This document shows, in pieces, positions 1 through 64,000 of a stretch of DNA of 64,000 nucleotides. Source of the stretch: Dokdonella immobilis (lineage in GTDB: Bacteria; Pseudomonadota; Gammaproteobacteria; Xanthomonadales; Rhodanobacteraceae); assembly GCF_900115085.1 (NCBI RefSeq), contig NZ_FOVF01000005.1:163132-227131 (forward strand), given 5' to 3'. Positions within the stretch are counted from its first letter, which is position 1, and each line of letters opens with the position of its first letter. Made by a program: the position numbers and the translations under genes. Under the pieces are notes generated by a model that was given only the letters and a program-made list of their open reading frames with translations, made no database searches and was not told the origin of the DNA.

Positions 1-2135
<2,135 letters not shown>

Positions 2136-2299
2136 CGCTCGAGCGAGAGTCTTCGGGCAGCGAAGTCTAGCATTCGATGCACGGCTGCCGGTCCTGTCCG
2201 CCCTCTTGAGCGGCGGCCGGAGCGCGACGTTCCGCCGCTCCAGGTCGTCCTGAGCCGGTTGAAGCCGGGTTCGGACGACGGGGTTCCATCGACACCGGC

Positions 2300-2305
2300 T
2301 ATAAT
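2300..2305 (+). promoter_or_regulatory. Possible -10 element upstream of fumC
   Basis: A perfect TATAAT lies 40 bp before the fumC ATG in the divergent spacer between the CNNM gene and fumC. No convincing -35 hexamer sits 16-18 bp upstream, so this is only a candidate. Confidence 0.3.
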
Positions 2306-2344
2306 CGCCGACCCTTCCTTCCGATCATTCTCCAGGATCCAGCG

Positions 2345-3739
<1,395 letters not shown>

Positions 3740-3912
3740 GCGGGCCCCACGAGACTATTGAGGGCCTCTGATCGTTCCGGGGCGCAAATTCGGCCCGATT
3801 CTTGCTAGAGGCCGGTGCGCCAGCGTGGCCTATGGCACATGCCGGAATTCTTCAGACAGCACAGCGTTGCAGAAATGATTTCCCGAAATGGATGGATAGT
3901 GGAGTGATTCAG

Positions 3913-4767
3913 ATGAACAAGCGTTTTCTCCTGCTGATGGCGTTGCTCGCCAGCAGCGCCTTTGCGCAGCAGAACACCGACATCAGTGCGGAGCAGTTCA
4001 CCAGTGGCGATGCCAATGGGACATTGTCGGCTCTCGGTCGCCAGGCGGCCGCCTCCGGCAAGCGGCTGGTCGTGACGGCACCGCAGCACTGGCACGCGCA
4101 GATTGCCGCGAAGATCCGTGCCGGCGGTAACGCCGATGTCGTCCTCAAGGACGGCTTCTACGAGACCGTCCTCGTGCGCATCGAGGACAAGGCCGCTGAA
4201 CCGGCCAGGCCTGAACCGAAGCCCGAGGCGACAGTCAAGGCGGAGCCCAAGCCCGCGCCGCCACCGGCACGCGCCAATACCCAGCCGGCCCCGCCACCGC
4301 CACCGCGTGTAACCGAAGCGCCTGCTCCGGCACCGGTAGTCGAGCGCGCGCCGCAGACGCCGCCACCGGCAGCCGCTCCGGCGGCATCACCGCCGCCCGC
4401 GCCCGTCGAAGCCGCTCCCGAGGCTGCACCGATTCCCGCGGCAGCCGCCACCGAAGCACCCGCAGCAACCGTGGACCCATCGGCGCCGGTCATGCTTCAG
4501 GCAGCGGAACCGGGCGACACCGATCCGGTCCGTTCGACCCTCGAGAAGCGCTACAACGAAGGCAAGCGGATCACCGAGCTGCTCGAGACCTCGGCGTTGC
4601 GGCGCGGCGACCTGATCTACACGGCCAAGGGTGCGGCCGTCGTGGTTCGGCGCGAAGGCAGCCGGCTCCTGCGTTTCTGGCTGGTCGGCGCGCTCAATCT
4701 CAACCAGATCGGCATCGGCAGCGATGGCGTCAACAAGTACAAGGTATTGAGCGGCAAGCTCGAGTGA
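3913..4767 (+). CDS. Exported Pro/Ala-rich protein of unknown function
   Basis: A 284-residue protein with a clear signal peptide (MNKRFLLLMALLASSAFAQ, cleavage after AFA) and therefore likely periplasmic. A short N-terminal domain (about 20-95) is followed by a very long Pro/Ala/Glu-rich linker (about 97-190) and a compact C-terminal domain (about 195-284) rich in charged residues. The linker may span the periplasm or peptidoglycan, but no SPOR, LysM or OmpA motif is visible. The ATG at 3913 was chosen because it starts the signal peptide; an upstream in-frame start at 3802 would bury it. The gene ends before a strong bidirectional terminator. I do not recognise the family. Confidence 0.75.
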   Translation: MNKRFLLLMALLASSAFAQQNTDISAEQFTSGDANGTLSALGRQAAASGKRLVVTAPQHWHAQIAAKIRAGGNADVVLKDGFYETVLVRIEDKAAEPARPEPKPEATVKAEPKPAPPPARANTQPAPPPPPRVTEAPAPAPVVERAPQTPPPAAAPAASPPPAPVEAAPEAAPIPAAAATEAPAATVDPSAPVMLQAAEPGDTDPVRSTLEKRYNEGKRITELLETSALRRGDLIYTAKGAAVVVRREGSRLLRFWLVGALNLNQIGIGSDGVNKYKVLSGKLE

Positions 4768-4843
4768 TTGCCGGTCCGGGCGAGCCGTTCGCCCGGACCG
4801 ACGCACGTTCGGTCCACTGGCCGAACGAAGCCTGGAAAGCGAA

Positions 4844-4877
4844 GGGCCCGACGCTGGTGACAGCGTCGGGCCCTTTC
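4844..4877. terminator. Bidirectional rho-independent terminator
   Basis: A perfect 13-bp stem (GGGCCCGACGCTG / CAGCGTCGGGCCC) with a GTGA loop sits between convergent genes. It is followed by TTTC on the plus side and preceded by GAAAGCGAA on the other, so it could stop transcripts from both sides. Confidence 0.85.
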
Positions 4878-4887
4878 GTCATGCGTC

Positions 4888-5859
4888 TCAGCTGGAAGTT
4901 TCGATGCGTGAGCGGCGCAGCCAGATTGCCGCAACGATCAGCGCCGTGCCGACGATCGCGCCGACCCAGACCCCCGGCGTAGCCAGCAGTCCATAGACGT
5001 GGGACGGGCTGAATACCTCGAGCATGTCGTCCCCGCGGAACACATTGCGGGTGAGGCGGAACTTCTCGCCGCCGTCCTCGAGCCACCAGCCCGGCATGAT
5101 GCCGAACAGCAGCCGCGAGATGACGTCCTTGTAGAGGAACTCCTTGCTCAGGTGCGGCAGGCCCATCAGGCCGATCCAGCTGTTGGCGATGAACGCGAAC
5201 AGGGGGACCAGCACCGCCCACAGGAACGGTTTGCTGCGAGCATAGGCCGACCAGAACAACAGCCATCCGACGGTCGGCAGGGCGACCAGGGCATCCACCG
5301 GCAGGGTCAGCAGGAACCGCCAGAACAGTCCGAGCGTGTGCGAAGCGCCGATCGCAGGGAGCGGATTGATGCCGTGCAGCAGGGCCCAGATCCCGACGAT
5401 GACCAGCAATACGATGTAGGCAAGCGTGGCGATGGCCATCGAGATCAATGGGGCCAGCAATACCGCGGCGGCTACCTTCGACAGCACCGTCGAGGTATCG
5501 GAGACCGGCAGCGACTTCCAGAACAGCACGCTGCGGTCGCGGCGGTCGTCGTACAGGGCGCCGAGCAGGTAGAAGAACACGACAAAGAAGAACACCACGC
5601 AGAGCAGGCCCGCCAGCGCGACATAGGCAACGTCGAGGCCCGTACCCGCATGCACGAAGTCGCCGCTGCTCATGCGCTCGGAAATCTCGCGCCAGGGAAT
5701 CCCGCCATTGACCTCGATTCGGGAAGCCGCGCTTTCGGCGACGACGATGCCGAGCAGGGTCAGCAGCAGCATGACCCCGCTGACCCAGATCGGCGCCCAG
5801 TAGAAGCCGCCCTTGTGCTCCCAGTACTCGCGTTTGACCAGCCATCCAAACGTGTTCAT
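4888..5859 (-). CDS. ABC-2 type transporter permease
   Basis: A 323-residue polytopic inner-membrane protein, last gene of the GntR-controlled operon. Hydrophobic segments lie near residues 27-45, 80-105, 130-165, 180-205, 215-235 and 290-312, matching the six-helix ABC-2 permease pattern. The N-terminal MNTFGWLVKREYWEHKG is typical of permeases encoded beside GntR/YtrA regulators. It begins inside the stop of the ATPase gene (ATGA overlap at 5856-5859). It presumably forms an exporter with that ATPase. The substrate is unknown; related operons have been tied to cell-envelope stress or antibiotic response. Confidence 0.85.
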   Translation of the reverse strand: MNTFGWLVKREYWEHKGGFYWAPIWVSGVMLLLTLLGIVVAESAASRIEVNGGIPWREISERMSSGDFVHAGTGLDVAYVALAGLLCVVFFFVVFFYLLGALYDDRRDRSVLFWKSLPVSDTSTVLSKVAAAVLLAPLISMAIATLAYIVLLVIVGIWALLHGINPLPAIGASHTLGLFWRFLLTLPVDALVALPTVGWLLFWSAYARSKPFLWAVLVPLFAFIANSWIGLMGLPHLSKEFLYKDVISRLLFGIMPGWWLEDGGEKFRLTRNVFRGDDMLEVFSPSHVYGLLATPGVWVGAIVGTALIVAAIWLRRSRIETSS

Positions 5860-6713
5860 GCGTAGGTTCCTTTCATGGTGGCGACGAACAGGTCGACGAT
5901 GCTCGGTTTGTGCATCTCGCCCAGCTCGGCCAGGCGCGAGCGGTCGACCCCGTCAAAGAGGAAAATCGACTTGCCGAAGATCTGGCGCTCGCTGAGCGGA
6001 TTGAGCGCGCGCGCCGCCTCGGCCTTGTCCGGATTGACCATGATTTCCGAATAGCGATCGGCCACTTCGTCCATCGACGCGTCGAGGACGATCCTGCCAT
6101 CGCGAATGAAGATCAGGTCGGTCAGGATGTGCTCGACTTCCTCGACCTGGTGGGTGGTGACGATGATCGTCTTGTTCTCGTCGAAGTATTCCGAGAGCAG
6201 GTTCTCGTAGAAGGTCTTGCGATAAAGGATATCGAGGCCCAGGGTCGGTTCGTCGAGGACGAGGACACGGGCGTCGATGGCCATGACCAGGGCCAGGTGC
6301 AACTGCACGATCATGCCCTTGGACAGTTCGCGAACGCGCATGTCCTTCCGGATCTTGGTGTGGCCCAGGTAGGCTTCGCACTTCTCGCGCGAGAAGCGCG
6401 GATGCACGCCGGCGACGAAATCGATGGCCTGGCCGACCCGGATCCAGCGCGGCAGGACGGCGACATCGGCGATGAAGCAGACCTGCTCCATCAGCTTGGG
6501 GCGGTCCGTGCGCGGATCGAGGCCGAGAACCGACAGCTCGCCGTCGAATTCGCTGAGTCCGAGGATGGCCTTCAGCGCCGTGGTCTTGCCGGCCCCGTTC
6601 GGACCGATCAGGCCGACGATGCGGCCGGCTTCGATCTCGAAATCGACGGCATCGAGGGCGACGGTGGTTCCGTATTTCTTGCTCAGTTTTCGCGCGTGGA
6701 CGACAGCACTCAT
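5856..6713 (-). CDS. ABC transporter ATP-binding protein
   Basis: A 285-residue ATPase that drives the neighbouring ABC-2 permease. Walker A is GPNGAGKTT (residues 37-45) and Walker B with the catalytic Glu is VLVLDEPTLGLD. The H-loop lies in IIVTTHQVEEVEH. The signature motif reads LSKGM instead of LSGGQ, a variant also found in other members of this GntR-linked group. The start at 6713 overlaps the GntR stop as ATGA, and its own stop overlaps the permease start the same way. An upstream extension of the frame runs through the regulator and is not coding. Confidence 0.92.
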   Translation of the reverse strand: MSAVVHARKLSKKYGTTVALDAVDFEIEAGRIVGLIGPNGAGKTTALKAILGLSEFDGELSVLGLDPRTDRPKLMEQVCFIADVAVLPRWIRVGQAIDFVAGVHPRFSREKCEAYLGHTKIRKDMRVRELSKGMIVQLHLALVMAIDARVLVLDEPTLGLDILYRKTFYENLLSEYFDENKTIIVTTHQVEEVEHILTDLIFIRDGRIVLDASMDEVADRYSEIMVNPDKAEAARALNPLSERQIFGKSIFLFDGVDRSRLAELGEMHKPSIVDLFVATMKGTYA

Positions 6714-7084
6714 TGCGCATTCCCCTCGTGTTTCGGTGCGTGCTTGATCAGCGTTTCCAGATCGAGGCCCATGCGTTCGAGACGGGCATGCAGCGGCGGC
6801 CATTCCTCGGTCAGAAAGCGCTCGCGTTCGGATTTCAGCAGGGCGCTCCGCGCCCCTTCGGTGACGTACATGCCCAACCCTCTTCGTTTTTCCACGAGGT
6901 TCTCGTCGACGAGTTCCTGGTAAGCCTTGGATACGGTGATCGGATTGATCTGGAAATCCGCTGCGACCTGGCGAACCGAGGGCAGCGCATCTCCCTGCTT
7001 GAGCACACCGTCGAGGATCATCGCCACCACGCGGTCGCGTAGCTGACGATAGATCGGTGTGTTGTCGTTCCAAACCATGCTCAT
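6710..7084 (-). CDS. GntR-family (YtrA-type) transcriptional regulator
   Basis: A 124-residue winged-helix protein. The DNA-binding domain fills residues 1-75, with PIYRQLRDRVVAMI, LPSVRQVAADFQINPITVSK and the wing EKRRGLGMYVT. Only a short helical tail follows, the hallmark of the YtrA subfamily, which lacks a large ligand domain. The start at 7084 (MSMVW) has AAGGAA about 9 bp upstream; a second Met at 7078 is possible. It is coupled by overlap to the ABC ATPase. The palindrome over the operon promoter at 7489-7517 is the obvious candidate operator, which suggests autoregulation. Confidence 0.92.
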   Translation of the reverse strand: MSMVWNDNTPIYRQLRDRVVAMILDGVLKQGDALPSVRQVAADFQINPITVSKAYQELVDENLVEKRRGLGMYVTEGARSALLKSERERFLTEEWPPLHARLERMGLDLETLIKHAPKHEGNAQ

Positions 7085-7088
7085 TGGC

Positions 7089-7460
7089 TTATTCCTTGAT
7101 CGCGCGTGGCAGCAGCTTGCCAAAAGAATAGTAGGGCATGTCCAGACGCACATGAGGAAGGGCCGGCATGCCGAGGGCCGGTACGCTGGCCGAGGTCGAT
7201 GCCACGAGGAATTCGCGTGCCGGTTCGGCCTGAGCAGGCGCGTCGGCGCGCACGACGACGACCGGGAGCGTCGGGATCTCGACCGAAGCGCGAACCATGA
7301 CGGTCGGCAGCGTCGGGATGACCTCGGCGGGGCGCGCCGTGGCAACGGTAGCAGCCGGGGAGGTCAATTCCCTGGAGCTCGTGCCGGCCAGGCCCAGCGA
7401 GCCGACGATGGCGGCAATGGCCAGGGCAAGCATCAGGCGGGTATGGATCGTGCGGTTCAT
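7089..7460 (-). CDS. Small exported protein leading the GntR/ABC operon
   Basis: A 123-residue protein with an N-terminal hydrophobic signal or anchor (LMLALAIAAIVGSLGLAG). Two copies of a short motif follow: VIPTLPTVMVRA and EIPTLPVVVVRA, around residues 48-73. The start at 7460 is supported by GGGAGG nine bases upstream. It ends 4 bp before the GntR start, so it is the first gene of the operon and directly downstream of the operator/promoter. No domain is recognised. Its position suggests an accessory or sensing role for the transporter, but that is inference. Confidence 0.75.
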   Translation of the reverse strand: MNRTIHTRLMLALAIAAIVGSLGLAGTSSRELTSPAATVATARPAEVIPTLPTVMVRASVEIPTLPVVVVRADAPAQAEPAREFLVASTSASVPALGMPALPHVRLDMPYYSFGKLLPRAIKE

Positions 7461-7488
7461 GGCGACCTCCCTGAGGTCATTTGATGAG

Positions 7489-7531
7489 TTAGTGTTGTAG
7501 GCAACTATAACACCTAAACTCGGGGTGTCAA
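7489..7531 (-). promoter_or_regulatory. Promoter and palindromic operator of the GntR/ABC operon
   Basis: On the minus strand a consensus -35 TTGACA (7526-7531) is separated by 16 bp from the -10 TATAGT (7504-7509). An imperfect palindrome (TTAGGTGTTATAG / TACAACACTAA, 7489-7517) covers the -10 box. This arrangement fits repression by the GntR protein encoded two genes downstream. The region is AT-rich against its surroundings, as expected for a regulatory site. Confidence 0.75.
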
Positions 7532-7540
7532 GGGGGAGCC

Positions 7541-7764
7541 GGGATTCGGGATTGGGGATTCGGGATTCGGAACGACCAGCGGCGCGCCCGAACCTGACGG
7601 CGGCGCAAATCCGGTTGGCCTTGCGCCCCTCGCAGGAAGTTTCGGTTTGGATTTCCGTTGCGGATTGCCGGGCGCCTATGGCTTGATGGTCCCGAATCCC
7701 GAATCCCGAATCCCGAATCCCGAATCCCGAATCCCGAATCCCGAATCCCGAATCCCGAATCCCG
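7541..7764. repeat. Inverted heptad-repeat arrays (GGGATTC / CCCGAAT)
   Basis: Bases 7541-7570 hold about four GGGATT-type heptads. Bases 7691-7760 hold ten perfect tandem copies of CCCGAAT followed by CCCG. The arms are complementary and enclose about 120 bp of unremarkable sequence, so a long hairpin is possible. The right array runs directly into the ribosome-binding site of the glutathione peroxidase gene. Confidence 0.9.
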
Positions 7765-7781
7765 TCCCAAGGAGTCCAAAC

Positions 7782-8354
7782 ATGCCCCGCATCCTGTTCG
7801 CCCTGTGCCTGCTTGCAGCCAGTGCCGCCTCGCACGCCTGCAGCGACCTGCTGTCCGCCGAATTCCGGCCGCTGGCCGGCAAGGAGAAGGTCGATCTTTG
7901 CAAGACCTATGCGGGAAAGGTGTTGCTCGTGGTCAACACGGCGAGCAAGTGCGGATTCACGCCGCAGTACGATGCGCTCGAGAAGCTGCATGCGACCTAT
8001 GCGGACCGCGGTTTCGCCGTGCTCGGCTTCCCGTCCAATGATTTCGCCGGCCAGGAGCCGGGCACCGAGGCTGAAATCAGGGAATTCTGCACACTGACCT
8101 ACGGCGTCAAGTTCCCGATGTTCGAGAAGGTCCACGTCAAGGGCGAGGACGCCGATCCGTTTTACCAGAAGCTTGCCGCCGCGTCGGAAGGCCGTGCCCC
8201 GACCTGGAATTTCTACAAGTACCTGATCGACCGCAACGGCAACGTCGTCGCCGACTTCGCCAGCAAGGTCAAACCCGACGACAAGGCGCTGGTGGCGAAA
8301 ATCGAGGCGTTGATCGACGCCTCTGAAGAGGGTTCAGGCAGCGTCAAACATTAA
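7782..8354 (+). CDS. Exported glutathione peroxidase family protein
   Basis: A 190-residue thiol peroxidase of the glutathione peroxidase fold, reducing hydrogen or lipid peroxides with thioredoxin or glutathione. The catalytic Cys57 lies in NTASKCGFTPQY, with the partner Gln in FPSNDFAGQEPG and Trp-Asn in PTWNFYKYL. It uses Cys rather than selenocysteine. An N-terminal signal peptide (MPRILFALCLLAASAASHA) predicts export to the periplasm, unlike cytosolic BtuE. The start at 7782 has AAGGAG seven bases upstream; earlier in-frame starts read through the heptad repeat and are rejected. Confidence 0.9.
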   Translation: MPRILFALCLLAASAASHACSDLLSAEFRPLAGKEKVDLCKTYAGKVLLVVNTASKCGFTPQYDALEKLHATYADRGFAVLGFPSNDFAGQEPGTEAEIREFCTLTYGVKFPMFEKVHVKGEDADPFYQKLAAASEGRAPTWNFYKYLIDRNGNVVADFASKVKPDDKALVAKIEALIDASEEGSGSVKH

Positions 8355-8381
8355 GGAGGGTCTGATCAGGTAGCAGAGTCG

Positions 8382-8613
8382 TCATGGCGTTCAGAAATTT
8401 TTCCAAATGTGTCGCGTGGCTTAGTGAAGCCGGGTTGCCTTGACGAGGCGCGCGGTGCATGTGGGGAGCCTTCTGGACGCCACCTTTTCAGCATCCAGTC
8501 AATCAGTCAGGCGACGCCTGCCTGCGCGCAGATCCTTGTTGCGTCGACCTGAAAGACGGCCAGTCTGTCTGCGTCGACGCGTCGCGATCTGCACACAGGC
8601 AGGCGTCGTGACG
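8382..8613. repeat. Dispersed repeat, copy A, with nested hairpin core
   Basis: About 230 bp similar to 31549-31769. The match is strongest from AGCCTTCTGGACGCCACC (8467) to GTCGTGACG (8613). The core 8513-8607 folds on itself: GACGCCTGCCTG pairs with CAGGCAGGCGTC (12 bp), then GCAGATC with GATCTGC, then GCGTCGAC with GTCGACGC. Apparent frames across it share translated similarity with copy B but lack a plausible start, so I treat it as a non-coding repeat. It fills much of the 638-bp gap between gpx and sat-cysC. Confidence 0.8.
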
Positions 8614-8838
8614 ACTTCGCTGCTTGATCAGACCCCACGTAACAGTGCGTTTCCACTGAGCGCGCTCGCCGTAATGTGTGCGGGCTGCACAAATGTATCG
8701 TCAATTATGGTGCATGGTCCGCACGCGCTGCTTCAGGCTGTTCCCGAGGTTTGTTCTATGTACGTGCGCCGTTTTGCGAAGGACCTGTCGATCGTCCGAG
8801 TTCAGTCAACCTGCGCATTCGCATGCAGCTCGCATTTC

Positions 8839-8913
8839 GTAGGAGCAGGCTTCAGCCGCGATGCTCTTCGTCTGCTGAGCGAGAAGCATCGCGGCTGAAG
8901 ACGCTTCCTGCGG
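8839..8913. repeat. REP-like inverted pair (GTAGGAGC...CTTCAGCCGCGA)
   Basis: A perfect 16-bp inverted repeat (CTTCAGCCGCGATGCT at 8850-8865 and its complement at 8885-8900) is flanked by GTAGGAGC and GCTTCCTGC. It resembles the repetitive extragenic palindromes known from Pseudomonas and Xanthomonas, here arranged as a BIME-like pair. Confidence 0.75.
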
Positions 8914-8955
8914 GGGCAATCCGCTGGCAGGTGCGGGTCGGGGTCGCTTCTGCAG

Positions 8956-8990
8956 CTCCCCATTCCCCATTCTCCATTCCCAACTCCCGG
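8956..8990. repeat. Heptad-type repeat (CCCCATT) next to sat-cysC stop
   Basis: CTCCCCATTCCCCATTCTCC and a following TCCC-rich stretch are the same heptad family as at 55561 and 57125, here only 3 bp from the end of the minus-strand sat-cysC gene. Confidence 0.7.
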
Positions 8991-8992
8991 CT

Positions 8993-10714
8993 TTATTGTG
9001 CCGGCCGTATCAGTCCGAGCGCCTCGAGCTTGAGCACGATCTGCTGCACCGCCTGGTCGGGCGGCAGGCTGGTGGTGTCGATGCGCATTTCCGGGTTCTC
9101 GGGCACTTCATAGGGGTCGCTGATGCCTGTGAATTCCTTGATCTTGCCGGCGCGGGCGAGGGCGTAGAGGCCCTTGCGGTCGCGGCCCTCGCAGGTCTCG
9201 AGCGGGGTCGAGACATGGATCTCGACGAACACGCCGCCGGCGCTGACGTTTTCTCGGACGATTTCGCGCGAGCCCTTGTAGGGGGCGATAGGCGCGCAGA
9301 TCGCGATGCCGCCGTTCTTGGTGATCTCGGCGGCCACGAAACCGATGCGCTGCACGTTGAGGTCGCGGTGCTCCTTGGAGAAGCCAAGCTCGCTGGACAG
9401 GTTCTTGCGCACGATATCGCCGTCGAGCAGGGTGACCGGACGCGTGCCGAGCTCGAGCAGACGCACCAGCAGCGCATTGGCGATGGTCGACTTGCCCGAG
9501 CCGGAAAGTCCGGTGAAGAACACCGTGAAGCCCTGCTTGTGGCGGGCCGGATGGGTCCGGCGCAACTCCTCGATGACTTCCGGATAGGTGAACCAGTCCG
9601 GGATGTCGAGTCCTTCCTGCAGGCGCCGGCGCAGTTCGGTGCCGGAGATATTGAGGACGGTGTCGCCGTCCTTCACTTCATCGGTCGGCATGTACTGCGC
9701 GCGTTCCTGCACGTAGACCATTTCCTGGAACGGCACCATCGTGATGCCGAGTTCGGCCTGGTGCTCGGCGACCAGGGCCTGGGCGTCGTAGGGGCCATAG
9801 AACGGCTTGCCGGAGCTGTCCACGCCCGGGCCGGCGTGATCGCGTCCGACGATGAAGTGCGTGCAGCCATGGTTCTTGCGGATGATCGCGTGCCACAGGG
9901 CTTCGCGCGGGCCACCCATGCGCATGGCCAGATGCAGCAGGGCCAACGTCGTGGTCTGGTCCGGGTAGTGACGCAGCAGTTTCTCGTAGCAGCGCACGCG
10001 CGTGTAGTGGTCGATGTCGCCGGGCTTGGTCAGGCCGACGACCGGATGGATGAGCAGGTTGGCCTCGGCGATCTGTGCCGCGCGGAAGGTCAGTTCGAGG
10101 TGCGCCCGGTGCATCGGATTGCGCGTCTGGAAGGCGACGATGCGCGACCAGCCCAGCTTGGCGAACAAGGCGCGCAATTCAGCCGGCGTCGAACGCAGAT
10201 GGCTGAAGTCGTAGTGACGCGGCAGTTCAAGGCCATGCAGCCTGCCGCCGATGTAGACCGGATGGCTGCGCTCGAGCAGGTGACTGACGCCCGGGTGCTT
10301 GCGATCGATGGTGCCGAAGACCTTCTCGGCTTCCAGCGCGCGGTCGGGTTGCCAGCGGTCCTCGACGTCGAGGATGGCAAGCACGACCCCTTCCGGATCG
10401 CGCAACGCGATCTGCCGGGCATCGCCGATCGCATCGGCGAATTTCTGGTCGACATCGAGGGTGATCGGCATCGGCCACAGGCTGCCGTCGCTCAGGCGCA
10501 TCTGGTCGCGTACCGACTCGTAGTCAGCGCGGACCATGAAGCCGCGCAGCGGGGAAAAGGCACCGGTCAGCAGCATTTCGAGGTCGCACAACTGGCGCGC
10601 GGTCAGGTCCCAGGAAGGCAGCGAACCGGCTGCATGCTTGAGTGATTCGACTTCGGCGGCCGGAACAAGGCCATCGACGAGGTGGCCACCATGGGGAGCG
10701 ATCAGCTGGGACAT
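8993..10714 (-). CDS. Bifunctional ATP sulfurylase / APS kinase
   Basis: A 573-residue fusion for sulfate activation: sulfate and ATP give APS, then PAPS. The N-terminal sulfurylase of the homomeric type (about 1-385) has QTRNP (196-200), HRAH (202-205) and GRDHAGPG (290-297). The C-terminal APS kinase (about 393-573) has the P-loop GLSGSGKST (402-410) and a DGD motif (431-433). The enzyme is distinct from the heterodimeric CysDN type. No cys genes flank it. PAPS could feed assimilation or sulfation of polysaccharide made by the ugd/gmd region nearby; the latter is only inference. It starts at an ATG at 10714. Confidence 0.93.
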   Translation of the reverse strand: MSQLIAPHGGHLVDGLVPAAEVESLKHAAGSLPSWDLTARQLCDLEMLLTGAFSPLRGFMVRADYESVRDQMRLSDGSLWPMPITLDVDQKFADAIGDARQIALRDPEGVVLAILDVEDRWQPDRALEAEKVFGTIDRKHPGVSHLLERSHPVYIGGRLHGLELPRHYDFSHLRSTPAELRALFAKLGWSRIVAFQTRNPMHRAHLELTFRAAQIAEANLLIHPVVGLTKPGDIDHYTRVRCYEKLLRHYPDQTTTLALLHLAMRMGGPREALWHAIIRKNHGCTHFIVGRDHAGPGVDSSGKPFYGPYDAQALVAEHQAELGITMVPFQEMVYVQERAQYMPTDEVKDGDTVLNISGTELRRRLQEGLDIPDWFTYPEVIEELRRTHPARHKQGFTVFFTGLSGSGKSTIANALLVRLLELGTRPVTLLDGDIVRKNLSSELGFSKEHRDLNVQRIGFVAAEITKNGGIAICAPIAPYKGSREIVRENVSAGGVFVEIHVSTPLETCEGRDRKGLYALARAGKIKEFTGISDPYEVPENPEMRIDTTSLPPDQAVQQIVLKLEALGLIRPAQ

Positions 10715-11258
10715 CGAGTTTCCTGGCTAGTGGGTCAACGGGACAGTACCTGCCAGCCACGTCTTCGGCGCGACGCGGAGCAGGCGCCGGACGGCGGGCC
10801 CGGCATGGGTATCGAGCGCGGATGGAGCGCGGCACTGCGGTGAAACGACCGCGGGGCAGTGCCGGAGCCCGGGGATTATAAGGCCTTGCGCATTCTTTTG
10901 CGGTGCGCGCATCGGCCGGGTCGGGTTTTGCTCGACAGAAGAGCACCATCGGAGTGGCCAAGGGCCGGCCCCGGATTGTGCCAGGCCATTACCGGCTCGG
11001 CTCCGGCATGGCCGAATGCCCGAAAACGCGGCCGGGTGAACAGAATTTTCCGGATCGTTCAGGAGAATCCGGGAACCCGCGCGCCGCTTCGCGTTCTCAA
11101 GGGTCAGCAGGGGCGTCAAGGTACAGGGGGCCCAGGCAGGAATGCCGGTGTTTGCCATCAAAGGCGACCACCGCCACAATATGCGGCCCGCTTGCCCCAC
11201 GGATTCTGTCGGGCGGCCAGCAGCCGTCCTCAATCGTTTTACCCAGGAGCTCTCATAA
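10715..11258. other. Divergent spacer between sat-cysC and FKBP gene, no gene seen
   Basis: This 544-bp gap holds no convincing coding frame. For the minus strand, a TATAAT (complement at 10875-10880) could be the -10 of sat-cysC, with a poor -35. For the plus strand a better promoter lies at 11152-11180. I see no riboswitch-like or repeat structure. Confidence 0.5.
11152..11180 (+). promoter_or_regulatory. Candidate sigma-70 promoter of the FKBP gene
   Basis: TTGCCA (11152-11157), a 17-bp spacer, and CACAAT (11175-11180), about 80 bp upstream of the start codon. Confidence 0.5.
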
Positions 11259-11999
11259 ATGACCCGTTTCGTCCGCAAGACCCTTATCGCCATGGCACTG
11301 ACCACGGCATTCGGCGCCGGCAATGCCCTGGCTGTCGATGCTTCGCTCAAGACCGAGAAAGACAAGGTCAGCTACATGGTCGGCGCCGACGTCGGCCGCG
11401 GCCTGACCCAGATCAAGGACGAGCTTGATCTGAAAATCGTCATGCAGGCCATGCAGGACGAATTCAACGGCGGCAAGACCCTGATGACCCAGGAAGAGGG
11501 CCAGCAGGTCCGCCAGGAGTTCATGCAGAAGCTCCAGGCCAAGCGCGTTGCCGAAGAGAAGGTGGCCGCCGAAAAGAACAAGAAGGAAGGCGATGCGTTC
11601 CTCGCCAAGAACAAGGCCAAGCCGGGCGTGAAGACGACCGCCTCGGGCCTGCAGTATGAAGTGATCAAGCAGGGCACCGGTCCGAAGCCGAAGGAAACCG
11701 ATACGGTCAAGGTCGACTACACCGGCACCAAGATCGACGGTACCAAGTTCGACAGCTCGATCGACCGCGGCCAACCGGCCACGTTCCCGCTGAACGGCGT
11801 GATCAAGGGCTGGACCGAGGGCCTGCAGCTGATGCCGGTCGGTTCCGAGTACAAGCTGGTTATTCCGGCCGAACTCGCCTACGGCGAAAATGCGCCGCCG
11901 ACGATTGGTCCGAATGCGACCCTGATCTTCGACGTCAAGCTGATCTCGATCGAAACCGGTGCCGAGAAGGCTGCGCCGGCCGCTGCCGAGAAGAAGTAA
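11259..11999 (+). CDS. FKBP-type peptidyl-prolyl isomerase (FkpA/Mip type)
   Basis: A 246-residue periplasmic prolyl isomerase and chaperone. A signal peptide (residues 1-25, ending GNALA) is followed by the helical FKBP_N dimerisation domain (about 28-120, Lys/Glu-rich) and the FKBP catalytic domain (about 128-232, with [18 protein letters not shown] and [19 protein letters not shown]). It ends in a short Ala/Lys tail. The start at 11259 has AGGAG upstream. A terminator follows directly, so it is probably monocistronic. FkpA and Mip share this architecture and I do not separate them. Confidence 0.93.
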
Positions 12000-12022
12000 G
12001 TCTTAGAACCGCTGCAAACCAG

Positions 12023-12056
12023 GGGCGTGCCGCAAACGGCACGCCCTTGGCGTTTC
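12023..12056 (+). terminator. Rho-independent terminator after the FKBP gene
   Basis: A perfect 10-bp stem GGGCGTGCCG / CGGCACGCCC with a CAAA loop, followed by a short T-rich stretch, begins 24 bp after the stop codon. Confidence 0.8.
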
Positions 12057-12169
12057 TGGGGGCATCCATTGCGCGCGGTCGAGCACGCAAGGGCGATCGT
12101 GGCCGGGCGGCGCAAGTGCGGAAGCTGGCGGCAATCCGAGGTCGCCAGTGAGAATCAGGAGATCATGAG

Positions 12170-13537
12170 ATGCGCGTTGCAATCTTTGGGACCGGCTACG
12201 TCGGACTGGTCACCGGAACCTGCCTGGCCGAGGTCGGCAACGATGTCATCTGCGTCGATGTCGACGCGCTGAAGGTGGCGCGCCTGGAGCGCGGCGAAAT
12301 CCCGATCTTCGAGCCCGGGCTGAGCCCGCTGGTCATCGACAACCATGCCGCCGGGCGGCTGCATTTCACCACGGACGCCGAGAGCGCCATCGCGCACGGC
12401 GAGATCATCTTCATCGCCGTTGGCACGCCGCCGGATGAGGATGGCAGCGCCGATCTGAGTCATGTGCTCGACGTGGCCCGGACCATTGGCCGCACCCTGC
12501 AGCGCCCTGCCGTGATCGTCAACAAGTCTACCGTGCCGGTCGGTACCGCCGACCGCGTCCGCGACACGATTGCCGCGGAGCTGGCCGGGCGCGGGGTCGA
12601 TGTCCAGTTCGACGTCGTGTCCAACCCGGAATTCCTCAAGGAAGGTGACGCCGTCCAGGACTGCATGCGCCCCGATCGCATCATCATCGGCAGCGACAGT
12701 GCGCGCGCGATCACGGCCCTGCGTACCCTGTACGCGCCCTTCAACCGCAATCACGATCGACTCGTGCTGATGGACGTGCGTTCTGCCGAGCTGACCAAGT
12801 ACGCGGCGAACGCCATGCTGGCGACCAAGATCAGCTTCATGAACGAGATCGCCAACATCGCCGAACGCGTCGGTGCCGATGTCGAGCAGGTCCGCCTTGG
12901 TATCGGCTCGGATCCGCGCATCGGCTATCACTTCATCTATCCGGGCGCCGGCTATGGCGGGTCCTGCTTTCCCAAGGACGTCAAGGCGCTCGAACACATC
13001 GCGCGCAGCCAGGGCTATGAGCCGCGCGTGCTGAGCGCCGTCGAAGCGACCAATGCGGCCCAGAAGGAGCGCCTGTTCGAACTGCTCGGCAGCTACTTCG
13101 AGGCGCAGCTGAAAGGCCGCACGATCGCCCTCTGGGGGCTCGCTTTCAAGCCGAATACCGACGACATGCGCGAGGCGCCGAGCCGGACCCTGCTCGAACA
13201 GTTGTGGAACGCGGGGGCACGCGTGCGCGCCTACGATCCCGAGGCCCATGACGAGGTGCGCCGTATCTACGGCATGCGCGAGGACCTGCAGTTGTGCGAT
13301 TCGCAGTACCAGGCACTGGAAGGCGCCGATGCGCTGGTCGTGGTCACGGAATGGAAGGCCTTCCGCAGTCCGGATCTGGGCAGGATCCGCGAGTTGCTGG
13401 CGACGCCGGTCATCTTTGACGGGCGCAACATCTTCGACCCGCAGGCGATCGAATCGGCCGGCCTGGCCTATTACGGCATCGGCCGCGGGCGCAGTGTCGC
13501 ACGCTTCCAGGAGCGCTCCGGTCCGATGGCGCAATAG
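12170..13537 (+). CDS. ugd: UDP-glucose 6-dehydrogenase
   Basis: Oxidises UDP-glucose to UDP-glucuronate with two NAD+, supplying precursors for exopolysaccharide, capsule or LPS. The 455-residue length is standard. The N-terminal Rossmann motif is [19 protein letters not shown]. The catalytic Cys266 lies in [12 protein letters not shown]. The C-terminal domain carries [18 protein letters not shown]. The ATG at 12170 gives the canonical [14 protein letters not shown] start. GDP-mannose dehydratase follows 142 bp downstream on the same strand, forming a nucleotide-sugar pair. Confidence 0.96.
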
Positions 13538-13678
13538 CCGCGTTGCAGGTGCGCACGCCTTTCGCCGCGTGCGATTGTCGGCTTGCGGACTGTACCTCGA
13601 TGTCGGCCGTCGCTAACATCGTCCATTCCCGTCCGATCCGCGCGATCGGCGAATCTCCCTCCGAACGCAGATCCCACG

Positions 13679-14812
13679 ATGGAAAAGAAACGTGCTTTGG
13701 TCACCGGCATCACCGGCCAGGATGGGGCATACCTTGCCGAGCTGCTGTTGTCCAAGGGCTACGAGGTGCATGGCCTGAAGCGCCGCGCGTCCTCGTTCAA
13801 CACCGAGCGCATCGACCATCTCTATCGTGAACTCGACGAAACCGGCCCGTCGCTGACCCTGCACTATGGCGACCTGACCGATTCGACCAGCCTCATGCGC
13901 GTGGTCCAGGAGGTCGAGCCGCACGAAATCTACAACCTCGCCGCGCAGAGCCATGTCGCGGTGTCGTTCGAGGAACCCGAGTACACGGCCAACGCCGATG
14001 GCCTCGGTACCCTGCGCCTGCTCGAAGCGATGCGCATCCTCGGCATCCAGGAGCGCTGCCGCATCTACCAGGCCTCGACTTCCGAACTGTACGGGCTCGT
14101 GCGCGAGACGCCGCAACGCGAGTCGACGCCGTTCCATCCGCGCTCGCCTTATGGCGTGGCCAAACTGTACGCCTACTGGATCACCGTGAACTACCGCGAG
14201 GCTTACGGGATGTATGCCTGCAACGGCATCCTGTTCAACCACGAGTCGCCGATCCGCGGCGAAACGTTCGTCACGCGCAAGATCACGCGCGGCCTGGCCC
14301 GCGTGATCCACGGGCTGCAGCAGTGCCTCTACCTGGGCAACCTCGACGCGCGGCGCGATTGGGGCCATGCCCGCGACTACGTCGAGGCGCAATGGCTGAT
14401 CCTGCAGCAGGACAGCGCGCACGACTACGTGATCGCGACCGGCATCCAGCACTCCGTGCGCGAGTTCGTCGTGCTGGCGGCGCGCGAAATGGGCGTCGAG
14501 ATCGAATTTCGAGGGCAGGGCGCCGACGAGGTCGGCGTGGTCGCCGACATCCGCAACCCGGGTGGTCGCATCGCGCGCGGCGATATCCTGTTGCGCATCC
14601 ATCCGCAGTACTACCGACCGGCGGAAGTTGAAACCCTGCTCGGCGATCCGACCTTCGCTCGCGAGAAGCTGGGCTGGATACCGAAGACGAGCTTCGCCGA
14701 ACTGGTTCACGAAATGGCGACGGCCGATCACGCCCTGGCCGCCGGCGAAGCCGCGGGAACACTGGGTGCCCGCCATGGCCGCCACCTGATAGAGAGTCTG
14801 CCAAAACCATGA
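13679..14812 (+). CDS. gmd: GDP-mannose 4,6-dehydratase
   Basis: Converts GDP-mannose to GDP-4-keto-6-deoxymannose, the entry to GDP-fucose, rhamnose and related surface sugars. The product is 377 residues. It has the extended SDR motif [17 protein letters not shown] near the N-terminus, the Ser/Thr-rich STSELYG block, and catalytic YGVAK with [16 protein letters not shown] downstream. The start at 13679 gives [10 protein letters not shown]; an in-frame start at 13583 would add an unrelated Arg/Pro-rich stretch. The stop overlaps the slyX start as ATGA. Confidence 0.95.
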
Positions 14813-15021
14813 ATTCGCTCGAGGAGCGCCTGACCGAGCTCGAAGTGCGGCTCGCCTTCATCGATGACGCGGTGGCCGCACTGAATGCGGCCGTGGCCAT
14901 GCAGGACCAGTCGATGCTCGGCATGCGCGACGCGATCGACCGCCTGCGCAGCGACCTGCTTGGGCTGCGCTCGACGCTCGGCAACGACGTCAGCAACGAG
15001 CCGCCTCCCCCTCACTACTGA
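14809..15021 (+). CDS. slyX: SlyX family protein
   Basis: A 70-residue coiled-coil protein of unknown biochemical role. Recognisable features are the N-terminal [19 protein letters not shown] heptads and the C-terminal PPPPHY tail typical of SlyX. It starts inside the gmd stop codon, so translation is probably coupled, and the DUF2058 gene follows 16 bp later. Confidence 0.88.
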
Positions 15022-15037
15022 GTCCCAGCCTACCGAC

Positions 15038-15607
15038 ATGGCCGATTCACTCCGAGATCTACTGCTGAAAAGCGGACTGGTACAGAAGCTCAAGGCGGAA
15101 GCACGCGAGGTGCGCCCGGTCGAGCGCCCGCAGTGGCCGGCCAAGGCCAAGCCGCGTCCGGATCGCAAGCGCGTTCCGAACAAGGGCGCAGAGACGCGCA
15201 GCCAGGAGGAAATCGATCTCGCCCGCGCCTATGGTCTTCGCGAGCGTGCGGAACGCGAACAGCGCGAGCGGGAAAAGAGGGAGGCGGAGCGGCGCGCGAA
15301 GGAAAAGGCCGAGCGCAAGCAGAAGCTGGCCGCGCTGTTCGACGGCAAGGCCCTCAACAAGGAGGACGCCGAGATCGCCCGGCACTTCCCGCACGGCGAA
15401 AAGATCCGTCGCGTCTACTGTACGGCCGAGCAACTGGTCGAGGTCAATGCCGGCAGGATTGCCGTCGTGCAGTATCGCGGTCGCTATCTCTTGGTGGATC
15501 GGGAGGTCGCCGAACAGGCCCGCGCCATCAGTTCGGAATCGCTGGTGCTGCTGTGCGATCCGGATGCTCCGGCGGACGACGACATCCCGGACGATTTGAT
15601 CTGGTAG
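15038..15607 (+). CDS. DUF2058 (YaiL-like) nucleoprotein/polynucleotide-associated protein
   Basis: A 189-residue protein of the DUF2058 family, whose function is unknown. The N-terminal MADSLRDLLLKSGLV and a basic Lys/Arg-rich coiled region (about 20-100) are typical. The C-terminal domain contains HFPHGEKIRRVYCTAEQLVEVNAG-like sequence and ends DDIPDDLIW. The ATG at 15038 was chosen because it begins the conserved MADSLRDLLLK; upstream frame extension overlaps slyX. It probably belongs to the gmd-slyX transcript. Confidence 0.88.
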   Translation: MADSLRDLLLKSGLVQKLKAEAREVRPVERPQWPAKAKPRPDRKRVPNKGAETRSQEEIDLARAYGLRERAEREQREREKREAERRAKEKAERKQKLAALFDGKALNKEDAEIARHFPHGEKIRRVYCTAEQLVEVNAGRIAVVQYRGRYLLVDREVAEQARAISSESLVLLCDPDAPADDDIPDDLIW

Positions 15608-15822
15608 TGACGGGACAATGGGAGAAGTGGTCGCTCCATTCCAGCAGTGGCTCGAACTCGGAACCGGCGAATCGATCCTGTCGACCGTGATGCGGGCAGG
15701 TGGAGCCACAGACCCGAGTTTTTCGCGGTAAGATTTTCGGGGCTGCCAATGGGTACCCCGTGACCCAGCGAGTTCGTCGAACACGCGCGGCGGCTTGCCG
15801 AACGACAGGAGATGATCGATCC

Positions 15823-16953
15823 ATGGACCGCCGCTCAATCCGACCCCCACGCTTGAGCATGATCCTATTCCTGGCCGCCACAGCGATCGTGTGTGCCATG
15901 GAACCTGCATTCCCGGCGTCGTCGAACTGGCATCCTGTCGCCAGCATGCAAGTCCAGCGCAGCCATCACACGGCCACGCTGCTGTTGTCAGGAAAGGTGC
16001 TCGTCGTCAGTCATTACGAAGGGGAGGTGTATGACCCCTCGTCGAATACGTGGGCCGTCGCGTCGGGCCTTTCGGTTCCCCGCTTCGATCACACGGCAAC
16101 GCGTCTTGCTTCCGGCAAGGTCTTGATTGCCGGAGGCTACGCCACGACCGTCGGGTTCTTGAAGAGCGCAGTGATTTTCGACCCGGCCGACAACTCGTGG
16201 AGCGACGCCGCGGACATGTCGAATGCGCGGACCGATTTTTCGTCGGTGTTGCTGCCTTCCGGCAAAGTACTCGTCGTGGGCGGGCGTAATGGCGCCGGCT
16301 ATGTTGCCGAGGCTGAGATCTACGATCCAGCGCTTGATACCTGGAGCCCGGCGGGGAGCCTTGCGCACGAAAGGGTATACGCGACGGCGACGCTTACCGG
16401 CACGGGTCAAGTGATGGTGACCGGCGGCGCCCATTTCACGATCCACCTCGCGAGTACAGAACTCTACGACCCGAGCAGTGGACTCTGGACCGAAGTAGGG
16501 GATCTGCATACCGGCCGCTACTGGCAGACCGCAACCCTGATGCCATCCGGATCCATCCTGGTCAGCGGCGGTCAGATCGACACGCCGGAGTATTCAACGA
16601 GCACCGAGATCTTCGACGCCGGCACCGGAACCTGGAGCCCGGGATCCAGCATGGCCTACGGGCGTGGAATCCACGCAGCCAGTGTGCTCGATAACGGGAA
16701 GGTGCTCGTTTCCGGCGGATACTCCTGGAACGGACAGGATGTGGTTGCCGCGACGGAACTCTACGATGAAGTCCGCAACGAGTGGAGCCATGCGGGCATG
16801 TTGGCGGCTGGGCGCGTTTTCCATACCTCCACGGTGCTCGACTCGGGCGATGTCCTCGTCGTCGGTGGGATCGGGCCGTCCGGATCTCCGCTGGAAACCG
16901 CCGAACTGTACGACTGGGATGGTGAAGCCATCTTCAGCGGCGGATTCGATTGA
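15823..16953 (+). CDS. Secreted kelch-repeat protein with C-terminal IFSGGFD tag
   Basis: A 376-residue protein with an N-terminal signal (about residues 13-36, ending FPASS). Six or so kelch/galactose-oxidase blades follow, each with a GKVLVxGG strand and an xELYDPxxxTW turn, predicting a beta-propeller. The C-terminus is Ala-Ile-Phe-Ser-Gly-Gly-Phe-Asp; similar short IFxxGF(E/D) tails occur on secreted proteins of related bacteria as I recall them. The start at 15823 has AGGAG eleven bases upstream. It is the last chromosomal gene before the integrated element. No catalytic residues are recognised. Confidence 0.8.
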   Translation: MDRRSIRPPRLSMILFLAATAIVCAMEPAFPASSNWHPVASMQVQRSHHTATLLLSGKVLVVSHYEGEVYDPSSNTWAVASGLSVPRFDHTATRLASGKVLIAGGYATTVGFLKSAVIFDPADNSWSDAADMSNARTDFSSVLLPSGKVLVVGGRNGAGYVAEAEIYDPALDTWSPAGSLAHERVYATATLTGTGQVMVTGGAHFTIHLASTELYDPSSGLWTEVGDLHTGRYWQTATLMPSGSILVSGGQIDTPEYSTSTEIFDAGTGTWSPGSSMAYGRGIHAASVLDNGKVLVSGGYSWNGQDVVAATELYDEVRNEWSHAGMLAAGRVFHTSTVLDSGDVLVVGGIGPSGSPLETAELYDWDGEAIFSGGFD

Positions 16954-17062
16954 GTCGACCGAATTGCGGGAGTTGTGTGCGGCACCAGGCGTGCATGCAA
17001 GTGAACGGCATTCGCGACGGGAAGGCATTCGTCTACGAAGCCCGAGGCTCGGAAGCCCCGCT

Positions 17063-17080
17063 TCAGAAATCCATGAAGTA
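17063..17080. repeat. attL: 18-bp direct repeat
   Basis: TCAGAAATCCATGAAGTA, identical to 22730-22747. Read on the minus strand it is a displaced copy of the last codons and stop of the phaB-type gene at the other end of the element. Confidence 0.9.
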
Positions 17081-17252
17081 TCTGACTTGCGGTCTGATCA
17101 GATCTAGCCAAAGCCAGCGAATCGAACTTTGCCCCCTGATATAGCCGGGTTTCCAGCCTAGTTTCGTCTATTGCTGTCCAATGCAATCAGGCGGACAATG
17201 GGTAGCCAGAAGGGTAGTCAAGTCGATCAGCTACCCATTTTGGTGGCGACCG

Positions 17253-18482
17253 ATGGCGAAGCGGCAAACCAAGATCCTTTCTGATCCCCAGATTCGCGCG
17301 TGGGTCGCTGATGGTGATCCGGTGGCAAAGAGCGATGGCGACGGGCTGACGTTCACCTTGTCCGCCGCAGGTCTTGCGGTCTGGGTGCTCCGCTACCGGA
17401 TTGGCGGACGCCGTCGGGAATTGACCCTTGGGCGATACCCGGACTTGACCCTGAAAGCGGCGCGCGCCCGCGCTGCGGTGGAACGCATTAAGGTTTCGGA
17501 TGGCGTAGACGTTGCTGCTGAGAAGCGGAGGGCGAAACACGCCAGCGTGGAAGCATGGACAGTCCGCCAACTGATCCAAGACTACGAATCCAAGAATCTG
17601 GCGAATGCTGCGACGTCCACGCGGAAACTCTACAGGGGCTATATCGCCAATTGGGTAGCGCCAAGACTCGGGGCCATGTTGGTTCGTGACGTTGCGCCCG
17701 CTGATGTCGTTGTAGTGCTTCGGGAATCCTCCACACGAGGGGCGGGAGCCATGCGCACGACCCATGCAGCTACGCGCGCATTGTTCGAGCACGCACGTGG
17801 GCAGGCGATTCGCATTGACAATCCGGCGGCAAACATCAATCGCGACACAATCGCGCCAGCGCCACCGCGAAGAAAGGGACTGTCGTTTGAAGGTGAGAGT
17901 TTGGCCGCGTTCGTCCGGGCTATCCCTGATGACGTGAAGGGCTGGGCATTGCGCCTGCACCTGATGACCGGTGTCCGACCGGGCGAGCTATGCGGAGCCG
18001 CATGGCGCGAGTTTGACGAAACCGCGGGGACATGGACGCTTCCGGCAGAGCGCACCAAGACCGGCAGCGAATACACGATCAGCCTGCCCGCTCAGGCTTG
18101 GGAATTGTTGCGAAGGATTCGGGACAATACGCAACAATCGGCGTTTGTGTTTCCGGCCGCGCGCGGTAGTGATCGCCCAATTCCCTATCAGACCTATCGG
18201 GCATGGCTCTGGCGCGTTATGGATGCGCTCGAAATACCACGCAAGACATTCAAGCCGCATGACCTGCGCCGAACAATGCGCGGCGGCCTTGCCTTACTTG
18301 GCGTGCGTTTTGAGGTTGCAGAACGCGCGATCAATCACAAGCTGCCCGGTATGGCTGAAATATACGATCGCAACGACTATGCGAAGGAGAGGAAAGCCGC
18401 GCTGGCGCAATGGGCGGACTATCTGGACTCTCTGCGAACGAGGGCGAATGTGGTGCCAATCAAGAAAGAGGCGGCAAGCTAG
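17253..18482 (+). CDS. int: Tyrosine recombinase / integrase (DUF4102 type)
   Basis: A 409-residue site-specific recombinase that would integrate and excise the element. An N-terminal DUF4102-like arm-binding domain (about 1-95, with LGRYPDLTLKAARARA) precedes a core-binding domain (about 105-195) and the catalytic domain. Catalytic residues are visible: Arg242 in TGVRPGELCGA, His336 and Arg339 in HDLRRT, and Tyr371 in AEIYDRNDY. ATG 17253 gives MAKRQTKILSD, a usual integrase start, although the ribosome-binding site is weak. It lies 170 bp inside attL, the usual position. Confidence 0.94.
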   Translation: MAKRQTKILSDPQIRAWVADGDPVAKSDGDGLTFTLSAAGLAVWVLRYRIGGRRRELTLGRYPDLTLKAARARAAVERIKVSDGVDVAAEKRRAKHASVEAWTVRQLIQDYESKNLANAATSTRKLYRGYIANWVAPRLGAMLVRDVAPADVVVVLRESSTRGAGAMRTTHAATRALFEHARGQAIRIDNPAANINRDTIAPAPPRRKGLSFEGESLAAFVRAIPDDVKGWALRLHLMTGVRPGELCGAAWREFDETAGTWTLPAERTKTGSEYTISLPAQAWELLRRIRDNTQQSAFVFPAARGSDRPIPYQTYRAWLWRVMDALEIPRKTFKPHDLRRTMRGGLALLGVRFEVAERAINHKLPGMAEIYDRNDYAKERKAALAQWADYLDSLRTRANVVPIKKEAAS

Positions 18483-18681
18483 ACGGGATCAAAGCGGGTT
18501 GGACTTGATTGTTCACAAGTGCGCCCTTAGACTATGTTTCGAGCGCCCCCCTTGAAAGAGGCATGGGCGCGCGCATCGGAAACCATGCGATGCGGTCCGA
18601 CGTTCACGTTCTACCCTGCGAAAGCGGCAAGGGAACCATAGGCGTCCTAGCTCAGGGCTGCAAAGCATCAAGCGACGAAGC

Positions 18682-18754
18682 GCAACGGAGCGGATATTTG
18701 ATCCGCATTTGTTGCCACGGCTCGCTTGATGTATTTCCCAAATACCAGCGAGCC
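18682..18754. promoter_or_regulatory. Two stem-loops just upstream of the AlpA-like gene
   Basis: First structure, 18682-18715: GCAAC/GTTGC outside GCGGAT/ATCCGC. Second, 18719-18754: GGCTCGCT/AGCGAGCC (8 bp) outside TATTT/AAATA with a CCC loop. The second ends 17 bp before the AlpA ATG. They sit in the 289-bp gap after int, which otherwise holds no gene. Operator, replication or leader-RNA roles are all possible. Confidence 0.6.
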
Positions 18755-18771
18755 ATGTCGGAGTTCCCGCC

Positions 18772-19002
18772 ATGGATTCGAGTGTTCCTGAGTATGGCTT
18801 TCTGCGGCTAAAGCAGATTATCGGCAACGCCGATGCACGCATTGACCCAATCATTCCAGTTTCTGCCGCTACATGGTGGGCTGGCTGTGCCAGTGGTAGA
18901 TATCCCAAGCCGATAAAACATGGTGGCATCACACTTTGGCGTGCGTCTGACATTCGAGACTTGTGCGATCGAATTGCCAGCAACAAAGGGGCGCAGCTAT
19001 GA
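18772..19002 (+). CDS. AlpA-like DNA-binding regulator / excisionase
   Basis: A 76-residue winged-helix MerR-like protein of the phage AlpA family. Sequence features are the N-terminal FLRLKQIIG, PVSAATWWAGCASGRYPKP (helix-turn-helix and wing), and ITLWRASDIRDLCDRI. Family members activate integrase or excision genes, or act as directionality factors. The start is supported by GGAG upstream. It follows int and overlaps the next gene by ATGA, forming the first gene of the replication operon. Confidence 0.85.
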   Translation: MDSSVPEYGFLRLKQIIGNADARIDPIIPVSAATWWAGCASGRYPKPIKHGGITLWRASDIRDLCDRIASNKGAQL

Positions 19003-19640
19003 GCGTCCAAAAGCAAGAACGAAGCCCGGCGGCAACCGGGCTTCGAGGTGGCACGAGCAGCAATTTACACGTTCAGAATGCCAGCCCCGACGCTCTGTTG
19101 CAACGCCTGGACCGCGTGCAACAGTCCAGCGAAACCCATTGGCGCTCTGCGTGTCCGTCATGTGGCGGGCAGTCTCGGAAACTGAGCATTACGTTTCGCG
19201 ATGGCAAGGTTCTAGTCCACTGCTTTTCCTGCCACGACGCCGAGGGCGTGCTAGCCGCTGTCGGGTTGTCGTGGTCCGACCTGATGCCACCGAGGGCATG
19301 GCCCCAGAGCGCGGAAGAGCGGAGGGCCGCACGCCGAGCCGTTCGCGAGCACGCATGGTCCTGCGCCATTGAGATTGTCTGCGTCGAGGCAGTCATTGTG
19401 CATTTGGTGGCCCTGCAGATTGCAGCCGGCGAACCGCTGAGTGTCGAGGATTCCGACCGTTTTGCGCTGGCGTGTTCTCGGATTGACGCGGCTGCTCTGA
19501 TCCTTTCGGGCCGGGACACATGGAAGCCGGACTACTGCTTCAAACCGGATCGCCTGATTGAAATCAAGCGTGGAGCCGTGGCCGCTATCCGGCGCCAATT
19601 GGAAGGCGCAGAGCATGAGCTTGCGGAGGTGTCCGCATGA
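18999..19640 (+). CDS. CHC2-type zinc-ribbon (primase-like) protein
   Basis: A 213-residue protein with a zinc-ribbon near the N-terminus: CPSC (52-55) and CFSC (75-78) with His74, the arrangement seen in primase CHC2 domains. No TOPRIM or archaeal primase domain is visible after it. The remaining 130 residues are helical and charged. It may therefore be a primase-derived DNA-recognition protein rather than a full primase. It overlaps alpA by ATGA at its start and the RepA-like gene by ATGA at its end, so the three are likely made together for element replication. Confidence 0.7.
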   Translation: MSVQKQERSPAATGLRGGTSSNLHVQNASPDALLQRLDRVQQSSETHWRSACPSCGGQSRKLSITFRDGKVLVHCFSCHDAEGVLAAVGLSWSDLMPPRAWPQSAEERRAARRAVREHAWSCAIEIVCVEAVIVHLVALQIAAGEPLSVEDSDRFALACSRIDAAALILSGRDTWKPDYCFKPDRLIEIKRGAVAAIRRQLEGAEHELAEVSA

Positions 19641-20647
19641 GTAGGCTGGAACAACGCGCATTTGAGGCAACGGAGCAGCCATCCAAGCGGGAGGGGCGCC
19701 CCGTTGTCGCAGTCGGAGCACATGACCTGCTAGCGGCTGACTTTCCCCCGCGTGACATGCTGTTGTCGCCGTGGCTGCTGTCGCAATCGCTGGCGATGAT
19801 TCACGCATGGCGCGGCATCGGGAAAACGCACCTGGCCATGCTCATCGCGTACGCACTCGGAAGTGGCGGACAGTGCCTTTCGTGGTCCGCACCCGCGCCC
19901 GTTCCGACCCTGTATATCGACGGAGAAATGCCCGGCGCTGCACTCCGCGACCGACTGGCCCGGATCGTCGAAATATCGGAAGAGGAACCGCCGGAGGGAT
20001 TCTTGCGGTTTGTGACCCCGGACCTACAGCCGGACGGCATCATGCCGGACCTTTCGACCTATGAAGGGCAGAACGCCATCGAGCGGGTACTAGGTGACGC
20101 GAAAGTGATCGTGGTCGACAACCTGTCTTGCTTGGCGCGCACCGGAAAGGAAAACGAGGGTGATAGCTGGCAGCCGGTTGCGGAATGGGCGCTGCGGATG
20201 AGGGCGACGGGTAGAACCGTGATCTTCATCCATCACAGCGGTAAGGGTGGAACGCAACGCGGCACGAGCAAGCGTGAAGACCTGCTAGACGTCGTCATGC
20301 TCTTGAAGCGGCCCGCCGACTACAACCCCACGCAAGGGGCACGGTTCGAGATTCACTTCGAGAAGGCCCGGAGCCTGTACGGGCAAGAAGTGAAGCCTAT
20401 CGAGGCCACGCTTGAGACTCTGCCGAACGGAAGGCAGACATGGGCCATGCATGAGGTGTCCGACGTCGCGGACGCCGCCATGATTGAGCTGGCAGAGCTT
20501 GGATTGCCGCACGCTGAAATTGCCCGCGAGCTTGGCTGTCACCGTTCCACGGTACTACGGGCATTGCGCAAGGCAGAACAAGAGGGTCGGTTCTCGCCGA
20601 AGAAGAAGCCCAAGCGGAAGGAGCGAGACCGCTATGGCGACGACTGA
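19637..20647 (+). CDS. RepA-like AAA ATPase (replicative helicase family) with C-terminal HTH
   Basis: A 336-residue P-loop ATPase of the RepA/AAA_25 group, hexameric helicases known from RSF1010-type plasmids. Walker A is AWRGIGKTHLA (about 57-67). Walker B is KVIVVDNLS near residue 155, and an FIHHSGKGG sensor-like motif and GTSKREDLLDVVM block follow. The C-terminus adds a helix-turn-helix (HAEIARELGCHRSTVLRAL) and a Lys-rich tail, which may bind the iteron cluster encoded just downstream. The ATGA overlap with the zinc-ribbon gene supports a joint replication role. Confidence 0.82.
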   Translation: MSRLEQRAFEATEQPSKREGRPVVAVGAHDLLAADFPPRDMLLSPWLLSQSLAMIHAWRGIGKTHLAMLIAYALGSGGQCLSWSAPAPVPTLYIDGEMPGAALRDRLARIVEISEEEPPEGFLRFVTPDLQPDGIMPDLSTYEGQNAIERVLGDAKVIVVDNLSCLARTGKENEGDSWQPVAEWALRMRATGRTVIFIHHSGKGGTQRGTSKREDLLDVVMLLKRPADYNPTQGARFEIHFEKARSLYGQEVKPIEATLETLPNGRQTWAMHEVSDVADAAMIELAELGLPHAEIARELGCHRSTVLRALRKAEQEGRFSPKKKPKRKERDRYGDD

Positions 20648-21383
20648 GCGGACCAGCCTGCACGAGTTGTTGCGCGTTGCATTCCCCAGTGTGCGCAACA
20701 CGCAACAAATGACCAAAAACCGTGCAACAGCACGCGCAACAGGCACGCAACAGACAAGCCTAAAGGTGTTGGCGTTGCTGGCTTTAGGCCGCACCAACAC
20801 GCGCAACAAGAGCGCAGCCGAGGGAGGGAAACCCGCGCAACAAACACCCGTTTTCGACCCTGCCTTTGTTGCGCAAGAATCCGACGTTCGAGGCCGATTG
20901 ATCCGCATTGCCGAGGCCGATCTGTTCAACGTGGCCTTGCTTGATTCTCAGGAAGCCGATGATCTGGCGTTGCTGGCCAACCTGGACGACAACGGCCTGC
21001 GTGGATTCCTGCAATGCATACACGACGACAGCCTGCGCGTGCATGGCCATTGTTTACCCGACGATACAGCGCGCGCCTTGTGCCGATCCTGCGGCCCAGT
21101 CTGGATTGGTCCCGAAGTTGCCGCGCTTGCACCAATAATTGAAGGATGGCCGCGTGTATTGGGTTGTCCGTGGTGTCACGTAAAGAACCGCCAAGCGATG
21201 CGACGGCCTGCGATCAATTGCGGGGACTGTCGACACTTCATACCGGACCCCGTCAATCCCGGCGCGGGCATGGGTCGCTGCGGGATTGATCGCGAGCCGA
21301 AAGAATCGGAGCCGATGCATTACCCGGATGCGCAACGAGAGTGCGAGAAATTCAATCCAAAGGGCGTAAGGCCATGTCAGTAG
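20634..21383 (+). CDS. Cys-rich protein of unknown function spanning a candidate origin
   Basis: A 249-residue protein starting at an ATG with AAGGAG upstream, overlapping the end of the RepA-like gene by 14 bp. The first 75 residues are low-complexity (many Gln-Gln, Thr and Arg) because the DNA carries repeated CGCAACA motifs. The rest contains CRSC, CPWC and CGDC knuckles plus further Cys, suggesting zinc binding, and a conserved-looking INCGDCRHF...GMGRC block. Similar proteins accompany replication genes on mobile elements. No enzyme motif is recognised. Confidence 0.65.
   Translation: MATTERTSLHELLRVAFPSVRNTQQMTKNRATARATGTQQTSLKVLALLALGRTNTRNKSAAEGGKPAQQTPVFDPAFVAQESDVRGRLIRIAEADLFNVALLDSQEADDLALLANLDDNGLRGFLQCIHDDSLRVHGHCLPDDTARALCRSCGPVWIGPEVAALAPIIEGWPRVLGCPWCHVKNRQAMRRPAINCGDCRHFIPDPVNPGAGMGRCGIDREPKESEPMHYPDAQRECEKFNPKGVRPCQ
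20668..20872. repeat. Iteron-like GCAACA cluster, candidate replication origin
   Basis: Seven direct GCAACA motifs start at 20695, 20702, 20724, 20736, 20747, 20803 and 20837; six are preceded by C. Two inverted TGTTGCG copies flank them at 20668 and 20867. The cluster lies immediately downstream of the RepA-like gene. Density over 205 bp is far above chance, and the encoded peptide is low-complexity there. Confidence 0.65.
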
Positions 21384-21790
21384 GTGGAAAGCGAGAAGGG
21401 GCAGGACGCAAGCCCGGCTCTGTGAACAAGATCAGCAAGCGCGCAAGGGAAGCAGCGGCCAAAACTGGCGAACTGCCGCATGAGTTCCTTTTGCGGATCG
21501 CGCGCGGTGAAAAGATAGGTGAGCATGAGCCAACCTTTCAGGAGCGCGTTGATGCAGCCAAAGCAGCGGCTCCCTACTACGCAGCGAGGCTTGGCGCTGT
21601 CGATGTCAACGCCAAGGTGCGCACGGCTGCTAGATCGTTGCGCGAACTTTCAGACGAAGAGCTGATCCATCTCGCGGCAGGTGGCTCACTGGACGAAATA
21701 GGCCTTGGCAACGGTTCCATGCCCATCGCGGCTTTGCCTCCACCAGCATTTCAAATCCACCCGATTCGATCGATGCGGGATGATGAATGA
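21374..21790 (+). CDS. GAGRKPG protein, possibly small-terminase-like
   Basis: A 138-residue protein beginning MSVGGKREGAGRKPGSVN, a motif common at the start of small phage and satellite DNA-packaging or DNA-binding proteins. The middle has LPHEFLLRIARGE and RVDAAKAAAPYYAARLGAV, matching a widespread prophage/satellite protein type. Start at 21374 overlaps the previous gene by 10 bp. A terminase small-subunit role would fit a satellite that redirects helper packaging, but no large subunit is present. Confidence in the gene is high, in the role low. Confidence 0.7.
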   Translation: MSVGGKREGAGRKPGSVNKISKRAREAAAKTGELPHEFLLRIARGEKIGEHEPTFQERVDAAKAAAPYYAARLGAVDVNAKVRTAARSLRELSDEELIHLAAGGSLDEIGLGNGSMPIAALPPPAFQIHPIRSMRDDE

Positions 21791-21842
21791 AAATCAGAGA
21801 TTCAGCCGGAGAGAATTGACGCGTGTAAATTGATTGAAATTG

Positions 21843-22547
21843 CTAGTCGCTTTTCATACGAAGTTCAACGAGCCGGTACACCTCCGGATCCCAATATGCC
21901 CCGAGGTTCCTACTCTTTGACAGAAGCTCCCAAACGACTGCCCAACTGAGAGTCCACGATCCGACGGATGCATAGGCAGTAAGCATGGATTGAAGCGTTT
22001 TAGCTGCGCGATACCGCTGTCGCCACTTGAGTCCCTGCACTACAACCGCCAATGCTATGGCGCTTCCAGCAAGCCAAGAAGAATTGAATGCCAATGCTGC
22101 GAATAAGATCGCAACAAAGATCAGCCATTTCAGGGCGCGCCATATCCAGCGAAGTGCGATTAACCATCTCTTCTCTGGGCTGCTCGCCATGCTTCCGATC
22201 GGGTTGAGAACGGCGGCATACGCGGAAATTTCTGCATACATCAGGACGTTGACGATCAGCCAGTCGAATTCGCGTCGATGAATTCCTCTCAAATGCTCAA
22301 TGTAGTGCGCGGCTGAGCTTCGCAGTGAATCGCGGTGGTATTCAACTGAGTACAGAGATTCAGGCTCACGTGATGGGTGAAAGTGTCTCCACCCGTCTAA
22401 CGGTTCCCCGTTTCGCCGTATCGAGGAATAAAAACTATTCAGGAATTCCTGACTCTCATCTCGTAACGAGAGATTCTCAGCCGTATCGTCGTCGGAGATC
22501 TGGCTGCGGATGATTCGATTTGCCTGCTCCCAAGAAAGGCTATCCAT
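21843..22547 (-). CDS. Two-TM protein of unknown function, element cargo
   Basis: A 234-residue protein on the opposite strand to the rest of the element, at its distal end, and markedly AT-rich. The N-terminal half is polar and helical. Two adjacent hydrophobic segments follow (about residues 137-156 and 157-172), then a basic helical region (KWRQRYRAAKTLQSML) and a C-terminal helix ending VYRLVELRMKSD. ATG 22547 is preferred; a TTG twelve bases upstream is possible. Distal reverse-strand cargo in satellites is often anti-phage defence, and the two-TM plus helical tail recalls SLATT-type effectors. That comparison is inference only. Confidence 0.6.
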   Translation of the reverse strand: MDSLSWEQANRIIRSQISDDDTAENLSLRDESQEFLNSFYSSIRRNGEPLDGWRHFHPSREPESLYSVEYHRDSLRSSAAHYIEHLRGIHRREFDWLIVNVLMYAEISAYAAVLNPIGSMASSPEKRWLIALRWIWRALKWLIFVAILFAALAFNSSWLAGSAIALAVVVQGLKWRQRYRAAKTLQSMLTAYASVGSWTLSWAVVWELLSKSRNLGAYWDPEVYRLVELRMKSD

Positions 22548-22729
22548 AAGGCCGTCCAAGACGCGAGTGTGTGATGACTAGCAGAGCATCATCGGCCGGG
22601 CTAATCAATCGCAGTCGACTGTACGATGCGACAGGCGAGGAATATTGGTAGCTATCCGGGTAGCTATGCTGAAAACGCAGGAGGATTGAAAGATAAAAAT
22701 GTTTGAAAACAATATGATAAGTCTATCCG

Positions 22730-22747
22730 TCAGAAATCCATGAAGTA
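22730..22747. repeat. attR: 18-bp direct repeat inside the phaB-type gene
   Basis: TCAGAAATCCATGAAGTA, identical to 17063-17080. On the minus strand it encodes the last residues Tyr-Phe-Met-Asp-Phe and the stop of the reductase, so integration leaves the gene intact. Confidence 0.9.
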
Positions 22748-23485
22748 GCCGCCATTCACCGGAATGTTGGCGCCGGTTATGAAGCCGGAATCCTCGTTGC
22801 AGAGGAACTCGACGACGCGGGCGATCTCGGCCGGTCGGCCGAGTCGGCCGACCGGAATCCTCGAAACGATGTCGTTGCGCACGGTCTCGGGTACGGCCAT
22901 GACCAGCGCGGTTTCGCAGTAGCCCGGCGAGACGCTGTTGACGGTCACGCCCTTGCTCGCGACTTCCCGGGCCAGGGCCATGGTGAATCCGTGCATGCCG
23001 GCCTTGGCCGCCGAGTAGTTGGTCTGGCCGAATTGTCCGGTCTGGCCGTTCACCGAGGAAATGTTGACGATGCGGCCGAAGCCGCGCCCGGTCATGCCGT
23101 CGATGAGTGCACGGCAGGTGTTGAAAACGCCGTCCAGATTGACCGTGATCACGTCCGACCATTGTTGCTCGGACATCTTGCGCAGGCTCGTGTCGCGGGT
23201 AATGCCGGCCGCATTGACCAGGATCGACACCGGTCCATGCCGGGACTGGATGTCGGCCAGGGTCGCCCCGCTGCTGGCATGATCGGAAACATCGAGCGGT
23301 TCGAACACGATGGCGTCGGAGAATTCGGCGACCTCGGCCCGGAAGGCATCGATCCGCTCGGCGCGCGCAGCGAGGTCGGCGGCGATGACGCGCTTGCCGG
23401 CGCGGGCCAGATGGCGACAGATTTCGGTTCCGAGGCCGCCGATACCACCGGTTACGAGGGCCACATGCGGGTTGCTTTCGGACAT
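22730..23485 (-). CDS. phaB: Acetoacetyl-CoA reductase paralogue (PhaB type), attachment target
   Basis: A 251-residue short-chain dehydrogenase that would reduce acetoacetyl-CoA to (R)-3-hydroxybutyryl-CoA with NADPH for PHA synthesis. It has VTGGIGGLGTEICR (cofactor loop), NAAGITRDTSL, ISSVNGQTGQFGQTNYSAAK (catalytic Ser, Tyr, Lys) and GANIPVNGGYFMDF at the end. ATG 23485 is preferred by alignment with the second phaB at 24273-25013, though an in-frame ATG at 23518 exists. The element's right attachment site covers its 3' end. It lies downstream of phaR. Confidence 0.88.
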   Translation of the reverse strand: MSESNPHVALVTGGIGGLGTEICRHLARAGKRVIAADLAARAERIDAFRAEVAEFSDAIVFEPLDVSDHASSGATLADIQSRHGPVSILVNAAGITRDTSLRKMSEQQWSDVITVNLDGVFNTCRALIDGMTGRGFGRIVNISSVNGQTGQFGQTNYSAAKAGMHGFTMALAREVASKGVTVNSVSPGYCETALVMAVPETVRNDIVSRIPVGRLGRPAEIARVVEFLCNEDSGFITGANIPVNGGYFMDF

Positions 23486-23588
23486 GGTCGGCAATGCATC
23501 CTGTCGATTCGGACGCAACGGTCACGGCTGCCGATCGTGCTGGCAGTTCGTCTGTGGGTCCGGGGGGAGGGATTTGCTGCGGGAGCTC

Positions 23589-24086
23589 TCAGGTCTTGCT
23601 GTCTTTCTTCGGCTTGGCCGGTGCCGCGCCCTGGCGAGCCTTGGCGACCGCATCGGTGAGGAATCCCTGCTGCACCGATTTCCACGCATCCATATTGCGT
23701 TCGGTCATGTCGTTGAGCATCGACCACGGGGTGCGTCCCATGATGTTGTTCAACTGGCTGCGGAACTGTTGCTGCTGGTCGAGGAAGACCTGCAGGCTCT
23801 TCTCGAGGTAGCTGCCCATGAACCCCTGCAGCGAGTCGCCGTAAAAACGGATGATCTGCGAAAGCAGTTGGGTGGTGAACATCGGCTGGCCGCGATCCTC
23901 GTGCTCGGAGATGATCTGCAGCAGCACGGAGCGGGTCAGGTCCTCGCCGGATTTGGCGTCGCGGACCTCGAACTGTTCACCATCGACGACCAGCTGCCGA
24001 ACCTCTTCGAGCGTGATATAGCTCGAAATCTCGGTATCGTAGAGTCGACGGTTCGGATACTTCTTGATGATGCGGGATTCGGCCAT
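23589..24086 (-). CDS. phaR: PHA synthesis repressor PhaR
   Basis: A 165-residue regulator of polyhydroxyalkanoate storage that binds both PHA granules and DNA, repressing phasin genes and itself. The N-terminal PHB_acc_N domain is clear: RIIKKYPNRRLYDTEISSYITLEEVRQLV. The PHB_acc helical region (QPMFTTQLLSQIIRFYG) and a Lys/Ala tail follow. It lies between the two phaB-type genes on the same strand. A perfect palindrome 41 bp upstream is a possible operator. Confidence 0.95.
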   Translation of the reverse strand: MAESRIIKKYPNRRLYDTEISSYITLEEVRQLVVDGEQFEVRDAKSGEDLTRSVLLQIISEHEDRGQPMFTTQLLSQIIRFYGDSLQGFMGSYLEKSLQVFLDQQQQFRSQLNNIMGRTPWSMLNDMTERNMDAWKSVQQGFLTDAVAKARQGAAPAKPKKDSKT

Positions 24087-24126
24087 CCAGCAACGCTAAC
24101 AGATCGTGTCGTGCCGCACCAGTTTT

Positions 24127-24140
24127 ATGCTGCGCAGCAT
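24127..24140. promoter_or_regulatory. Palindrome upstream of phaR, possible PhaR operator
   Basis: ATGCTGCGCAGCAT is a perfect 14-bp palindrome 41 bp before the phaR start. PhaR proteins are reported to bind TGC-rich palindromes (CTGC...GCAG). Here the half-sites abut with no spacer, so the match is incomplete. Confidence 0.4.
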
Positions 24141-24192
24141 CGAAACCGCGGTTCCAGGCCCGGGTCAGGGGCCCCCAGACGCCCCTGTCAGG

Positions 24193-24213
24193 GAGCCGGA
24201 GCGGGTCCGGCTC
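24193..24213 (-). terminator. GC-rich stem-loop after phaB
   Basis: GAGCCGGA / TCCGGCTC, a perfect 8-bp stem with a 5-base loop, 60 bp past the stop of the minus-strand phaB gene. There is no clear T-run, so terminator function is uncertain. Confidence 0.4.
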
Positions 24214-24272
24214 AATCCGTCGAATTGCTGCAGTACGGTGGAAGCAGGGTTCCTTCCACCGTCCGCAGCCCC

Positions 24273-25013
24273 TTACCAGCCCATGTAGTGGCCGCCATTG
24301 ATGGACAGGTTGGCACCGGTGATCCAGGAGGCCTGTTCGGCGGTCAGGAAGCCGACCGCGTAGGCGATTTCCTCGGGCTCGCCGAGCCGGCCGACCGGGA
24401 TCTGGGCGGCGATCTTGGCGCGCACGTCCTCGGGCACGGCGCGGACCATTTCGGTCAGCACATAGCCCGGGGAAACCGTATTGACCGTGATGCCGAATTT
24501 CGCGTTTTCCTGGGCCAGGGAGATGGTGAAGCCGTGCATGCCGGCCTTGGAGGCGGCGTAGTTGGCCTGGCCGTATTGCCCTTTCTGGCCGTTGATCGAA
24601 CTGATCTGGACGATGCGTCCCCACTTGCGCGCGCGCATGCCGTCGATGACCGGGCGGGTCACGTTGAAGCAGGAATTGAGGTTGGTGTTGATCACTTCCT
24701 GCCACTGCAGTGCCGACATCTTGTGGAAGGTGGTGTCGCGGGTGATACCGGCGTTGTTGATCAGGATGTCGATCGGACCGAGCTGACTCTCTATTTCACG
24801 GACCATGGCCTCCGACGAGGCGACATCGGACACGTCGCCGGCAGCCAGGGCAAACTCGAAGCCGTCGGCCTTCTGTGCGGCCTGCCAGGCCTTGGCCTTG
24901 CCCTCGTCGCGGTAATTGGTGGCGACCCGGTGCCCCGCTTGCGCGAGATGTCGGCAGATGGCCGTGCCGATGCCGCCGATGCCTCCTGTTACCAGCGCTA
25001 CTCGTGCCGTCAT
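24273..25013 (-). CDS. phaB: Acetoacetyl-CoA reductase
   Basis: A 246-residue SDR reductase of PHA synthesis. Motifs are VTGGIGGIGTAICR, INNAGITRDTTFHKM, ISSINGQKGQYGQANYAASK with the Ser-Tyr-Lys triad, and a GANLSINGGHYMGW C-terminus, the classical PhaB ending. The start at 25013 is backed by GAGAGGAG seven bases upstream. phaR and a second phaB-type gene follow on the same strand. No phaA or phaC lies in the window, so the pathway is completed elsewhere. Confidence 0.95.
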   Translation of the reverse strand: MTARVALVTGGIGGIGTAICRHLAQAGHRVATNYRDEGKAKAWQAAQKADGFEFALAAGDVSDVASSEAMVREIESQLGPIDILINNAGITRDTTFHKMSALQWQEVINTNLNSCFNVTRPVIDGMRARKWGRIVQISSINGQKGQYGQANYAASKAGMHGFTISLAQENAKFGITVNTVSPGYVLTEMVRAVPEDVRAKIAAQIPVGRLGEPEEIAYAVGFLTAEQASWITGANLSINGGHYMGW

Positions 25014-25087
25014 GCTGTTCTCCTCTCCAGTGGTGTATTTCTTGGCCGCACATTGGCGATTTGAAGATTGTGCCTGTCGGCCTCGCA

Positions 25088-26005
25088 TTAGTCCTTCCGC
25101 AATGCGACATGCGTTTTGCGCTCGCATGGAATCCTGGCCGGGTCGAAGCGGTTCGCCGCAACGCGCAGAAATTCGCCGACGGTGGATTCCCGTGTGGCGT
25201 GCTGTCCGAGAAAGGCGAGGGCCGCGCGCAAGGCGGGCAGCGGGTCGGCCCGATCGACCGGACGGGCCAGGTCGTGCTTGCTGAGCTTTCGCCCTGAGGA
25301 GTCGAGTACCAGTGGCAGGTGCAGGTAGGCCGGTGTGGGCAGGCCGAGGGTACGTTGCAGATGGATTTGACGGGGCGTGGAATCGAGCAGGTCGGCGCCA
25401 CGCACGATCTCGGTGACACCCTGGTCGGCGTCGTCGACCACGACCGCGAGCTGGTAGCTGTAGCAGCCATCCGAGCGGCGCAGGACGAAGTCGCCGACGC
25501 TTCGGGCCAGTTCCTGCGACTGCGCACCGCAGACGCCATCCTCGAAGTCGACGACGCTGGCGCCGACGCGCAGGCGCCAGGCCGGCGGCCGCCCGTCGGC
25601 CGCTCCCGACACGACGCAGCGCGATGGATGCACCCCACCGAATGCGGCGAGGTCGCCTCGGCTGCAGTGGCAGGGATAGGCGAGATCACGCTTGCGCAAT
25701 TGCTCCAGCGCTCCTGCGTAGCGGACCGAACGTTCGCTCTGCACCAGCACCGGAGCGTCGGACTCCAGGCCGAAAGCCGCCAGGGTTTCGAGGATGTCCT
25801 CGGCGGCACCGGGGACGACCCGGGTCGTGTCGACGTCTTCCATGCGCACGATCCACGCACCACCTTGGGAACGCGCGCGCAGCCAACTGCCGAGCGCGGC
25901 CACGAGCGAACCGAAATGCAGGCGGCCGGTCGGCGAGGGAGCAAAGCGCCCGCGATGGGTTCCGCCAGGAGGCCGCTGGAGAACTCGGACGGGAACCTGG
26001 CTCAC
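25088..26005 (-). CDS. gluQ: Glutamyl-Q tRNA(Asp) synthetase
   Basis: A 305-residue paralogue of glutamyl-tRNA synthetase lacking the anticodon-binding domain. It attaches glutamate to queuosine at position 34 of tRNA-Asp. The class I signature appears as RFAPSPTGRLHFGSL. A zinc site (CHCSRGD, with the later Cys of HPSRC) and the KMSKS-equivalent RKLSKHD follow. The length is that of GluQ rather than full GltX. The start at 26005 (MSQVPVRVLQ) is the first ATG. It is divergent from htpX. Confidence 0.94.
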   Translation of the reverse strand: MSQVPVRVLQRPPGGTHRGRFAPSPTGRLHFGSLVAALGSWLRARSQGGAWIVRMEDVDTTRVVPGAAEDILETLAAFGLESDAPVLVQSERSVRYAGALEQLRKRDLAYPCHCSRGDLAAFGGVHPSRCVVSGAADGRPPAWRLRVGASVVDFEDGVCGAQSQELARSVGDFVLRRSDGCYSYQLAVVVDDADQGVTEIVRGADLLDSTPRQIHLQRTLGLPTPAYLHLPLVLDSSGRKLSKHDLARPVDRADPLPALRAALAFLGQHATRESTVGEFLRVAANRFDPARIPCERKTHVALRKD

Positions 26006-26117
26006 GGCTCGAGGTCAATACGCATGGTCTTGCCGTCGACTTGAATTCCCGGGCAGTCTACCCAAACTCCCGGGTGTCGAATGCTCGACACCACCCTGAA
26101 TCCTGAGCGAGAACGCC

Positions 26118-26996
26118 ATGCGTCGAGTCCTGTTGTTCATTGCAACGAATCTGGCCGTAATGGTTCTGTTGACGATCGTCGTCAAGCTGTTCGGCATCGA
26201 CACCTACACCTATTCGCGCGCCGGCATCAATTTCAAGGGCATCCTCGTGCTGTCCGCCGTGATCGGCTTCGGCGGTTCGTTCATCTCGCTGGCGATGTCG
26301 AAATGGGTGGCCAAATGGCAGACCGGTGCCAGGGTGATCGAAAACCCGACCAATCCGACCGAATCCTGGCTGCTCTCGACCGTGCGCAGGCAGGCCGAGG
26401 GCGCCGGCATCGGCATGCCTGAGGTCGCCATCTACGATGCTCCGGAAATGAACGCCTTCGCGACCGGCGCAAGTCGCAACAGTGCCCTGGTCGCGGTCAG
26501 CACGGGCCTGCTCCAGCAGATGAGCAGGGACGAGGTCGAAGCGGTGCTGGCCCACGAAGTCAGTCACGTCGCCAACGGCGACATGGTTACGATGACCCTG
26601 CTTCAGGGCGTACTCAACACGTTCGTCATCTTCCTGGCCCGGGTCATCGGCACCGTGGTCGATCGCGCGATCAGCGGCAACCGCGACAGCGGTGGCGGCG
26701 GGCTGGCCTACTTCGCCATTGTCATCGTCCTGCAGATCGTGCTCGGCATGCTCGCCTCGCTCGTGGTCATGGCGTTCTCGCGTTGGCGCGAGTTCCGCGC
26801 CGATGCCGGCAGCGCCCGGTTGTCCGGCAAGGACAAGATGATCGCGGCCCTGGCGCGGCTTGCTCAGGGCCATGGCGAGAACAACCTGCCCAAGGCGATC
26901 CAGGCCTTCGGCATCGCCGGAGGCGGCATGCGCAAGCTGTTCTCGAGCCATCCGCCGATCGAGGAACGCATCGCGGCGCTGCGCACGGCGCAGTAG
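26118..26996 (+). CDS. htpX: Membrane-bound zinc protease HtpX
   Basis: A 292-residue M48-family inner-membrane protease that degrades damaged membrane proteins alongside FtsH. Two N-terminal TM helices (about 4-24 and 35-55) and two central ones (about 155-175 and 192-216) are visible. The zinc motif HEVSH lies in [17 protein letters not shown], with [10 protein letters not shown] supplying the third ligand. The C-terminal [14 protein letters not shown] is typical. A GGTGTCGA/TCGACACC hairpin (26073-26092) precedes the gene. Its functional neighbours hflK and hflC are encoded at 53-55 kb. Confidence 0.96.
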
Positions 26997-27030
26997 CGAT
27001 CGGTGGGGCAAGAAAAAATCCCGTCTTGCG

Positions 27031-28520
27031 GGAATGGCACTTACTTGATACGAGCCGGATGACCATGCACAGGCGCGTATTCGCGCGCCGCAGGCCGCGG
27101 CTGCATCAGCAGCGGGTGGGTCTTGGGTCGTCGCTTCACGGTACGAGGCTTGCTGCTCCCCGGTCTTCGTCCGACGCGCCGTTGAGCAACGAGCAGCAGG
27201 ATGACTTCGCTTGTCACCGCATTTCAATGACTCGCCCGCCACGCCAGTCATAGCTGTACGGCGTGCTTGAAGCTTCGCGGCGCGACGTCGGCGAGCAGTG
27301 CTGCGCGCGGCGTCAGGTCGCGCACCAGGTTGTAGGCGAGCAGGGAGATCCTCAGCTCCTTCATCGCCATCTCCAGCGTGCGACAACTCAGCGTTTGCAT
27401 GCCCAGCGTGGTCTTGATGCAGCGCGGGTCCAACCCGCCGTGCCAGCGCTGCCGATAGCAGCACCTTGAGTTCGTCCTTCGGCGCCTGCCGCGGACACAG
27501 CAAGCGGGTCACGAGCAGCAGCTTGTCGCCGGTGCGTTGCTCGCGAACGGTCAGCGGTTCGGGGGCGGCGTAGTGTGCTTGCGACATCCATTCCGGCCGC
27601 GCGGTCGGCTGGCGCAGTTCGATGACATGATCCCGTTCGCCCAATCGTCGACCACAGCGAAAGTCGGTGCTGCGTCGGCGCGGTCCGAACTGCTCGAACA
27701 GTCGGTCGATGCCGCGACGCTGGAGTTCGGCGAGCAGGAAGTAGGTCGCGAAGAATGCGTCACCGAGCAGCACGTCGCCGGCCTGCGGGTGATCGAACAG
27801 CGAGCGCAGCAGGATCTGTTCGTCGTTACCCTTGCCCTGCGCCGGGCAGGCAGCGGTGTCGAGGACGGCGCCGCTGGACAGACACAGGAGCCCGGCAGAG
27901 GACACAGCTGAAGGCCCAGGCCGGGCTTCTGGCTGCGCGGCTGCGCGAAGGCGGCCTGGTTGGCCGCCATATCGGGCAAGGGAACGCACGATCCATCGAC
28001 AAATCGCACCCGGCGTTCCTGCCAGTGGAAGCTGAGCGGAGCCTCGGCGCTCAGGTGATTTCCCGTGAAACGAAGCAAGGATTCCACCATGGCTTCGGGA
28101 AGACGTTGTCGTGCACGACAGAAGGCCCCGATCGCTGTGCTGCACGCCGACAGGCCGCCCGCCACGCGATGTGTCACGAAGGTATCCACGGCATGCTGGC
28201 AAGACCGATCCGCGCTCAGTGCCTGCGCCAGAAACATCGCCAGGATTTCGGTCGGCGGCAGCAGGCGCTCGCGATGCGCTGGCGGATGCGATTCGACCTT
28301 GTCGAGCATCGATAGATCGGCGACTAGGTCGAAGAACGCGTAGGCGTCGATCGAACGAAGGCCACGCTTGAGCGCGCGTCGTTGTCGCGCGCAGGCGCTG
28401 CGAACAGGATGCATGAGACCGGTTCCTATGCTCGCGGTGTTGTCTCGCAACTCCAACCTGGCATCGTGAGCGGGCTTTGCTTATGCAGTCAGAGGGTTGG
28501 CGCCAAGTCAGTGCCATTCC
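27031..28520. mobile_element. Decayed IS4-type insertion sequence
   Basis: A 1.49-kb element bounded by imperfect inverted repeats: GGAATGGCACTTACTTG on the left and GGAATGGCACTGACTTG (complement) on the right. It holds one minus-strand transposase with several frameshifts. A hairpin plus six Ts (complement of 27013-27033) abuts the left end and resembles the sequence outside the right end of the small repeat at 29155-29266, so the true termini may extend about 20 bp further out. No target duplication is obvious. Confidence 0.8.
27248..28456 (-). pseudogene. IS4-family transposase, frameshifted
   Basis: Three reading-frame segments together encode a DDE transposase. The N-terminal part starts at 28456 and includes FVDGSCVPLPDMAANQAAF and QPRSQKPGLGLQLC (first Asp region). 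The middle, in another frame, carries LLGDAFFATYFLLAELQRRGID (second Asp). The end, in a third frame from about 27430 to 27248, has CIKTTLGMQTLSCRTLEMAMKEL with the catalytic Glu region and LLAYNLVRDL. At least two frameshifts separate them, so no active enzyme is made. The DGx(S/T)VxMPDxxxNQ and GD(A/S)xFxTY motifs are typical of the IS4 family. Confidence 0.85.
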
Positions 28521-28767
28521 ACACTGGCCCCTGTTTTCTTCCCTCGGGTCGAGGGCGACACCAAGATGCTCACCCAAGCGGCTGTACCCGATCCCTCCGA
28601 GTTCCTTCGCCGCCGCCGTTCGACCGGGGCATCGACCCAAGCGTGGCTGAGCTCTGGGCGGATAAGTGAACCTGACCCTGTCTTCCAGTCGAATGCAGGA
28701 TAGGATGCGCACGCAGCCACCTCTCGTCCCTGCCCGGGACGATTCACCCAGTTGCAGGAGAGCCTCC

Positions 28768-29031
28768 ATGCGCGTCTCGTCCACAGTGCTGTTGCTGGCC
28801 GTGCTGGGTGTCGCTGGCTGCGCAAGTGCCCCGAAGCACGAGGTGATTCCGGTACCGAATCCGCTGGCCGAGACCCGCTTCGAAATCGACGAGGCGCCGG
28901 ATGGCTGCGAGCCTCGTTCGACGGCGCCCTGCTCGCTCGACAATCGCTGCCCGGTTCGCCCACGGCAGCCGCTGAAGTGCTACGGGCCCATCGTCACGCA
29001 GTTCTTCTGCTGCTGGAAGCAACCGTACTGA
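28768..29031 (+). CDS. Small Cys-rich lipoprotein
   Basis: An 87-residue predicted lipoprotein. The signal peptide ends in a lipobox, LGVAGC, with Cys18 as lipidation site. The mature part contains seven further Cys residues (CEP, CSL, RCP, KCY, FCC among them), implying disulfides in the periplasm. GCAGGAG lies seven bases before the ATG. No family is recognised. It lies between the IS remnant and two MITE-like repeats. The 310 bp before it hold only IS-edge sequence and one copy of the 15-mer AAGTGAACCTGACCC (28664). Confidence 0.7.
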   Translation: MRVSSTVLLLAVLGVAGCASAPKHEVIPVPNPLAETRFEIDEAPDGCEPRSTAPCSLDNRCPVRPRQPLKCYGPIVTQFFCCWKQPY

Positions 29032-29052
29032 GTCGCCGCTGAGCCACGCACC

Positions 29053-29154
29053 GGGTCAGAGCACGTTGCGACCGGACGGCGACTCCGCGAAAGTCGCTCT
29101 AACCCGGTTCCTGCAAGCGCGCCCGGCCTCGGAACCGGAAAGTGAACCTGACCC
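29053..29154. repeat. MITE-like repeat with GGGTCAG ends
   Basis: A 102-bp unit with ends GGGTCAGAGCACGTT and AAGTGAACCTGACCC (inverted, imperfect). Internally it contains the stems GCGACT/AGTCGC and CCGGTTCC/GGAACCGG. The right-end 15-mer also occurs exactly at 28664-28678. No coding capacity. Confidence 0.65.
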
Positions 29155-29266
29155 GAATGGCACTGACTTGACGCCGTTCTGCAATAATGGGCGGCTCTTC
29201 TGTTCCATCAACTCAATCACTTGTGATTGCCCGGGCTGCGGGAAGCCGCTTGAGTCAGTGCCATTC
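29155..29266. mobile_element. MITE-like element related to the IS4 remnant
   Basis: A 112-bp element with inverted ends GAATGGCACTGACTTGA and TTGAGTCAGTGCCATTC, the same termini as the IS at 27031-28520. It abuts the preceding repeat with no gap. It has no coding frame, so it would depend on a transposase supplied in trans. Confidence 0.7.
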
Positions 29267-29285
29267 CCGTCATGCGGGAGTTTTT
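29265..29285 (+). terminator. Hairpin with T-run at the edge of the MITE
   Basis: TCCCG / CGGGA stem followed by GTTTTT, overlapping the last bases of the MITE. It could end transcription coming from the lipoprotein gene before it runs into fimX. Confidence 0.55.
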
Positions 29286-29309
29286 CGGATGCAACCGGTT
29301 CCCGGCGAT

Positions 29310-31388
29310 TCAGGTTCCGCCGAAATCGTAGGTCATGACCTGCTCGGGCTCCTGCAGGAAGTTGCCCTGCACGAAGTTGATGCCGCAGGAGAACAGGATC
29401 GACATGCTCGCCGCATCCTCGACGAACTCGGCGATGGTCAGCTTGCCGGCGTTGTGCGCCTGCTCGCACATGGCCTTGATGCGCTCCTGGTTTTCCTTGC
29501 TCTTCGGCAATTCGGCCATGTAGCTGCGATCGACCTTCAGGTAGTGCGCCGGGATGTGCTTGAGTAGCTGGAAGGAATTGAGCCCGGAACCGAACTGTTC
29601 GAGGGCGAAGCCGCAGTGCAGCTGCTCGAGTCCGCGGACGAAGGCGCGCGCCGGCTTGAGGTTGGTCACGACCTTGCTTTCCGGCATCTCGAAAACGAGG
29701 GCATCGCCCCGCTGGCGCGCGTTCTTCAGTTGCAGGGCGACCCAGGGCAGCAGGCCCTGGTCCTCCAGCGACTGCGGGGCGAGCTTGATGAAGAAGGTGG
29801 TCTTGCGCCCACCCTGTTCGCGTTCGGCCAGGGCACGGATGGCATTGGCGATGACCCAGCGGTCGAGCTGCGGCATCAGGCCATGCTGCTCGGCGATCGG
29901 CATGAAGAAGCCGGGCAGGATTTCACCCTTCGGTCCCTTCATGCGCAGCAGGATCTCGTAGTACTCGCCTTCGGCGCCCTGCAGGCTGATGATCGGCTGG
30001 AAATAGAGCACATAGCCGTCGTTGTCGAGCGAGTCCTTGATCAGCTTGAGCCAGTGCCGGTTCTTTTCGGCATCGGCTTTGTCCTTGGCCGCGGGGTCGA
30101 ATACGCGGGCCATGTTGCCGCCTTCGGCCTGGATCGCGCGCAGGGTGACCGAGGCCTGGTCGAGTGCGGCGTTGCCATTGGCGGTCTTCTCTCCGATCAG
30201 GGTCGCGGCGACACTGATGGTCAGGTTGATCGAGTTCTTGCCAACTTCGAAAATGCGTTCCTCGAAGGCCTTGCGCAGCGTTTCGGCAAGCTGGCCGACG
30301 ACTTCGGCGCTGCGATCATGGACCAGGATGCCGAAGGTGTGTTCACCGAGGCGGCCGGGTATGTCGCTCTCGAGAAGATGCCGGCGCAACAGGTTGGCCA
30401 TGTCGCCGAGCAGGAGGTCGGTATTGCCGAGCCCGATGCCATCGAGCACGGTCTTGTAGTTGTCGAGCTCGAGCAGGATCAAGGCCTGTTCGGTCTTGCC
30501 CGAAGCGGCCGCCGCGGCGGCGCGATCGAGCTCGGTGGTCAGGTATTGGCGGTTGAAGAGCTCGGTGATCAGGTCCTTGGAGCGCAGCGCATCCAGTTCC
30601 TCAGCGATGCCGGGATCCGTCGCCTGCTGGCGGAACACGATCTGCTGGCAGGGCTCGCCTTCATAGATTGCCTCGGCGAACTCCATGACCGCATCGAAAA
30701 TGGTGCCGTCGCCGCGTTGCGCCTTGAGGTTCAACTTCTGCGGCGGCCGCTCGCCCTTGGACAGGCGTTTGAGCAGCGACTTGAAGTCCTCGGCATCGTC
30801 GGGTGCGACCATGTCGAGAATCGACATGCTCTCGATGTCCTCGAAATCCTCGTAGCCGAAGGTCTCCAGGTAGGCGCGGTTGGCGCGCACGTGCATGCCC
30901 TCGTGGACGTAGGCGATCGGATCCCGCGAGGAGTCGAGCAGGTCGCTGCAGCGGCGTTCGGACTCGCGCAGCGCGTTTTCGAGGCGGCGCACGCTGCGCC
31001 GCGTGGTCAGCGATTCGAACTCGCGGCGCACGATCATCTGCAGGTGGTCGGCGCGGCCCTGCAGGGCGAGCGCGCGAGCGCCATCGCGAAAGGCCTCGAC
31101 CACCGCGGCGTCGTCCGGTTTTGCGCCGTAGGCAATCAGGGCGATGTCCTTACCGGTGCGGTTCATGGCTTCGGCTGCCTGTCGCAACGGCAGGTCGCGG
31201 CTGCCGAGATTGGCCAGGATCAGATCGGGGGTCTGGCGTTCGAGCAGATCATCGAGTTCGGCCTCGTTGGCCGCCCGCGAGGGACGCACGGCAATACCGC
31301 CGTTGCGCAGCATGCTGATGATCTGCTCGGCCTCGTCGGCAGAGTCCTCGATCAGCAGCAGCTTGATCACATTGTCTGGTTTGGTCAT
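29310..31388 (-). CDS. fimX: FimX-like c-di-GMP receptor (REC-PAS-degenerate GGDEF-EAL)
   Basis: A 692-residue protein matching FimX, which controls type IV pilus assembly and twitching through c-di-GMP. An N-terminal receiver-like domain (about 8-125) precedes PAS (about 145-255), GGDEF-like (about 270-425) and EAL-like (about 440-685) domains. The GGDEF motif reads GEHTF and the EAL motif EIL, so both enzymatic activities are probably lost while c-di-GMP binding may remain. The FVQGNFLQEPE ending is typical of FimX. The 387-bp region upstream holds no gene, only a dispersed repeat. Confidence 0.85.
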   Translation of the reverse strand: MTKPDNVIKLLLIEDSADEAEQIISMLRNGGIAVRPSRAANEAELDDLLERQTPDLILANLGSRDLPLRQAAEAMNRTGKDIALIAYGAKPDDAAVVEAFRDGARALALQGRADHLQMIVRREFESLTTRRSVRRLENALRESERRCSDLLDSSRDPIAYVHEGMHVRANRAYLETFGYEDFEDIESMSILDMVAPDDAEDFKSLLKRLSKGERPPQKLNLKAQRGDGTIFDAVMEFAEAIYEGEPCQQIVFRQQATDPGIAEELDALRSKDLITELFNRQYLTTELDRAAAAAASGKTEQALILLELDNYKTVLDGIGLGNTDLLLGDMANLLRRHLLESDIPGRLGEHTFGILVHDRSAEVVGQLAETLRKAFEERIFEVGKNSINLTISVAATLIGEKTANGNAALDQASVTLRAIQAEGGNMARVFDPAAKDKADAEKNRHWLKLIKDSLDNDGYVLYFQPIISLQGAEGEYYEILLRMKGPKGEILPGFFMPIAEQHGLMPQLDRWVIANAIRALAEREQGGRKTTFFIKLAPQSLEDQGLLPWVALQLKNARQRGDALVFEMPESKVVTNLKPARAFVRGLEQLHCGFALEQFGSGLNSFQLLKHIPAHYLKVDRSYMAELPKSKENQERIKAMCEQAHNAGKLTIAEFVEDAASMSILFSCGINFVQGNFLQEPEQVMTYDFGGT

Positions 31389-31548
31389 GGATTACGCGCT
31401 TTCAGGGTAGGTGCGCACGGCACTGCCGGCCGAGGTGCGAGCCCAGACCAGGTCGGAAACTTGTACCGGAATCACTCGGGTATTTCCATACTCGACCGGA
31501 CTTATTCGCAAATTCATCAAGCGAGGGCCTGAACATGCAGCGCAATCC

Positions 31549-31769
31549 TCATGGCACTCATAAGGCTCGCCACGAATGCGGCGTGGCGACGTGAAGGCGG
31601 GTGGCCGTGGCGTGCCACGCGGTGCCTTTGACAGCCTTCTGGACGCCACCCTAGTTCCATCGAATCAATCGCTTGGGCGATGCCAGCCTGCGCGCAGCTT
31701 CTTGTTGCGCCGCCGCCAGCCTGTCTGCGCCAACGCGCCGCGACCTGCACGCAGGCGGGTGTCGTGACG
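31549..31769. repeat. Dispersed repeat, copy B
   Basis: About 220 bp similar to 8382-8613. Shared blocks include AGCCTTCTGGACGCCACC, CTGCGCGCAG, CTTGTTGCG, CCTGTCTGCG and GTCGTGACG; a 12-base stretch is missing relative to copy A. Outer stems GCCTGCG/CGCAGGC remain. It ends 6 bp before the stop of the minus-strand epmB gene and fills most of the gap between fimX and epmB. Confidence 0.8.
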
Positions 31770-31775
31770 GTTGTG

Positions 31776-32828
31776 CTATGTGCGCAGAGCCTCCCTCGGC
31801 ACCGGTGTCTTGCTGGCCGCTCCGGCCACTTCGCGGACCAGGCGCGGGACCAGATATCCCGGCAGGCGCTCGCGCAGGTCCGCGAGCAGGCCGGTGGCGC
31901 GATCCTCGGGCACTTCGAAATGGGCCGTTCCGCGCACTCTATCGAGCAGATGCAGGTAGTAGGGAAGCACGCCGCAGTCGAACAGGCGCTCGGAAAGGGA
32001 GGCAAGCGTTTCCACAGTGTCGTTGATCCGGCGCAGCAGGACCGACTGGTTGAGCAGGACCGCCCCGGCCCCGCGCATGGCCGCGCAGGCTTCCGCGACC
32101 GACTCGTCGATCTCGTTGGCATGGTTGGCGTGCACGACGACGACCTTCTGCATCGGCAGCCGTTCGAGCCAGTCGAGCCATTCCGCGTCCACGCGCTGCG
32201 GCAGGACGATCGGCAGGCGGGTGTGGATGCGCAGCCGCCGGACGTGCGGCAGTCCGCACAGGGCTTCGCCGAGCTCGGCCAGCTTGGGCGTGGACAGCGA
32301 CAGCGGGTCGCCGCCGGACAGGATCACTTCGCTGATCGACGTATCGCCACGCAGGTGCTCGATGGCGGCGCCCCAGCGTGCGCTGGCTGCGGTCTGCTCG
32401 GCATAGGGGAAATGGCGCCGGAAGCAGTAGCGGCAATGGATCGCGCAGGAACCGGTGGCGATCAGCAGGGCGCGGCCGTGGTACTTCTGCAGGACACCGT
32501 GCCCGGTGCGCGCGGCCAGGTCGCCGACCGCATCGACGCTGAATCCGGGACTTTCGAGGAGTTCGCCCGCGCCGGGCAGGACCTGCAGCAGCAGCGGGTC
32601 CTCCGCATCGCCGTGGCGCATGCGCGCCACATAGCCCTGCGGCACGCGCAGGGCGAATCCGGTGTCGGCCGGGGCCAGCAGCCGGTCCGCGTGCCGGCCC
32701 AGGCCGAGCATCTCGAGCAAGGCCATCGGGTCGGTGATCGCCTCACGCCACAGGCGCTGCCAGCCGGGTCCGTCGTTGCCGGTCCGCGACGCAGGAATAT
32801 GGGAGAAAAGCGGGCTTGCAGGTATCAT
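31776..32828 (-). CDS. epmB: EF-P (R)-beta-lysylation protein EpmB
   Basis: A 350-residue radical-SAM lysine 2,3-aminomutase that makes (R)-beta-lysine for attachment to elongation factor P. The iron-sulfur motif is C128-x3-C132-x2-C135 in [13 protein letters not shown]. The [14 protein letters not shown] and [12 protein letters not shown] blocks are typical of the KamA family, and the length matches EpmB rather than the longer catabolic KamA. It is divergent from efp with about 90 bp between starts, the conserved arrangement. The partner ligase EpmA is not in the window. Confidence 0.94.
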
Positions 32829-32918
32829 TGTCGATCGGTCGCGGAAATTCCGCCCAGCGAATTCCCCATTCTAGCCGCTTTGCACGGGCGGCTATCCCTC
32901 TATCCACAGGAGCGCTCC

Positions 32919-33485
32919 ATGGCTACACATGGAATGAACGACGTCAAGAACGGCCTCAAGATCATCGTCGACGGCTACCCATGCACGATCGTCGATACCG
33001 ATTTCATCAAGCCCGGCAAGGGTCAGGCCTTCACCCGGGTCAAGTACCGCAACCTGAAGACCGGGCGCACGGTCGAGATGACGATGAAATCGACCGACAC
33101 GGTCGAGGCCGCCGACGTCCTCGATACCGACATGGAATACCTCTACTCGGACGGCGAGTTCTGGCATTTCATGCACCCGACCACCCACGAGCAGATCGCC
33201 GCCGACGAAAACGCCGTTGCCGATGCGGCCAAGTGGCTGAAGGGCAACGAGATGGTCATCGTCACGCTGTGGAACGGCGCCCCGCTCAATGTGACCCCGC
33301 CGAACTTCGTCGAACTGCAGATCGTCGAGACCGATCCGGGCGTGCGCGGCGATACCTCGGGTGGCGGCGGCAAGCCGGCCAAGCTCGAGACCGGGGCCGT
33401 GGTCCGCGTTCCGCTCTTCGTCAACCAGAACGAAGTGATCAAGGTCGACACGCGCACCGGTGAGTATGTCGGTCGGGTCAAGTGA
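32919..33485 (+). CDS. efp: Elongation factor P
   Basis: A 188-residue tRNA-shaped factor that relieves ribosome stalling at polyproline. The modified lysine is Lys34 in [10 protein letters not shown], consistent with beta-lysylation by the divergent EpmB. The three beta-barrel domains are of normal length and the C-terminus [14 protein letters not shown] is canonical. An AGGAGCG ribosome-binding site precedes the ATG at 32919. Polyproline-rich products of this window, such as the exported protein at 3913, are plausible clients. Confidence 0.97.
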
Positions 33486-33495
33486 TGCGGGCCGG

Positions 33496-34821
33496 ATGAC
33501 GGCTCCGCAGACCGTCGATCTGCTGATCGAGGCGCGCTGGGTCATCCCGGTCGAGCCGCACGGCACGGTCCTCGACGCGCACGCGGTTGCCGTCGATGAC
33601 GACCGCATCGTGGCAATCCTGCCGATCGCCGAGGCGCGACGCCGCTTCGAGCCGCGCGAACGCGCCGAATTGACCGAGCACGCGCTGATTCCCGGGCTGG
33701 TCAACGCCCATGTGCACAATCCGATGGCCCTGATGCGCGGACTGGCCGACGACGTCCCGTTCGCGGTCTGGTTGCAGGAGCGGATCTGGCCGGCCGAAGC
33801 CAGGGTGATGGGGCCCGAGTTCGTCCGCGATGGCATCGAGCTGGCGATCGCCGAGATGATCCGTGGCGGTACCACCTGCTGCAACGAAAACTATTTCTTT
33901 CCCGACGTGCAGGCGGCGACCTATCGAAGACACGGTTTCCGTGCGCGCGTCGGTCTGCCGGTGATCGAGTTTCCGACCGCCTGGGCGCGCAGCCGCGATG
34001 AATATTTCGACAAGGCGCTGGCCGTGCATGACGACCTTCGCGACGACGCCTTGATCGGCACGGCCTTCGCGCCGCACGCGCCGTACACCGTTTCCGACGA
34101 AAGCTTCGAACGCATCCACCTGCTGTCCGACCAGCTCGACCTGCCGGTGCACCTGCACCTGCACGAGACGGCCGGGGAGATCAGCGACAGCCTGCGCGAC
34201 CACGGCATGCGCCCGTTCGCGCGGATCAAGCAGATCGGCCTGGTCAACGAACGCCTGATCGCGGTGCACATGACCCAGCTGACCGACGCCGAGATCGCCG
34301 AGTGCGCGACCCGCGGCGTTTCGATCGTGCACAACGTCGAGTCGAACATGAAACTTCTCAGCGGATTCTGTCCGGCCGAGAAGATCCGTCGTGCCGGGGT
34401 CAATCTTGCGCTCGGCACCGATGGTTGCGCCTCGAACAACGATCTGGACCTGTTCGGCGAAATGCGCAGCGTCGCCCTGGTCGGCAAGCTCATCGCCAAC
34501 GACGCCGCGGCGCTCGATGCGGCCAGCGTGCTGCGTGCGGCCACCTATGGCTCGGCGCGGGCGATGGGCTGGAGCGAGCGGATCGGCACGATCGAAGTCG
34601 GCAAGCAGGCCGACCTCGCCGCGGTCCGGCTCGATGCGATCGAGACCCAGCCGGTCTACAACGTCATATCCCAGCTGGTCTATGCCGCCGGTCGCCACCA
34701 GGTCAGCGATGTCTGGATCGCCGGCGTGCGCAAGCTGCGCGATCGCGTCCTCGGCGGATTCGACCTGGTCGAGCTGCTCGAGCGGACTCGGCGCTGGCGC
34801 GACCGCATCGCCACGGCATGA
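33496..34821 (+). CDS. mtaD: TRZ/ATZ-family amidohydrolase (MTA/SAH deaminase-like)
   Basis: A 441-residue metal-dependent deaminase of the amidohydrolase superfamily. Metal ligands are seen in NAHVHNP, HLHLHET and TDGCASNND. The best match is 5'-methylthioadenosine/S-adenosylhomocysteine deaminase, but relatives act on guanine, triazines or hydroxydechloroatrazine analogues, so the substrate is not certain. ATG 33496, just after the efp stop, is preferred over an in-frame start at 33460 inside efp. ubiG follows 4 bp later. Removing SAH next to a SAM-dependent methyltransferase gene makes functional sense, but that is inference. Confidence 0.82.
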   Translation: MTAPQTVDLLIEARWVIPVEPHGTVLDAHAVAVDDDRIVAILPIAEARRRFEPRERAELTEHALIPGLVNAHVHNPMALMRGLADDVPFAVWLQERIWPAEARVMGPEFVRDGIELAIAEMIRGGTTCCNENYFFPDVQAATYRRHGFRARVGLPVIEFPTAWARSRDEYFDKALAVHDDLRDDALIGTAFAPHAPYTVSDESFERIHLLSDQLDLPVHLHLHETAGEISDSLRDHGMRPFARIKQIGLVNERLIAVHMTQLTDAEIAECATRGVSIVHNVESNMKLLSGFCPAEKIRRAGVNLALGTDGCASNNDLDLFGEMRSVALVGKLIANDAAALDAASVLRAATYGSARAMGWSERIGTIEVGKQADLAAVRLDAIETQPVYNVISQLVYAAGRHQVSDVWIAGVRKLRDRVLGGFDLVELLERTRRWRDRIATA

Positions 34822-34825
34822 CACG

Positions 34826-35530
34826 ATGAACACGGGCAACGTCAATCCGGCCGAAGTGGCCAAGTTCGAGCGCCTCGCCAGTCGCTGGTGGGACAGCGAG
34901 GGCGAATCGCGTCCCCTGCACGATCTGAATCCGGCCCGGCTCGGCTATATCGCCGAACGGGCGGTTCTCAACGGAGCCCGGGTCGTCGATGTCGGCTGCG
35001 GCGGCGGCCTGCTCAGCGAGGCGATGGCGCGGGCCGGTGCCGACGTGATCGGCATCGATCTCGCCGCTGCCGTGCTCGAGGTGGCCCGACTGCACCTGCT
35101 CGAGAGCGGGCTCAAGGTCGACTATCGCGAAACCAGCGCCGAGACGCTCGCGCAGACGATGGGTGGACAGTTCGACGTGGTCACCTGCCTCGAGATGCTC
35201 GAGCATGTGCCGGATCCGGCCAGCGTCATCGGCGCCTGCGCCGATCTGCTGCGGCCCGGCGGCCGCCTGTTCGTGTCGACCCTGAACCGCACCCCGCGAT
35301 CCTTCGTCACCGCCATCGTCGGCGCCGAACATGTATTGCGCCTGTTGCCGCGTGGCACCCATCACTATGCGCAGTTCATCAGGCCGTCCGAACTCGGCGC
35401 CGACCTGCGCGCCGCCGGCCTGCTCCTCGAGGACCTGCGCGGCATCGGTTACAACCCGCTGACCCGCAAGGCCTGGCTCAGCGATTCGGTTGCTGTCAAC
35501 TACCTGGCCTGCGCCGTCAAGCCGGCATGA
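34826..35530 (+). CDS. ubiG: Ubiquinone biosynthesis O-methyltransferase
   Basis: A 234-residue SAM-dependent methyltransferase that performs both O-methylations of the ubiquinone ring. The N-terminal FERLASRWWDSEGESRPLHD is diagnostic of UbiG. The SAM-binding motif I is VVDVGCGGGLLSEAMA, and the membrane-interacting region near VTAIVGAEHVLRLLPRGTHHY is present. It overlaps gph by ATGA. The order hydrolase-ubiG-gph-synthase-like is recurrent in Xanthomonadales. Confidence 0.95.
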   Translation: MNTGNVNPAEVAKFERLASRWWDSEGESRPLHDLNPARLGYIAERAVLNGARVVDVGCGGGLLSEAMARAGADVIGIDLAAAVLEVARLHLLESGLKVDYRETSAETLAQTMGGQFDVVTCLEMLEHVPDPASVIGACADLLRPGGRLFVSTLNRTPRSFVTAIVGAEHVLRLLPRGTHHYAQFIRPSELGADLRAAGLLLEDLRGIGYNPLTRKAWLSDSVAVNYLACAVKPA

Positions 35531-36192
35531 ATGCAACGCCGGCGGTGCAGGCCGTCCTTTTCGATCTCGACGGCACCCTGGCCGACTCGGCACCGGACCT
35601 GGTCGCGGCCCTGGCTTCGCTGTGTGTCGAAATCGGCCACGCCGAGCCGGATCCCGTCGCGGTAAGGCGGGTCGTCTCGGCCGGCGGGCGCGCGATCCTG
35701 CGCTGCGGCTTGCCGGGCATCGAGGAACCCCAGGTCGAAGCCCTGCTGCCACGGTACCTCGATCTCTATGCGGCGCGTGGCAACGCCTCGACCCGGCTCT
35801 ACGAGGGCATCGACGAAGTGCTGCGCGATCTCGAAGGGCAGGGCATCGCCTGGGGCATCGTCACCAACAAGGTCGGCTGGCTGGCCGCTCCGGTGGTCGA
35901 GAAGCTCGGCCTGACCCGGCGCTGCGGTGCGCTGGTCGCCGGCGATACCCTGGCCAGGCGCAAGCCCGATCCCGACCCGGTCCTGCATGCCTGCGCCCTG
36001 CTCGAGGTCGATCCGGCGCGTACCCTGTTCGTCGGCGACGACCTGCGTGACATCGAGGCCGGCCGCGCCGCCGGCACGCGCACGATCGCCGCGGCCTGGG
36101 GCTATCTGAATGGCGGCGACCCGGCTGACTGGGGCGCCGATGCGATCGCGGCCACGGTGGCCGCCTTGCCCGCGGTCCTGCGCCTGGATTAG
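35527..36192 (+). CDS. gph: Phosphoglycolate phosphatase (HAD family)
   Basis: A 221-residue HAD phosphatase that hydrolyses 2-phosphoglycolate, formed in DNA repair. Motif I is FDLDGTLADSAPDL (Asp13 nucleophile), motif II lies in GIVTNK, and motif III/IV in RKPDPDPVLHAC and FVGDDLRDIEAG. Coupled to ubiG, as in many gammaproteobacteria. An UbiG-linked MupP-like role (N-acetylmuramate 6-phosphate phosphatase) is an alternative described for homologues beside ubiG in pseudomonads, so the substrate should be read with care. Confidence 0.88.
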   Translation: MNATPAVQAVLFDLDGTLADSAPDLVAALASLCVEIGHAEPDPVAVRRVVSAGGRAILRCGLPGIEEPQVEALLPRYLDLYAARGNASTRLYEGIDEVLRDLEGQGIAWGIVTNKVGWLAAPVVEKLGLTRRCGALVAGDTLARRKPDPDPVLHACALLEVDPARTLFVGDDLRDIEAGRAAGTRTIAAAWGYLNGGDPADWGADAIAATVAALPAVLRLD

Positions 36193-36197
36193 GCGCC

Positions 36198-37022
36198 GTG
36201 ACCGTCGAGGCACTGTCGAGTTTCGAGGCGAAGTGGGCGCTGGCGCATCCCGAACTGCCGCTGGCCCTGCGTTTTGCCTCGGCGTCGCAACGCCCGCTGA
36301 TTTCCGCACTGGCCTGCCTCGGCCATGAAATCGCCCATGCCGCATTGCGCATCGATGAACCCGAGGTCGCCAGCACCAAACTGCACTGGTGGAGCGAAGA
36401 GCTGGCCGCGCTGCCGGCCGGAGGTTCGAGGCATCCGCTGACCGGCGTCCTCGCAGGCCATGCGCCGACGCGGTCGCTGGGCGCCGGAACCTGGTCCGCG
36501 CTCGTCGAGGCGGCGATGGCCCTGCGCGAGGCCGGTCCGGCTTCGACCCTGGAGGAACTGCTGGCCCGCTATCGCGCTTTCGATCTGCCGCTGGCGCGGG
36601 CCGAGGCAGCCATCCTGGAGCGCATCGACATCGATGCTACGGCGCAGGCGATGAGTCTGTCGCGGGCCCTGCATGAAACCATCCGGCTTCGCGAAGCGCT
36701 TGCCGGATCCGGCCTGCCGCTGCCGCTCGATCTGCTCGCCCGGCACGGCCTCTCGCGCGCCGAACTGGGTCGTACGCATGCCGAACGCGATGCCGCCCTG
36801 CGCGAGCATTTCGGCGTCCTGGCCTCGGCCCTGGACGCCAGCGACCACCGGCGCCTGTCGGCGCTGACCGCGATCACCGTGCATGTCGGCGGGCGGCGCG
36901 CGCGTCGCGCCGCGCGCGCACGCGATCCCCTTTCCATGGTCGCCCGCGACCTCGATCGCCTGCCGCTTTCGAGCGCATGGGCCGGGTGGCGGGCGGCGCG
37001 TCGCCTGCAAGCCGGGGCCTGA
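36198..37022 (+). CDS. Squalene/phytoene synthase-like protein, probably not a synthase
   Basis: A 274-residue all-helical protein of the squalene/phytoene synthase fold, starting at GTG 36198, six bases after gph. The family helix with STKLHWWSEEL (around residue 56) is present. The two Asp-rich (DxxxD) motifs that bind diphosphate through Mg2+ are not seen; at the second position the sequence reads SRALHETIRLREAL. This suggests a non-catalytic relative, similar in outline to mitochondrial NDUFAF6. No carotenoid or hopanoid genes are nearby. Role unknown. Confidence 0.7.
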   Translation: MTVEALSSFEAKWALAHPELPLALRFASASQRPLISALACLGHEIAHAALRIDEPEVASTKLHWWSEELAALPAGGSRHPLTGVLAGHAPTRSLGAGTWSALVEAAMALREAGPASTLEELLARYRAFDLPLARAEAAILERIDIDATAQAMSLSRALHETIRLREALAGSGLPLPLDLLARHGLSRAELGRTHAERDAALREHFGVLASALDASDHRRLSALTAITVHVGGRRARRAARARDPLSMVARDLDRLPLSSAWAGWRAARRLQAGA

Positions 37023-37128
37023 TCCCGTACCCTGTGCGGCCTTGATCGGGGCGACGGACCACCCCACATCCTCGTTTCGGTGCCGGTGATCCGCGGCGCC
37101 GATCCGATCAGACAAGCGGGTAAACCAG

Positions 37129-38082
37129 ATGACGACAACGCCGAACACCGCACGCGTGATGCCCGATATCGCCGCCGAGGCCGATGCCGGCAACGCCGGC
37201 CGCCTCGACTGGGTCGGCATGGACGAAATCGCCGTGCCGGTCCGCCTCGCCGGGGGCCATGGCGATATCGTGCAATCGCCGGCGCGCGTGGCCGCGCATG
37301 TCAACCTCAAGCGTGCCGACGTTCGCGGCATCCACATGTCGCGCCTGTATCTGCATGTCGATCGGCACCTGTCCAGCGAACCGCTGACGCCGTGTTCGCT
37401 GCGCCGCCTGTTGCGTGATTTCCTCGAATCGCATGCCGATCTGTCGGATCGCGCACGGATCAGCGTGCGCTTCGACCACATGGTCCGGCGCCCGGCGCTG
37501 GCCAGCGACAACAGCGGCTGGAAGACCTATCCGGTGGTCATCAACGCGAGCATGCAGGACGGTGCATTCGCCTTCGAACTCGAGACCGAAGTCCTCTATT
37601 CGAGCACCTGTCCGTGCTCGGCGGCGCTCGCCCGGCAACTGATCCAGGAGCAGTTCGAGGCCGACTTCGGCAAGGATAGACCGCTGGATCGTGGTGCGGT
37701 CCTGGAATGGCTCGGCAGCGAAGCCGGAATCCGGGCCACGCCGCACAGCCAGCGCAGCAGCGCGCGCGTGCGCGTGCGCCTGGCCAGCGCTTTCGAGTTT
37801 CCGATCATCGACCTGATCGACCTGGTCGAGAACGCGCTGCAGACGCCCGTGCAAACGGCGGTCAAGCGCGAGGATGAACAGGCCTTCGCCCTGCTCAACG
37901 GGCAGAACCTGATGTTCTGCGAGGACGCCGCACGACGCATGCAGCGCGCCCTCGACGGCGACGAGCGCATCGTCGATTTCTGGCTGCGCGCCGCGCACCT
38001 CGAAAGCCTGCATCCGCACGATGCGGTGGCCTATGCGACCAAGGGCGTCGAGGGCGGCTACACAGCCGACAGCGCCCGCTGA
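37129..38082 (+). CDS. folE2: GTP cyclohydrolase FolE2
   Basis: A 317-residue type IB GTP cyclohydrolase that makes 7,8-dihydroneopterin triphosphate for folate (and queuosine) synthesis. Diagnostic blocks are LDWVGMDEIAVPV near the N-terminus, SSTCPCSAAL with the metal-binding Cys, and TPHSQRS. The type IB enzyme can use metals other than zinc and in many bacteria is induced by zinc limitation. No clear Zur site was identified in the 106 bp upstream. ATG 37129 gives a typical N-terminus. Confidence 0.94.
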   Translation: MTTTPNTARVMPDIAAEADAGNAGRLDWVGMDEIAVPVRLAGGHGDIVQSPARVAAHVNLKRADVRGIHMSRLYLHVDRHLSSEPLTPCSLRRLLRDFLESHADLSDRARISVRFDHMVRRPALASDNSGWKTYPVVINASMQDGAFAFELETEVLYSSTCPCSAALARQLIQEQFEADFGKDRPLDRGAVLEWLGSEAGIRATPHSQRSSARVRVRLASAFEFPIIDLIDLVENALQTPVQTAVKREDEQAFALLNGQNLMFCEDAARRMQRALDGDERIVDFWLRAAHLESLHPHDAVAYATKGVEGGYTADSAR

Positions 38083-38226
38083 GGGAACCTCGAGGCCCCG
38101 TCCATGGTTTGACCCGTGGCGGCTGTTGCGGATGTCTGCGGGCGTCGTTGAGCCCCGCTTCTGCTGACGGTCTTTACCAGGAAGTTGACCGATCGCGATG
38201 CGTGCCGACCGGACCCGGTCGCTGAC

Positions 38227-40188
38227 TCAGTATTTCTTGCGTGGCTTGTCGTGGCCGGAGCCGCCGCGGGCAAAGTGCTTCGGCTTGGCCCCCGCTCGCG
38301 GCGGTCGCGGGCCGCGCTCGCCAGCCGCATCATCGCGCTCGCCGTGCGGCTCGCCAGCCGTGCCGCGGCTGATGCGCAGGCGCTGACCGGCGACCCAGGC
38401 CTTCTTCAGGTGCTGCAGGATTTCCGACGGCATGCCCTCGGGCAGGTCGACCAGGCTGTGGTCCTCGCGGATCGTGATGCGGCCGATGTGCTTGCTGTCG
38501 AGCTCGGCTTCGTTGGCGATCGCGCCGACGATATTGCCGGGCTTGACCCCGTGCATGTGGCCGACCTCGACGCGGAAGGTTTCCATGCCCGGCTCGGGCG
38601 GCCGATGGTCCGATTCTGCGCGCGCACGCGGCTCGCGCGTCTCGACGGGGCGCTTGCGCCCGTCCTCGGCCGGATTGCTGAAGGCCTCGGTGCGCGCGGC
38701 GCGCGGATGGGGCGGCCGGTCGGCGCGCGGCCGTTCGCTGCGCTCGGCACGCAGCGAGCGCTCGTCGCGGCCACGCTCGCTGCGACTGGCGAAATCCTTG
38801 CGCTCGCGGCTAGCGGTCGGATCGAACTCGCGGCGCTCGGGCTTGGCCTTGGCCTCCAGCAGCAGCGGCTTGTCGCCCTGGGCCAGCCGGGCCAGGGCCG
38901 CGGCGATCTCGATCGCCGGCACGTCGTGCTCGGTTTCGTATTGCTCGATCACGCTGCGGAACACGCCGAGGTCGCTGGCGGCAAGCGCGGTCGTGATGCG
39001 GTCCTTGAAGCGGGTGATGCGGCGATCGTTGACGGTCTCGACCGAGGGCAGTTCCATGATCTCGATCGGCTGGCGCGTGGCGCGCTCGATCTGGCGCAGC
39101 ATGTTGCGCTCGCGCGGCGTTACGAACAGGATCGCATCGCCTTCGCGTCCGGCACGGCCGGTGCGGCCGATGCGGTGCACGTAGGACTCGGTGTCGTAGG
39201 GAATGTCGTAGTTCAGCACATGGCTGATGCGCTCGACGTCGAGGCCGCGCGCGGCGACATCGGTGGCGACGAGGATGTCGAGCTTGCCGTCCTTGAGTTG
39301 CTGGATCGCGCGCTCGCGCTGGGCCTGGGCGAGGTCGCCGTTGATCGCGGCAGCGGCGAGGCCGCGCGCCTGCAGGCGTTCGGCCAGCTCTTCGGTGGCG
39401 ACCTTGGTGCGCGCGAAGATGATCATCCCGTCGAATGGCTCGGCCTCGAGGATGCGGGTCAGCGCGTCGAGCTTGTGCATGCCGCTGACCAGCCAGTAAC
39501 GCTGGCGCGTCTTCGCTGCGGTCGTGGTCTTGGACTTGATCGTGATCTCGACCGGTTCACGCAGATGGGTTTGGGCGATGCGCCGGATCTGGGTCGGCAT
39601 GGTCGCCGAGAACAGCGCGATCTGACGGGTCGGAGGGGTCTTCTTGAGCACGGCCTCGACATCGTCGATGAAGCCCATACGCAGCATCTCGTCGGCTTCG
39701 TCGAGCACGAGGCAGGTCAGTTCGGAAAGATCGAGCGAGCCGCGCTCAAGGTGATCGATGACACGACCCGGCGTGCCGACAACGACGTGCACGCCGCGGC
39801 GCAAGCCACCGAGCTGCGGGCCGTAGGCCTGGCCGCCATAGATCGGCAATACGTGGAAGCCCGGGATATGCGTGGCATAGCGCTGGAAGGCTTCGGCCAC
39901 CTGGATCGCGAGTTCACGCGTCGGCGCCAGCACGAGGGCCTGCGGTTTGCTCTTGCGCAGGTCGAGCCGGTTCAGGATCGGCAGGGCAAACGCGGCGGTC
40001 TTGCCGGTACCGGTCTGGGCCTGGCCCAGGACATCCCTGCCTTCAAGCAGATGCGGGATCGTGGCCGCCTGGATCGGCGAGGGTGATTCATAGCCGACCT
40101 CGGCAAGGACGCGTTGCAGGGGCTCGCCGAGGGCGAGGTCCTTGAAGCTCGGAATGGCGGGCGTGACGTCGGTCGCCGTGCTGGACAT
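38227..40188 (-). CDS. deaD: DEAD-box ATP-dependent RNA helicase DeaD/CsdA
   Basis: A 653-residue RNA helicase for ribosome assembly and mRNA turnover at low temperature. It has the Q motif (SPIQAATIP), Walker A AQTGTGKT (57-64), DEAD in VLDEADEMLRMGF, SAT, and HRIGRTGRAGREG. A DbpA-type RNA-binding domain follows (about 555-625, FRVEVGHMHGVKPGNIVGAI), inside long Arg/Glu-rich disordered stretches (about 465-550 and the Gly/Lys tail). ATG 40188 begins MSSTATD. The same frame is open further upstream but lacks family similarity. Confidence 0.95.
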   Translation of the reverse strand: MSSTATDVTPAIPSFKDLALGEPLQRVLAEVGYESPSPIQAATIPHLLEGRDVLGQAQTGTGKTAAFALPILNRLDLRKSKPQALVLAPTRELAIQVAEAFQRYATHIPGFHVLPIYGGQAYGPQLGGLRRGVHVVVGTPGRVIDHLERGSLDLSELTCLVLDEADEMLRMGFIDDVEAVLKKTPPTRQIALFSATMPTQIRRIAQTHLREPVEITIKSKTTTAAKTRQRYWLVSGMHKLDALTRILEAEPFDGMIIFARTKVATEELAERLQARGLAAAAINGDLAQAQRERAIQQLKDGKLDILVATDVAARGLDVERISHVLNYDIPYDTESYVHRIGRTGRAGREGDAILFVTPRERNMLRQIERATRQPIEIMELPSVETVNDRRITRFKDRITTALAASDLGVFRSVIEQYETEHDVPAIEIAAALARLAQGDKPLLLEAKAKPERREFDPTASRERKDFASRSERGRDERSLRAERSERPRADRPPHPRAARTEAFSNPAEDGRKRPVETREPRARAESDHRPPEPGMETFRVEVGHMHGVKPGNIVGAIANEAELDSKHIGRITIREDHSLVDLPEGMPSEILQHLKKAWVAGQRLRISRGTAGEPHGERDDAAGERGPRPPRAGAKPKHFARGGSGHDKPRKKY

Positions 40189-40318
40189 GGGGAATACTCG
40201 ATGCGCCGACGGCCGGAATCCGGCAGGCCAGCGGGGAAGGAAGGGCTGCCATTGTAACGATTTGGCGGCCCGGCCGCGCGCATTCGCCAGAGCGGGCAAC
40301 CCGGCGCTTTTGCGCCAT

Positions 40319-40510
40319 TCAGGATTTCGGCGGGTGCTTGCCGCGCCCAGAGCCGGACTTGTTGCCGCCGCCGTCCTCCTTGTTGACGGTGGCCCAGGCA
40401 CGCTTCTCGGCTTCCTCCTTCGATACGCCCTTCTCGCGATAACCCTCCTCGATATGTTCGGCCTTGCGCTTCTGCTTGTCGGTATAGGCGGATTTGTCTC
40501 CACGTGACAT
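40319..40510 (-). CDS. Small charged protein of the KGG/'plasmid stabilisation' type
   Basis: A 63-residue hydrophilic protein: MSRGDKSAYTDKQKRKAEHI, then EAEKRAWATVNK and a Gly/Lys/Ser-rich tail ending PPKS. Such proteins are often labelled 'plasmid stabilisation protein' without experimental support. A perfect AGGAGG lies eight bases upstream of the ATG at 40510, implying strong translation. It probably has its own promoter between tldD and deaD. Function unknown. Confidence 0.75.
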   Translation of the reverse strand: MSRGDKSAYTDKQKRKAEHIEEGYREKGVSKEEAEKRAWATVNKEDGGGNKSGSGRGKHPPKS

Positions 40511-40632
40511 GGCTGCCTCCTGATTGCATATCCGGCTCCATCCTGCTCCGGCAGAGCTGACTCCAGCGGTAATCGGACACTGCATTAATCGCCAATAAAT
40601 CATGGGCTTGCGTGTATCGAGCTTGTATCGCC

Positions 40633-40656
40633 GGGGGGCCGCCCCCATACGGGGGG
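40633..40656 (+). promoter_or_regulatory. Mutually exclusive G/C hairpins in the tldD leader
   Basis: GGGGGG (40633-40638) can pair with CCCCC (40642-40646), which can instead pair with GGGGGG (40651-40656). The structures end 27 bp before the tldD ATG. This could be an attenuator-like switch or simply a GC-rich tract. Confidence 0.35.
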
Positions 40657-40682
40657 TCTTCCCACACGGCAGATCCGACCCC

Positions 40683-42117
<1,435 letters not shown>

Positions 42118-42125
<8 letters not shown>

Positions 42126-42141
42126 GCGCGCGCTCAGGCGG
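42118..42141. terminator. 24-bp perfect palindrome holding both convergent stops
   Basis: CCGCCTGAGCGC and its exact complement abut. The palindrome contains the TGA of tldD (42123-42125) and the TGA of darP (complement of 42134-42136). It likely folds in both transcripts and may limit read-through, though no T-run follows. Confidence 0.5.
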
Positions 42142-42670
42142 AGGCGGATGGATCCGATGCGACCTGCAATTCGCGCAAGGTGCGAAACAGTTCGCGTGAG
42201 GCACGCGGCGGTTTCTGGTTCTTCGCTTCGCTGTTGGCCTGACGGATCAGGTTGCGGATGTGCTGGCGGTCGGCGGCTGGGTGCAGCAGCAGCAGCTCGT
42301 CGAGCGCGCTGTCGCCTTCGGCGATCAGGCGGTCACGCCAGGCTTCGAGCTGGTGCAGCGCGGCAGTTTCGCGGTTGGATTGCTGGCGATCGCTGTCGAG
42401 TACGGTGCGAACGGCGGCGATTTCCTCGTCCTCGAGCCGCCGCAGCAGTTTGGCCAGGTACTGGGTCTGGCGTTTGCGCGCGATCGGCTGCGGGATTGCG
42501 CGGGTACGGCGGACTTCATCGATCAACGCAGGTTCGAGCGGAATGCGGACCAGTTGGGCGTCGGAAAGCGTGGCCAGGGTCTCGGCCATCTTGAAAATGG
42601 CCATCGCTTCGCGGCGCAGCTGGCTGCGGCTCGGGCCATCGAAGGCATCATCGGTTTCATCGTGGGACAT
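42134..42670 (-). CDS. darP: Ribosome biogenesis factor DarP/YjgA (DUF615)
   Basis: A 178-residue helical protein that binds late 50S ribosomal precursors. The family core is recognisable: PSRSQLRREAMAIFKMAE, LSDAQLVRIPLEPAL, RKRQTQYLAKLLRR and the LHPAADRQHIRNLIRQA stretch. ATG 42670 (MSHDETDD) gives the usual acidic N-terminus; longer in-frame starts add unrelated sequence. It sits between tldD and pmbA on the opposite strand to both, with pmbA divergent from it, a common arrangement in gammaproteobacteria. Confidence 0.93.
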   Translation of the reverse strand: MSHDETDDAFDGPSRSQLRREAMAIFKMAETLATLSDAQLVRIPLEPALIDEVRRTRAIPQPIARKRQTQYLAKLLRRLEDEEIAAVRTVLDSDRQQSNRETAALHQLEAWRDRLIAEGDSALDELLLLHPAADRQHIRNLIRQANSEAKNQKPPRASRELFRTLRELQVASDPSASA

Positions 42671-42737
42671 CGGCAATCTGCAGGTAAGGGCCCTCTCGAA
42701 CAGACAGGGCGCAGGCAATGGATCCAGAGGATAAGGC

Positions 42738-44093
42738 GTGAACCAGGCAATCACCAATCACGATGACAGCATCACCGAGCTCGACCGGCTGGCGACGCTG
42801 ACCGAGGACGTCCTGCGGCGCTGTCGCAGCAAGGGCGCCAGCGAAGTCGATGTCGGCGTCGGCGTCGACGTCGGCCTCGAAGTCAGTGTGCGCCTCGGCG
42901 AGGTCGAAGCGATAGAGCACACGCGTGATCGCGGACTCTCGTTGACCGTCTATTTCGGCAAGCGCAAGGGCTCGGCGAGTACCGCTGACCTCAATCCCGA
43001 CTCGATCGAAAAGACCATCGAACATGCCTGCGCGATCGCGCGCCACACCGAGGAGGACCCGTGCAACGGGCTGGCCGATGCGGACCTGCTCGCGCACGAA
43101 TTTCCCGATCTCGACCTCTGGCATCCCTGGGACATCACCACGGAGGAAGCCACCGAGCTGGCGCTGCGCTGCGAGGCAGCCGGTCGCGCCTTCGATCCGC
43201 GCATCAGCAATTCCGAAGGTGCCACCGTGCAGGTCGGATCCTCGCTCGCGGTCGGCGCTACCTCGAACGGCTTCTTCTCGCGCGAACGTGATACCCGGCA
43301 CATGATCTCCGCGGCACTGCTGGCCGAGGATGCCTCGGGCATGCAGCGCGACTACTGGTACGAATCGGTGCGATGCGCCGGTGATTTCCCCGACGTGGAA
43401 TCGATCGGTCGCAAGGCCGCCGAGCGTACCGTTGCGCGTCTCGGCGCCCGCAAGCTCGATACCCGGCAATGCCCGGTACTGTTCACGCCGCCGGTCGCGC
43501 GCAGCCTGATCGGGAACTTCCTCTCGGCGGTCAGCGGCGGCGCGCTTTACCGGCGCGCGAGTTTCCTGGTCGACCACATCGGCAAGCCGGTCTTTCCGGA
43601 GTTCATGCAGATCGTCGAGCGTCCGCATATCCGGCGCGGCCCGGGCTCGGCTGCGTTCGATATCGAGGGCGTCGCCACACGCGATTCCGACCTGGTCAGC
43701 GATGGTCGCCTCGCCCGCTACCTGCTCGGCAGCTATTCGGCCCGCAAGCTCGGCATGAGGAGCACTGGCAACGCCGGCGGCGTGCACAACATCATCGTCA
43801 GCAATGGCGGCGACGATTTGGCTGCACTGCTCCGGCGCATGGGCAGCGGACTGGTCGTCACCGAACTGATGGGGCAGGGCGTTTCCCTGGTCACCGGCGA
43901 CTACTCGCGCGGCGCCAGCGGATTCTGGGTCGAGAATGGCGAGATCGCCTACCCGGTCGAGGAAATCACGATCGCGTCCAACCTGCGCGAGATGTTCGCC
44001 AACATCGTTGCCGTCGGCAGCGATGTCGATCGCCGTTCGCACGTCATGACCGGCTCGATCCTGCTCGATCGCCTGACCGTAGCCGGGGCATGA
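42738..44093 (+). CDS. pmbA: Metalloprotease PmbA (TldE)
   Basis: The second subunit of the TldD/E protease, 451 residues, starting at GTG 42738. Unlike TldD it lacks the HExxxH site. Typical segments are GLSLTVYFGKRKGSAS, SRERDTRHMISAALL, and the C-terminal EEITIASNLREMFANIVAVG. GGATAAGGC upstream offers a weak ribosome-binding site. With tldD at 40683 the complete complex is encoded here. Confidence 0.95.
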   Translation: MNQAITNHDDSITELDRLATLTEDVLRRCRSKGASEVDVGVGVDVGLEVSVRLGEVEAIEHTRDRGLSLTVYFGKRKGSASTADLNPDSIEKTIEHACAIARHTEEDPCNGLADADLLAHEFPDLDLWHPWDITTEEATELALRCEAAGRAFDPRISNSEGATVQVGSSLAVGATSNGFFSRERDTRHMISAALLAEDASGMQRDYWYESVRCAGDFPDVESIGRKAAERTVARLGARKLDTRQCPVLFTPPVARSLIGNFLSAVSGGALYRRASFLVDHIGKPVFPEFMQIVERPHIRRGPGSAAFDIEGVATRDSDLVSDGRLARYLLGSYSARKLGMRSTGNAGGVHNIIVSNGGDDLAALLRRMGSGLVVTELMGQGVSLVTGDYSRGASGFWVENGEIAYPVEEITIASNLREMFANIVAVGSDVDRRSHVMTGSILLDRLTVAGA

Positions 44094-44163
44094 CCTCCTG
44101 CCCTTGACTCGCCGCCACCGCGATCGCACTGTGATCCTGCAAGCTCGGTAACGGAGAACACGC

Positions 44164-44571
44164 ATGAACGTCGAAGTCGAACCGCAGGTCCCTACGCATG
44201 ACGACGTCGCGCCGGTCGGCGACGAGCGCACCTGGGCCCTGCTGGGCCATCTTTCCGCATTCAGTGCCTTCATCGTGACCGGCCTGGGCTGCGTGCTCGG
44301 TCCGCTGATCATCTGGCTGGTCAAGCGCGACACCCTGCCGTTCGCCGGTGATCAGGCCAAGGAAGCGCTCAACTTCAATATCACCGTGCTGCTCGCCGCG
44401 CTCGGGTTGTGGATCATCACCCTGATCACGTTGGGGCTCGGCCTGCTGCTGACGATTCCGCTCGGCCTGGCCCTGTTCGTGTACTGGATCGTGTTCACGA
44501 TCATCGCCGCGGTCAACGCCAACAACGGCATCCGCTACCGTTATCCGATGACCCTGCGCCTGATCAACTGA
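44164..44571 (+). CDS. DUF4870 (Tic20-like) membrane protein
   Basis: A 135-residue protein with three hydrophobic helices (about 25-50, 70-92 and 96-118). WALLGHLSAFSAFI, GPLIIWLVKRD and a C-terminal NANNGIRYRYPMTLRLI are typical of DUF4870. Function is unknown; members are small inner-membrane proteins. The ATG at 44164 follows an AACGGAG ribosome-binding site. Its stop lies in a palindrome shared with ispA. Confidence 0.85.
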   Translation: MNVEVEPQVPTHDDVAPVGDERTWALLGHLSAFSAFIVTGLGCVLGPLIIWLVKRDTLPFAGDQAKEALNFNITVLLAALGLWIITLITLGLGLLLTIPLGLALFVYWIVFTIIAAVNANNGIRYRYPMTLRLIN

Positions 44572-44586
44572 TCGCGAGATCAGTTG
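44565..44586. terminator. Perfect inverted repeat holding both convergent stops
   Basis: CAACTGATC / GATCAGTTG with a GCGA loop. It contains the TGA of the DUF4870 gene (44569-44571) and the TGA of ispA (complement of 44580-44582). It is the second such arrangement in the window. Confidence 0.5.
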
Positions 44587-45443
44587 TCGCGTTCGGCGAT
44601 GAAGCGGGCCAGGTCGCGCAGGTCGCGGGCGGATTCGCCCATCGGTTCCAGCACGTTGAGGGCTTCTTCGGTCAGTTCGGCGAGGTGAGCGGCCGAAGCC
44701 TGCAGGCCGAGGATGGCCGGATAGGTCGGCTTGGCCTGGTTGGCATCCTTGCCAAGGGTCTTGCCAATGCGTTCGACCTCGCCCTCGACATCGAGGATGT
44801 CGTCGCGAATCTGGAAGGCCAGGCCAATGCAGTGGCCGTAGCGTTCGAGGGAACCGAGCAAGGACGGGTCGCTGCAGCCTGCGGCCAGGGCGCCGAGGCG
44901 CACCGAGGCACGGATCAGGGCGCCGGTCTTGTGCACGTGCATGCGTTCGAGATCATGCGCACTGAGCAGCTTGCCGACCGCGGCCAGGTCGAGGGCCTGG
45001 CCGCCGGCCATCCCATGCGATCCACAGGCATGGCCGAGCACGCGCAGCATCTCGAGGCGGGTACGCGCATCGATTCCGGCCATGGAATCATTGGCCAGCA
45101 CCTCGAATGCGAGCGCCTGCAGCGCGTCGCCGGCGAGGATCGCCATCGCTTCGCCGAACTCGATATGGCAGGTCGGGCGACCGCGGCGCAGGTCGTCATC
45201 GTCCATGGCCGGCAGGTCGTCGTGGACCAGCGAATAGGCGTGGATGACCTCGACCGCCACGGCGCAAGCGTCGAGGCGTTCCAGCGGTGCACCGAATGCG
45301 CAGCCAGTGGCGTAAACCAGGAGAGGACGCATGCGCTTGCCAGCGCCCATGACCGCGTAGTGCATGGCCCGGTGCAATTCCACGGGCGGCTGCTGCACCG
45401 CGGGCAGGGAACGGGCCAGGGCCGCGTCGGCGTGCGCGGCCAA
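44580..45443 (-). CDS. ispA: Farnesyl diphosphate synthase (start uncertain)
   Basis: Condenses IPP with DMAPP and GPP to farnesyl diphosphate for quinones, undecaprenyl phosphate and other isoprenoids. Both Asp-rich motifs are intact: DDLPAMDDDDLRRG (75-88) and FQIRDDILDVEG (about 211-222), plus GKRMRP and KTGALI. The frame has no ATG or GTG at its 5' end; TTG 45443 is the most likely start (287 residues), with CTG codons upstream as alternatives. A stop 26 codons upstream limits the N-terminus. It lies about 100 bp after xseB, the usual pair. Confidence 0.9.
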   Translation of the reverse strand: MAAHADAALARSLPAVQQPPVELHRAMHYAVMGAGKRMRPLLVYATGCAFGAPLERLDACAVAVEVIHAYSLVHDDLPAMDDDDLRRGRPTCHIEFGEAMAILAGDALQALAFEVLANDSMAGIDARTRLEMLRVLGHACGSHGMAGGQALDLAAVGKLLSAHDLERMHVHKTGALIRASVRLGALAAGCSDPSLLGSLERYGHCIGLAFQIRDDILDVEGEVERIGKTLGKDANQAKPTYPAILGLQASAAHLAELTEEALNVLEPMGESARDLRDLARFIAERDN

Positions 45444-45544
45444 TGCGCGCAGAGTCGGCGTCAGTTCGAATGCTGTGTCGGGAGGATTGATGGCGGATAC
45501 CTGCGCGGAATTCGGAGCGTGTCCGCGTTAGAAGAGGGCCGGTA

Positions 45545-45799
45545 CTAGGGCGTGTCGGGATCGAACGGCTCGGCCGACTCCGGCTTGGCCGGGTCCAGCA
45601 ACTGCCTGACCCGCAGTTCGGCCTGCTCGAGCGCACTCTGGCAGTTGCGGTAAAGGGCGACGCCACGCTCGAATGACTTGAGCGATTCGTCCAGCCCCAT
45701 TTCGCTGTCTTCCATGCGCGAAACGAGCTTCTCGAGCTCGTCGAGAGACTGCTCGAATTCGGCGACCTTGTCGGGGTTTTCAGGGCTGATTGTGGACAT
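45545..45799 (-). CDS. xseB: Exodeoxyribonuclease VII small subunit
   Basis: An 84-residue coiled-coil subunit of exonuclease VII, which degrades single-stranded DNA in repair. [41 protein letters not shown] sequence is diagnostic. Length is normal. It precedes ispA on the same strand, a conserved pairing, with about 100 bp between stop and the ispA start. The large subunit xseA is not in the window. Confidence 0.95.
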
Positions 45800-45823
45800 G
45801 CGGCGAAGGCTAGCCTGCCGCCC

Positions 45824-47152
45824 TCATGCGGTCAATGCATGGTTCCAGTGCAATTGCCGGCGCAGTCGTGTGAACAGCGAGCGGCCCGAATCGCTCAGCC
45901 ACAGATCGCCGACGCCCAGCAGCTCGCCATGCTCGTCGAAAACCATCGGAATCCTGCCGCGTTTCCAGGGTGGAATGCCCGCCTCCTGGAACAGGTCGCG
46001 CAGTTCGCGTCGGTGCGCTCCGGCCGCCAGCCGCAGGGATTCACCGCCGTGGCGAAAGCGTACGCGCAGGCGTTGGCCGTTCGTCAGCGGCGGGCTTTCT
46101 CCATCCACGCCGACGAGGCTAAGGGTGCCGAGTGAAGCCGGCAACTTGAGCGCGCTACCGTCCCAGTCGCGCTCCCAGCCCACGCTCGGCGCGGGCAGCG
46201 GCTGCAAGGCGTACACGAGGTCGCGGTAGCGACGCAACTCGGCGCCGGGCCAGCGGATGCAGGGAAGCTTGTCCTCGCCCGCTTCGGCAAGCTGGCGGAC
46301 CAGCTCGGCGACCTGGTACTGATTCGGCCCGGGCAGCCCGATGCCACGCAGCCACCGCCGCAAGACCGGGTCGCGCAGGGCTTCGGGCAGAGCCAACCAG
46401 TCGCGATGGCGCAGCGTGTGCGGATCCAGACCCTGCACCCGCGCCAGGGCCTGGATCGATTCCGCTTCGATGAAATCGGCGGCGGCGCGTACCCAGCTCG
46501 CGCTTTGCACGATGCTGGCATCGGCCTCGGGCCAGCGCGCACGCAGTCGCGGCAGGATCTCGATACGAAGGAAGTTGCGGTCGATCAAGGTGTCGGCATT
46601 GCTCGGATCGCTGACCCAGCGCAACTGCTGCGCGTCGGCGTAGCTGTGCAACAGCGATCGCGAAATCCCGAGCAGCGGCCGCCAGGCGAGAAACTCGCCG
46701 AGTCGCCGCAGCGTGCGCATGGCGCCGAGCCCCTCGGGCCCGGCGCCGCGCAGGAGCTTGAGCAGCACGGTTTCGGCCTGGTCGTCGCGATGATGGGCGA
46801 AGGCGACGATCTCCCCCTCGACGAGCGCGGACTGCAGGGCTGCAAAGCGGACACGCCGGGCTGCGGCCTCCAAGCCGCTGCGGCCGCGTTCTACCTCGGT
46901 GCGCAGCACGGTCAGGGGCACCTCGCAGTCGGCGCACGCCCGCGCGCACTGTGCCGACCACACGCCACTGTCGGCGTGCAAGCCGTGATCGACATGGATG
47001 GCGCGCAGGCCGCGCTGGCGAGCCTCGGGAAGGCCGCTGAGCAGATGCAGCAACACCGAGGAATCGAGGCCTCCGCTCAGGGCCACGGCAATCGGGCCCT
47101 GCGGCAGCGTGCCCAGTGCGTTGCGCAAGAGGTCGCGCAGTCGACCGGGCAT
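45824..47152 (-). CDS. tilS: tRNA(Ile)-lysidine synthase
   Basis: Converts C34 of the CAU-anticodon tRNA-Ile to lysidine so that it reads AUA; essential in most bacteria. The PP-loop ATP-binding motif is SGGLDSSVLLHLL (about 26-38), followed by HVDHGLHADS and FAHHRDDQAETVLLKLLRGAG. A TilS substrate-binding domain and a C-terminal TilS_C domain complete the 442 residues. It ends just before xseB, on the same strand. Confidence 0.95.
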   Translation of the reverse strand: MPGRLRDLLRNALGTLPQGPIAVALSGGLDSSVLLHLLSGLPEARQRGLRAIHVDHGLHADSGVWSAQCARACADCEVPLTVLRTEVERGRSGLEAAARRVRFAALQSALVEGEIVAFAHHRDDQAETVLLKLLRGAGPEGLGAMRTLRRLGEFLAWRPLLGISRSLLHSYADAQQLRWVSDPSNADTLIDRNFLRIEILPRLRARWPEADASIVQSASWVRAAADFIEAESIQALARVQGLDPHTLRHRDWLALPEALRDPVLRRWLRGIGLPGPNQYQVAELVRQLAEAGEDKLPCIRWPGAELRRYRDLVYALQPLPAPSVGWERDWDGSALKLPASLGTLSLVGVDGESPPLTNGQRLRVRFRHGGESLRLAAGAHRRELRDLFQEAGIPPWKRGRIPMVFDEHGELLGVGDLWLSDSGRSLFTRLRRQLHWNHALTA

Positions 47153-47195
47153 GGCGGATCTCAGGGCGCCCGGCAGGAACGGTGCCGGTGGCGGA

Positions 47196-48230
47196 TCAAT
47201 TCCATGAGCAAACGACCTTGCCGCAGTGTCCGGATTCCATCAACTCGAAGCCCTTCTGGAAATCGTCGATCGGAATCTGGTGGGTGAGCACCTTTTGCAG
47301 TGGAAATCCGCTGAGGACCATCTGCGTCATCTTGTACCAGGTTTCATACATGCGCCGGCCGTAGATGCCCTGCACGGTGAGGCCCTTGAAGATGATCTTG
47401 TCCCAGTCGACGCCGGCGCCGCGCGGCAGGATGCCGAGCAGGGCGATCTTGCCGCCGTGATACATGCATTCGAGCATGTCGTTGAAGGCTCGCGGGTTGC
47501 CACTCATCTCCATGCCGACATCGAATCCTTCGATGTGCAGATCCTTGACCACGTCGAGCAGGGATTGCTTGGAGACGTTGACGACGCGGGTCGCGCCCAT
47601 GTCGGCAGCGAGCTTGAGGCGATAGTCGTTGACGTCGGTGACCACCACGTTGCGGGCGCCGACGTGCTTGGCGATGCCGGCGGCGATGATGCCGATCGGG
47701 CCGGCGCCGGTGATCAGGACGTCCTCGCCGATCAGGTCGAATTCGAGCGCGACATGCGCGGCATTGCCGTAAGGATCGAAGAATGCGGCCAGCTCGGACG
47801 GGATCTGGTCGGGGATCGGCCAGAGATTGGAAGCAGGCACGGCCACGTATTCGGCGAAGGCGCCGGCACGATTGACGCCGATACCGACCGTGTGCGGGCA
47901 CAGGTGCTGTTTCCCTGCACGGCAGTTGCGGCAGACGCCGCAGACGATGTGGCCTTCGGCGGAAACCCTCTGGCCGATCTCGTAGCCGCGAACGCCGGCG
48001 CCAATTTCGACGATGCGGCCGACGAATTCGTGGCCGATCACGAGCCCGGGCTTGATCGTGCGTTGCGACCACTCGTCCCAGAGGTAGATATGCAGGTCGG
48101 TGCCGCAGATTGCGGTCTTCTCGAGCTTGACCAGGACATCGTTGGGGCCGATCTCCGGAAGCGGCACCTGTTCCATCCAGATACCCTTGGCCGCTTCGCG
48201 CTTGACCAGCGCCTTCATCGTGTTCGACAT
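47196..48230 (-). CDS. tdh: L-threonine 3-dehydrogenase
   Basis: A 344-residue zinc-dependent alcohol dehydrogenase family enzyme that oxidises threonine to 2-amino-3-ketobutyrate. Catalytic zinc ligands lie in [10 protein letters not shown] and GHEFVGRI, the structural zinc in [15 protein letters not shown]. The NAD-binding motif is [27 protein letters not shown] is characteristic of Tdh. ATG 48230 ([10 protein letters not shown]) is chosen; an earlier in-frame start adds ten basic residues. The usual partner kbl is not adjacent. Confidence 0.95.
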
Positions 48231-48335
48231 GTCCTGATACCTGAAAAACCGGAGCCGCATTATACGGGTTCAGCGGCGACCCACGGCGGCCTTGCCGGGC
48301 GGGCCGTTCAGGCGGCCATCACCTCGGTGCTGTCC

Positions 48336-50375
48336 TCAGGAAACCGGCATCTGCCGGCTTGCGACAGCGGGTTCGCCGAGTCGGAGCAGGTCGATGACGG
48401 CATCCTGGGACATCGAGCGATGGAAATGGAAGCCCTGCAGGCGATCGCAGCCGGCCGACTGGAACCATGCCAGTTGCGCTGCGGTCTCGATGCCCTCCGC
48501 GACGACCTCGAGGCCGAGGCTGTGGGCCAGCGACAGCATCGCCCGCACGATCGCCGCATCGCGAGGATCGATCAGGACGTCGACGACGAAGCTGTGGTCG
48601 ATCTTTAGGCCGTCGAAAGGCAGCTGGCGCAGGTGCTTTAGCGAGGAAAAGCCGGTGCCGAAATCGTCCAGCATGACGCGGACGCCGAGGTCCCGCAGGC
48701 GGTCGATGCTCAATGCCGCATGCTCCGGATGCCCGAGTGCGATCGATTCGATGATTTCGATCTCCAGGCAGGCCGCGGCCAGGCCGGTGCGCTCGAGCAG
48801 GGCATGGATCATGTCGGGGAAGGAGCGACGCTGGAAGCTGTAGGCCGATACGTTGACCGCTACCGTCAGTGCCTCGCGGTCGGGTCGCTGCCACTTCCGG
48901 GCGCAGTTGCAGGCCTGTTCGAGCACCCAGATGTCGAGTGCCTCGACCAGGCCGAGCGGTTCGAGCTGGCCAATAAAGGCATCGGGAGCGAGTAGCCCGC
49001 GTTGCGGATGCTGCCAGCGCACCAGCGCCTCGAAACCGCAGATTTCGAGGCTCCAGCCATCCAGGATCGGCTGGAATTCTAGGACGAATTCGTTGTTGAT
49101 GAAGGCGGTCCGCAACTCGGACTGCAAGGCCAGCTGACTGCGTGCGGCAGCATCGAGGTCGGGTGCATAGAAGCGATAGCGCATGGCGCCTTCGGCCTGG
49201 GCGCGCGCGCGCGCCATCTCCGCGCACGATTGGAGGGCGTCGGCGGTGACCGCATCCTTGGGCGCGAGGGCTACGCCTACGCTGGCCTCGAGTGCAATCT
49301 CGCGGCCATTCCAGAATACCGGCAACGCCAGGGCGGCGAGCACCTTTTCGGCAATGCGCTGGGACACGGTTTCACTGCCCAGGCCAGCGCCGTGCAGGGC
49401 GATATGATCGGCGCCCGGTCGCGCTGCAACCATGCCGTTCGACCGAGCCACCTCCTCGATGCGTTCGGCACTGGTTGCCAGTGCGATATCGACGCCATCC
49501 ATGCCGGTGGCAACGGCGATGTTGCCGAGATTGTCGAGGCGCACGAGCAACAGCACGGCACCGTTCGGATGCTGCATCTGCTGGCCGAGGTGACCCAGCA
49601 TCTGCGAGCGGTTGGGCAGTCCGGTCAACTGGTCGAACAGGCGCAGGCGTTCGGCGGCATCGGTCGCGCTTTCGGCGCGGTCGCGTTCGTTTTCGAGCAG
49701 CCAGATGACCAGGCCGTAGCCAATGAACAACTGCGTGATCAGGCTGAATACGTTGGTGAACTTTGCCCATGGCCAGTTGCTGCCGCCGCTGGCAATCAGC
49801 GCGTAGGAGGAAAACACGTGCAACTGGTCGAACCCGTAGAGGGTCAATGCGACCGCGGTCAACTGCTGGCCAAGCCGGCCCCGAGGCCAGACCCGGGCGA
49901 TCGCAATGCCCATGCCCAATGCGGCCAGTCCGGTGATCAGGTAACGCAGTCCGACCCGGAGGAAATGCCGCTCCTGGGCGTATTGCGGATCAAAGGCAAA
50001 AGCCAGGCCGCTGAGCAGTCCGAACAGGCTGGCGAAAATCAGGGCCTGGCCGATCTGGACCCGCGTCCAGCGCTGCGTTCGCCAGATCGCCATCGTGCCC
50101 ATGATCAGGGCCGCTACCTGGGTGTAGGCGGCGACCAGCGACAGACAGGACAGGCCAAGCCGGAAAGGATGCCCGGAAGGCATGGCATTCATGAGCATCC
50201 AGGAGGAGCCGGACGCGGCAAGATAAATCGACAGCGACAGGAAGCTCACCGACCACAGCAACAGGTGGTCGCGTCGGAACAGGCGAAAATAATGCGCAAA
50301 GACTATCGCCTGGGTCAGGGCGACCAGCGACCCGACGAAATACACCACCAGGTCGAGGATCGACCAGTCGTTCAT
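48336..50375 (-). CDS. Membrane c-di-GMP phosphodiesterase (degenerate GGDEF plus EAL)
   Basis: A 679-residue protein. The N-terminal third (about 1-235) has seven or eight hydrophobic helices. A GGDEF-like domain (about 245-400) reads RPGADHI at its active site and is probably inactive as a cyclase. The EAL domain (about 415-665) keeps the catalytic set: FEALVRW, NVSAYSF, EIEIIES, DDFGTGFSS, LKID and EGIET. It is therefore a likely active phosphodiesterase. With fimX at 29.3 kb, the window encodes one probable c-di-GMP breaker and one receptor. Confidence 0.9.
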   Translation of the reverse strand: MNDWSILDLVVYFVGSLVALTQAIVFAHYFRLFRRDHLLLWSVSFLSLSIYLAASGSSWMLMNAMPSGHPFRLGLSCLSLVAAYTQVAALIMGTMAIWRTQRWTRVQIGQALIFASLFGLLSGLAFAFDPQYAQERHFLRVGLRYLITGLAALGMGIAIARVWPRGRLGQQLTAVALTLYGFDQLHVFSSYALIASGGSNWPWAKFTNVFSLITQLFIGYGLVIWLLENERDRAESATDAAERLRLFDQLTGLPNRSQMLGHLGQQMQHPNGAVLLLVRLDNLGNIAVATGMDGVDIALATSAERIEEVARSNGMVAARPGADHIALHGAGLGSETVSQRIAEKVLAALALPVFWNGREIALEASVGVALAPKDAVTADALQSCAEMARARAQAEGAMRYRFYAPDLDAAARSQLALQSELRTAFINNEFVLEFQPILDGWSLEICGFEALVRWQHPQRGLLAPDAFIGQLEPLGLVEALDIWVLEQACNCARKWQRPDREALTVAVNVSAYSFQRRSFPDMIHALLERTGLAAACLEIEIIESIALGHPEHAALSIDRLRDLGVRVMLDDFGTGFSSLKHLRQLPFDGLKIDHSFVVDVLIDPRDAAIVRAMLSLAHSLGLEVVAEGIETAAQLAWFQSAGCDRLQGFHFHRSMSQDAVIDLLRLGEPAVASRQMPVS

Positions 50376-50536
50376 TGTGAAGAGTCCGCCCTTGCGCTCG
50401 CAGACAGGTATGTGAGCCTAGTGGAGGCGCATTTGTCAAAGTTTTTGCATCAAAGGCCCAAAAGCGCGAGCGGTTAGCCTCAAGCCGACCAGGGACGTGA
50501 CCGCCGCGTGCTCGCTGCGTGGAATAGAATCGCCCC

Positions 50537-51481
50537 ATGAATCGCGAAGACCGTCGACCGCGCATCATCTTCCTGATGGGGCCGACCGCTTCGGGCAAGA
50601 CCCGGCTTGCCTGCGGACTCGCCGCTGAGCATCCGCTGGACCTGGTCAGCGTGGATTCTGCGCTGGTCTACCGTGGCATGGATATCGGCACGGCGAAGCC
50701 GAATGCGCAGGAACTGGCCGCGCACCCGCACCGGCTGGTCGACATCCGCGATCCCGACCAGCCCTATTCGGCGGCCGAATTCCGCGACGATGCGCTTGCC
50801 GCGATCGGCGAGATCGTGGCGGCGGGAAGGATTCCGCTGCTGGTTGGCGGAACCGGCCTGTACTTCCGCGCACTGGAACGCGGCCTGTCGCCGCTGCCGC
50901 CGGCCGATGCGGCGCTTCGTCGCCTTCTGGCCGAGGAAGCGGGCCGGCTCGGGAAGGCGTGCATGCACGAGCGCCTGGCCCGGCTCGACCCTGCAACCGC
51001 AGCGCGGCTCGATCGCAACGACGGCCAGCGCGTGCAACGCGCGCTCGAGGTCATAGCGCTCAGCGGCAAGCCGCTTTCGGACCAGCACGGCGGGATCCGG
51101 TCCCGGCTGCCCTATCGGGTGCTCAAGCTGGCCCTGCTGCCGCGCGACCGGGCGCCCTTGCATGCACGCATCGCGACTCGCTTCGACACCATGATCGAGG
51201 CCGGTTTGATCGAGGAATTGCGCCGCTTGCGCGGCCTCGCGGAGGTTTCGGCGGATCTGCCATCGATGCGCGCCGTCGGCTATCGTCAGGCCTGGGCCTA
51301 CTTCGACGGAAGGATCGGATTCGACCGTTTTCGACTCGACGCCATACACGCCACCCGGCAACTGGCGAAGCGCCAGATCACCTGGTTGCGCTCGGAACTG
51401 GATGCGCGTCTGTTCGATCCCGACCTGACCGAGGTTCCGGACCGCCTCGACAGGGCCGTTCGGGACTTTCTCGAAAGCTGA
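50537..51481 (+). CDS. miaA: tRNA dimethylallyltransferase
   Basis: Adds the dimethylallyl group to A37 of tRNAs reading UNN codons. The P-loop is GPTASGKTRLACGL (about 12-25), with SVDSALVYRGMDIGTAKP, GGTGLYFRAL and the C-terminal TRQLAKRQITWLR typical of MiaA. The 314-residue length is normal. It heads the miaA-hfq-hflX-hflK-hflC order conserved in gammaproteobacteria. Confidence 0.96.
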   Translation: MNREDRRPRIIFLMGPTASGKTRLACGLAAEHPLDLVSVDSALVYRGMDIGTAKPNAQELAAHPHRLVDIRDPDQPYSAAEFRDDALAAIGEIVAAGRIPLLVGGTGLYFRALERGLSPLPPADAALRRLLAEEAGRLGKACMHERLARLDPATAARLDRNDGQRVQRALEVIALSGKPLSDQHGGIRSRLPYRVLKLALLPRDRAPLHARIATRFDTMIEAGLIEELRRLRGLAEVSADLPSMRAVGYRQAWAYFDGRIGFDRFRLDAIHATRQLAKRQITWLRSELDARLFDPDLTEVPDRLDRAVRDFLES

Positions 51482-51644
51482 GCGCAATTCCCATGCGAAC
51501 GTTCTCTTCGGGCGCCCATTGGTTTAGTATTCAGGTCTGTGTGCCGGGGCGCTGCGCGTTCGATCCCTGGCCCCGTTCGGGGCCGGCTCGAAGATGGCGC
51601 AGGGCTTTTTTCCCGGTTCGGGGCAAGGGTTCAGGAGAATAATA

Positions 51645-51902
51645 ATGTCCAAAGGACAGTCACTGCAGGATCCGTTCCTCAATGCGCTGAGGCGCGAACG
51701 CGTTCCTGTCTCGATCTACCTGGTCAATGGCATCAAGCTTCAGGGCACCGTCGAATCGTTCGACCAGTTCGTCGTCCTGCTGCGCAACACGGTCAGCCAG
51801 ATGGTCTACAAGCATGCCATCTCGACCGTCGTGCCGAGCCGCAACGTGCGCATCAGCGGCAACGAAGAAGCCGATGCCGGCGAACCCCACGAATCCGAGT
51901 AG
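51645..51902 (+). CDS. hfq: RNA chaperone Hfq
   Basis: An 85-residue Sm-like protein forming a hexamer that pairs small RNAs with mRNAs. Sm1 and Sm2 are clear: [39 protein letters not shown] and [12 protein letters not shown]. The acidic tail is short. CAGGAG lies eight bases before the ATG. An earlier in-frame start at 51594 would add a non-conserved extension. hflX follows within 6 bp. Confidence 0.97.
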
Positions 51903-51907
51903 ACGAA

Positions 51908-53248
51908 CTGTTTGATCGATCGAAAAAAGGCGAACGCGCGCTGCTGCTGCAGGCGCAACCGCCCGGTCAGCACGATCCGGCGCTGCTCGAGGAGTTCGCG
52001 GAGCTCGCCCGTTCGGCCGGTGCCGGCGTGGTCGGCACGCTGACTGCGCGACTCGACAAGCCCAATCCGCGCTACTTCATCGGCACCGGAAAGGCCGAGG
52101 AGCTCAAGGCCCAGAAGCAGGCCCTCGATGCCGATCTGATCCTCGTCAACCACACCCTGAGTCCGGTCCAGGAGCGCAACCTCGAGAAGTTCACCGAGTG
52201 CCGCGTGGTCGATCGCACCGGCCTGATCCTCGACATCTTTGCCCAGCGCGCGCGATCGCATGAGGGCAAGCTGCAGGTCGAACTGGCCCAGCTCAAGCAT
52301 CTGTCGACGCGTCTGGTCCGCGGTTGGACCCATCTCGAGCGCCAGCGCGGCGGTGCGATCGGGCTGCGCGGCCCGGGCGAAACCCAGCTCGAAATCGACC
52401 GCCGTCTGCTCGGGGCGCGCGTCAAGCAATTGCAGAAGCGCCTCGACAAGGTCGAGGTCCAGCGTGCCCAGGCGCGCCGCTCGCGTGAGCGCAGTGCGCT
52501 GCCCCTGGTCGCCCTGGTTGGCTACACCAATGCCGGCAAATCGACCCTGTTCAATGCGATGACCGGAGCCGGCGTATATGCCGCCGACCAGTTGTTCGCA
52601 ACGCTCGACCCGACCCTGCGGCGCATCGACGGACTCGAATGCGGGCCGATCGTGCTGGCCGATACGGTGGGCTTCATCCGCGACCTGCCGCACGATCTGG
52701 TCGCCGCGTTCCGCTCCACCCTGGCCGAGGCGCGCGAAGCGGACCTGCTCCTGCATGTCATCGATGCCTCGGATCCCGAGCGCGATACGCGCATCGCCGA
52801 TGTCGAGCGGGTGCTGGCGGAAATCGGTGCCGCCGATCTGCCCCAGGTGCTGGTGTTCAACAAGATCGACCGGTTGCAGTCGGATGTACCGAGAGTCGAG
52901 CGCTTCGAGCAGGACGGTCCCCTACGGGCCTGGGTCTCGGCTCGTGACGGGATCGGCATCGGATCCCTGCTCGAGGCGGTCGGCCAGGCCCTGGCCAGCG
53001 AGCGGGTACACCAGGTCCTGCAGGTGCCGGCGACCTCGGGACGGCTGCGCGCAAGGTTGCATGAACTTGGCATGGTGGCCTCGGAGCAAGCCGACGAAAG
53101 CGGCTGGCGCATCGAGATCGATGCCCCGCGGTCGTTGATCGAACCGCTGTTCGGCATGCCTGGAGGCCATGGTGCATGGTTGAAAGGCGCCTTGCTTGCC
53201 CCGACTGATGGGGCTACCTACAATCATTCGAAAGACACTCATTATTGA
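51908..53248 (+). CDS. hflX: GTPase HflX (non-ATG start)
   Basis: A ribosome-splitting and rescue GTPase active in heat stress, about 446 residues. The N-terminal HflX domain has HEGKLQVELAQLKHLSTRLV and GLRGPGETQLEIDRR. The G domain has G1 GYTNAGKST, G3 DTVGF and G4 NKID. The family start corresponds to the codons for LFDRSKKGE. No ATG or GTG is near, so translation probably begins at CTG 51908, six bases after the hfq stop. The open frame runs back through hfq but is not coding there. A promoter candidate for hflK lies in its 3' end. Confidence 0.93.
   Translation: MFDRSKKGERALLLQAQPPGQHDPALLEEFAELARSAGAGVVGTLTARLDKPNPRYFIGTGKAEELKAQKQALDADLILVNHTLSPVQERNLEKFTECRVVDRTGLILDIFAQRARSHEGKLQVELAQLKHLSTRLVRGWTHLERQRGGAIGLRGPGETQLEIDRRLLGARVKQLQKRLDKVEVQRAQARRSRERSALPLVALVGYTNAGKSTLFNAMTGAGVYAADQLFATLDPTLRRIDGLECGPIVLADTVGFIRDLPHDLVAAFRSTLAEAREADLLLHVIDASDPERDTRIADVERVLAEIGAADLPQVLVFNKIDRLQSDVPRVERFEQDGPLRAWVSARDGIGIGSLLEAVGQALASERVHQVLQVPATSGRLRARLHELGMVASEQADESGWRIEIDAPRSLIEPLFGMPGGHGAWLKGALLAPTDGATYNHSKDTHY
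53196..53224 (+). promoter_or_regulatory. Candidate internal promoter for hflK-hflC
   Basis: TTGCCC (53196-53201), a 17-bp spacer, and TACAAT (53219-53224) lie in the last codons of hflX, 158 bp before hflK. GCCCC/GGGGC in the spacer can form a small stem. Confidence 0.4.
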
Positions 53249-53381
53249 AGCGCCTCCGCGGCAGTCCAGTCGCGGCTACCCTTGGGCAAGGCGCTTGGCA
53301 TCAGCTCTCCGGTCTCCAGCGCATGATTCCACCGGAATTGGCGATCGGATGGCGCGGCAGAGTCCAAACAGGAATGGCTCA

Positions 53382-54500
53382 ATGGCTTGGAACGAACCCG
53401 GTAGCGGCAAACAGCGCGATCCTTGGAAGGACAATGGAGGCGGCAAGAATGATCTCGACGACGCCATCCAGCGCATCAAGGGCGCGTTCGGGCGGCTGTT
53501 CGGCGGTGGCGGTGGCGCCCCAGGCGCGGGCCGCAATGGCGGCGGCGTCCTGCTTGCGATCATCGGCCTGCTGATTGCCTGGGTCCTGTTCGATTCCTGG
53601 GTCCAGGTGAACGCCGGCAAGGAAGCCGTGGTCCTGCGCTTCGGCGAGTATTCGCGCACGATGCCGCCAGGCTTCAACCTGAAATGGCCACGTCCGATCG
53701 AGAGCGCGAGCGAGGTCAACGTGCAGGAGGTGCGCAACATCTCGGACACGGTGCGCATGCTGACGCGCGACGAGAACATCGTCCAGGTCGAATTCAACGT
53801 CCAGTACGAGGTCGCCGATTCGACCTTGTTCCTCTACGCAACCCGCGATCCGGACCAGACCCTCAAGCAGGCGGCGGAAAGCGCGGTACGCGAGGTCATC
53901 GGCACCAGCAAGCTCGATGCCATCATGCCGGATCAGCGGGTCGAACCGCTCGAGGGCGAGAAGCCGGTCGCAAACCCCAGCGCCGAACTGGCCCAGCAGG
54001 CGAAGAAGGTGCTCCAGCAGACGCTCGAGCGTTACCACGCCGGCTTGCAGGTCAACGACCTCAACTTCCAGAACGTGCGGCCACCGCAGGAAGTGAAGGA
54101 TTCCTTCGACGACGCGATCAGCGCGCGCGAAGACCGCCAGCGCGCCAGCAACGTCGCCGATGCCTATGCCAAGCGCGTCGTTCCCGAGGCGCGTGGCGAG
54201 GCGGCGCGCATCCTGGCCGAGGCGCAGGGCTACAAGGCCGAGCGCATCGCCAAGGCGGAGGGCGACGCCCAGCGCTTCGACCTGATCGCCAGCCAGTACC
54301 GTGCCGCGCCCGAAGTGACGCGCAAGCGGCTTTACCTCGAAACCATGCAGCAGGTCGTCAGCGGCACGCCCAAGATCATCGACTTCACTGGCGGCAAGAA
54401 CCTGTTGCAGATCCCGGTGCCCGCCGCCGGCCCGCCCCCGCCATCGGCCGACGCCGCAGCGGCGATGAGCGCCGCCGAATCCGACAAGGGAGGTCGCTGA
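53382..54500 (+). CDS. hflK: FtsH protease regulator HflK
   Basis: A 372-residue SPFH/prohibitin-family membrane protein that forms, with HflC, a cage around the FtsH protease. A Gly-rich cytoplasmic N-terminus (WKDNGGG...GGGGGAPG) precedes one TM helix (about 66-84, LLAIIGLLIAWVLF), the SPFH domain (about 90-260) and a long coiled region. The tail is Pro/Ala-rich. ATG 53382 (MAWNEPGSG) is the typical start. hflC begins two bases after its stop. Confidence 0.95.
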   Translation: MAWNEPGSGKQRDPWKDNGGGKNDLDDAIQRIKGAFGRLFGGGGGAPGAGRNGGGVLLAIIGLLIAWVLFDSWVQVNAGKEAVVLRFGEYSRTMPPGFNLKWPRPIESASEVNVQEVRNISDTVRMLTRDENIVQVEFNVQYEVADSTLFLYATRDPDQTLKQAAESAVREVIGTSKLDAIMPDQRVEPLEGEKPVANPSAELAQQAKKVLQQTLERYHAGLQVNDLNFQNVRPPQEVKDSFDDAISAREDRQRASNVADAYAKRVVPEARGEAARILAEAQGYKAERIAKAEGDAQRFDLIASQYRAAPEVTRKRLYLETMQQVVSGTPKIIDFTGGKNLLQIPVPAAGPPPPSADAAAAMSAAESDKGGR

Positions 54501-54501
54501 C

Positions 54502-55362
54502 ATGCGCCCGATCGTGAGCATTCTTATCGCCGGCGTGATCCTGCTGGCGATCAATTGCGTCTTCGTCGTACGCGAAGGGCAGACCGCCATCCTCCTGCAG
54601 TTCGGGCGCATCGTCGAATCCGGCTACAAGCCCGGCCTGCATTTCAAGATTCCGCTGATGCAGCAGGCGTTGCGCTTCGACAGCCGGTTGCAGACGCTCG
54701 ATGCAGCCGCAGAACGCTACCTGACCTCGGAAAAGAAGGACGTCAACGTCGACTTCGTGGTCAAGTGGAAGATTTCCGACCCGACCCGCTTCTACACCTC
54801 CGTGGCCGGGGACCAGGACCGCGCGCAGCAGCGACTCGCACCGACGATCAAGGACGGCATGCGCACCGCGATCAATTCGCGCACGCTCAAGGAAGTGGTG
54901 TCGAGTGCGCGCTCCGACCTGACCGACACCCTGGTCGAGAACGCCAATCTGAAGACCCGCAACCTCGGTATCGAGATCATCGATGTGCGCATCAAGCGGG
55001 TCGATCTGCCCGAGGCCAGTTCGGTGCTGCGTTCCGTGTACGAACGCATGCGCTCGGAACGCAAGCAGGTCGCCGATGCATTGCGTGCTGAAGGCAACGA
55101 GGCGGCCGAACGGATCCGCTCGGATGCCGATCGCCAGGTCCAGATCATCAAGGCCGAAGCCTATCGCGAGGCCCAGAGCGGGCGCGGCGAGGGCGACGCC
55201 AAGGCCGCCGAGATCTATGCCTCGTCGTACGGCAAGGACGCGGAGTTCTACGCGTTCTACCGCAGCCTAGAGGCCTATCGTGAGGCCTTCCAGGCCAACA
55301 ACGGCGTACTCGTCCTCGATCCGAAATCCGAGTTCCTGCACTACCTGCAAGACAGCAAGTAG
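54502..55362 (+). CDS. hflC: FtsH protease regulator HflC
   Basis: A 286-residue partner of HflK with one N-terminal TM helix (about 5-23), the SPFH domain (VREGQTAILLQFGRIV) and a helical tail. ERMRSERKQVADALRAEG is a recognisable HflC block. Both subunits are membrane-anchored with periplasmic bulk. The gene is coupled to hflK and followed 7 bp later by the DUF2065 gene, the common order. Confidence 0.96.
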   Translation: MRPIVSILIAGVILLAINCVFVVREGQTAILLQFGRIVESGYKPGLHFKIPLMQQALRFDSRLQTLDAAAERYLTSEKKDVNVDFVVKWKISDPTRFYTSVAGDQDRAQQRLAPTIKDGMRTAINSRTLKEVVSSARSDLTDTLVENANLKTRNLGIEIIDVRIKRVDLPEASSVLRSVYERMRSERKQVADALRAEGNEAAERIRSDADRQVQIIKAEAYREAQSGRGEGDAKAAEIYASSYGKDAEFYAFYRSLEAYREAFQANNGVLVLDPKSEFLHYLQDSK

Positions 55363-55369
55363 GCCCGGC

Positions 55370-56999
<1,630 letters not shown>

Positions 57000-57008
57000 T
57001 TGAAGCGG

Positions 57009-57164
57009 GAATGGGGAATGGAGAGCAGGGAATAGGGAGTAGGGGAAAGCAGACAATTGAAGGTACGTTGTCGCGATTCCCGGGATTTGAACTCTGGCAG
57101 GATCCGTTTCATCCATTTCCGGTTCCCCATTCCCCATTCCCCATTCCCCATTCCCCATTCCCGG
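57009..57164. repeat. Heptad-type inverted repeat after purA
   Basis: The left arm has GGGAATGGGGAATGGAG and further G-rich heptads (57009-57047). The right arm has five tandem CCCCATT copies (57125-57159) followed by CCCGG. About 80 bp of ordinary sequence lies between. The right arm ends next to the tRNA-Leu terminator. Confidence 0.85.
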
Positions 57165-57168
57165 ATCG

Positions 57169-57194
57169 AAAAAAAACCGCCTTGCGGCGGTTTT
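57169..57194 (-). terminator. Terminator of tRNA-Leu
   Basis: On the minus strand, AAAACCGCC, a GCAA loop and GGCGG are followed by eight Ts, starting 9 bp after the tRNA 3' end. The A-tract pairs with the T-tract, so it may also work in the opposite direction. Confidence 0.9.
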
Positions 57195-57203
57195 CTTTCG
57201 ATA

Positions 57204-57288
<85 letters not shown>

Positions 57289-57457
57289 AAACCCCGACGC
57301 GCTGTCGCCACCGGGGGCGCGAAAGATACGTGGGCCATGGCAGACTGTCAATGATCCAGCGCGCACAATGACTCCGGATTCATCGCTTGCCGGTGAATCC
57401 GCCTGAACACCAGGCTCCAACCCTGCCTTGCGCAGGCACGAAACAGGACCCGTCCCA

Positions 57458-59818
57458 GTGCGAAAGAAAACTTCCGGAACCTCCAAGCCCGGACCGAAAA
57501 AGACCGCGAAATCCAAGCTGCCGCCGTGGATGCCGCAAAGCGCGACGACCTCGCCGAAGTCCGGCAAGCGCGGCACACCCGGCAAGCCGGACAAGCGCGC
57601 GGGGTCTGCCGCCCGCGCGGGCTCGTGGTCGCCCAGGCCGAGCGACCCGTTTGCCCAGCGCGAAGCCCAGCGCTACGAGCGCCCGATTCCAAGCAGGGAG
57701 GCGATCATGAGCCTGCTGGCCGAACAGGCCTCCCTGCTCAAGACCGAGGCGGTGGCCGCCGCCCTGGGCCTGCGCAGCGAACAGGATATCGATGCCCTGA
57801 CCAAGCGCCTCGCGGCCATGGTTCGCGATGGGCAGTTGCTGCAGAACCGTCGCGGCGGCTATGGCGTCGCCCAGAAGCTGGATCTCATTCCCGGTGTCAT
57901 CATCGCCAATGCAGAGGGCTTCGGTTTTCTGAAGCCCGATGAAGGTGGCGACGACCTGTACCTGTCGCCGGCACAGATGCGCACGGTGCTGCATGGCGAT
58001 CGCGTGCTCGGCAGCGTCGTCGGCGTCGATCGCCGGGGCCGCCGCCAGGGCGCGATCGTCGAAGTCCTTGAACGGCGTCCATCACGCCTGGTCGGACGCG
58101 TCATCGTCGAGGACGGCTTGACCCTGGTCGCACCCGATGACCGGCGCGTGCATCAGGACATCCTGATCCGGCCGGGCGACGAGCAAGGCGCTCGCGCCGG
58201 GCAAATCGTGATCGCCGAGATCAGCGACCCGCCGACCCAGCATCGCGGACCGATGGGGCGCATTCTCGCCGTGCTCGGCGAGCGCCTGACCCCCTCGATC
58301 ATCGTCGAGATGGCGATCGCCAGCCACAACCTGCCGCATGCGTGGCCGGAGGCGGTAATCCACCAGGCAGCCGAGGTCGATCCGCAGGTATTGGCTTCCG
58401 AGATCAAGGGTCGCGTCGACCTGCGCTCGCTGCCCCTGGTCACGATCGACGGCGAGGATGCGCGCGACTTCGACGACGCGGTCTATGCCGAGGCGAACGC
58501 GAAGGGCTTCCGTCTGATTGTCGCCATCGCCGACGTTTCGCACTACGTCAGGACCGGCAGCGTGCTCGACGAGGAAGCCTACCTGCGGTCCACGTCGGTC
58601 TACTTTCCCGGCTTCGTCGTGCCGATGCTGCCGGAGACCTTGTCCAACGGTATCTGCTCACTGAACCCCAAGGTCGACCGCCTGTGCATGGTCTGCGACA
58701 TGCAGGTCGATCGCACCGGCGAGGTGGTTTCGTCCGACTTCTACGATGCCGTGATGCGCTCGCATGCCCGGCTCACCTACACGCGGGTTTGGGAGGCGGT
58801 CGGCGAAAGGCAACCCGATGCGCGCGCCGAACTGGCCGACCTGGTGCCGCGCCTCGAGAGCCTGCATCAACTCTACAAGATGTTGGCCAGGGCCCGCCAG
58901 AAGCGCGGCTCGATCGATTTCGAAAGCACGGAAGTCAAGTTCCGCCTGGCTGCCTCGGGCGAGGTCATCCAGCTCGGCTCGGAGCCGCGCAACGACGCCC
59001 ACAAGCTGATCGAGGAGTGCATGATCGCGGCGAATGTCGAGGCGGCGAAGTTCCTGCTCAGGAAGCGCATCCCGGCACCGTACCGCGTGCATGAGCCGCC
59101 ACCGGCGTCCAAGTACGAGGACCTGCTCGAGTTCCTGCGCGAGTTCAAGCTCAAGTTGCCGCCGGCCGGCGAAGTCAAGCCTGCCGACTTCGCCGCGCTG
59201 CTGCGCAAGATCCGCAACCGGCCCGACGTCAGCCTGATCGAGTCGGTGATCCTGCGTTCGCAGAGCATGGCCGTGTACCAGCCCGAGAACACCGGGCATT
59301 TCGGCCTGGCGCTGGACGCCTATGCGCATTTCACCTCGCCGATCCGTCGCTATCCGGACCTGCTCGTGCACCGTGCGATCCGCTTTGCGATCAGCGGTGG
59401 CAAGCCGGCCAGCTACACCTATTCGCCAACCCGGATGTCGTCGATGTCGGTGCATTGTTCGCACAACGAGCGCCGGGCCCAGGAAGCCGAGCGCGACGTC
59501 GACGAGCGCTACAAGTGCGCGTGGATGGAGAAACACGTCGGTAGCGAGTTCGATGGCGTGGTCTCGGGGGTCACTTCGTTCGGCCTGTTCGTCGAGCTCA
59601 GCGAATCGAAGATCAATGGCCTCGTCCACATCACCCAGTTGCCGAACGACTATTATCACTTCGATCCGAAGCGCCACCTGCTCAGCGGCGAACGCCGGGG
59701 CCTGTCGTTCCGCCTCGGCGATCCGGTCCGCATCCAGGTCTTGCGCGCAAGCCTCGAGGATCGCAAGATCGATTTTCGTCTGGTGGCCGAACCGGCTTCG
59801 GCCAAGGGCAATCGCTAG
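57458..59818 (+). CDS. rnr: Ribonuclease R
   Basis: A 786-residue 3'-5' exoribonuclease that degrades structured RNA, including defective rRNA and tmRNA-tagged mRNA. A basic Lys/Pro-rich N-terminus (about 1-70) precedes a winged-helix domain, cold-shock OB folds (GVIIANAEGFGFLKPD), the RNB catalytic domain (about 255-590, with VTIDGEDARDFDDAV Asp cluster) and a C-terminal S1 domain (VVSGVTSFGLFVEL). GTG 57458 with AGGA upstream is the best start; a TTG lies thirty bases earlier. rlmB follows 223 bp downstream, the common pairing. Confidence 0.94.
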   Translation: MRKKTSGTSKPGPKKTAKSKLPPWMPQSATTSPKSGKRGTPGKPDKRAGSAARAGSWSPRPSDPFAQREAQRYERPIPSREAIMSLLAEQASLLKTEAVAAALGLRSEQDIDALTKRLAAMVRDGQLLQNRRGGYGVAQKLDLIPGVIIANAEGFGFLKPDEGGDDLYLSPAQMRTVLHGDRVLGSVVGVDRRGRRQGAIVEVLERRPSRLVGRVIVEDGLTLVAPDDRRVHQDILIRPGDEQGARAGQIVIAEISDPPTQHRGPMGRILAVLGERLTPSIIVEMAIASHNLPHAWPEAVIHQAAEVDPQVLASEIKGRVDLRSLPLVTIDGEDARDFDDAVYAEANAKGFRLIVAIADVSHYVRTGSVLDEEAYLRSTSVYFPGFVVPMLPETLSNGICSLNPKVDRLCMVCDMQVDRTGEVVSSDFYDAVMRSHARLTYTRVWEAVGERQPDARAELADLVPRLESLHQLYKMLARARQKRGSIDFESTEVKFRLAASGEVIQLGSEPRNDAHKLIEECMIAANVEAAKFLLRKRIPAPYRVHEPPPASKYEDLLEFLREFKLKLPPAGEVKPADFAALLRKIRNRPDVSLIESVILRSQSMAVYQPENTGHFGLALDAYAHFTSPIRRYPDLLVHRAIRFAISGGKPASYTYSPTRMSSMSVHCSHNERRAQEAERDVDERYKCAWMEKHVGSEFDGVVSGVTSFGLFVELSESKINGLVHITQLPNDYYHFDPKRHLLSGERRGLSFRLGDPVRIQVLRASLEDRKIDFRLVAEPASAKGNR

Positions 59819-60041
59819 GAACCGGTTCCGGATTTCCGGACCAGGGCGGGCTGGGGTTTGGCGGGCGGCCTGCCTGGCATTCCGCCTGTGCTCAGTCGGG
59901 GCGGCGCGAGCCGGGAATGCAACGGAGATGGGCGTGTGGGCGAACAAGTCGGGGCACCGCAAGCGCCCCTGTGCGGCGCTGCGGCTGGTCGGCCGCGCCG
60001 CAAGGCGTCACACTGTGCATTGACCCTGAAAGCGATTTCCA

Positions 60042-60782
60042 ATGAGCACTGAACTCCTGTTTGGCATCCATTCGATCGAGGCCGCGCTGAACTACGATGC
60101 CGGCAACATTGCCGAACTCTATGTCGAGGCCGGCCAGCAGAATCCGCGCGTGCGCGATCTCGCCGAACGCGCGCGCGACATGGGCATCAAGCCGCATGCG
60201 CGCGACAGGGCGGATCTGGACCGCATGACCGGTGGAGCCCGTCACCAGGGCATTGCCGCCATGTACAGGGCGCCGCCGCCGCGAAGCGAGAGTGAATTGC
60301 CCGCGCTGATCGAGCGCGCCGGCGAGGAGGCCCTGTTCCTGGTGCTCGACGGCGTCACCGATCCGCACAACCTCGGTGCGTGTCTGCGCAGTGCCGAGGC
60401 GGCCGGGGTCACCGCAGTGATCGTGCCGAAGGACAAGGCCGTCGGCATCACGCCTACGGTTCGCCGCGCCTCGGCCGGGGCGGCCGACCGCGTGCCGTTT
60501 TTCGCGGCGACCAACCTGGCACGGAGCCTCAAGGTGCTGAAGGATGCCGGGGTCTGGCTGACGGGCTTTGCCGGCGACGGTACGCAATCGCTGTATGCCG
60601 GGGATTTCAAGGGGCCCGTTGGAATCGTCATCGGTAGTGAAGGGGAGGGGATGCGTCGCTTGACCCGCGAGGCCTGCGATTTCGTCGCCCACATTCCGAT
60701 GCGCGGCAGCGTCGAGAGCCTCAATGTGTCGGTAGCCACCGGGATCGTGCTCTTCGAGGTCCTGCGCCAGCGAACCTTGTAA
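60042..60782 (+). CDS. rlmB: 23S rRNA (guanosine-2'-O-)-methyltransferase
   Basis: A 246-residue SpoU-family knotted methyltransferase that modifies G2251 of 23S rRNA. It has an N-terminal substrate-binding domain (LLFGIHSIEAAL). SPOUT motifs are LDGVTDPHNLGACLRSAEAAG, IVIGSEGEGMRRL and the terminal SLNVSVATGIVLFEVLRQR. The 223-bp gap after rnr shows no gene. The acyltransferase gene begins 13 bp after its stop. Confidence 0.95.
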   Translation: MSTELLFGIHSIEAALNYDAGNIAELYVEAGQQNPRVRDLAERARDMGIKPHARDRADLDRMTGGARHQGIAAMYRAPPPRSESELPALIERAGEEALFLVLDGVTDPHNLGACLRSAEAAGVTAVIVPKDKAVGITPTVRRASAGAADRVPFFAATNLARSLKVLKDAGVWLTGFAGDGTQSLYAGDFKGPVGIVIGSEGEGMRRLTREACDFVAHIPMRGSVESLNVSVATGIVLFEVLRQRTL

Positions 60783-60795
60783 GAGGAGGCAGGAA

Positions 60796-61872
60796 GTGCG
60801 GATGCCCGGACTTGACCTGTTGCGAATCGTTGCCGGCGTCGCGCTGATCGTCTGCCATGGCGGTTACTGGCTTGCGCCGTTCCATCTGCCGGACACCCTG
60901 TGGATGCTGCTCGGGCACATGGGCGTCGAGGTGTTCCTCGTCTCCTTCGGCTTCCTGCTCGCCGAACGTGCACTGAGAAGGACGCCCGCACCTTCCGTGC
61001 GGCAGGACTCGCTGCGGTCGCTGGTGCGCCTATGGCCGTTGTACGTGGTATTCCTGCTCTGCAATCTGGTCCTGCTCCCGGCCGACGCGGAACGACCGCA
61101 CTTGATTGCCTACCTGACCCTGACCCAGAACCTGGCCTGGCCACATCCACGATTCTTCGGCGAAGCCTGGATCGTGGCGGCGGCGGCGATGGTCGCCCTG
61201 GCCGTACCGATCACCTGCCGCATGTTGCGTCAACAGACGTTCCGTTCGGGGCTGCTGGTGATTTTCGGCCTGCTGGTCGCGGGTCAAGCCGTGCGCGGCC
61301 TTCTGGTGGTGCTCGGCGAGCCCCCGTTCGACGAGGGAGTGCGCAGGATCCTGATCGCGCGCCTGGACTTGCCGTTCTATGGCGTCCTCGTCGCCTGGTT
61401 CTGGATCCATCGATATGAAGCCATCATGCGCTGGCGTGGATGGCTGGCCGTTGTGTCGCTCTGCATGCTCGTGGCCACCTCCTCGATCCACCTGTGGGTT
61501 CCGCTGGACACGTCGTTGGCGGCCCGGATCCTGCTGTTTCCGCTCGGCGATTTTACCTGGGCGGCCCTGTTGCCCTGGGTGTGTTCGATGGACGCGAGCA
61601 GGACGATGGGGCGATCGGCACGCGTACTGGCAGCCAGCGCCTATTCGGGTCTGCTGACGCACATGACCCTGCTTCGTCTGGCCGATGCCAAGGGCCTGTC
61701 GATGACCGCGTCCGAACCCGCAACCGGCGTCCTGTTACTACTGTCCTACGCGCTGCTCTCGATCGGTGTGGCCCTGCTGGTCAGCCTTGCGCTCGACCGC
61801 AGCCTGCTCGATTTTCTCGCCCGCCGGTTCGCGCCGGTTGCGGAACATGGCGTGCCAGTCGCGGAAAGGTGA
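60796..61872 (+). CDS. Acyltransferase-3 family membrane protein
   Basis: A 358-residue polytopic protein with about ten hydrophobic helices. The N-terminus (GLDLLRIVAGVALIVCHGGYW) has the Arg and His of the acyltransferase-3 family, which O-acylates surface polysaccharides, lipids or secondary metabolites. GTG 60796 is supported by AGGAGGCAGGAA; an ATG six bases on is an alternative. Its last 135 bp overlap, tail to tail, the sterol-desaturase reading frame on the other strand. Substrate unknown. Confidence 0.85.
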   Translation: MRMPGLDLLRIVAGVALIVCHGGYWLAPFHLPDTLWMLLGHMGVEVFLVSFGFLLAERALRRTPAPSVRQDSLRSLVRLWPLYVVFLLCNLVLLPADAERPHLIAYLTLTQNLAWPHPRFFGEAWIVAAAAMVALAVPITCRMLRQQTFRSGLLVIFGLLVAGQAVRGLLVVLGEPPFDEGVRRILIARLDLPFYGVLVAWFWIHRYEAIMRWRGWLAVVSLCMLVATSSIHLWVPLDTSLAARILLFPLGDFTWAALLPWVCSMDASRTMGRSARVLAASAYSGLLTHMTLLRLADAKGLSMTASEPATGVLLLLSYALLSIGVALLVSLALDRSLLDFLARRFAPVAEHGVPVAER

Positions 61873-62644
61873 CAGGGTTGCCCTGAGCGGGCCATTCAGG
61901 TCTTCGGCCGAATGCAGTCCCGTAGCGGGGTATTCGCCCTTGCGTGGCCTGCAATAGGTGCCGAACACGAGATCGAAGACTGGAAACAGCGACGCGAAAT
62001 TGCGATCCGTGTGCTGCGGTTCCACCGAGTGGTGCAGGCGATGCCACTGCGGCCCGGCTATGACGGGTGTCAGCGGACCGAGCGGTAGCCGGATGTTGAG
62101 ATGCACGTAGTAGCCAATCAGCATCATGCCGGTCGCGATCCAGCCGACGGTAACCGGCTTCTGGTCGAACAGCAGTCCGACCGGCAACAGGATCAGCCAG
62201 ATCCGCAGAGGTTCCTCCAGCCAGTGATGGCGGAGCGTCGTGGTGACGTTCACCGACACTTCGGAATGGTGGAGCTTGTGCAAGGGCCAGGCGACCGCGA
62301 ATGTGTGCTGGGCGCGATGGAACCAGTAATAGAAGAAATCGAAGATGAAGAAGAACGCAAGGGCCTGAAGGACCTGCCAGCCGGCCCCGTCCGGAAAGGC
62401 GAGGGGAATGGCGAGACCGTGATCGCGGACGATCGGCTGCATCAGTGCCATCAGTGGCGGCAGGATCAGCGTATTGAGAAAAATGACAAACGCGACGTAG
62501 GCCAGGTTGAAGGCGATATATCGGAGCGGCTGCCTGCGTTGTGCGGGCATCAGCCGTTCGATCAGCAAACCCGACCAGGAAGACGACAGCGACGATCTTG
62601 AGGTTCACCCAGGACTGGGCGAATGCGTCGGCGAAGCGTTGCAT
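61738..62644 (-). pseudogene. Sterol desaturase / fatty acid hydroxylase family gene with frameshift
   Basis: A membrane di-iron hydroxylase. The His boxes are intact: FHRAQH, HKLHHS and HRLHHS. The natural N-terminus (MQRFADAFAQSWVNLKIVAV, ATG at 62644) is in one frame, while the rest (LLIERLMPAQ onward to the stop at 61738) is in another. One extra base in the GGGTTT run near 62570 explains the shift. Without it the protein would be about 301 residues. It is either a true mutation, a sequencing error, or is translated from TTG 62568. Its 3' end overlaps the acyltransferase gene by 135 bp. Confidence 0.75.
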
Positions 62645-62912
62645 GGGCGGGGTGATTCCGGTTCGTGGACCTGCGTTTCCGGCGTCCCCGGGATGGGATT
62701 CAGGGCGTGCTGCCGCGCCCGGCGAATTACAGCGCCCAGCCAAAGCAGCGTCGAAGGACCCGGTGGCCGCCCCACAGCCGGGCGGTTGGCCATTGCCGGG
62801 CAACTTGTCGCGCCTGGAAACCGTGCCGCACATTGGCGGCCGAACGGGCCAATACTTGTCTGAGCTGGCTGAACAGGACAGACTGATCCTTGCAGTCACA
62901 GGGGAACAGGGA

Positions 62913-63560
62913 ATGATTCGAATCGTCCTCATCGACGACCATGAACTGGTACGCACGGGATTTCGCATGATCCTCGAGCAGCAGGCGGACATCAAGATCG
63001 TGGGGGAGGCGCCGGACGGGGAGCTCGGCCTGGCCCTGCTCAAGAAGCTCAAGCCCGACCTCGCGCTGGTCGATGTGCACATGCCCGGCGTCAGTGGCAT
63101 CGAGGTTACCGAACGCGTGCGCAAGCTGAAGCTGAAGACGCGCATCGTGATCGTGACCATGGTCAGCGAGTCGCCATTTCCTCGTCGCCTGCTCGAGGCC
63201 GGCGCAAGTGGCTACATCACCAAGGCATGTCCGTCTCCGGAACTGCTGCGCGCAGTCCGCCAGGTCGCAGACGGCCGGCGCTACCTTGCGCCTGGCATCG
63301 CAGAGGCGATGGCGCTGGAAGTCGTCGATGGATCTGGACAATCACCCTTCGAAAGCCTGTCGACGCGTGAACTTGAGGTTGCCCTCCTGCTCGCAAGAGG
63401 CCAGCCGATGCCCCTGATTGCCGAGCGGCTCAGTCTCAGCAGCAAGACGGTTGCTACCTACAAGTATCGCCTGTTCGAGAAACTGGCAATCGACAACTCG
63501 GTAACCCTCGCGCACATGGCCGGCCTGCACGGCCTGCTCGATGCCAACGGCACCCGCTGA
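62913..63560 (+). CDS. LuxR-type response regulator (GacA/UvrY-like)
   Basis: A 215-residue regulator. The receiver domain (about 1-120) has Asp54 in LVDVHMPG as phosphorylation site, acidic D8-D9, and Lys in YITKAC. The C-terminal LuxR helix-turn-helix (about 148-210) has LSTRELEVALLLARG and LSLSSKTVATYKYRLFEKL. Length and sequence resemble GacA/UvrY, which activates small RNAs that antagonise CsrA. GGGAACAGGGA precedes the ATG at 62913. No histidine kinase is adjacent, and the 268-bp gap before it shows no gene. Confidence 0.88.
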   Translation: MIRIVLIDDHELVRTGFRMILEQQADIKIVGEAPDGELGLALLKKLKPDLALVDVHMPGVSGIEVTERVRKLKLKTRIVIVTMVSESPFPRRLLEAGASGYITKACPSPELLRAVRQVADGRRYLAPGIAEAMALEVVDGSGQSPFESLSTRELEVALLLARGQPMPLIAERLSLSSKTVATYKYRLFEKLAIDNSVTLAHMAGLHGLLDANGTR

Positions 63561-63642
63561 CGGGGCTGGCCGCTGAAAAGGCTCGCTGGACGGATTGAGG
63601 TGCGAGACGCGACAGCGGGCGCCGTCGCGTCTCGCCCGATCG

Positions 63643-64000
63643 TTAGGGCTTGTCGTTCCTGGACTCCGAAGCATCCTCGCTGACGGTCGACTTCACGCTC
63701 TTCTCGGTCGGCGTTGTCGATGCAGTCGCTTCAGGCTTTGTTGCAAAGGTCTTCGCTACTTCGGCAGCGACTTGCGGCTGCATGGCGAGGATCGGCGACG
63801 GCGCCGTGATGGGCAATTCGGAGCGGCCACGGGTCGAGCCTGTCGGAACCGAAAACAGGTCCTGGACCGGCGCGTTACCCTGGGGCCGTGTCGGTGTCGG
63901 TGCTGGCGTCGGCTTCACCTCGGCGGTGCCGACCGGCGCGGAAACCTGGACCGGAGCCGAAGTCTGGGTCGGAGCCGAAGTCTGGGTCGGAGCCGAAGTC
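63643..64000 (-). CDS. C-terminal part of a TQTSAP-repeat, Pro/Ala-rich protein
   Basis: The frame is open at the right window edge and stops at 63643, giving 119 residues. It contains tandem TSAPTQ hexapeptides encoded by an 18-bp DNA repeat (from about 63942 to the edge). A low-complexity Pro/Thr/Ala stretch, QDLFSVPTGSTRGRSELP and a Lys/Glu/Ser-rich end follow. Such tails occur on RNase E, TonB-like and cell-surface proteins; nothing here decides among them. Function not assigned. Confidence 0.6.
   Translation of the reverse strand, partial: TSAPTQTSAPTQTSAPVQVSAPVGTAEVKPTPAPTPTRPQGNAPVQDLFSVPTGSTRGRSELPITAPSPILAMQPQVAAEVAKTFATKPEATASTTPTEKSVKSTVSEDASESRNDKP

Follow-up and report, generated by a model that had tools for sequence, protein, structure and literature searches.

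Conjugative elements move mobilizable islands of the MGI type in trans, by way of an island oriT that imitates their own, and such islands are not known to need a relaxase of their own. Among phage satellites, the PICMI prototype of the Vibrionaceae comprises six genes in about 6-7 kb with an int-alpA-primase core, according to the sections of its description considered here (PMC10803314), and in the consulted part of the HE-PICI account the attP carries a doubled motif at 81 +/- 2 and 132 +/- 2 bp (PMC10111431). As regards insertion sites, the available portion of a 2026 paper assigns 56.6% of the islands in the TIGER database to tRNA/tmRNA genes or intergenic positions, with many in protein-coding genes (PMC12884075).

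The locus compared with these systems lies in a window of 64,000 nt from Dokdonella immobilis (GCF_900115085.1, contig NZ_FOVF01000005.1, positions 163,132-227,131, forward strand), and is an integrative element in the 3' end of a phaB-type gene (Table 1). We consider it fairly likely that this 5,667-bp element owes its insertion to the tyrosine integrase that it encodes and that it spreads as a small phage satellite of PICI/PICMI type.

Table 1. Features of the element and its target gene, in window coordinates.
Feature	Position	Strand	Remarks
attL	17063..17080	.	outer copy of the 18-bp repeat
Left doubled motif GGTAG-N7-GGTAG, probable integrase arm site	17201..17217	+	137.5 bp from repeat centre
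Tyrosine integrase, 409 aa	17253..18482	+	Arm-DNA-bind_3 and Phage_integrase domains
AlpA-like small protein	18772..19002	+	39-46% identity to homologues in L077 and L078
Zinc-ribbon, primase-N-terminus-like protein	19002..19640	+	phrog_6088, 3.7e-6
RepA-like ATPase (AAA_25) with C-terminal helix-turn-helix	19637..20647	+	PF13481, 4.9e-22; RepA 1g8y, 1.6e-8
ORF5, Cys-rich, conserved in related elements	20634..21383	+	iterons in first 80 codons
Iteron-like array	20668..20872	.	7 GCAACA and 2 TGTTGC; likely replication origin
ORF6	21374..21790	+	phrog_15261 family, an uncharacterised phage family
ORF7, cargo, helical, probably membrane protein (by eye)	21843..22559	-	G+C 0.50
Right doubled motif GGTAG-N7-GGTAG	22647..22663	+	83.5 bp from repeat centre
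attR	22730..22747	.	inner repeat copy, the last five codons and stop of phaB
Target gene, acetoacetyl-CoA reductase (phaB type)	22730..23518	-	TIGR01829; reading frame intact

Insertion at the end of a phaB-type gene

As the first-pass annotation had it, a perfect 18-bp direct repeat, TCAGAAATCCATGAAGTA, brackets an integrase-led cassette, and the right copy doubles as the end of the reductase; on the minus strand it reads TAC TTC ATG GAT TTC TGA, i.e., Y F M D F stop, so that the target gene is restored. The reductase scores 333 bits against TIGR01829 (cut-off 302.1), and stays below the stricter PhaB model NF042966 (176 of 436 bits). The island is present once in its own genome. A tRNA gene as insertion target was rejected for this window, where the only tRNA gene (Leu) is found at 57204, and an Rfam search of 15000-24500 gave no match.

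By itself the repeat is weak evidence, because 35 exact 18-mers are repeated in the window (13 of the 20 listed come from two short tandem arrays), and such further repeats speak for a chance repeat around ancestral chromosomal genes. The case for insertion rests instead on the location of the repeat at a gene end together with empty sites and arm motifs. The search for uninserted phaB genes that had been proposed for relatives bore the insertion out: 16 of the 30 relatives with a match in the initial search were fetched, and all 16 have one match to the 18-mer at the phaB end, differing from it at 0-4 positions; the fetched stretches contain nothing that matches the integrase at E <= 1e-4. 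This consistent lack of such an integrase at the site, the arm motifs at both island ends, and the occupation of the same site in a second genome (G442, below) make a chance repeat scarcely credible. One relative (L035) has an additional 4-mismatch copy of the 18-mer elsewhere, and in another (L034) the contig reaches only 112 bases past phaB, its continuation (L076) starting with the same 127 bases.

In the nearest relative (G006, about 90% DNA identity), the alignment runs at 86-93% up to position 15607 and resumes at 22726, from which it follows that the island is absent there; the missing stretch, 15608-22725, consists of the island plus 1.45 kb with a kelch gene outside the repeat. The neighbouring DUF2058 gene (PF09831) lies at most 70 bases from the phaB end in five of the 16 relatives, the nearest one included, 3-4 kb away in two (L039 and L040) and about 2 kb away in one (L041); it was not found in the fetched stretches of the other eight. 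Across the family, the 18-mer was matched in 124 of 197 genomes, four of which hold two copies. Besides the genome of the window itself, these are G003, where the two copies represent one site on two overlapping contig ends, G101, with the second copy on another contig, and G319, with the second copy about 2.2 Mb away. A second copy was rejected as a mark of an occupied site, and the count underestimates the number of such sites, because the pattern misses the attL of G442, which differs from the 18-mer by two mismatches.

Integrase targets and arm-site geometry

The integrase combines an Arm-DNA-bind_3 domain, which we take to be the DUF4102 type, with a catalytic domain in which R242, K269, H336, R339, H362 and Y371, presumably the active site, are invariant in four homologues. 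Together with the att repeats, the restored target and the empty sites, these domains place the element among the tyrosine-integrase genomic islands. The integrase is rare: at E <= 1e-80 it was matched in 3 of 398 genomes of the order, its own counted, which counts against the satellite reading. A metabolic gene had been regarded as an unusual target for this type of enzyme, a view that has to be revised since all eleven related integrases found abut the 3' end of a protein gene (phaB in two cases, DUF6165 in six and yicC in three). In the integrase tree the groups sort by target gene, and a fully supported branch (100/100, in an unrooted tree) separates the window integrase and ten protein-gene-end integrases from six integrases at five loci, which accompany the same RepA-like gene at tRNA/tmRNA genes. 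No integrase relatives were found in viral contigs; among 363 phage records with an integrase of the same type, the top identity is 36.5%, and DNA similar to the island was not found in the phage and plasmid collections.

The predicted binding motif of the integrase, GGTAG-N7-GGTAG, has exactly two occurrences in the window, one inside each island end, and a further inverted copy, AGCTACCCAT, follows the left pair at about 17229. An arm pair at both ends was seen in none of 100 shuffles, a test that is after the fact because the motif was read off these ends beforehand. The 76% identical integrase at the phaB site of G442, from the same family, provides an independent check, as the distances from core to motif are identical to those in the window. 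Upstream of the integrase, a pair spaced by 12 bp is found for all eleven related integrases (GGTAG in eight, GTACC in the three at yicC), and for eight of the eleven such a pair is also found at the far end of the element. The GGTAG pair also occurs outside the protein-gene group, at both ends of an element in a tRNA-Leu gene (L082). In the yicC group the repeats are short, 7-8 bp, and chance alone can produce matches of this length; an unrelated 9-mer in L098 is in fact longer, and another 7-mer is present in L097. We nevertheless trust AGGTGC as the repeat of this group because it is found in all three yicC elements at the same distances. These findings suggest that one integrase group has changed targets among protein genes with its arm layout remaining constant.

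The window and G442 are the two occupied phaB sites seen. In G442 the integrase is followed by BREX phage-defence genes, and the element appears far larger than the window island, its extent being inferred across two contigs. A prophage at this site is conceivable, since genes for a terminase small subunit, an IstB/DnaA-type ATPase and an HTH protein lie at the right end of the G442 element. The larger size of the G442 element, the shortness of the window island, and the G+C of the ORF7 region, which is lower than in the rest of the island, would fit a now immobile remnant left by the decay of a larger prophage or island. The window island has, however, both of its att copies and arm pairs, its integrase is uninterrupted, and in related genomes there are elements of 5.2-8.6 kb of which both ends were seen, which makes a remnant improbable.

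Gene content and probable mode of movement

The first-pass description of the gene content stands in its main lines, to differing degrees for the integrase, the AlpA-like and zinc-ribbon primase-like proteins, the RepA-like ATPase, the iterons and the cargo, but not for the terminase-like gene. The AlpA-like ORF has no Pfam match of its own, PF05930 and PF12728 at E <= 5 included; its 39% identical homologue in L078 matches PF05930 at 2.4e-8. In the zinc-ribbon protein a catalytic (primase) domain is not recognisable, and the homologue in L077 matches Zn_ribbon_DnaG weakly, at 0.0042, below the cut-off. A terminase reading of ORF6 was rejected, as its best small-terminase match has an E-value of 0.08 versus 2.3e-15 for phrog_15261. 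For ORF7, three relatives were found; PADLOC gave no match to a known defence function, and the AlphaFold model, of fair quality (pLDDT 86), has no match among PDB folds at E <= 0.001. An RNA hairpin before alpA was dropped as a candidate immunity RNA (z of -2.6 in the window, -0.6 to -1.3 in five homologous stretches), and a promoter scan was uninformative because shuffles gave more matches than the island sequence.

The earlier statement that the element has replication functions and neither capsid nor transfer genes agrees with the Pfam, PHROGs and NCBIfam searches, in which no capsid, tail, portal or relaxase family was among the matches listed for the seven ORFs (for the RepA-like protein, the best 25 of 30 PHROGs matches). 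It is this content, replication genes in the absence of structural or transfer genes, that points to a satellite lifestyle. The order int-alpA-like-zinc ribbon-RepA-ORF5, all on the plus strand, is that of Gram-negative PICIs, and structural and lytic genes, absent from these, are likewise missing among the matches listed. Counting against the satellite reading, both a primase catalytic domain and a supported terminase small subunit appear to be absent, and at 5.7 kb the island is smaller than typical PICIs (12-15 kb), which speaks against PICI membership.

Recurrence of the genes as a unit was upheld in part. The RepA-like gene was found in six other genomes of the 398 searched, mostly with other integrases at tRNA/tmRNA genes, and is adjacent to the zinc-ribbon gene in five of the six, with ORF5 nearby in four and alpA in two; ORF6 and ORF7 were found in none of these cassette relatives. 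In six of seven elements, that of the window counted, a hexamer array lies where the RepA-like gene and ORF5 meet, and the array inside ORF5 is likely to be the replication origin. Viral contigs yielded RepA relatives in four cases and an ORF5 relative in one, with integrases that are at most distant (22-24%).

An alternative is a mobilizable island of MGI/IME type, with the same integrase but transferred by conjugation in trans through oriT mimicry, without its own relaxase. In the portion of the source considered, tyrosine-integrase IMEs use the 3' ends of tRNA genes and of housekeeping protein genes, among them yicC (PMC5704250), which related integrases abut here too, and RepA is a plasmid-type helicase. 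On the other hand, no relaxase or Mob protein was recognised in the island ORFs among the Pfam, PHROGs and NCBIfam matches listed, the order of AlpA and primase-like genes is that of phage satellites, and a tail tape-measure gene is present in two of the cassette relatives; we therefore hold transfer by conjugation to be rather unlikely.

For the preferred phage-satellite reading, the following mechanism can be envisaged. The integrase would bind the doubled, 12-bp-spaced arms that flank the core at distances of 83.5 and 137.5 bp, and join attP to the 3' end of phaB by recombination; attP would bring replacement codons, so that phaB stays whole, and an intact frame is indeed seen in the sequence. 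From PICMI and PICI work, the AlpA-like protein is likely to be an excisionase or a switch upon helper-phage infection. The RepA-like helicase and its zinc-ribbon partner would replicate the circle from the array inside ORF5, a helper phage would putatively package it, and ORF7 would travel as cargo. The host genome contains two HK97-type capsid genes elsewhere, and therefore phage-derived regions. As a search of the genome for the large terminase family PF03237 gave no match, these regions may be incomplete or rely on a terminase of another family.

Relation to described islands

Taken jointly, the observations could point to minimal satellites of 5-9 kb that form a family in the order around Rhodanobacteraceae, a proposal that we hold to be about as likely as not. 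Such a family would have an attP geometry that stays the same, with doubled 12-bp-spaced arms at distances of about 66-84 and 131-147 bp from the core, integrases switching among the 3' ends of phaB, DUF6165 and yicC with arms GGTAG or GTACC by group, and an origin inside the ORF5 frame with the iteron GCAACA or GCACCA depending on the element. The phaB site would also host an island with BREX genes, which would make phaB a dock for mobile phage defence. If so, the acquisition of new sites by integrases becomes testable in the natural series phaB, DUF6165 and yicC. The island extends the range of sites for small integrative elements to the end of a metabolic gene, and such compact int/att modules might serve in storage-polymer-producing bacteria. 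No literature was found on integrase attachment or integration at phaB or acetoacetyl-CoA reductase, a site that the TIGER/Islander database may hold, nor on phage satellites in Xanthomonadales; publications joining polyhydroxyalkanoate with integrase, attachment site and genomic island appear, among those listed, to be engineering work.

Compared with the yicC/trmE mobilizable islands (MGI, SGI1), as presented in the part of the source used, the island shares a tyrosine integrase and a protein-gene 3' end that is restored, but its integrase uses phaB, with yicC being the target of relatives, and no relaxase/Mob gene was recognised (PMC5704250). The PICMI, within the sections of the report considered, is similar in size, in its int-alpA-primase core, in the absence of capsid-remodelling genes, and in having a protein gene upstream of its integration site and a direct repeat (PMC10803314). 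The PICMI site is however fis rather than phaB, its primase is of the DUF3987/DUF5906 type, which is not among the Pfam matches listed for the seven ORFs here, where a zinc-ribbon protein and a separate RepA-like ATPase are found instead, and its helper is proven, that of the window island being putative (PMC10803314).

With Gram-negative PICIs and HE-PICIs, as far as the consulted portions describe them, the island has in common one-directional int, alpA and replication genes, an iteron origin, and integrase clades that share an attB site (PMC6092414, PMC10111431). The doubled attP motif lies at nearly equal distances, its 12-bp period being counted from the printed motif, and the arm is TGTATTGC in HE-PICIs and GGTAG here (PMC10111431). 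Apart from the smaller size (5.7 kb versus 12-15 kb; PMC6092414, PMC10111431), the chromosomal housekeeping target, the replacement codons and the iterons inside a coding gene set the window island apart from PICIs as characterised in those portions. On this basis it would belong with the PICI/PICMI-like islands, as a variant at the end of phaB.

Insertion site in the host and its relatives

The 18-bp direct repeat bracketing the element is perfect, with both copies where the first-pass annotation had placed them, and the claim that an acetoacetyl-CoA reductase gene ends in the right copy agrees with a TIGR01829 match above the cut-off; the target gene is restored. In an NCBIfam search, the neighbours of this phaB-type gene are phaR and another TIGR01829 gene. 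Counted from the start of one repeat to the start of the other, the element is 5,667 bp long; it is present as a single copy in the host genome and has a lower G+C content (0.578) than its left (0.642) and right (0.655) flanks. Elsewhere, the window contains two arrays of 7-base tandem repeats (see the table).

A phaB-like match was found in 31 of 40 genomes, the host's own included, and stretches were taken from the 16 of the 30 relatives with the closest homologues. The check for empty sites proposed at the outset gave a uniform result: in stretches of unequal length (L034 stops 112 bases past phaB), all 16 relatives have one 18-mer match with 0–4 mismatches at the phaB gene end, and an integrase match is absent from every one. 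L035 has one additional, unrelated match with four mismatches. In the nearest relative, G006, the DUF2058 gene (PF09831) directly follows phaB, and alignment to the window at 86–93% identity stops at 15607 and resumes at 22726; the window thus has two added pieces: the element itself and a 1.45-kb stretch that carries a kelch-repeat gene. A third 18-mer copy (≤4 mismatches) flanking the kelch gene was not found. Earlier insertions between the DUF2058 gene and the left repeat are possible.

A second occupied phaB site is present in G442 (record PLNP01000047.1; by coordinates the same genome as G403), from the same family, Rhodanobacteraceae. One contig carries its integrase, 76% identical to that of the window, next to a DUF2058 gene and an imperfect copy of the 18-mer, with about 750 additional bases between DUF2058 and the left repeat. 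The phaB gene, with the 18-mer at its end, lies on a separate contig, 6.9 kb from the contig end, and the two 18-mers differ at three positions. Because the ends match, we infer that both contigs belong to one island. The integrase is followed by PglW, BrxC/PglY, PglZ, BrxD and BrxHI (PADLOC, six proteins given), among which the PglX methylase was not seen; judging from the gene list, they look like a type 2 BREX set, which may be incomplete. On the phaB-side contig lie genes for a Terminase_2 protein, an IstB-type ATPase and an HTH protein, along with one for a MARVEL-like membrane protein whose match is below cut-off.

Integrase group, targets and arm motifs

Searches of 398 genomes of the order (E ≤ 1e-80), of the genome contigs and of 197 genomes of the family (E ≤ 1e-70) together gave 11 distinct related integrases, the window's included. 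All 11 adjoin the 3′ end of a protein gene: phaB in two (window and G442), a DUF6165 gene in six (Pfam-checked in L060 and L096, the other four assigned by identical gene-end residues) and yicC in three (Pfam-checked in L099, the other two by identical gene-end DNA). Both element ends were located for eight, and the right end was not found in L093, L094 and L096. The repeats are 18 bp in the window, an imperfect 18 in G442, and 19, 13 and 19 bp in L060, L061 and L095, respectively; those at the three yicC loci (7–8 bp) are weak taken singly. The L096 integrase (genome G419) matches in two overlapping frames with its N-terminal part apart, and looks broken. On a tree of 17 rows (the 11 plus six integrases from five loci sharing the RepA-like gene), which has long branches (L079, and the join of the yicC and RNA-gene groups) and a midpoint root only, the four target groups require three changes, the minimum; shuffled labels average 8.9, with 0 of 200 as few.

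The probable integrase arm site, GGTAG-N7-GGTAG, has two copies in the 64 kb, one inside each element end and in identical orientation, and none in 100 shuffles, a count made after the motif had been read off the element ends. Measured centre to centre, the pairs are 137.5 and 83.5 bp away from the repeats, and the two ends in G442 show these same distances. A 12-bp-spaced pair is found upstream of the integrase in all 11 (GGTAG in eight, GTACC in three). GGTAG pairs are also present at both ends of the tRNA-Leu element L082, and L077 has a different 12-bp-spaced pair; doubled arms are thus not confined to elements that target protein genes. Upstream of the integrases in L078–L080, such a pair was not found.

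Replication cassette and its relatives

Homologues of the RepA-like gene (54–62%) occur in six other genomes among the 398 of the order, accompanied by the zinc-ribbon gene in five, ORF5 in four and alpA in two; ORF6 and ORF7 are beside none of the six. Since the integrases at five of these loci are quite different from the window's (27–31% identical; an integrase match is absent from L081), integrase and replication genes appear to have been exchanged independently. The relatives occupy tRNA-Phe, tRNA-Ser, tRNA-Cys and tRNA-Leu sites with repeats of 21, 14, 19 and 17 bp, respectively, and one adjoins tmRNA, where a repeat was not found. The L079 and L080 islands span 12–13 kb between repeats and each carry a tail tape-measure gene; in the parts of them that were scanned, further structural genes were not noticed.

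At the RepA/ORF5 junction, a hexamer is over-repeated in six of seven elements, the window included (0–2 of 500 first-order Markov shuffles have as many): GCGCAA/GCAACA in the window, GTTGCA/GCAACA in L081 and GCACCA in L077–L080. An excess was not found at this junction in L082 (134 of 500 shuffles). The window array spans the first 80 codons of ORF5, and because the beginning of ORF5 shows partial conservation in three homologues, the array most likely lies within coding sequence. The stretch before alpA has a z of -2.6 in the window, which five homologous stretches do not match.

Positions of features in the window and in compared loci
Feature	Position	Location	Remark
7-base tandem-repeat array	7690-7764	window	
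7-base tandem-repeat array	57123 to at least 57162	window	
Extra piece with kelch-repeat gene	15608-17062	window, between DUF2058 and left repeat	missing at that place in G006
Kelch gene	15700-16953	within extra 1.45 kb, just outside left repeat	
GGTAG-N7-GGTAG	17201; 22647	window	
Strong inverted repeat	18719-18755	window, before alpA	
Strong inverted repeat	19020-19045	window, zinc-ribbon gene start	
BREX genes, G442	L051 12032-16240; L068 1421-11128	contig of phaB-site integrase	PADLOC
Tail tape-measure gene	L079 13825-16497; L080 13553-16327	two cassette relatives	phrog_24
Back-to-back integrase genes	L080 2425-5432	one near tRNA-Leu	other of tRNA-Cys repeat pair

Cargo, probable mode of action and known satellites

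ORF7 has three relatives among 5.8 billion proteins searched, and a fold match was not obtained for it. The element most likely works like phage-inducible chromosomal minimalist islands (PICMIs) and Gram-negative phage-inducible chromosomal islands (PICIs): the integrase would carry out recombination, the AlpA-like protein would be the excision switch, the RepA-like protein and iterons would drive replication, and a helper would package the element. The host genome carries two HK97-type capsid genes (contigs C43 and C71), which possibly mark helper prophages.

The arm layout is similar to that of helper-embedded PICIs, whose motif is reported to be doubled, with distances of 81 ± 2 and 132 ± 2 bp (PMC10111431), but the motif letters differ, and the 12-bp period is our own count on the motif printed there. 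The nearest counterparts of the element in gene content are PICMIs and Gram-negative PICIs; because it departs from PICIs in size, and from PICMIs in primase and site, it is assigned to neither.
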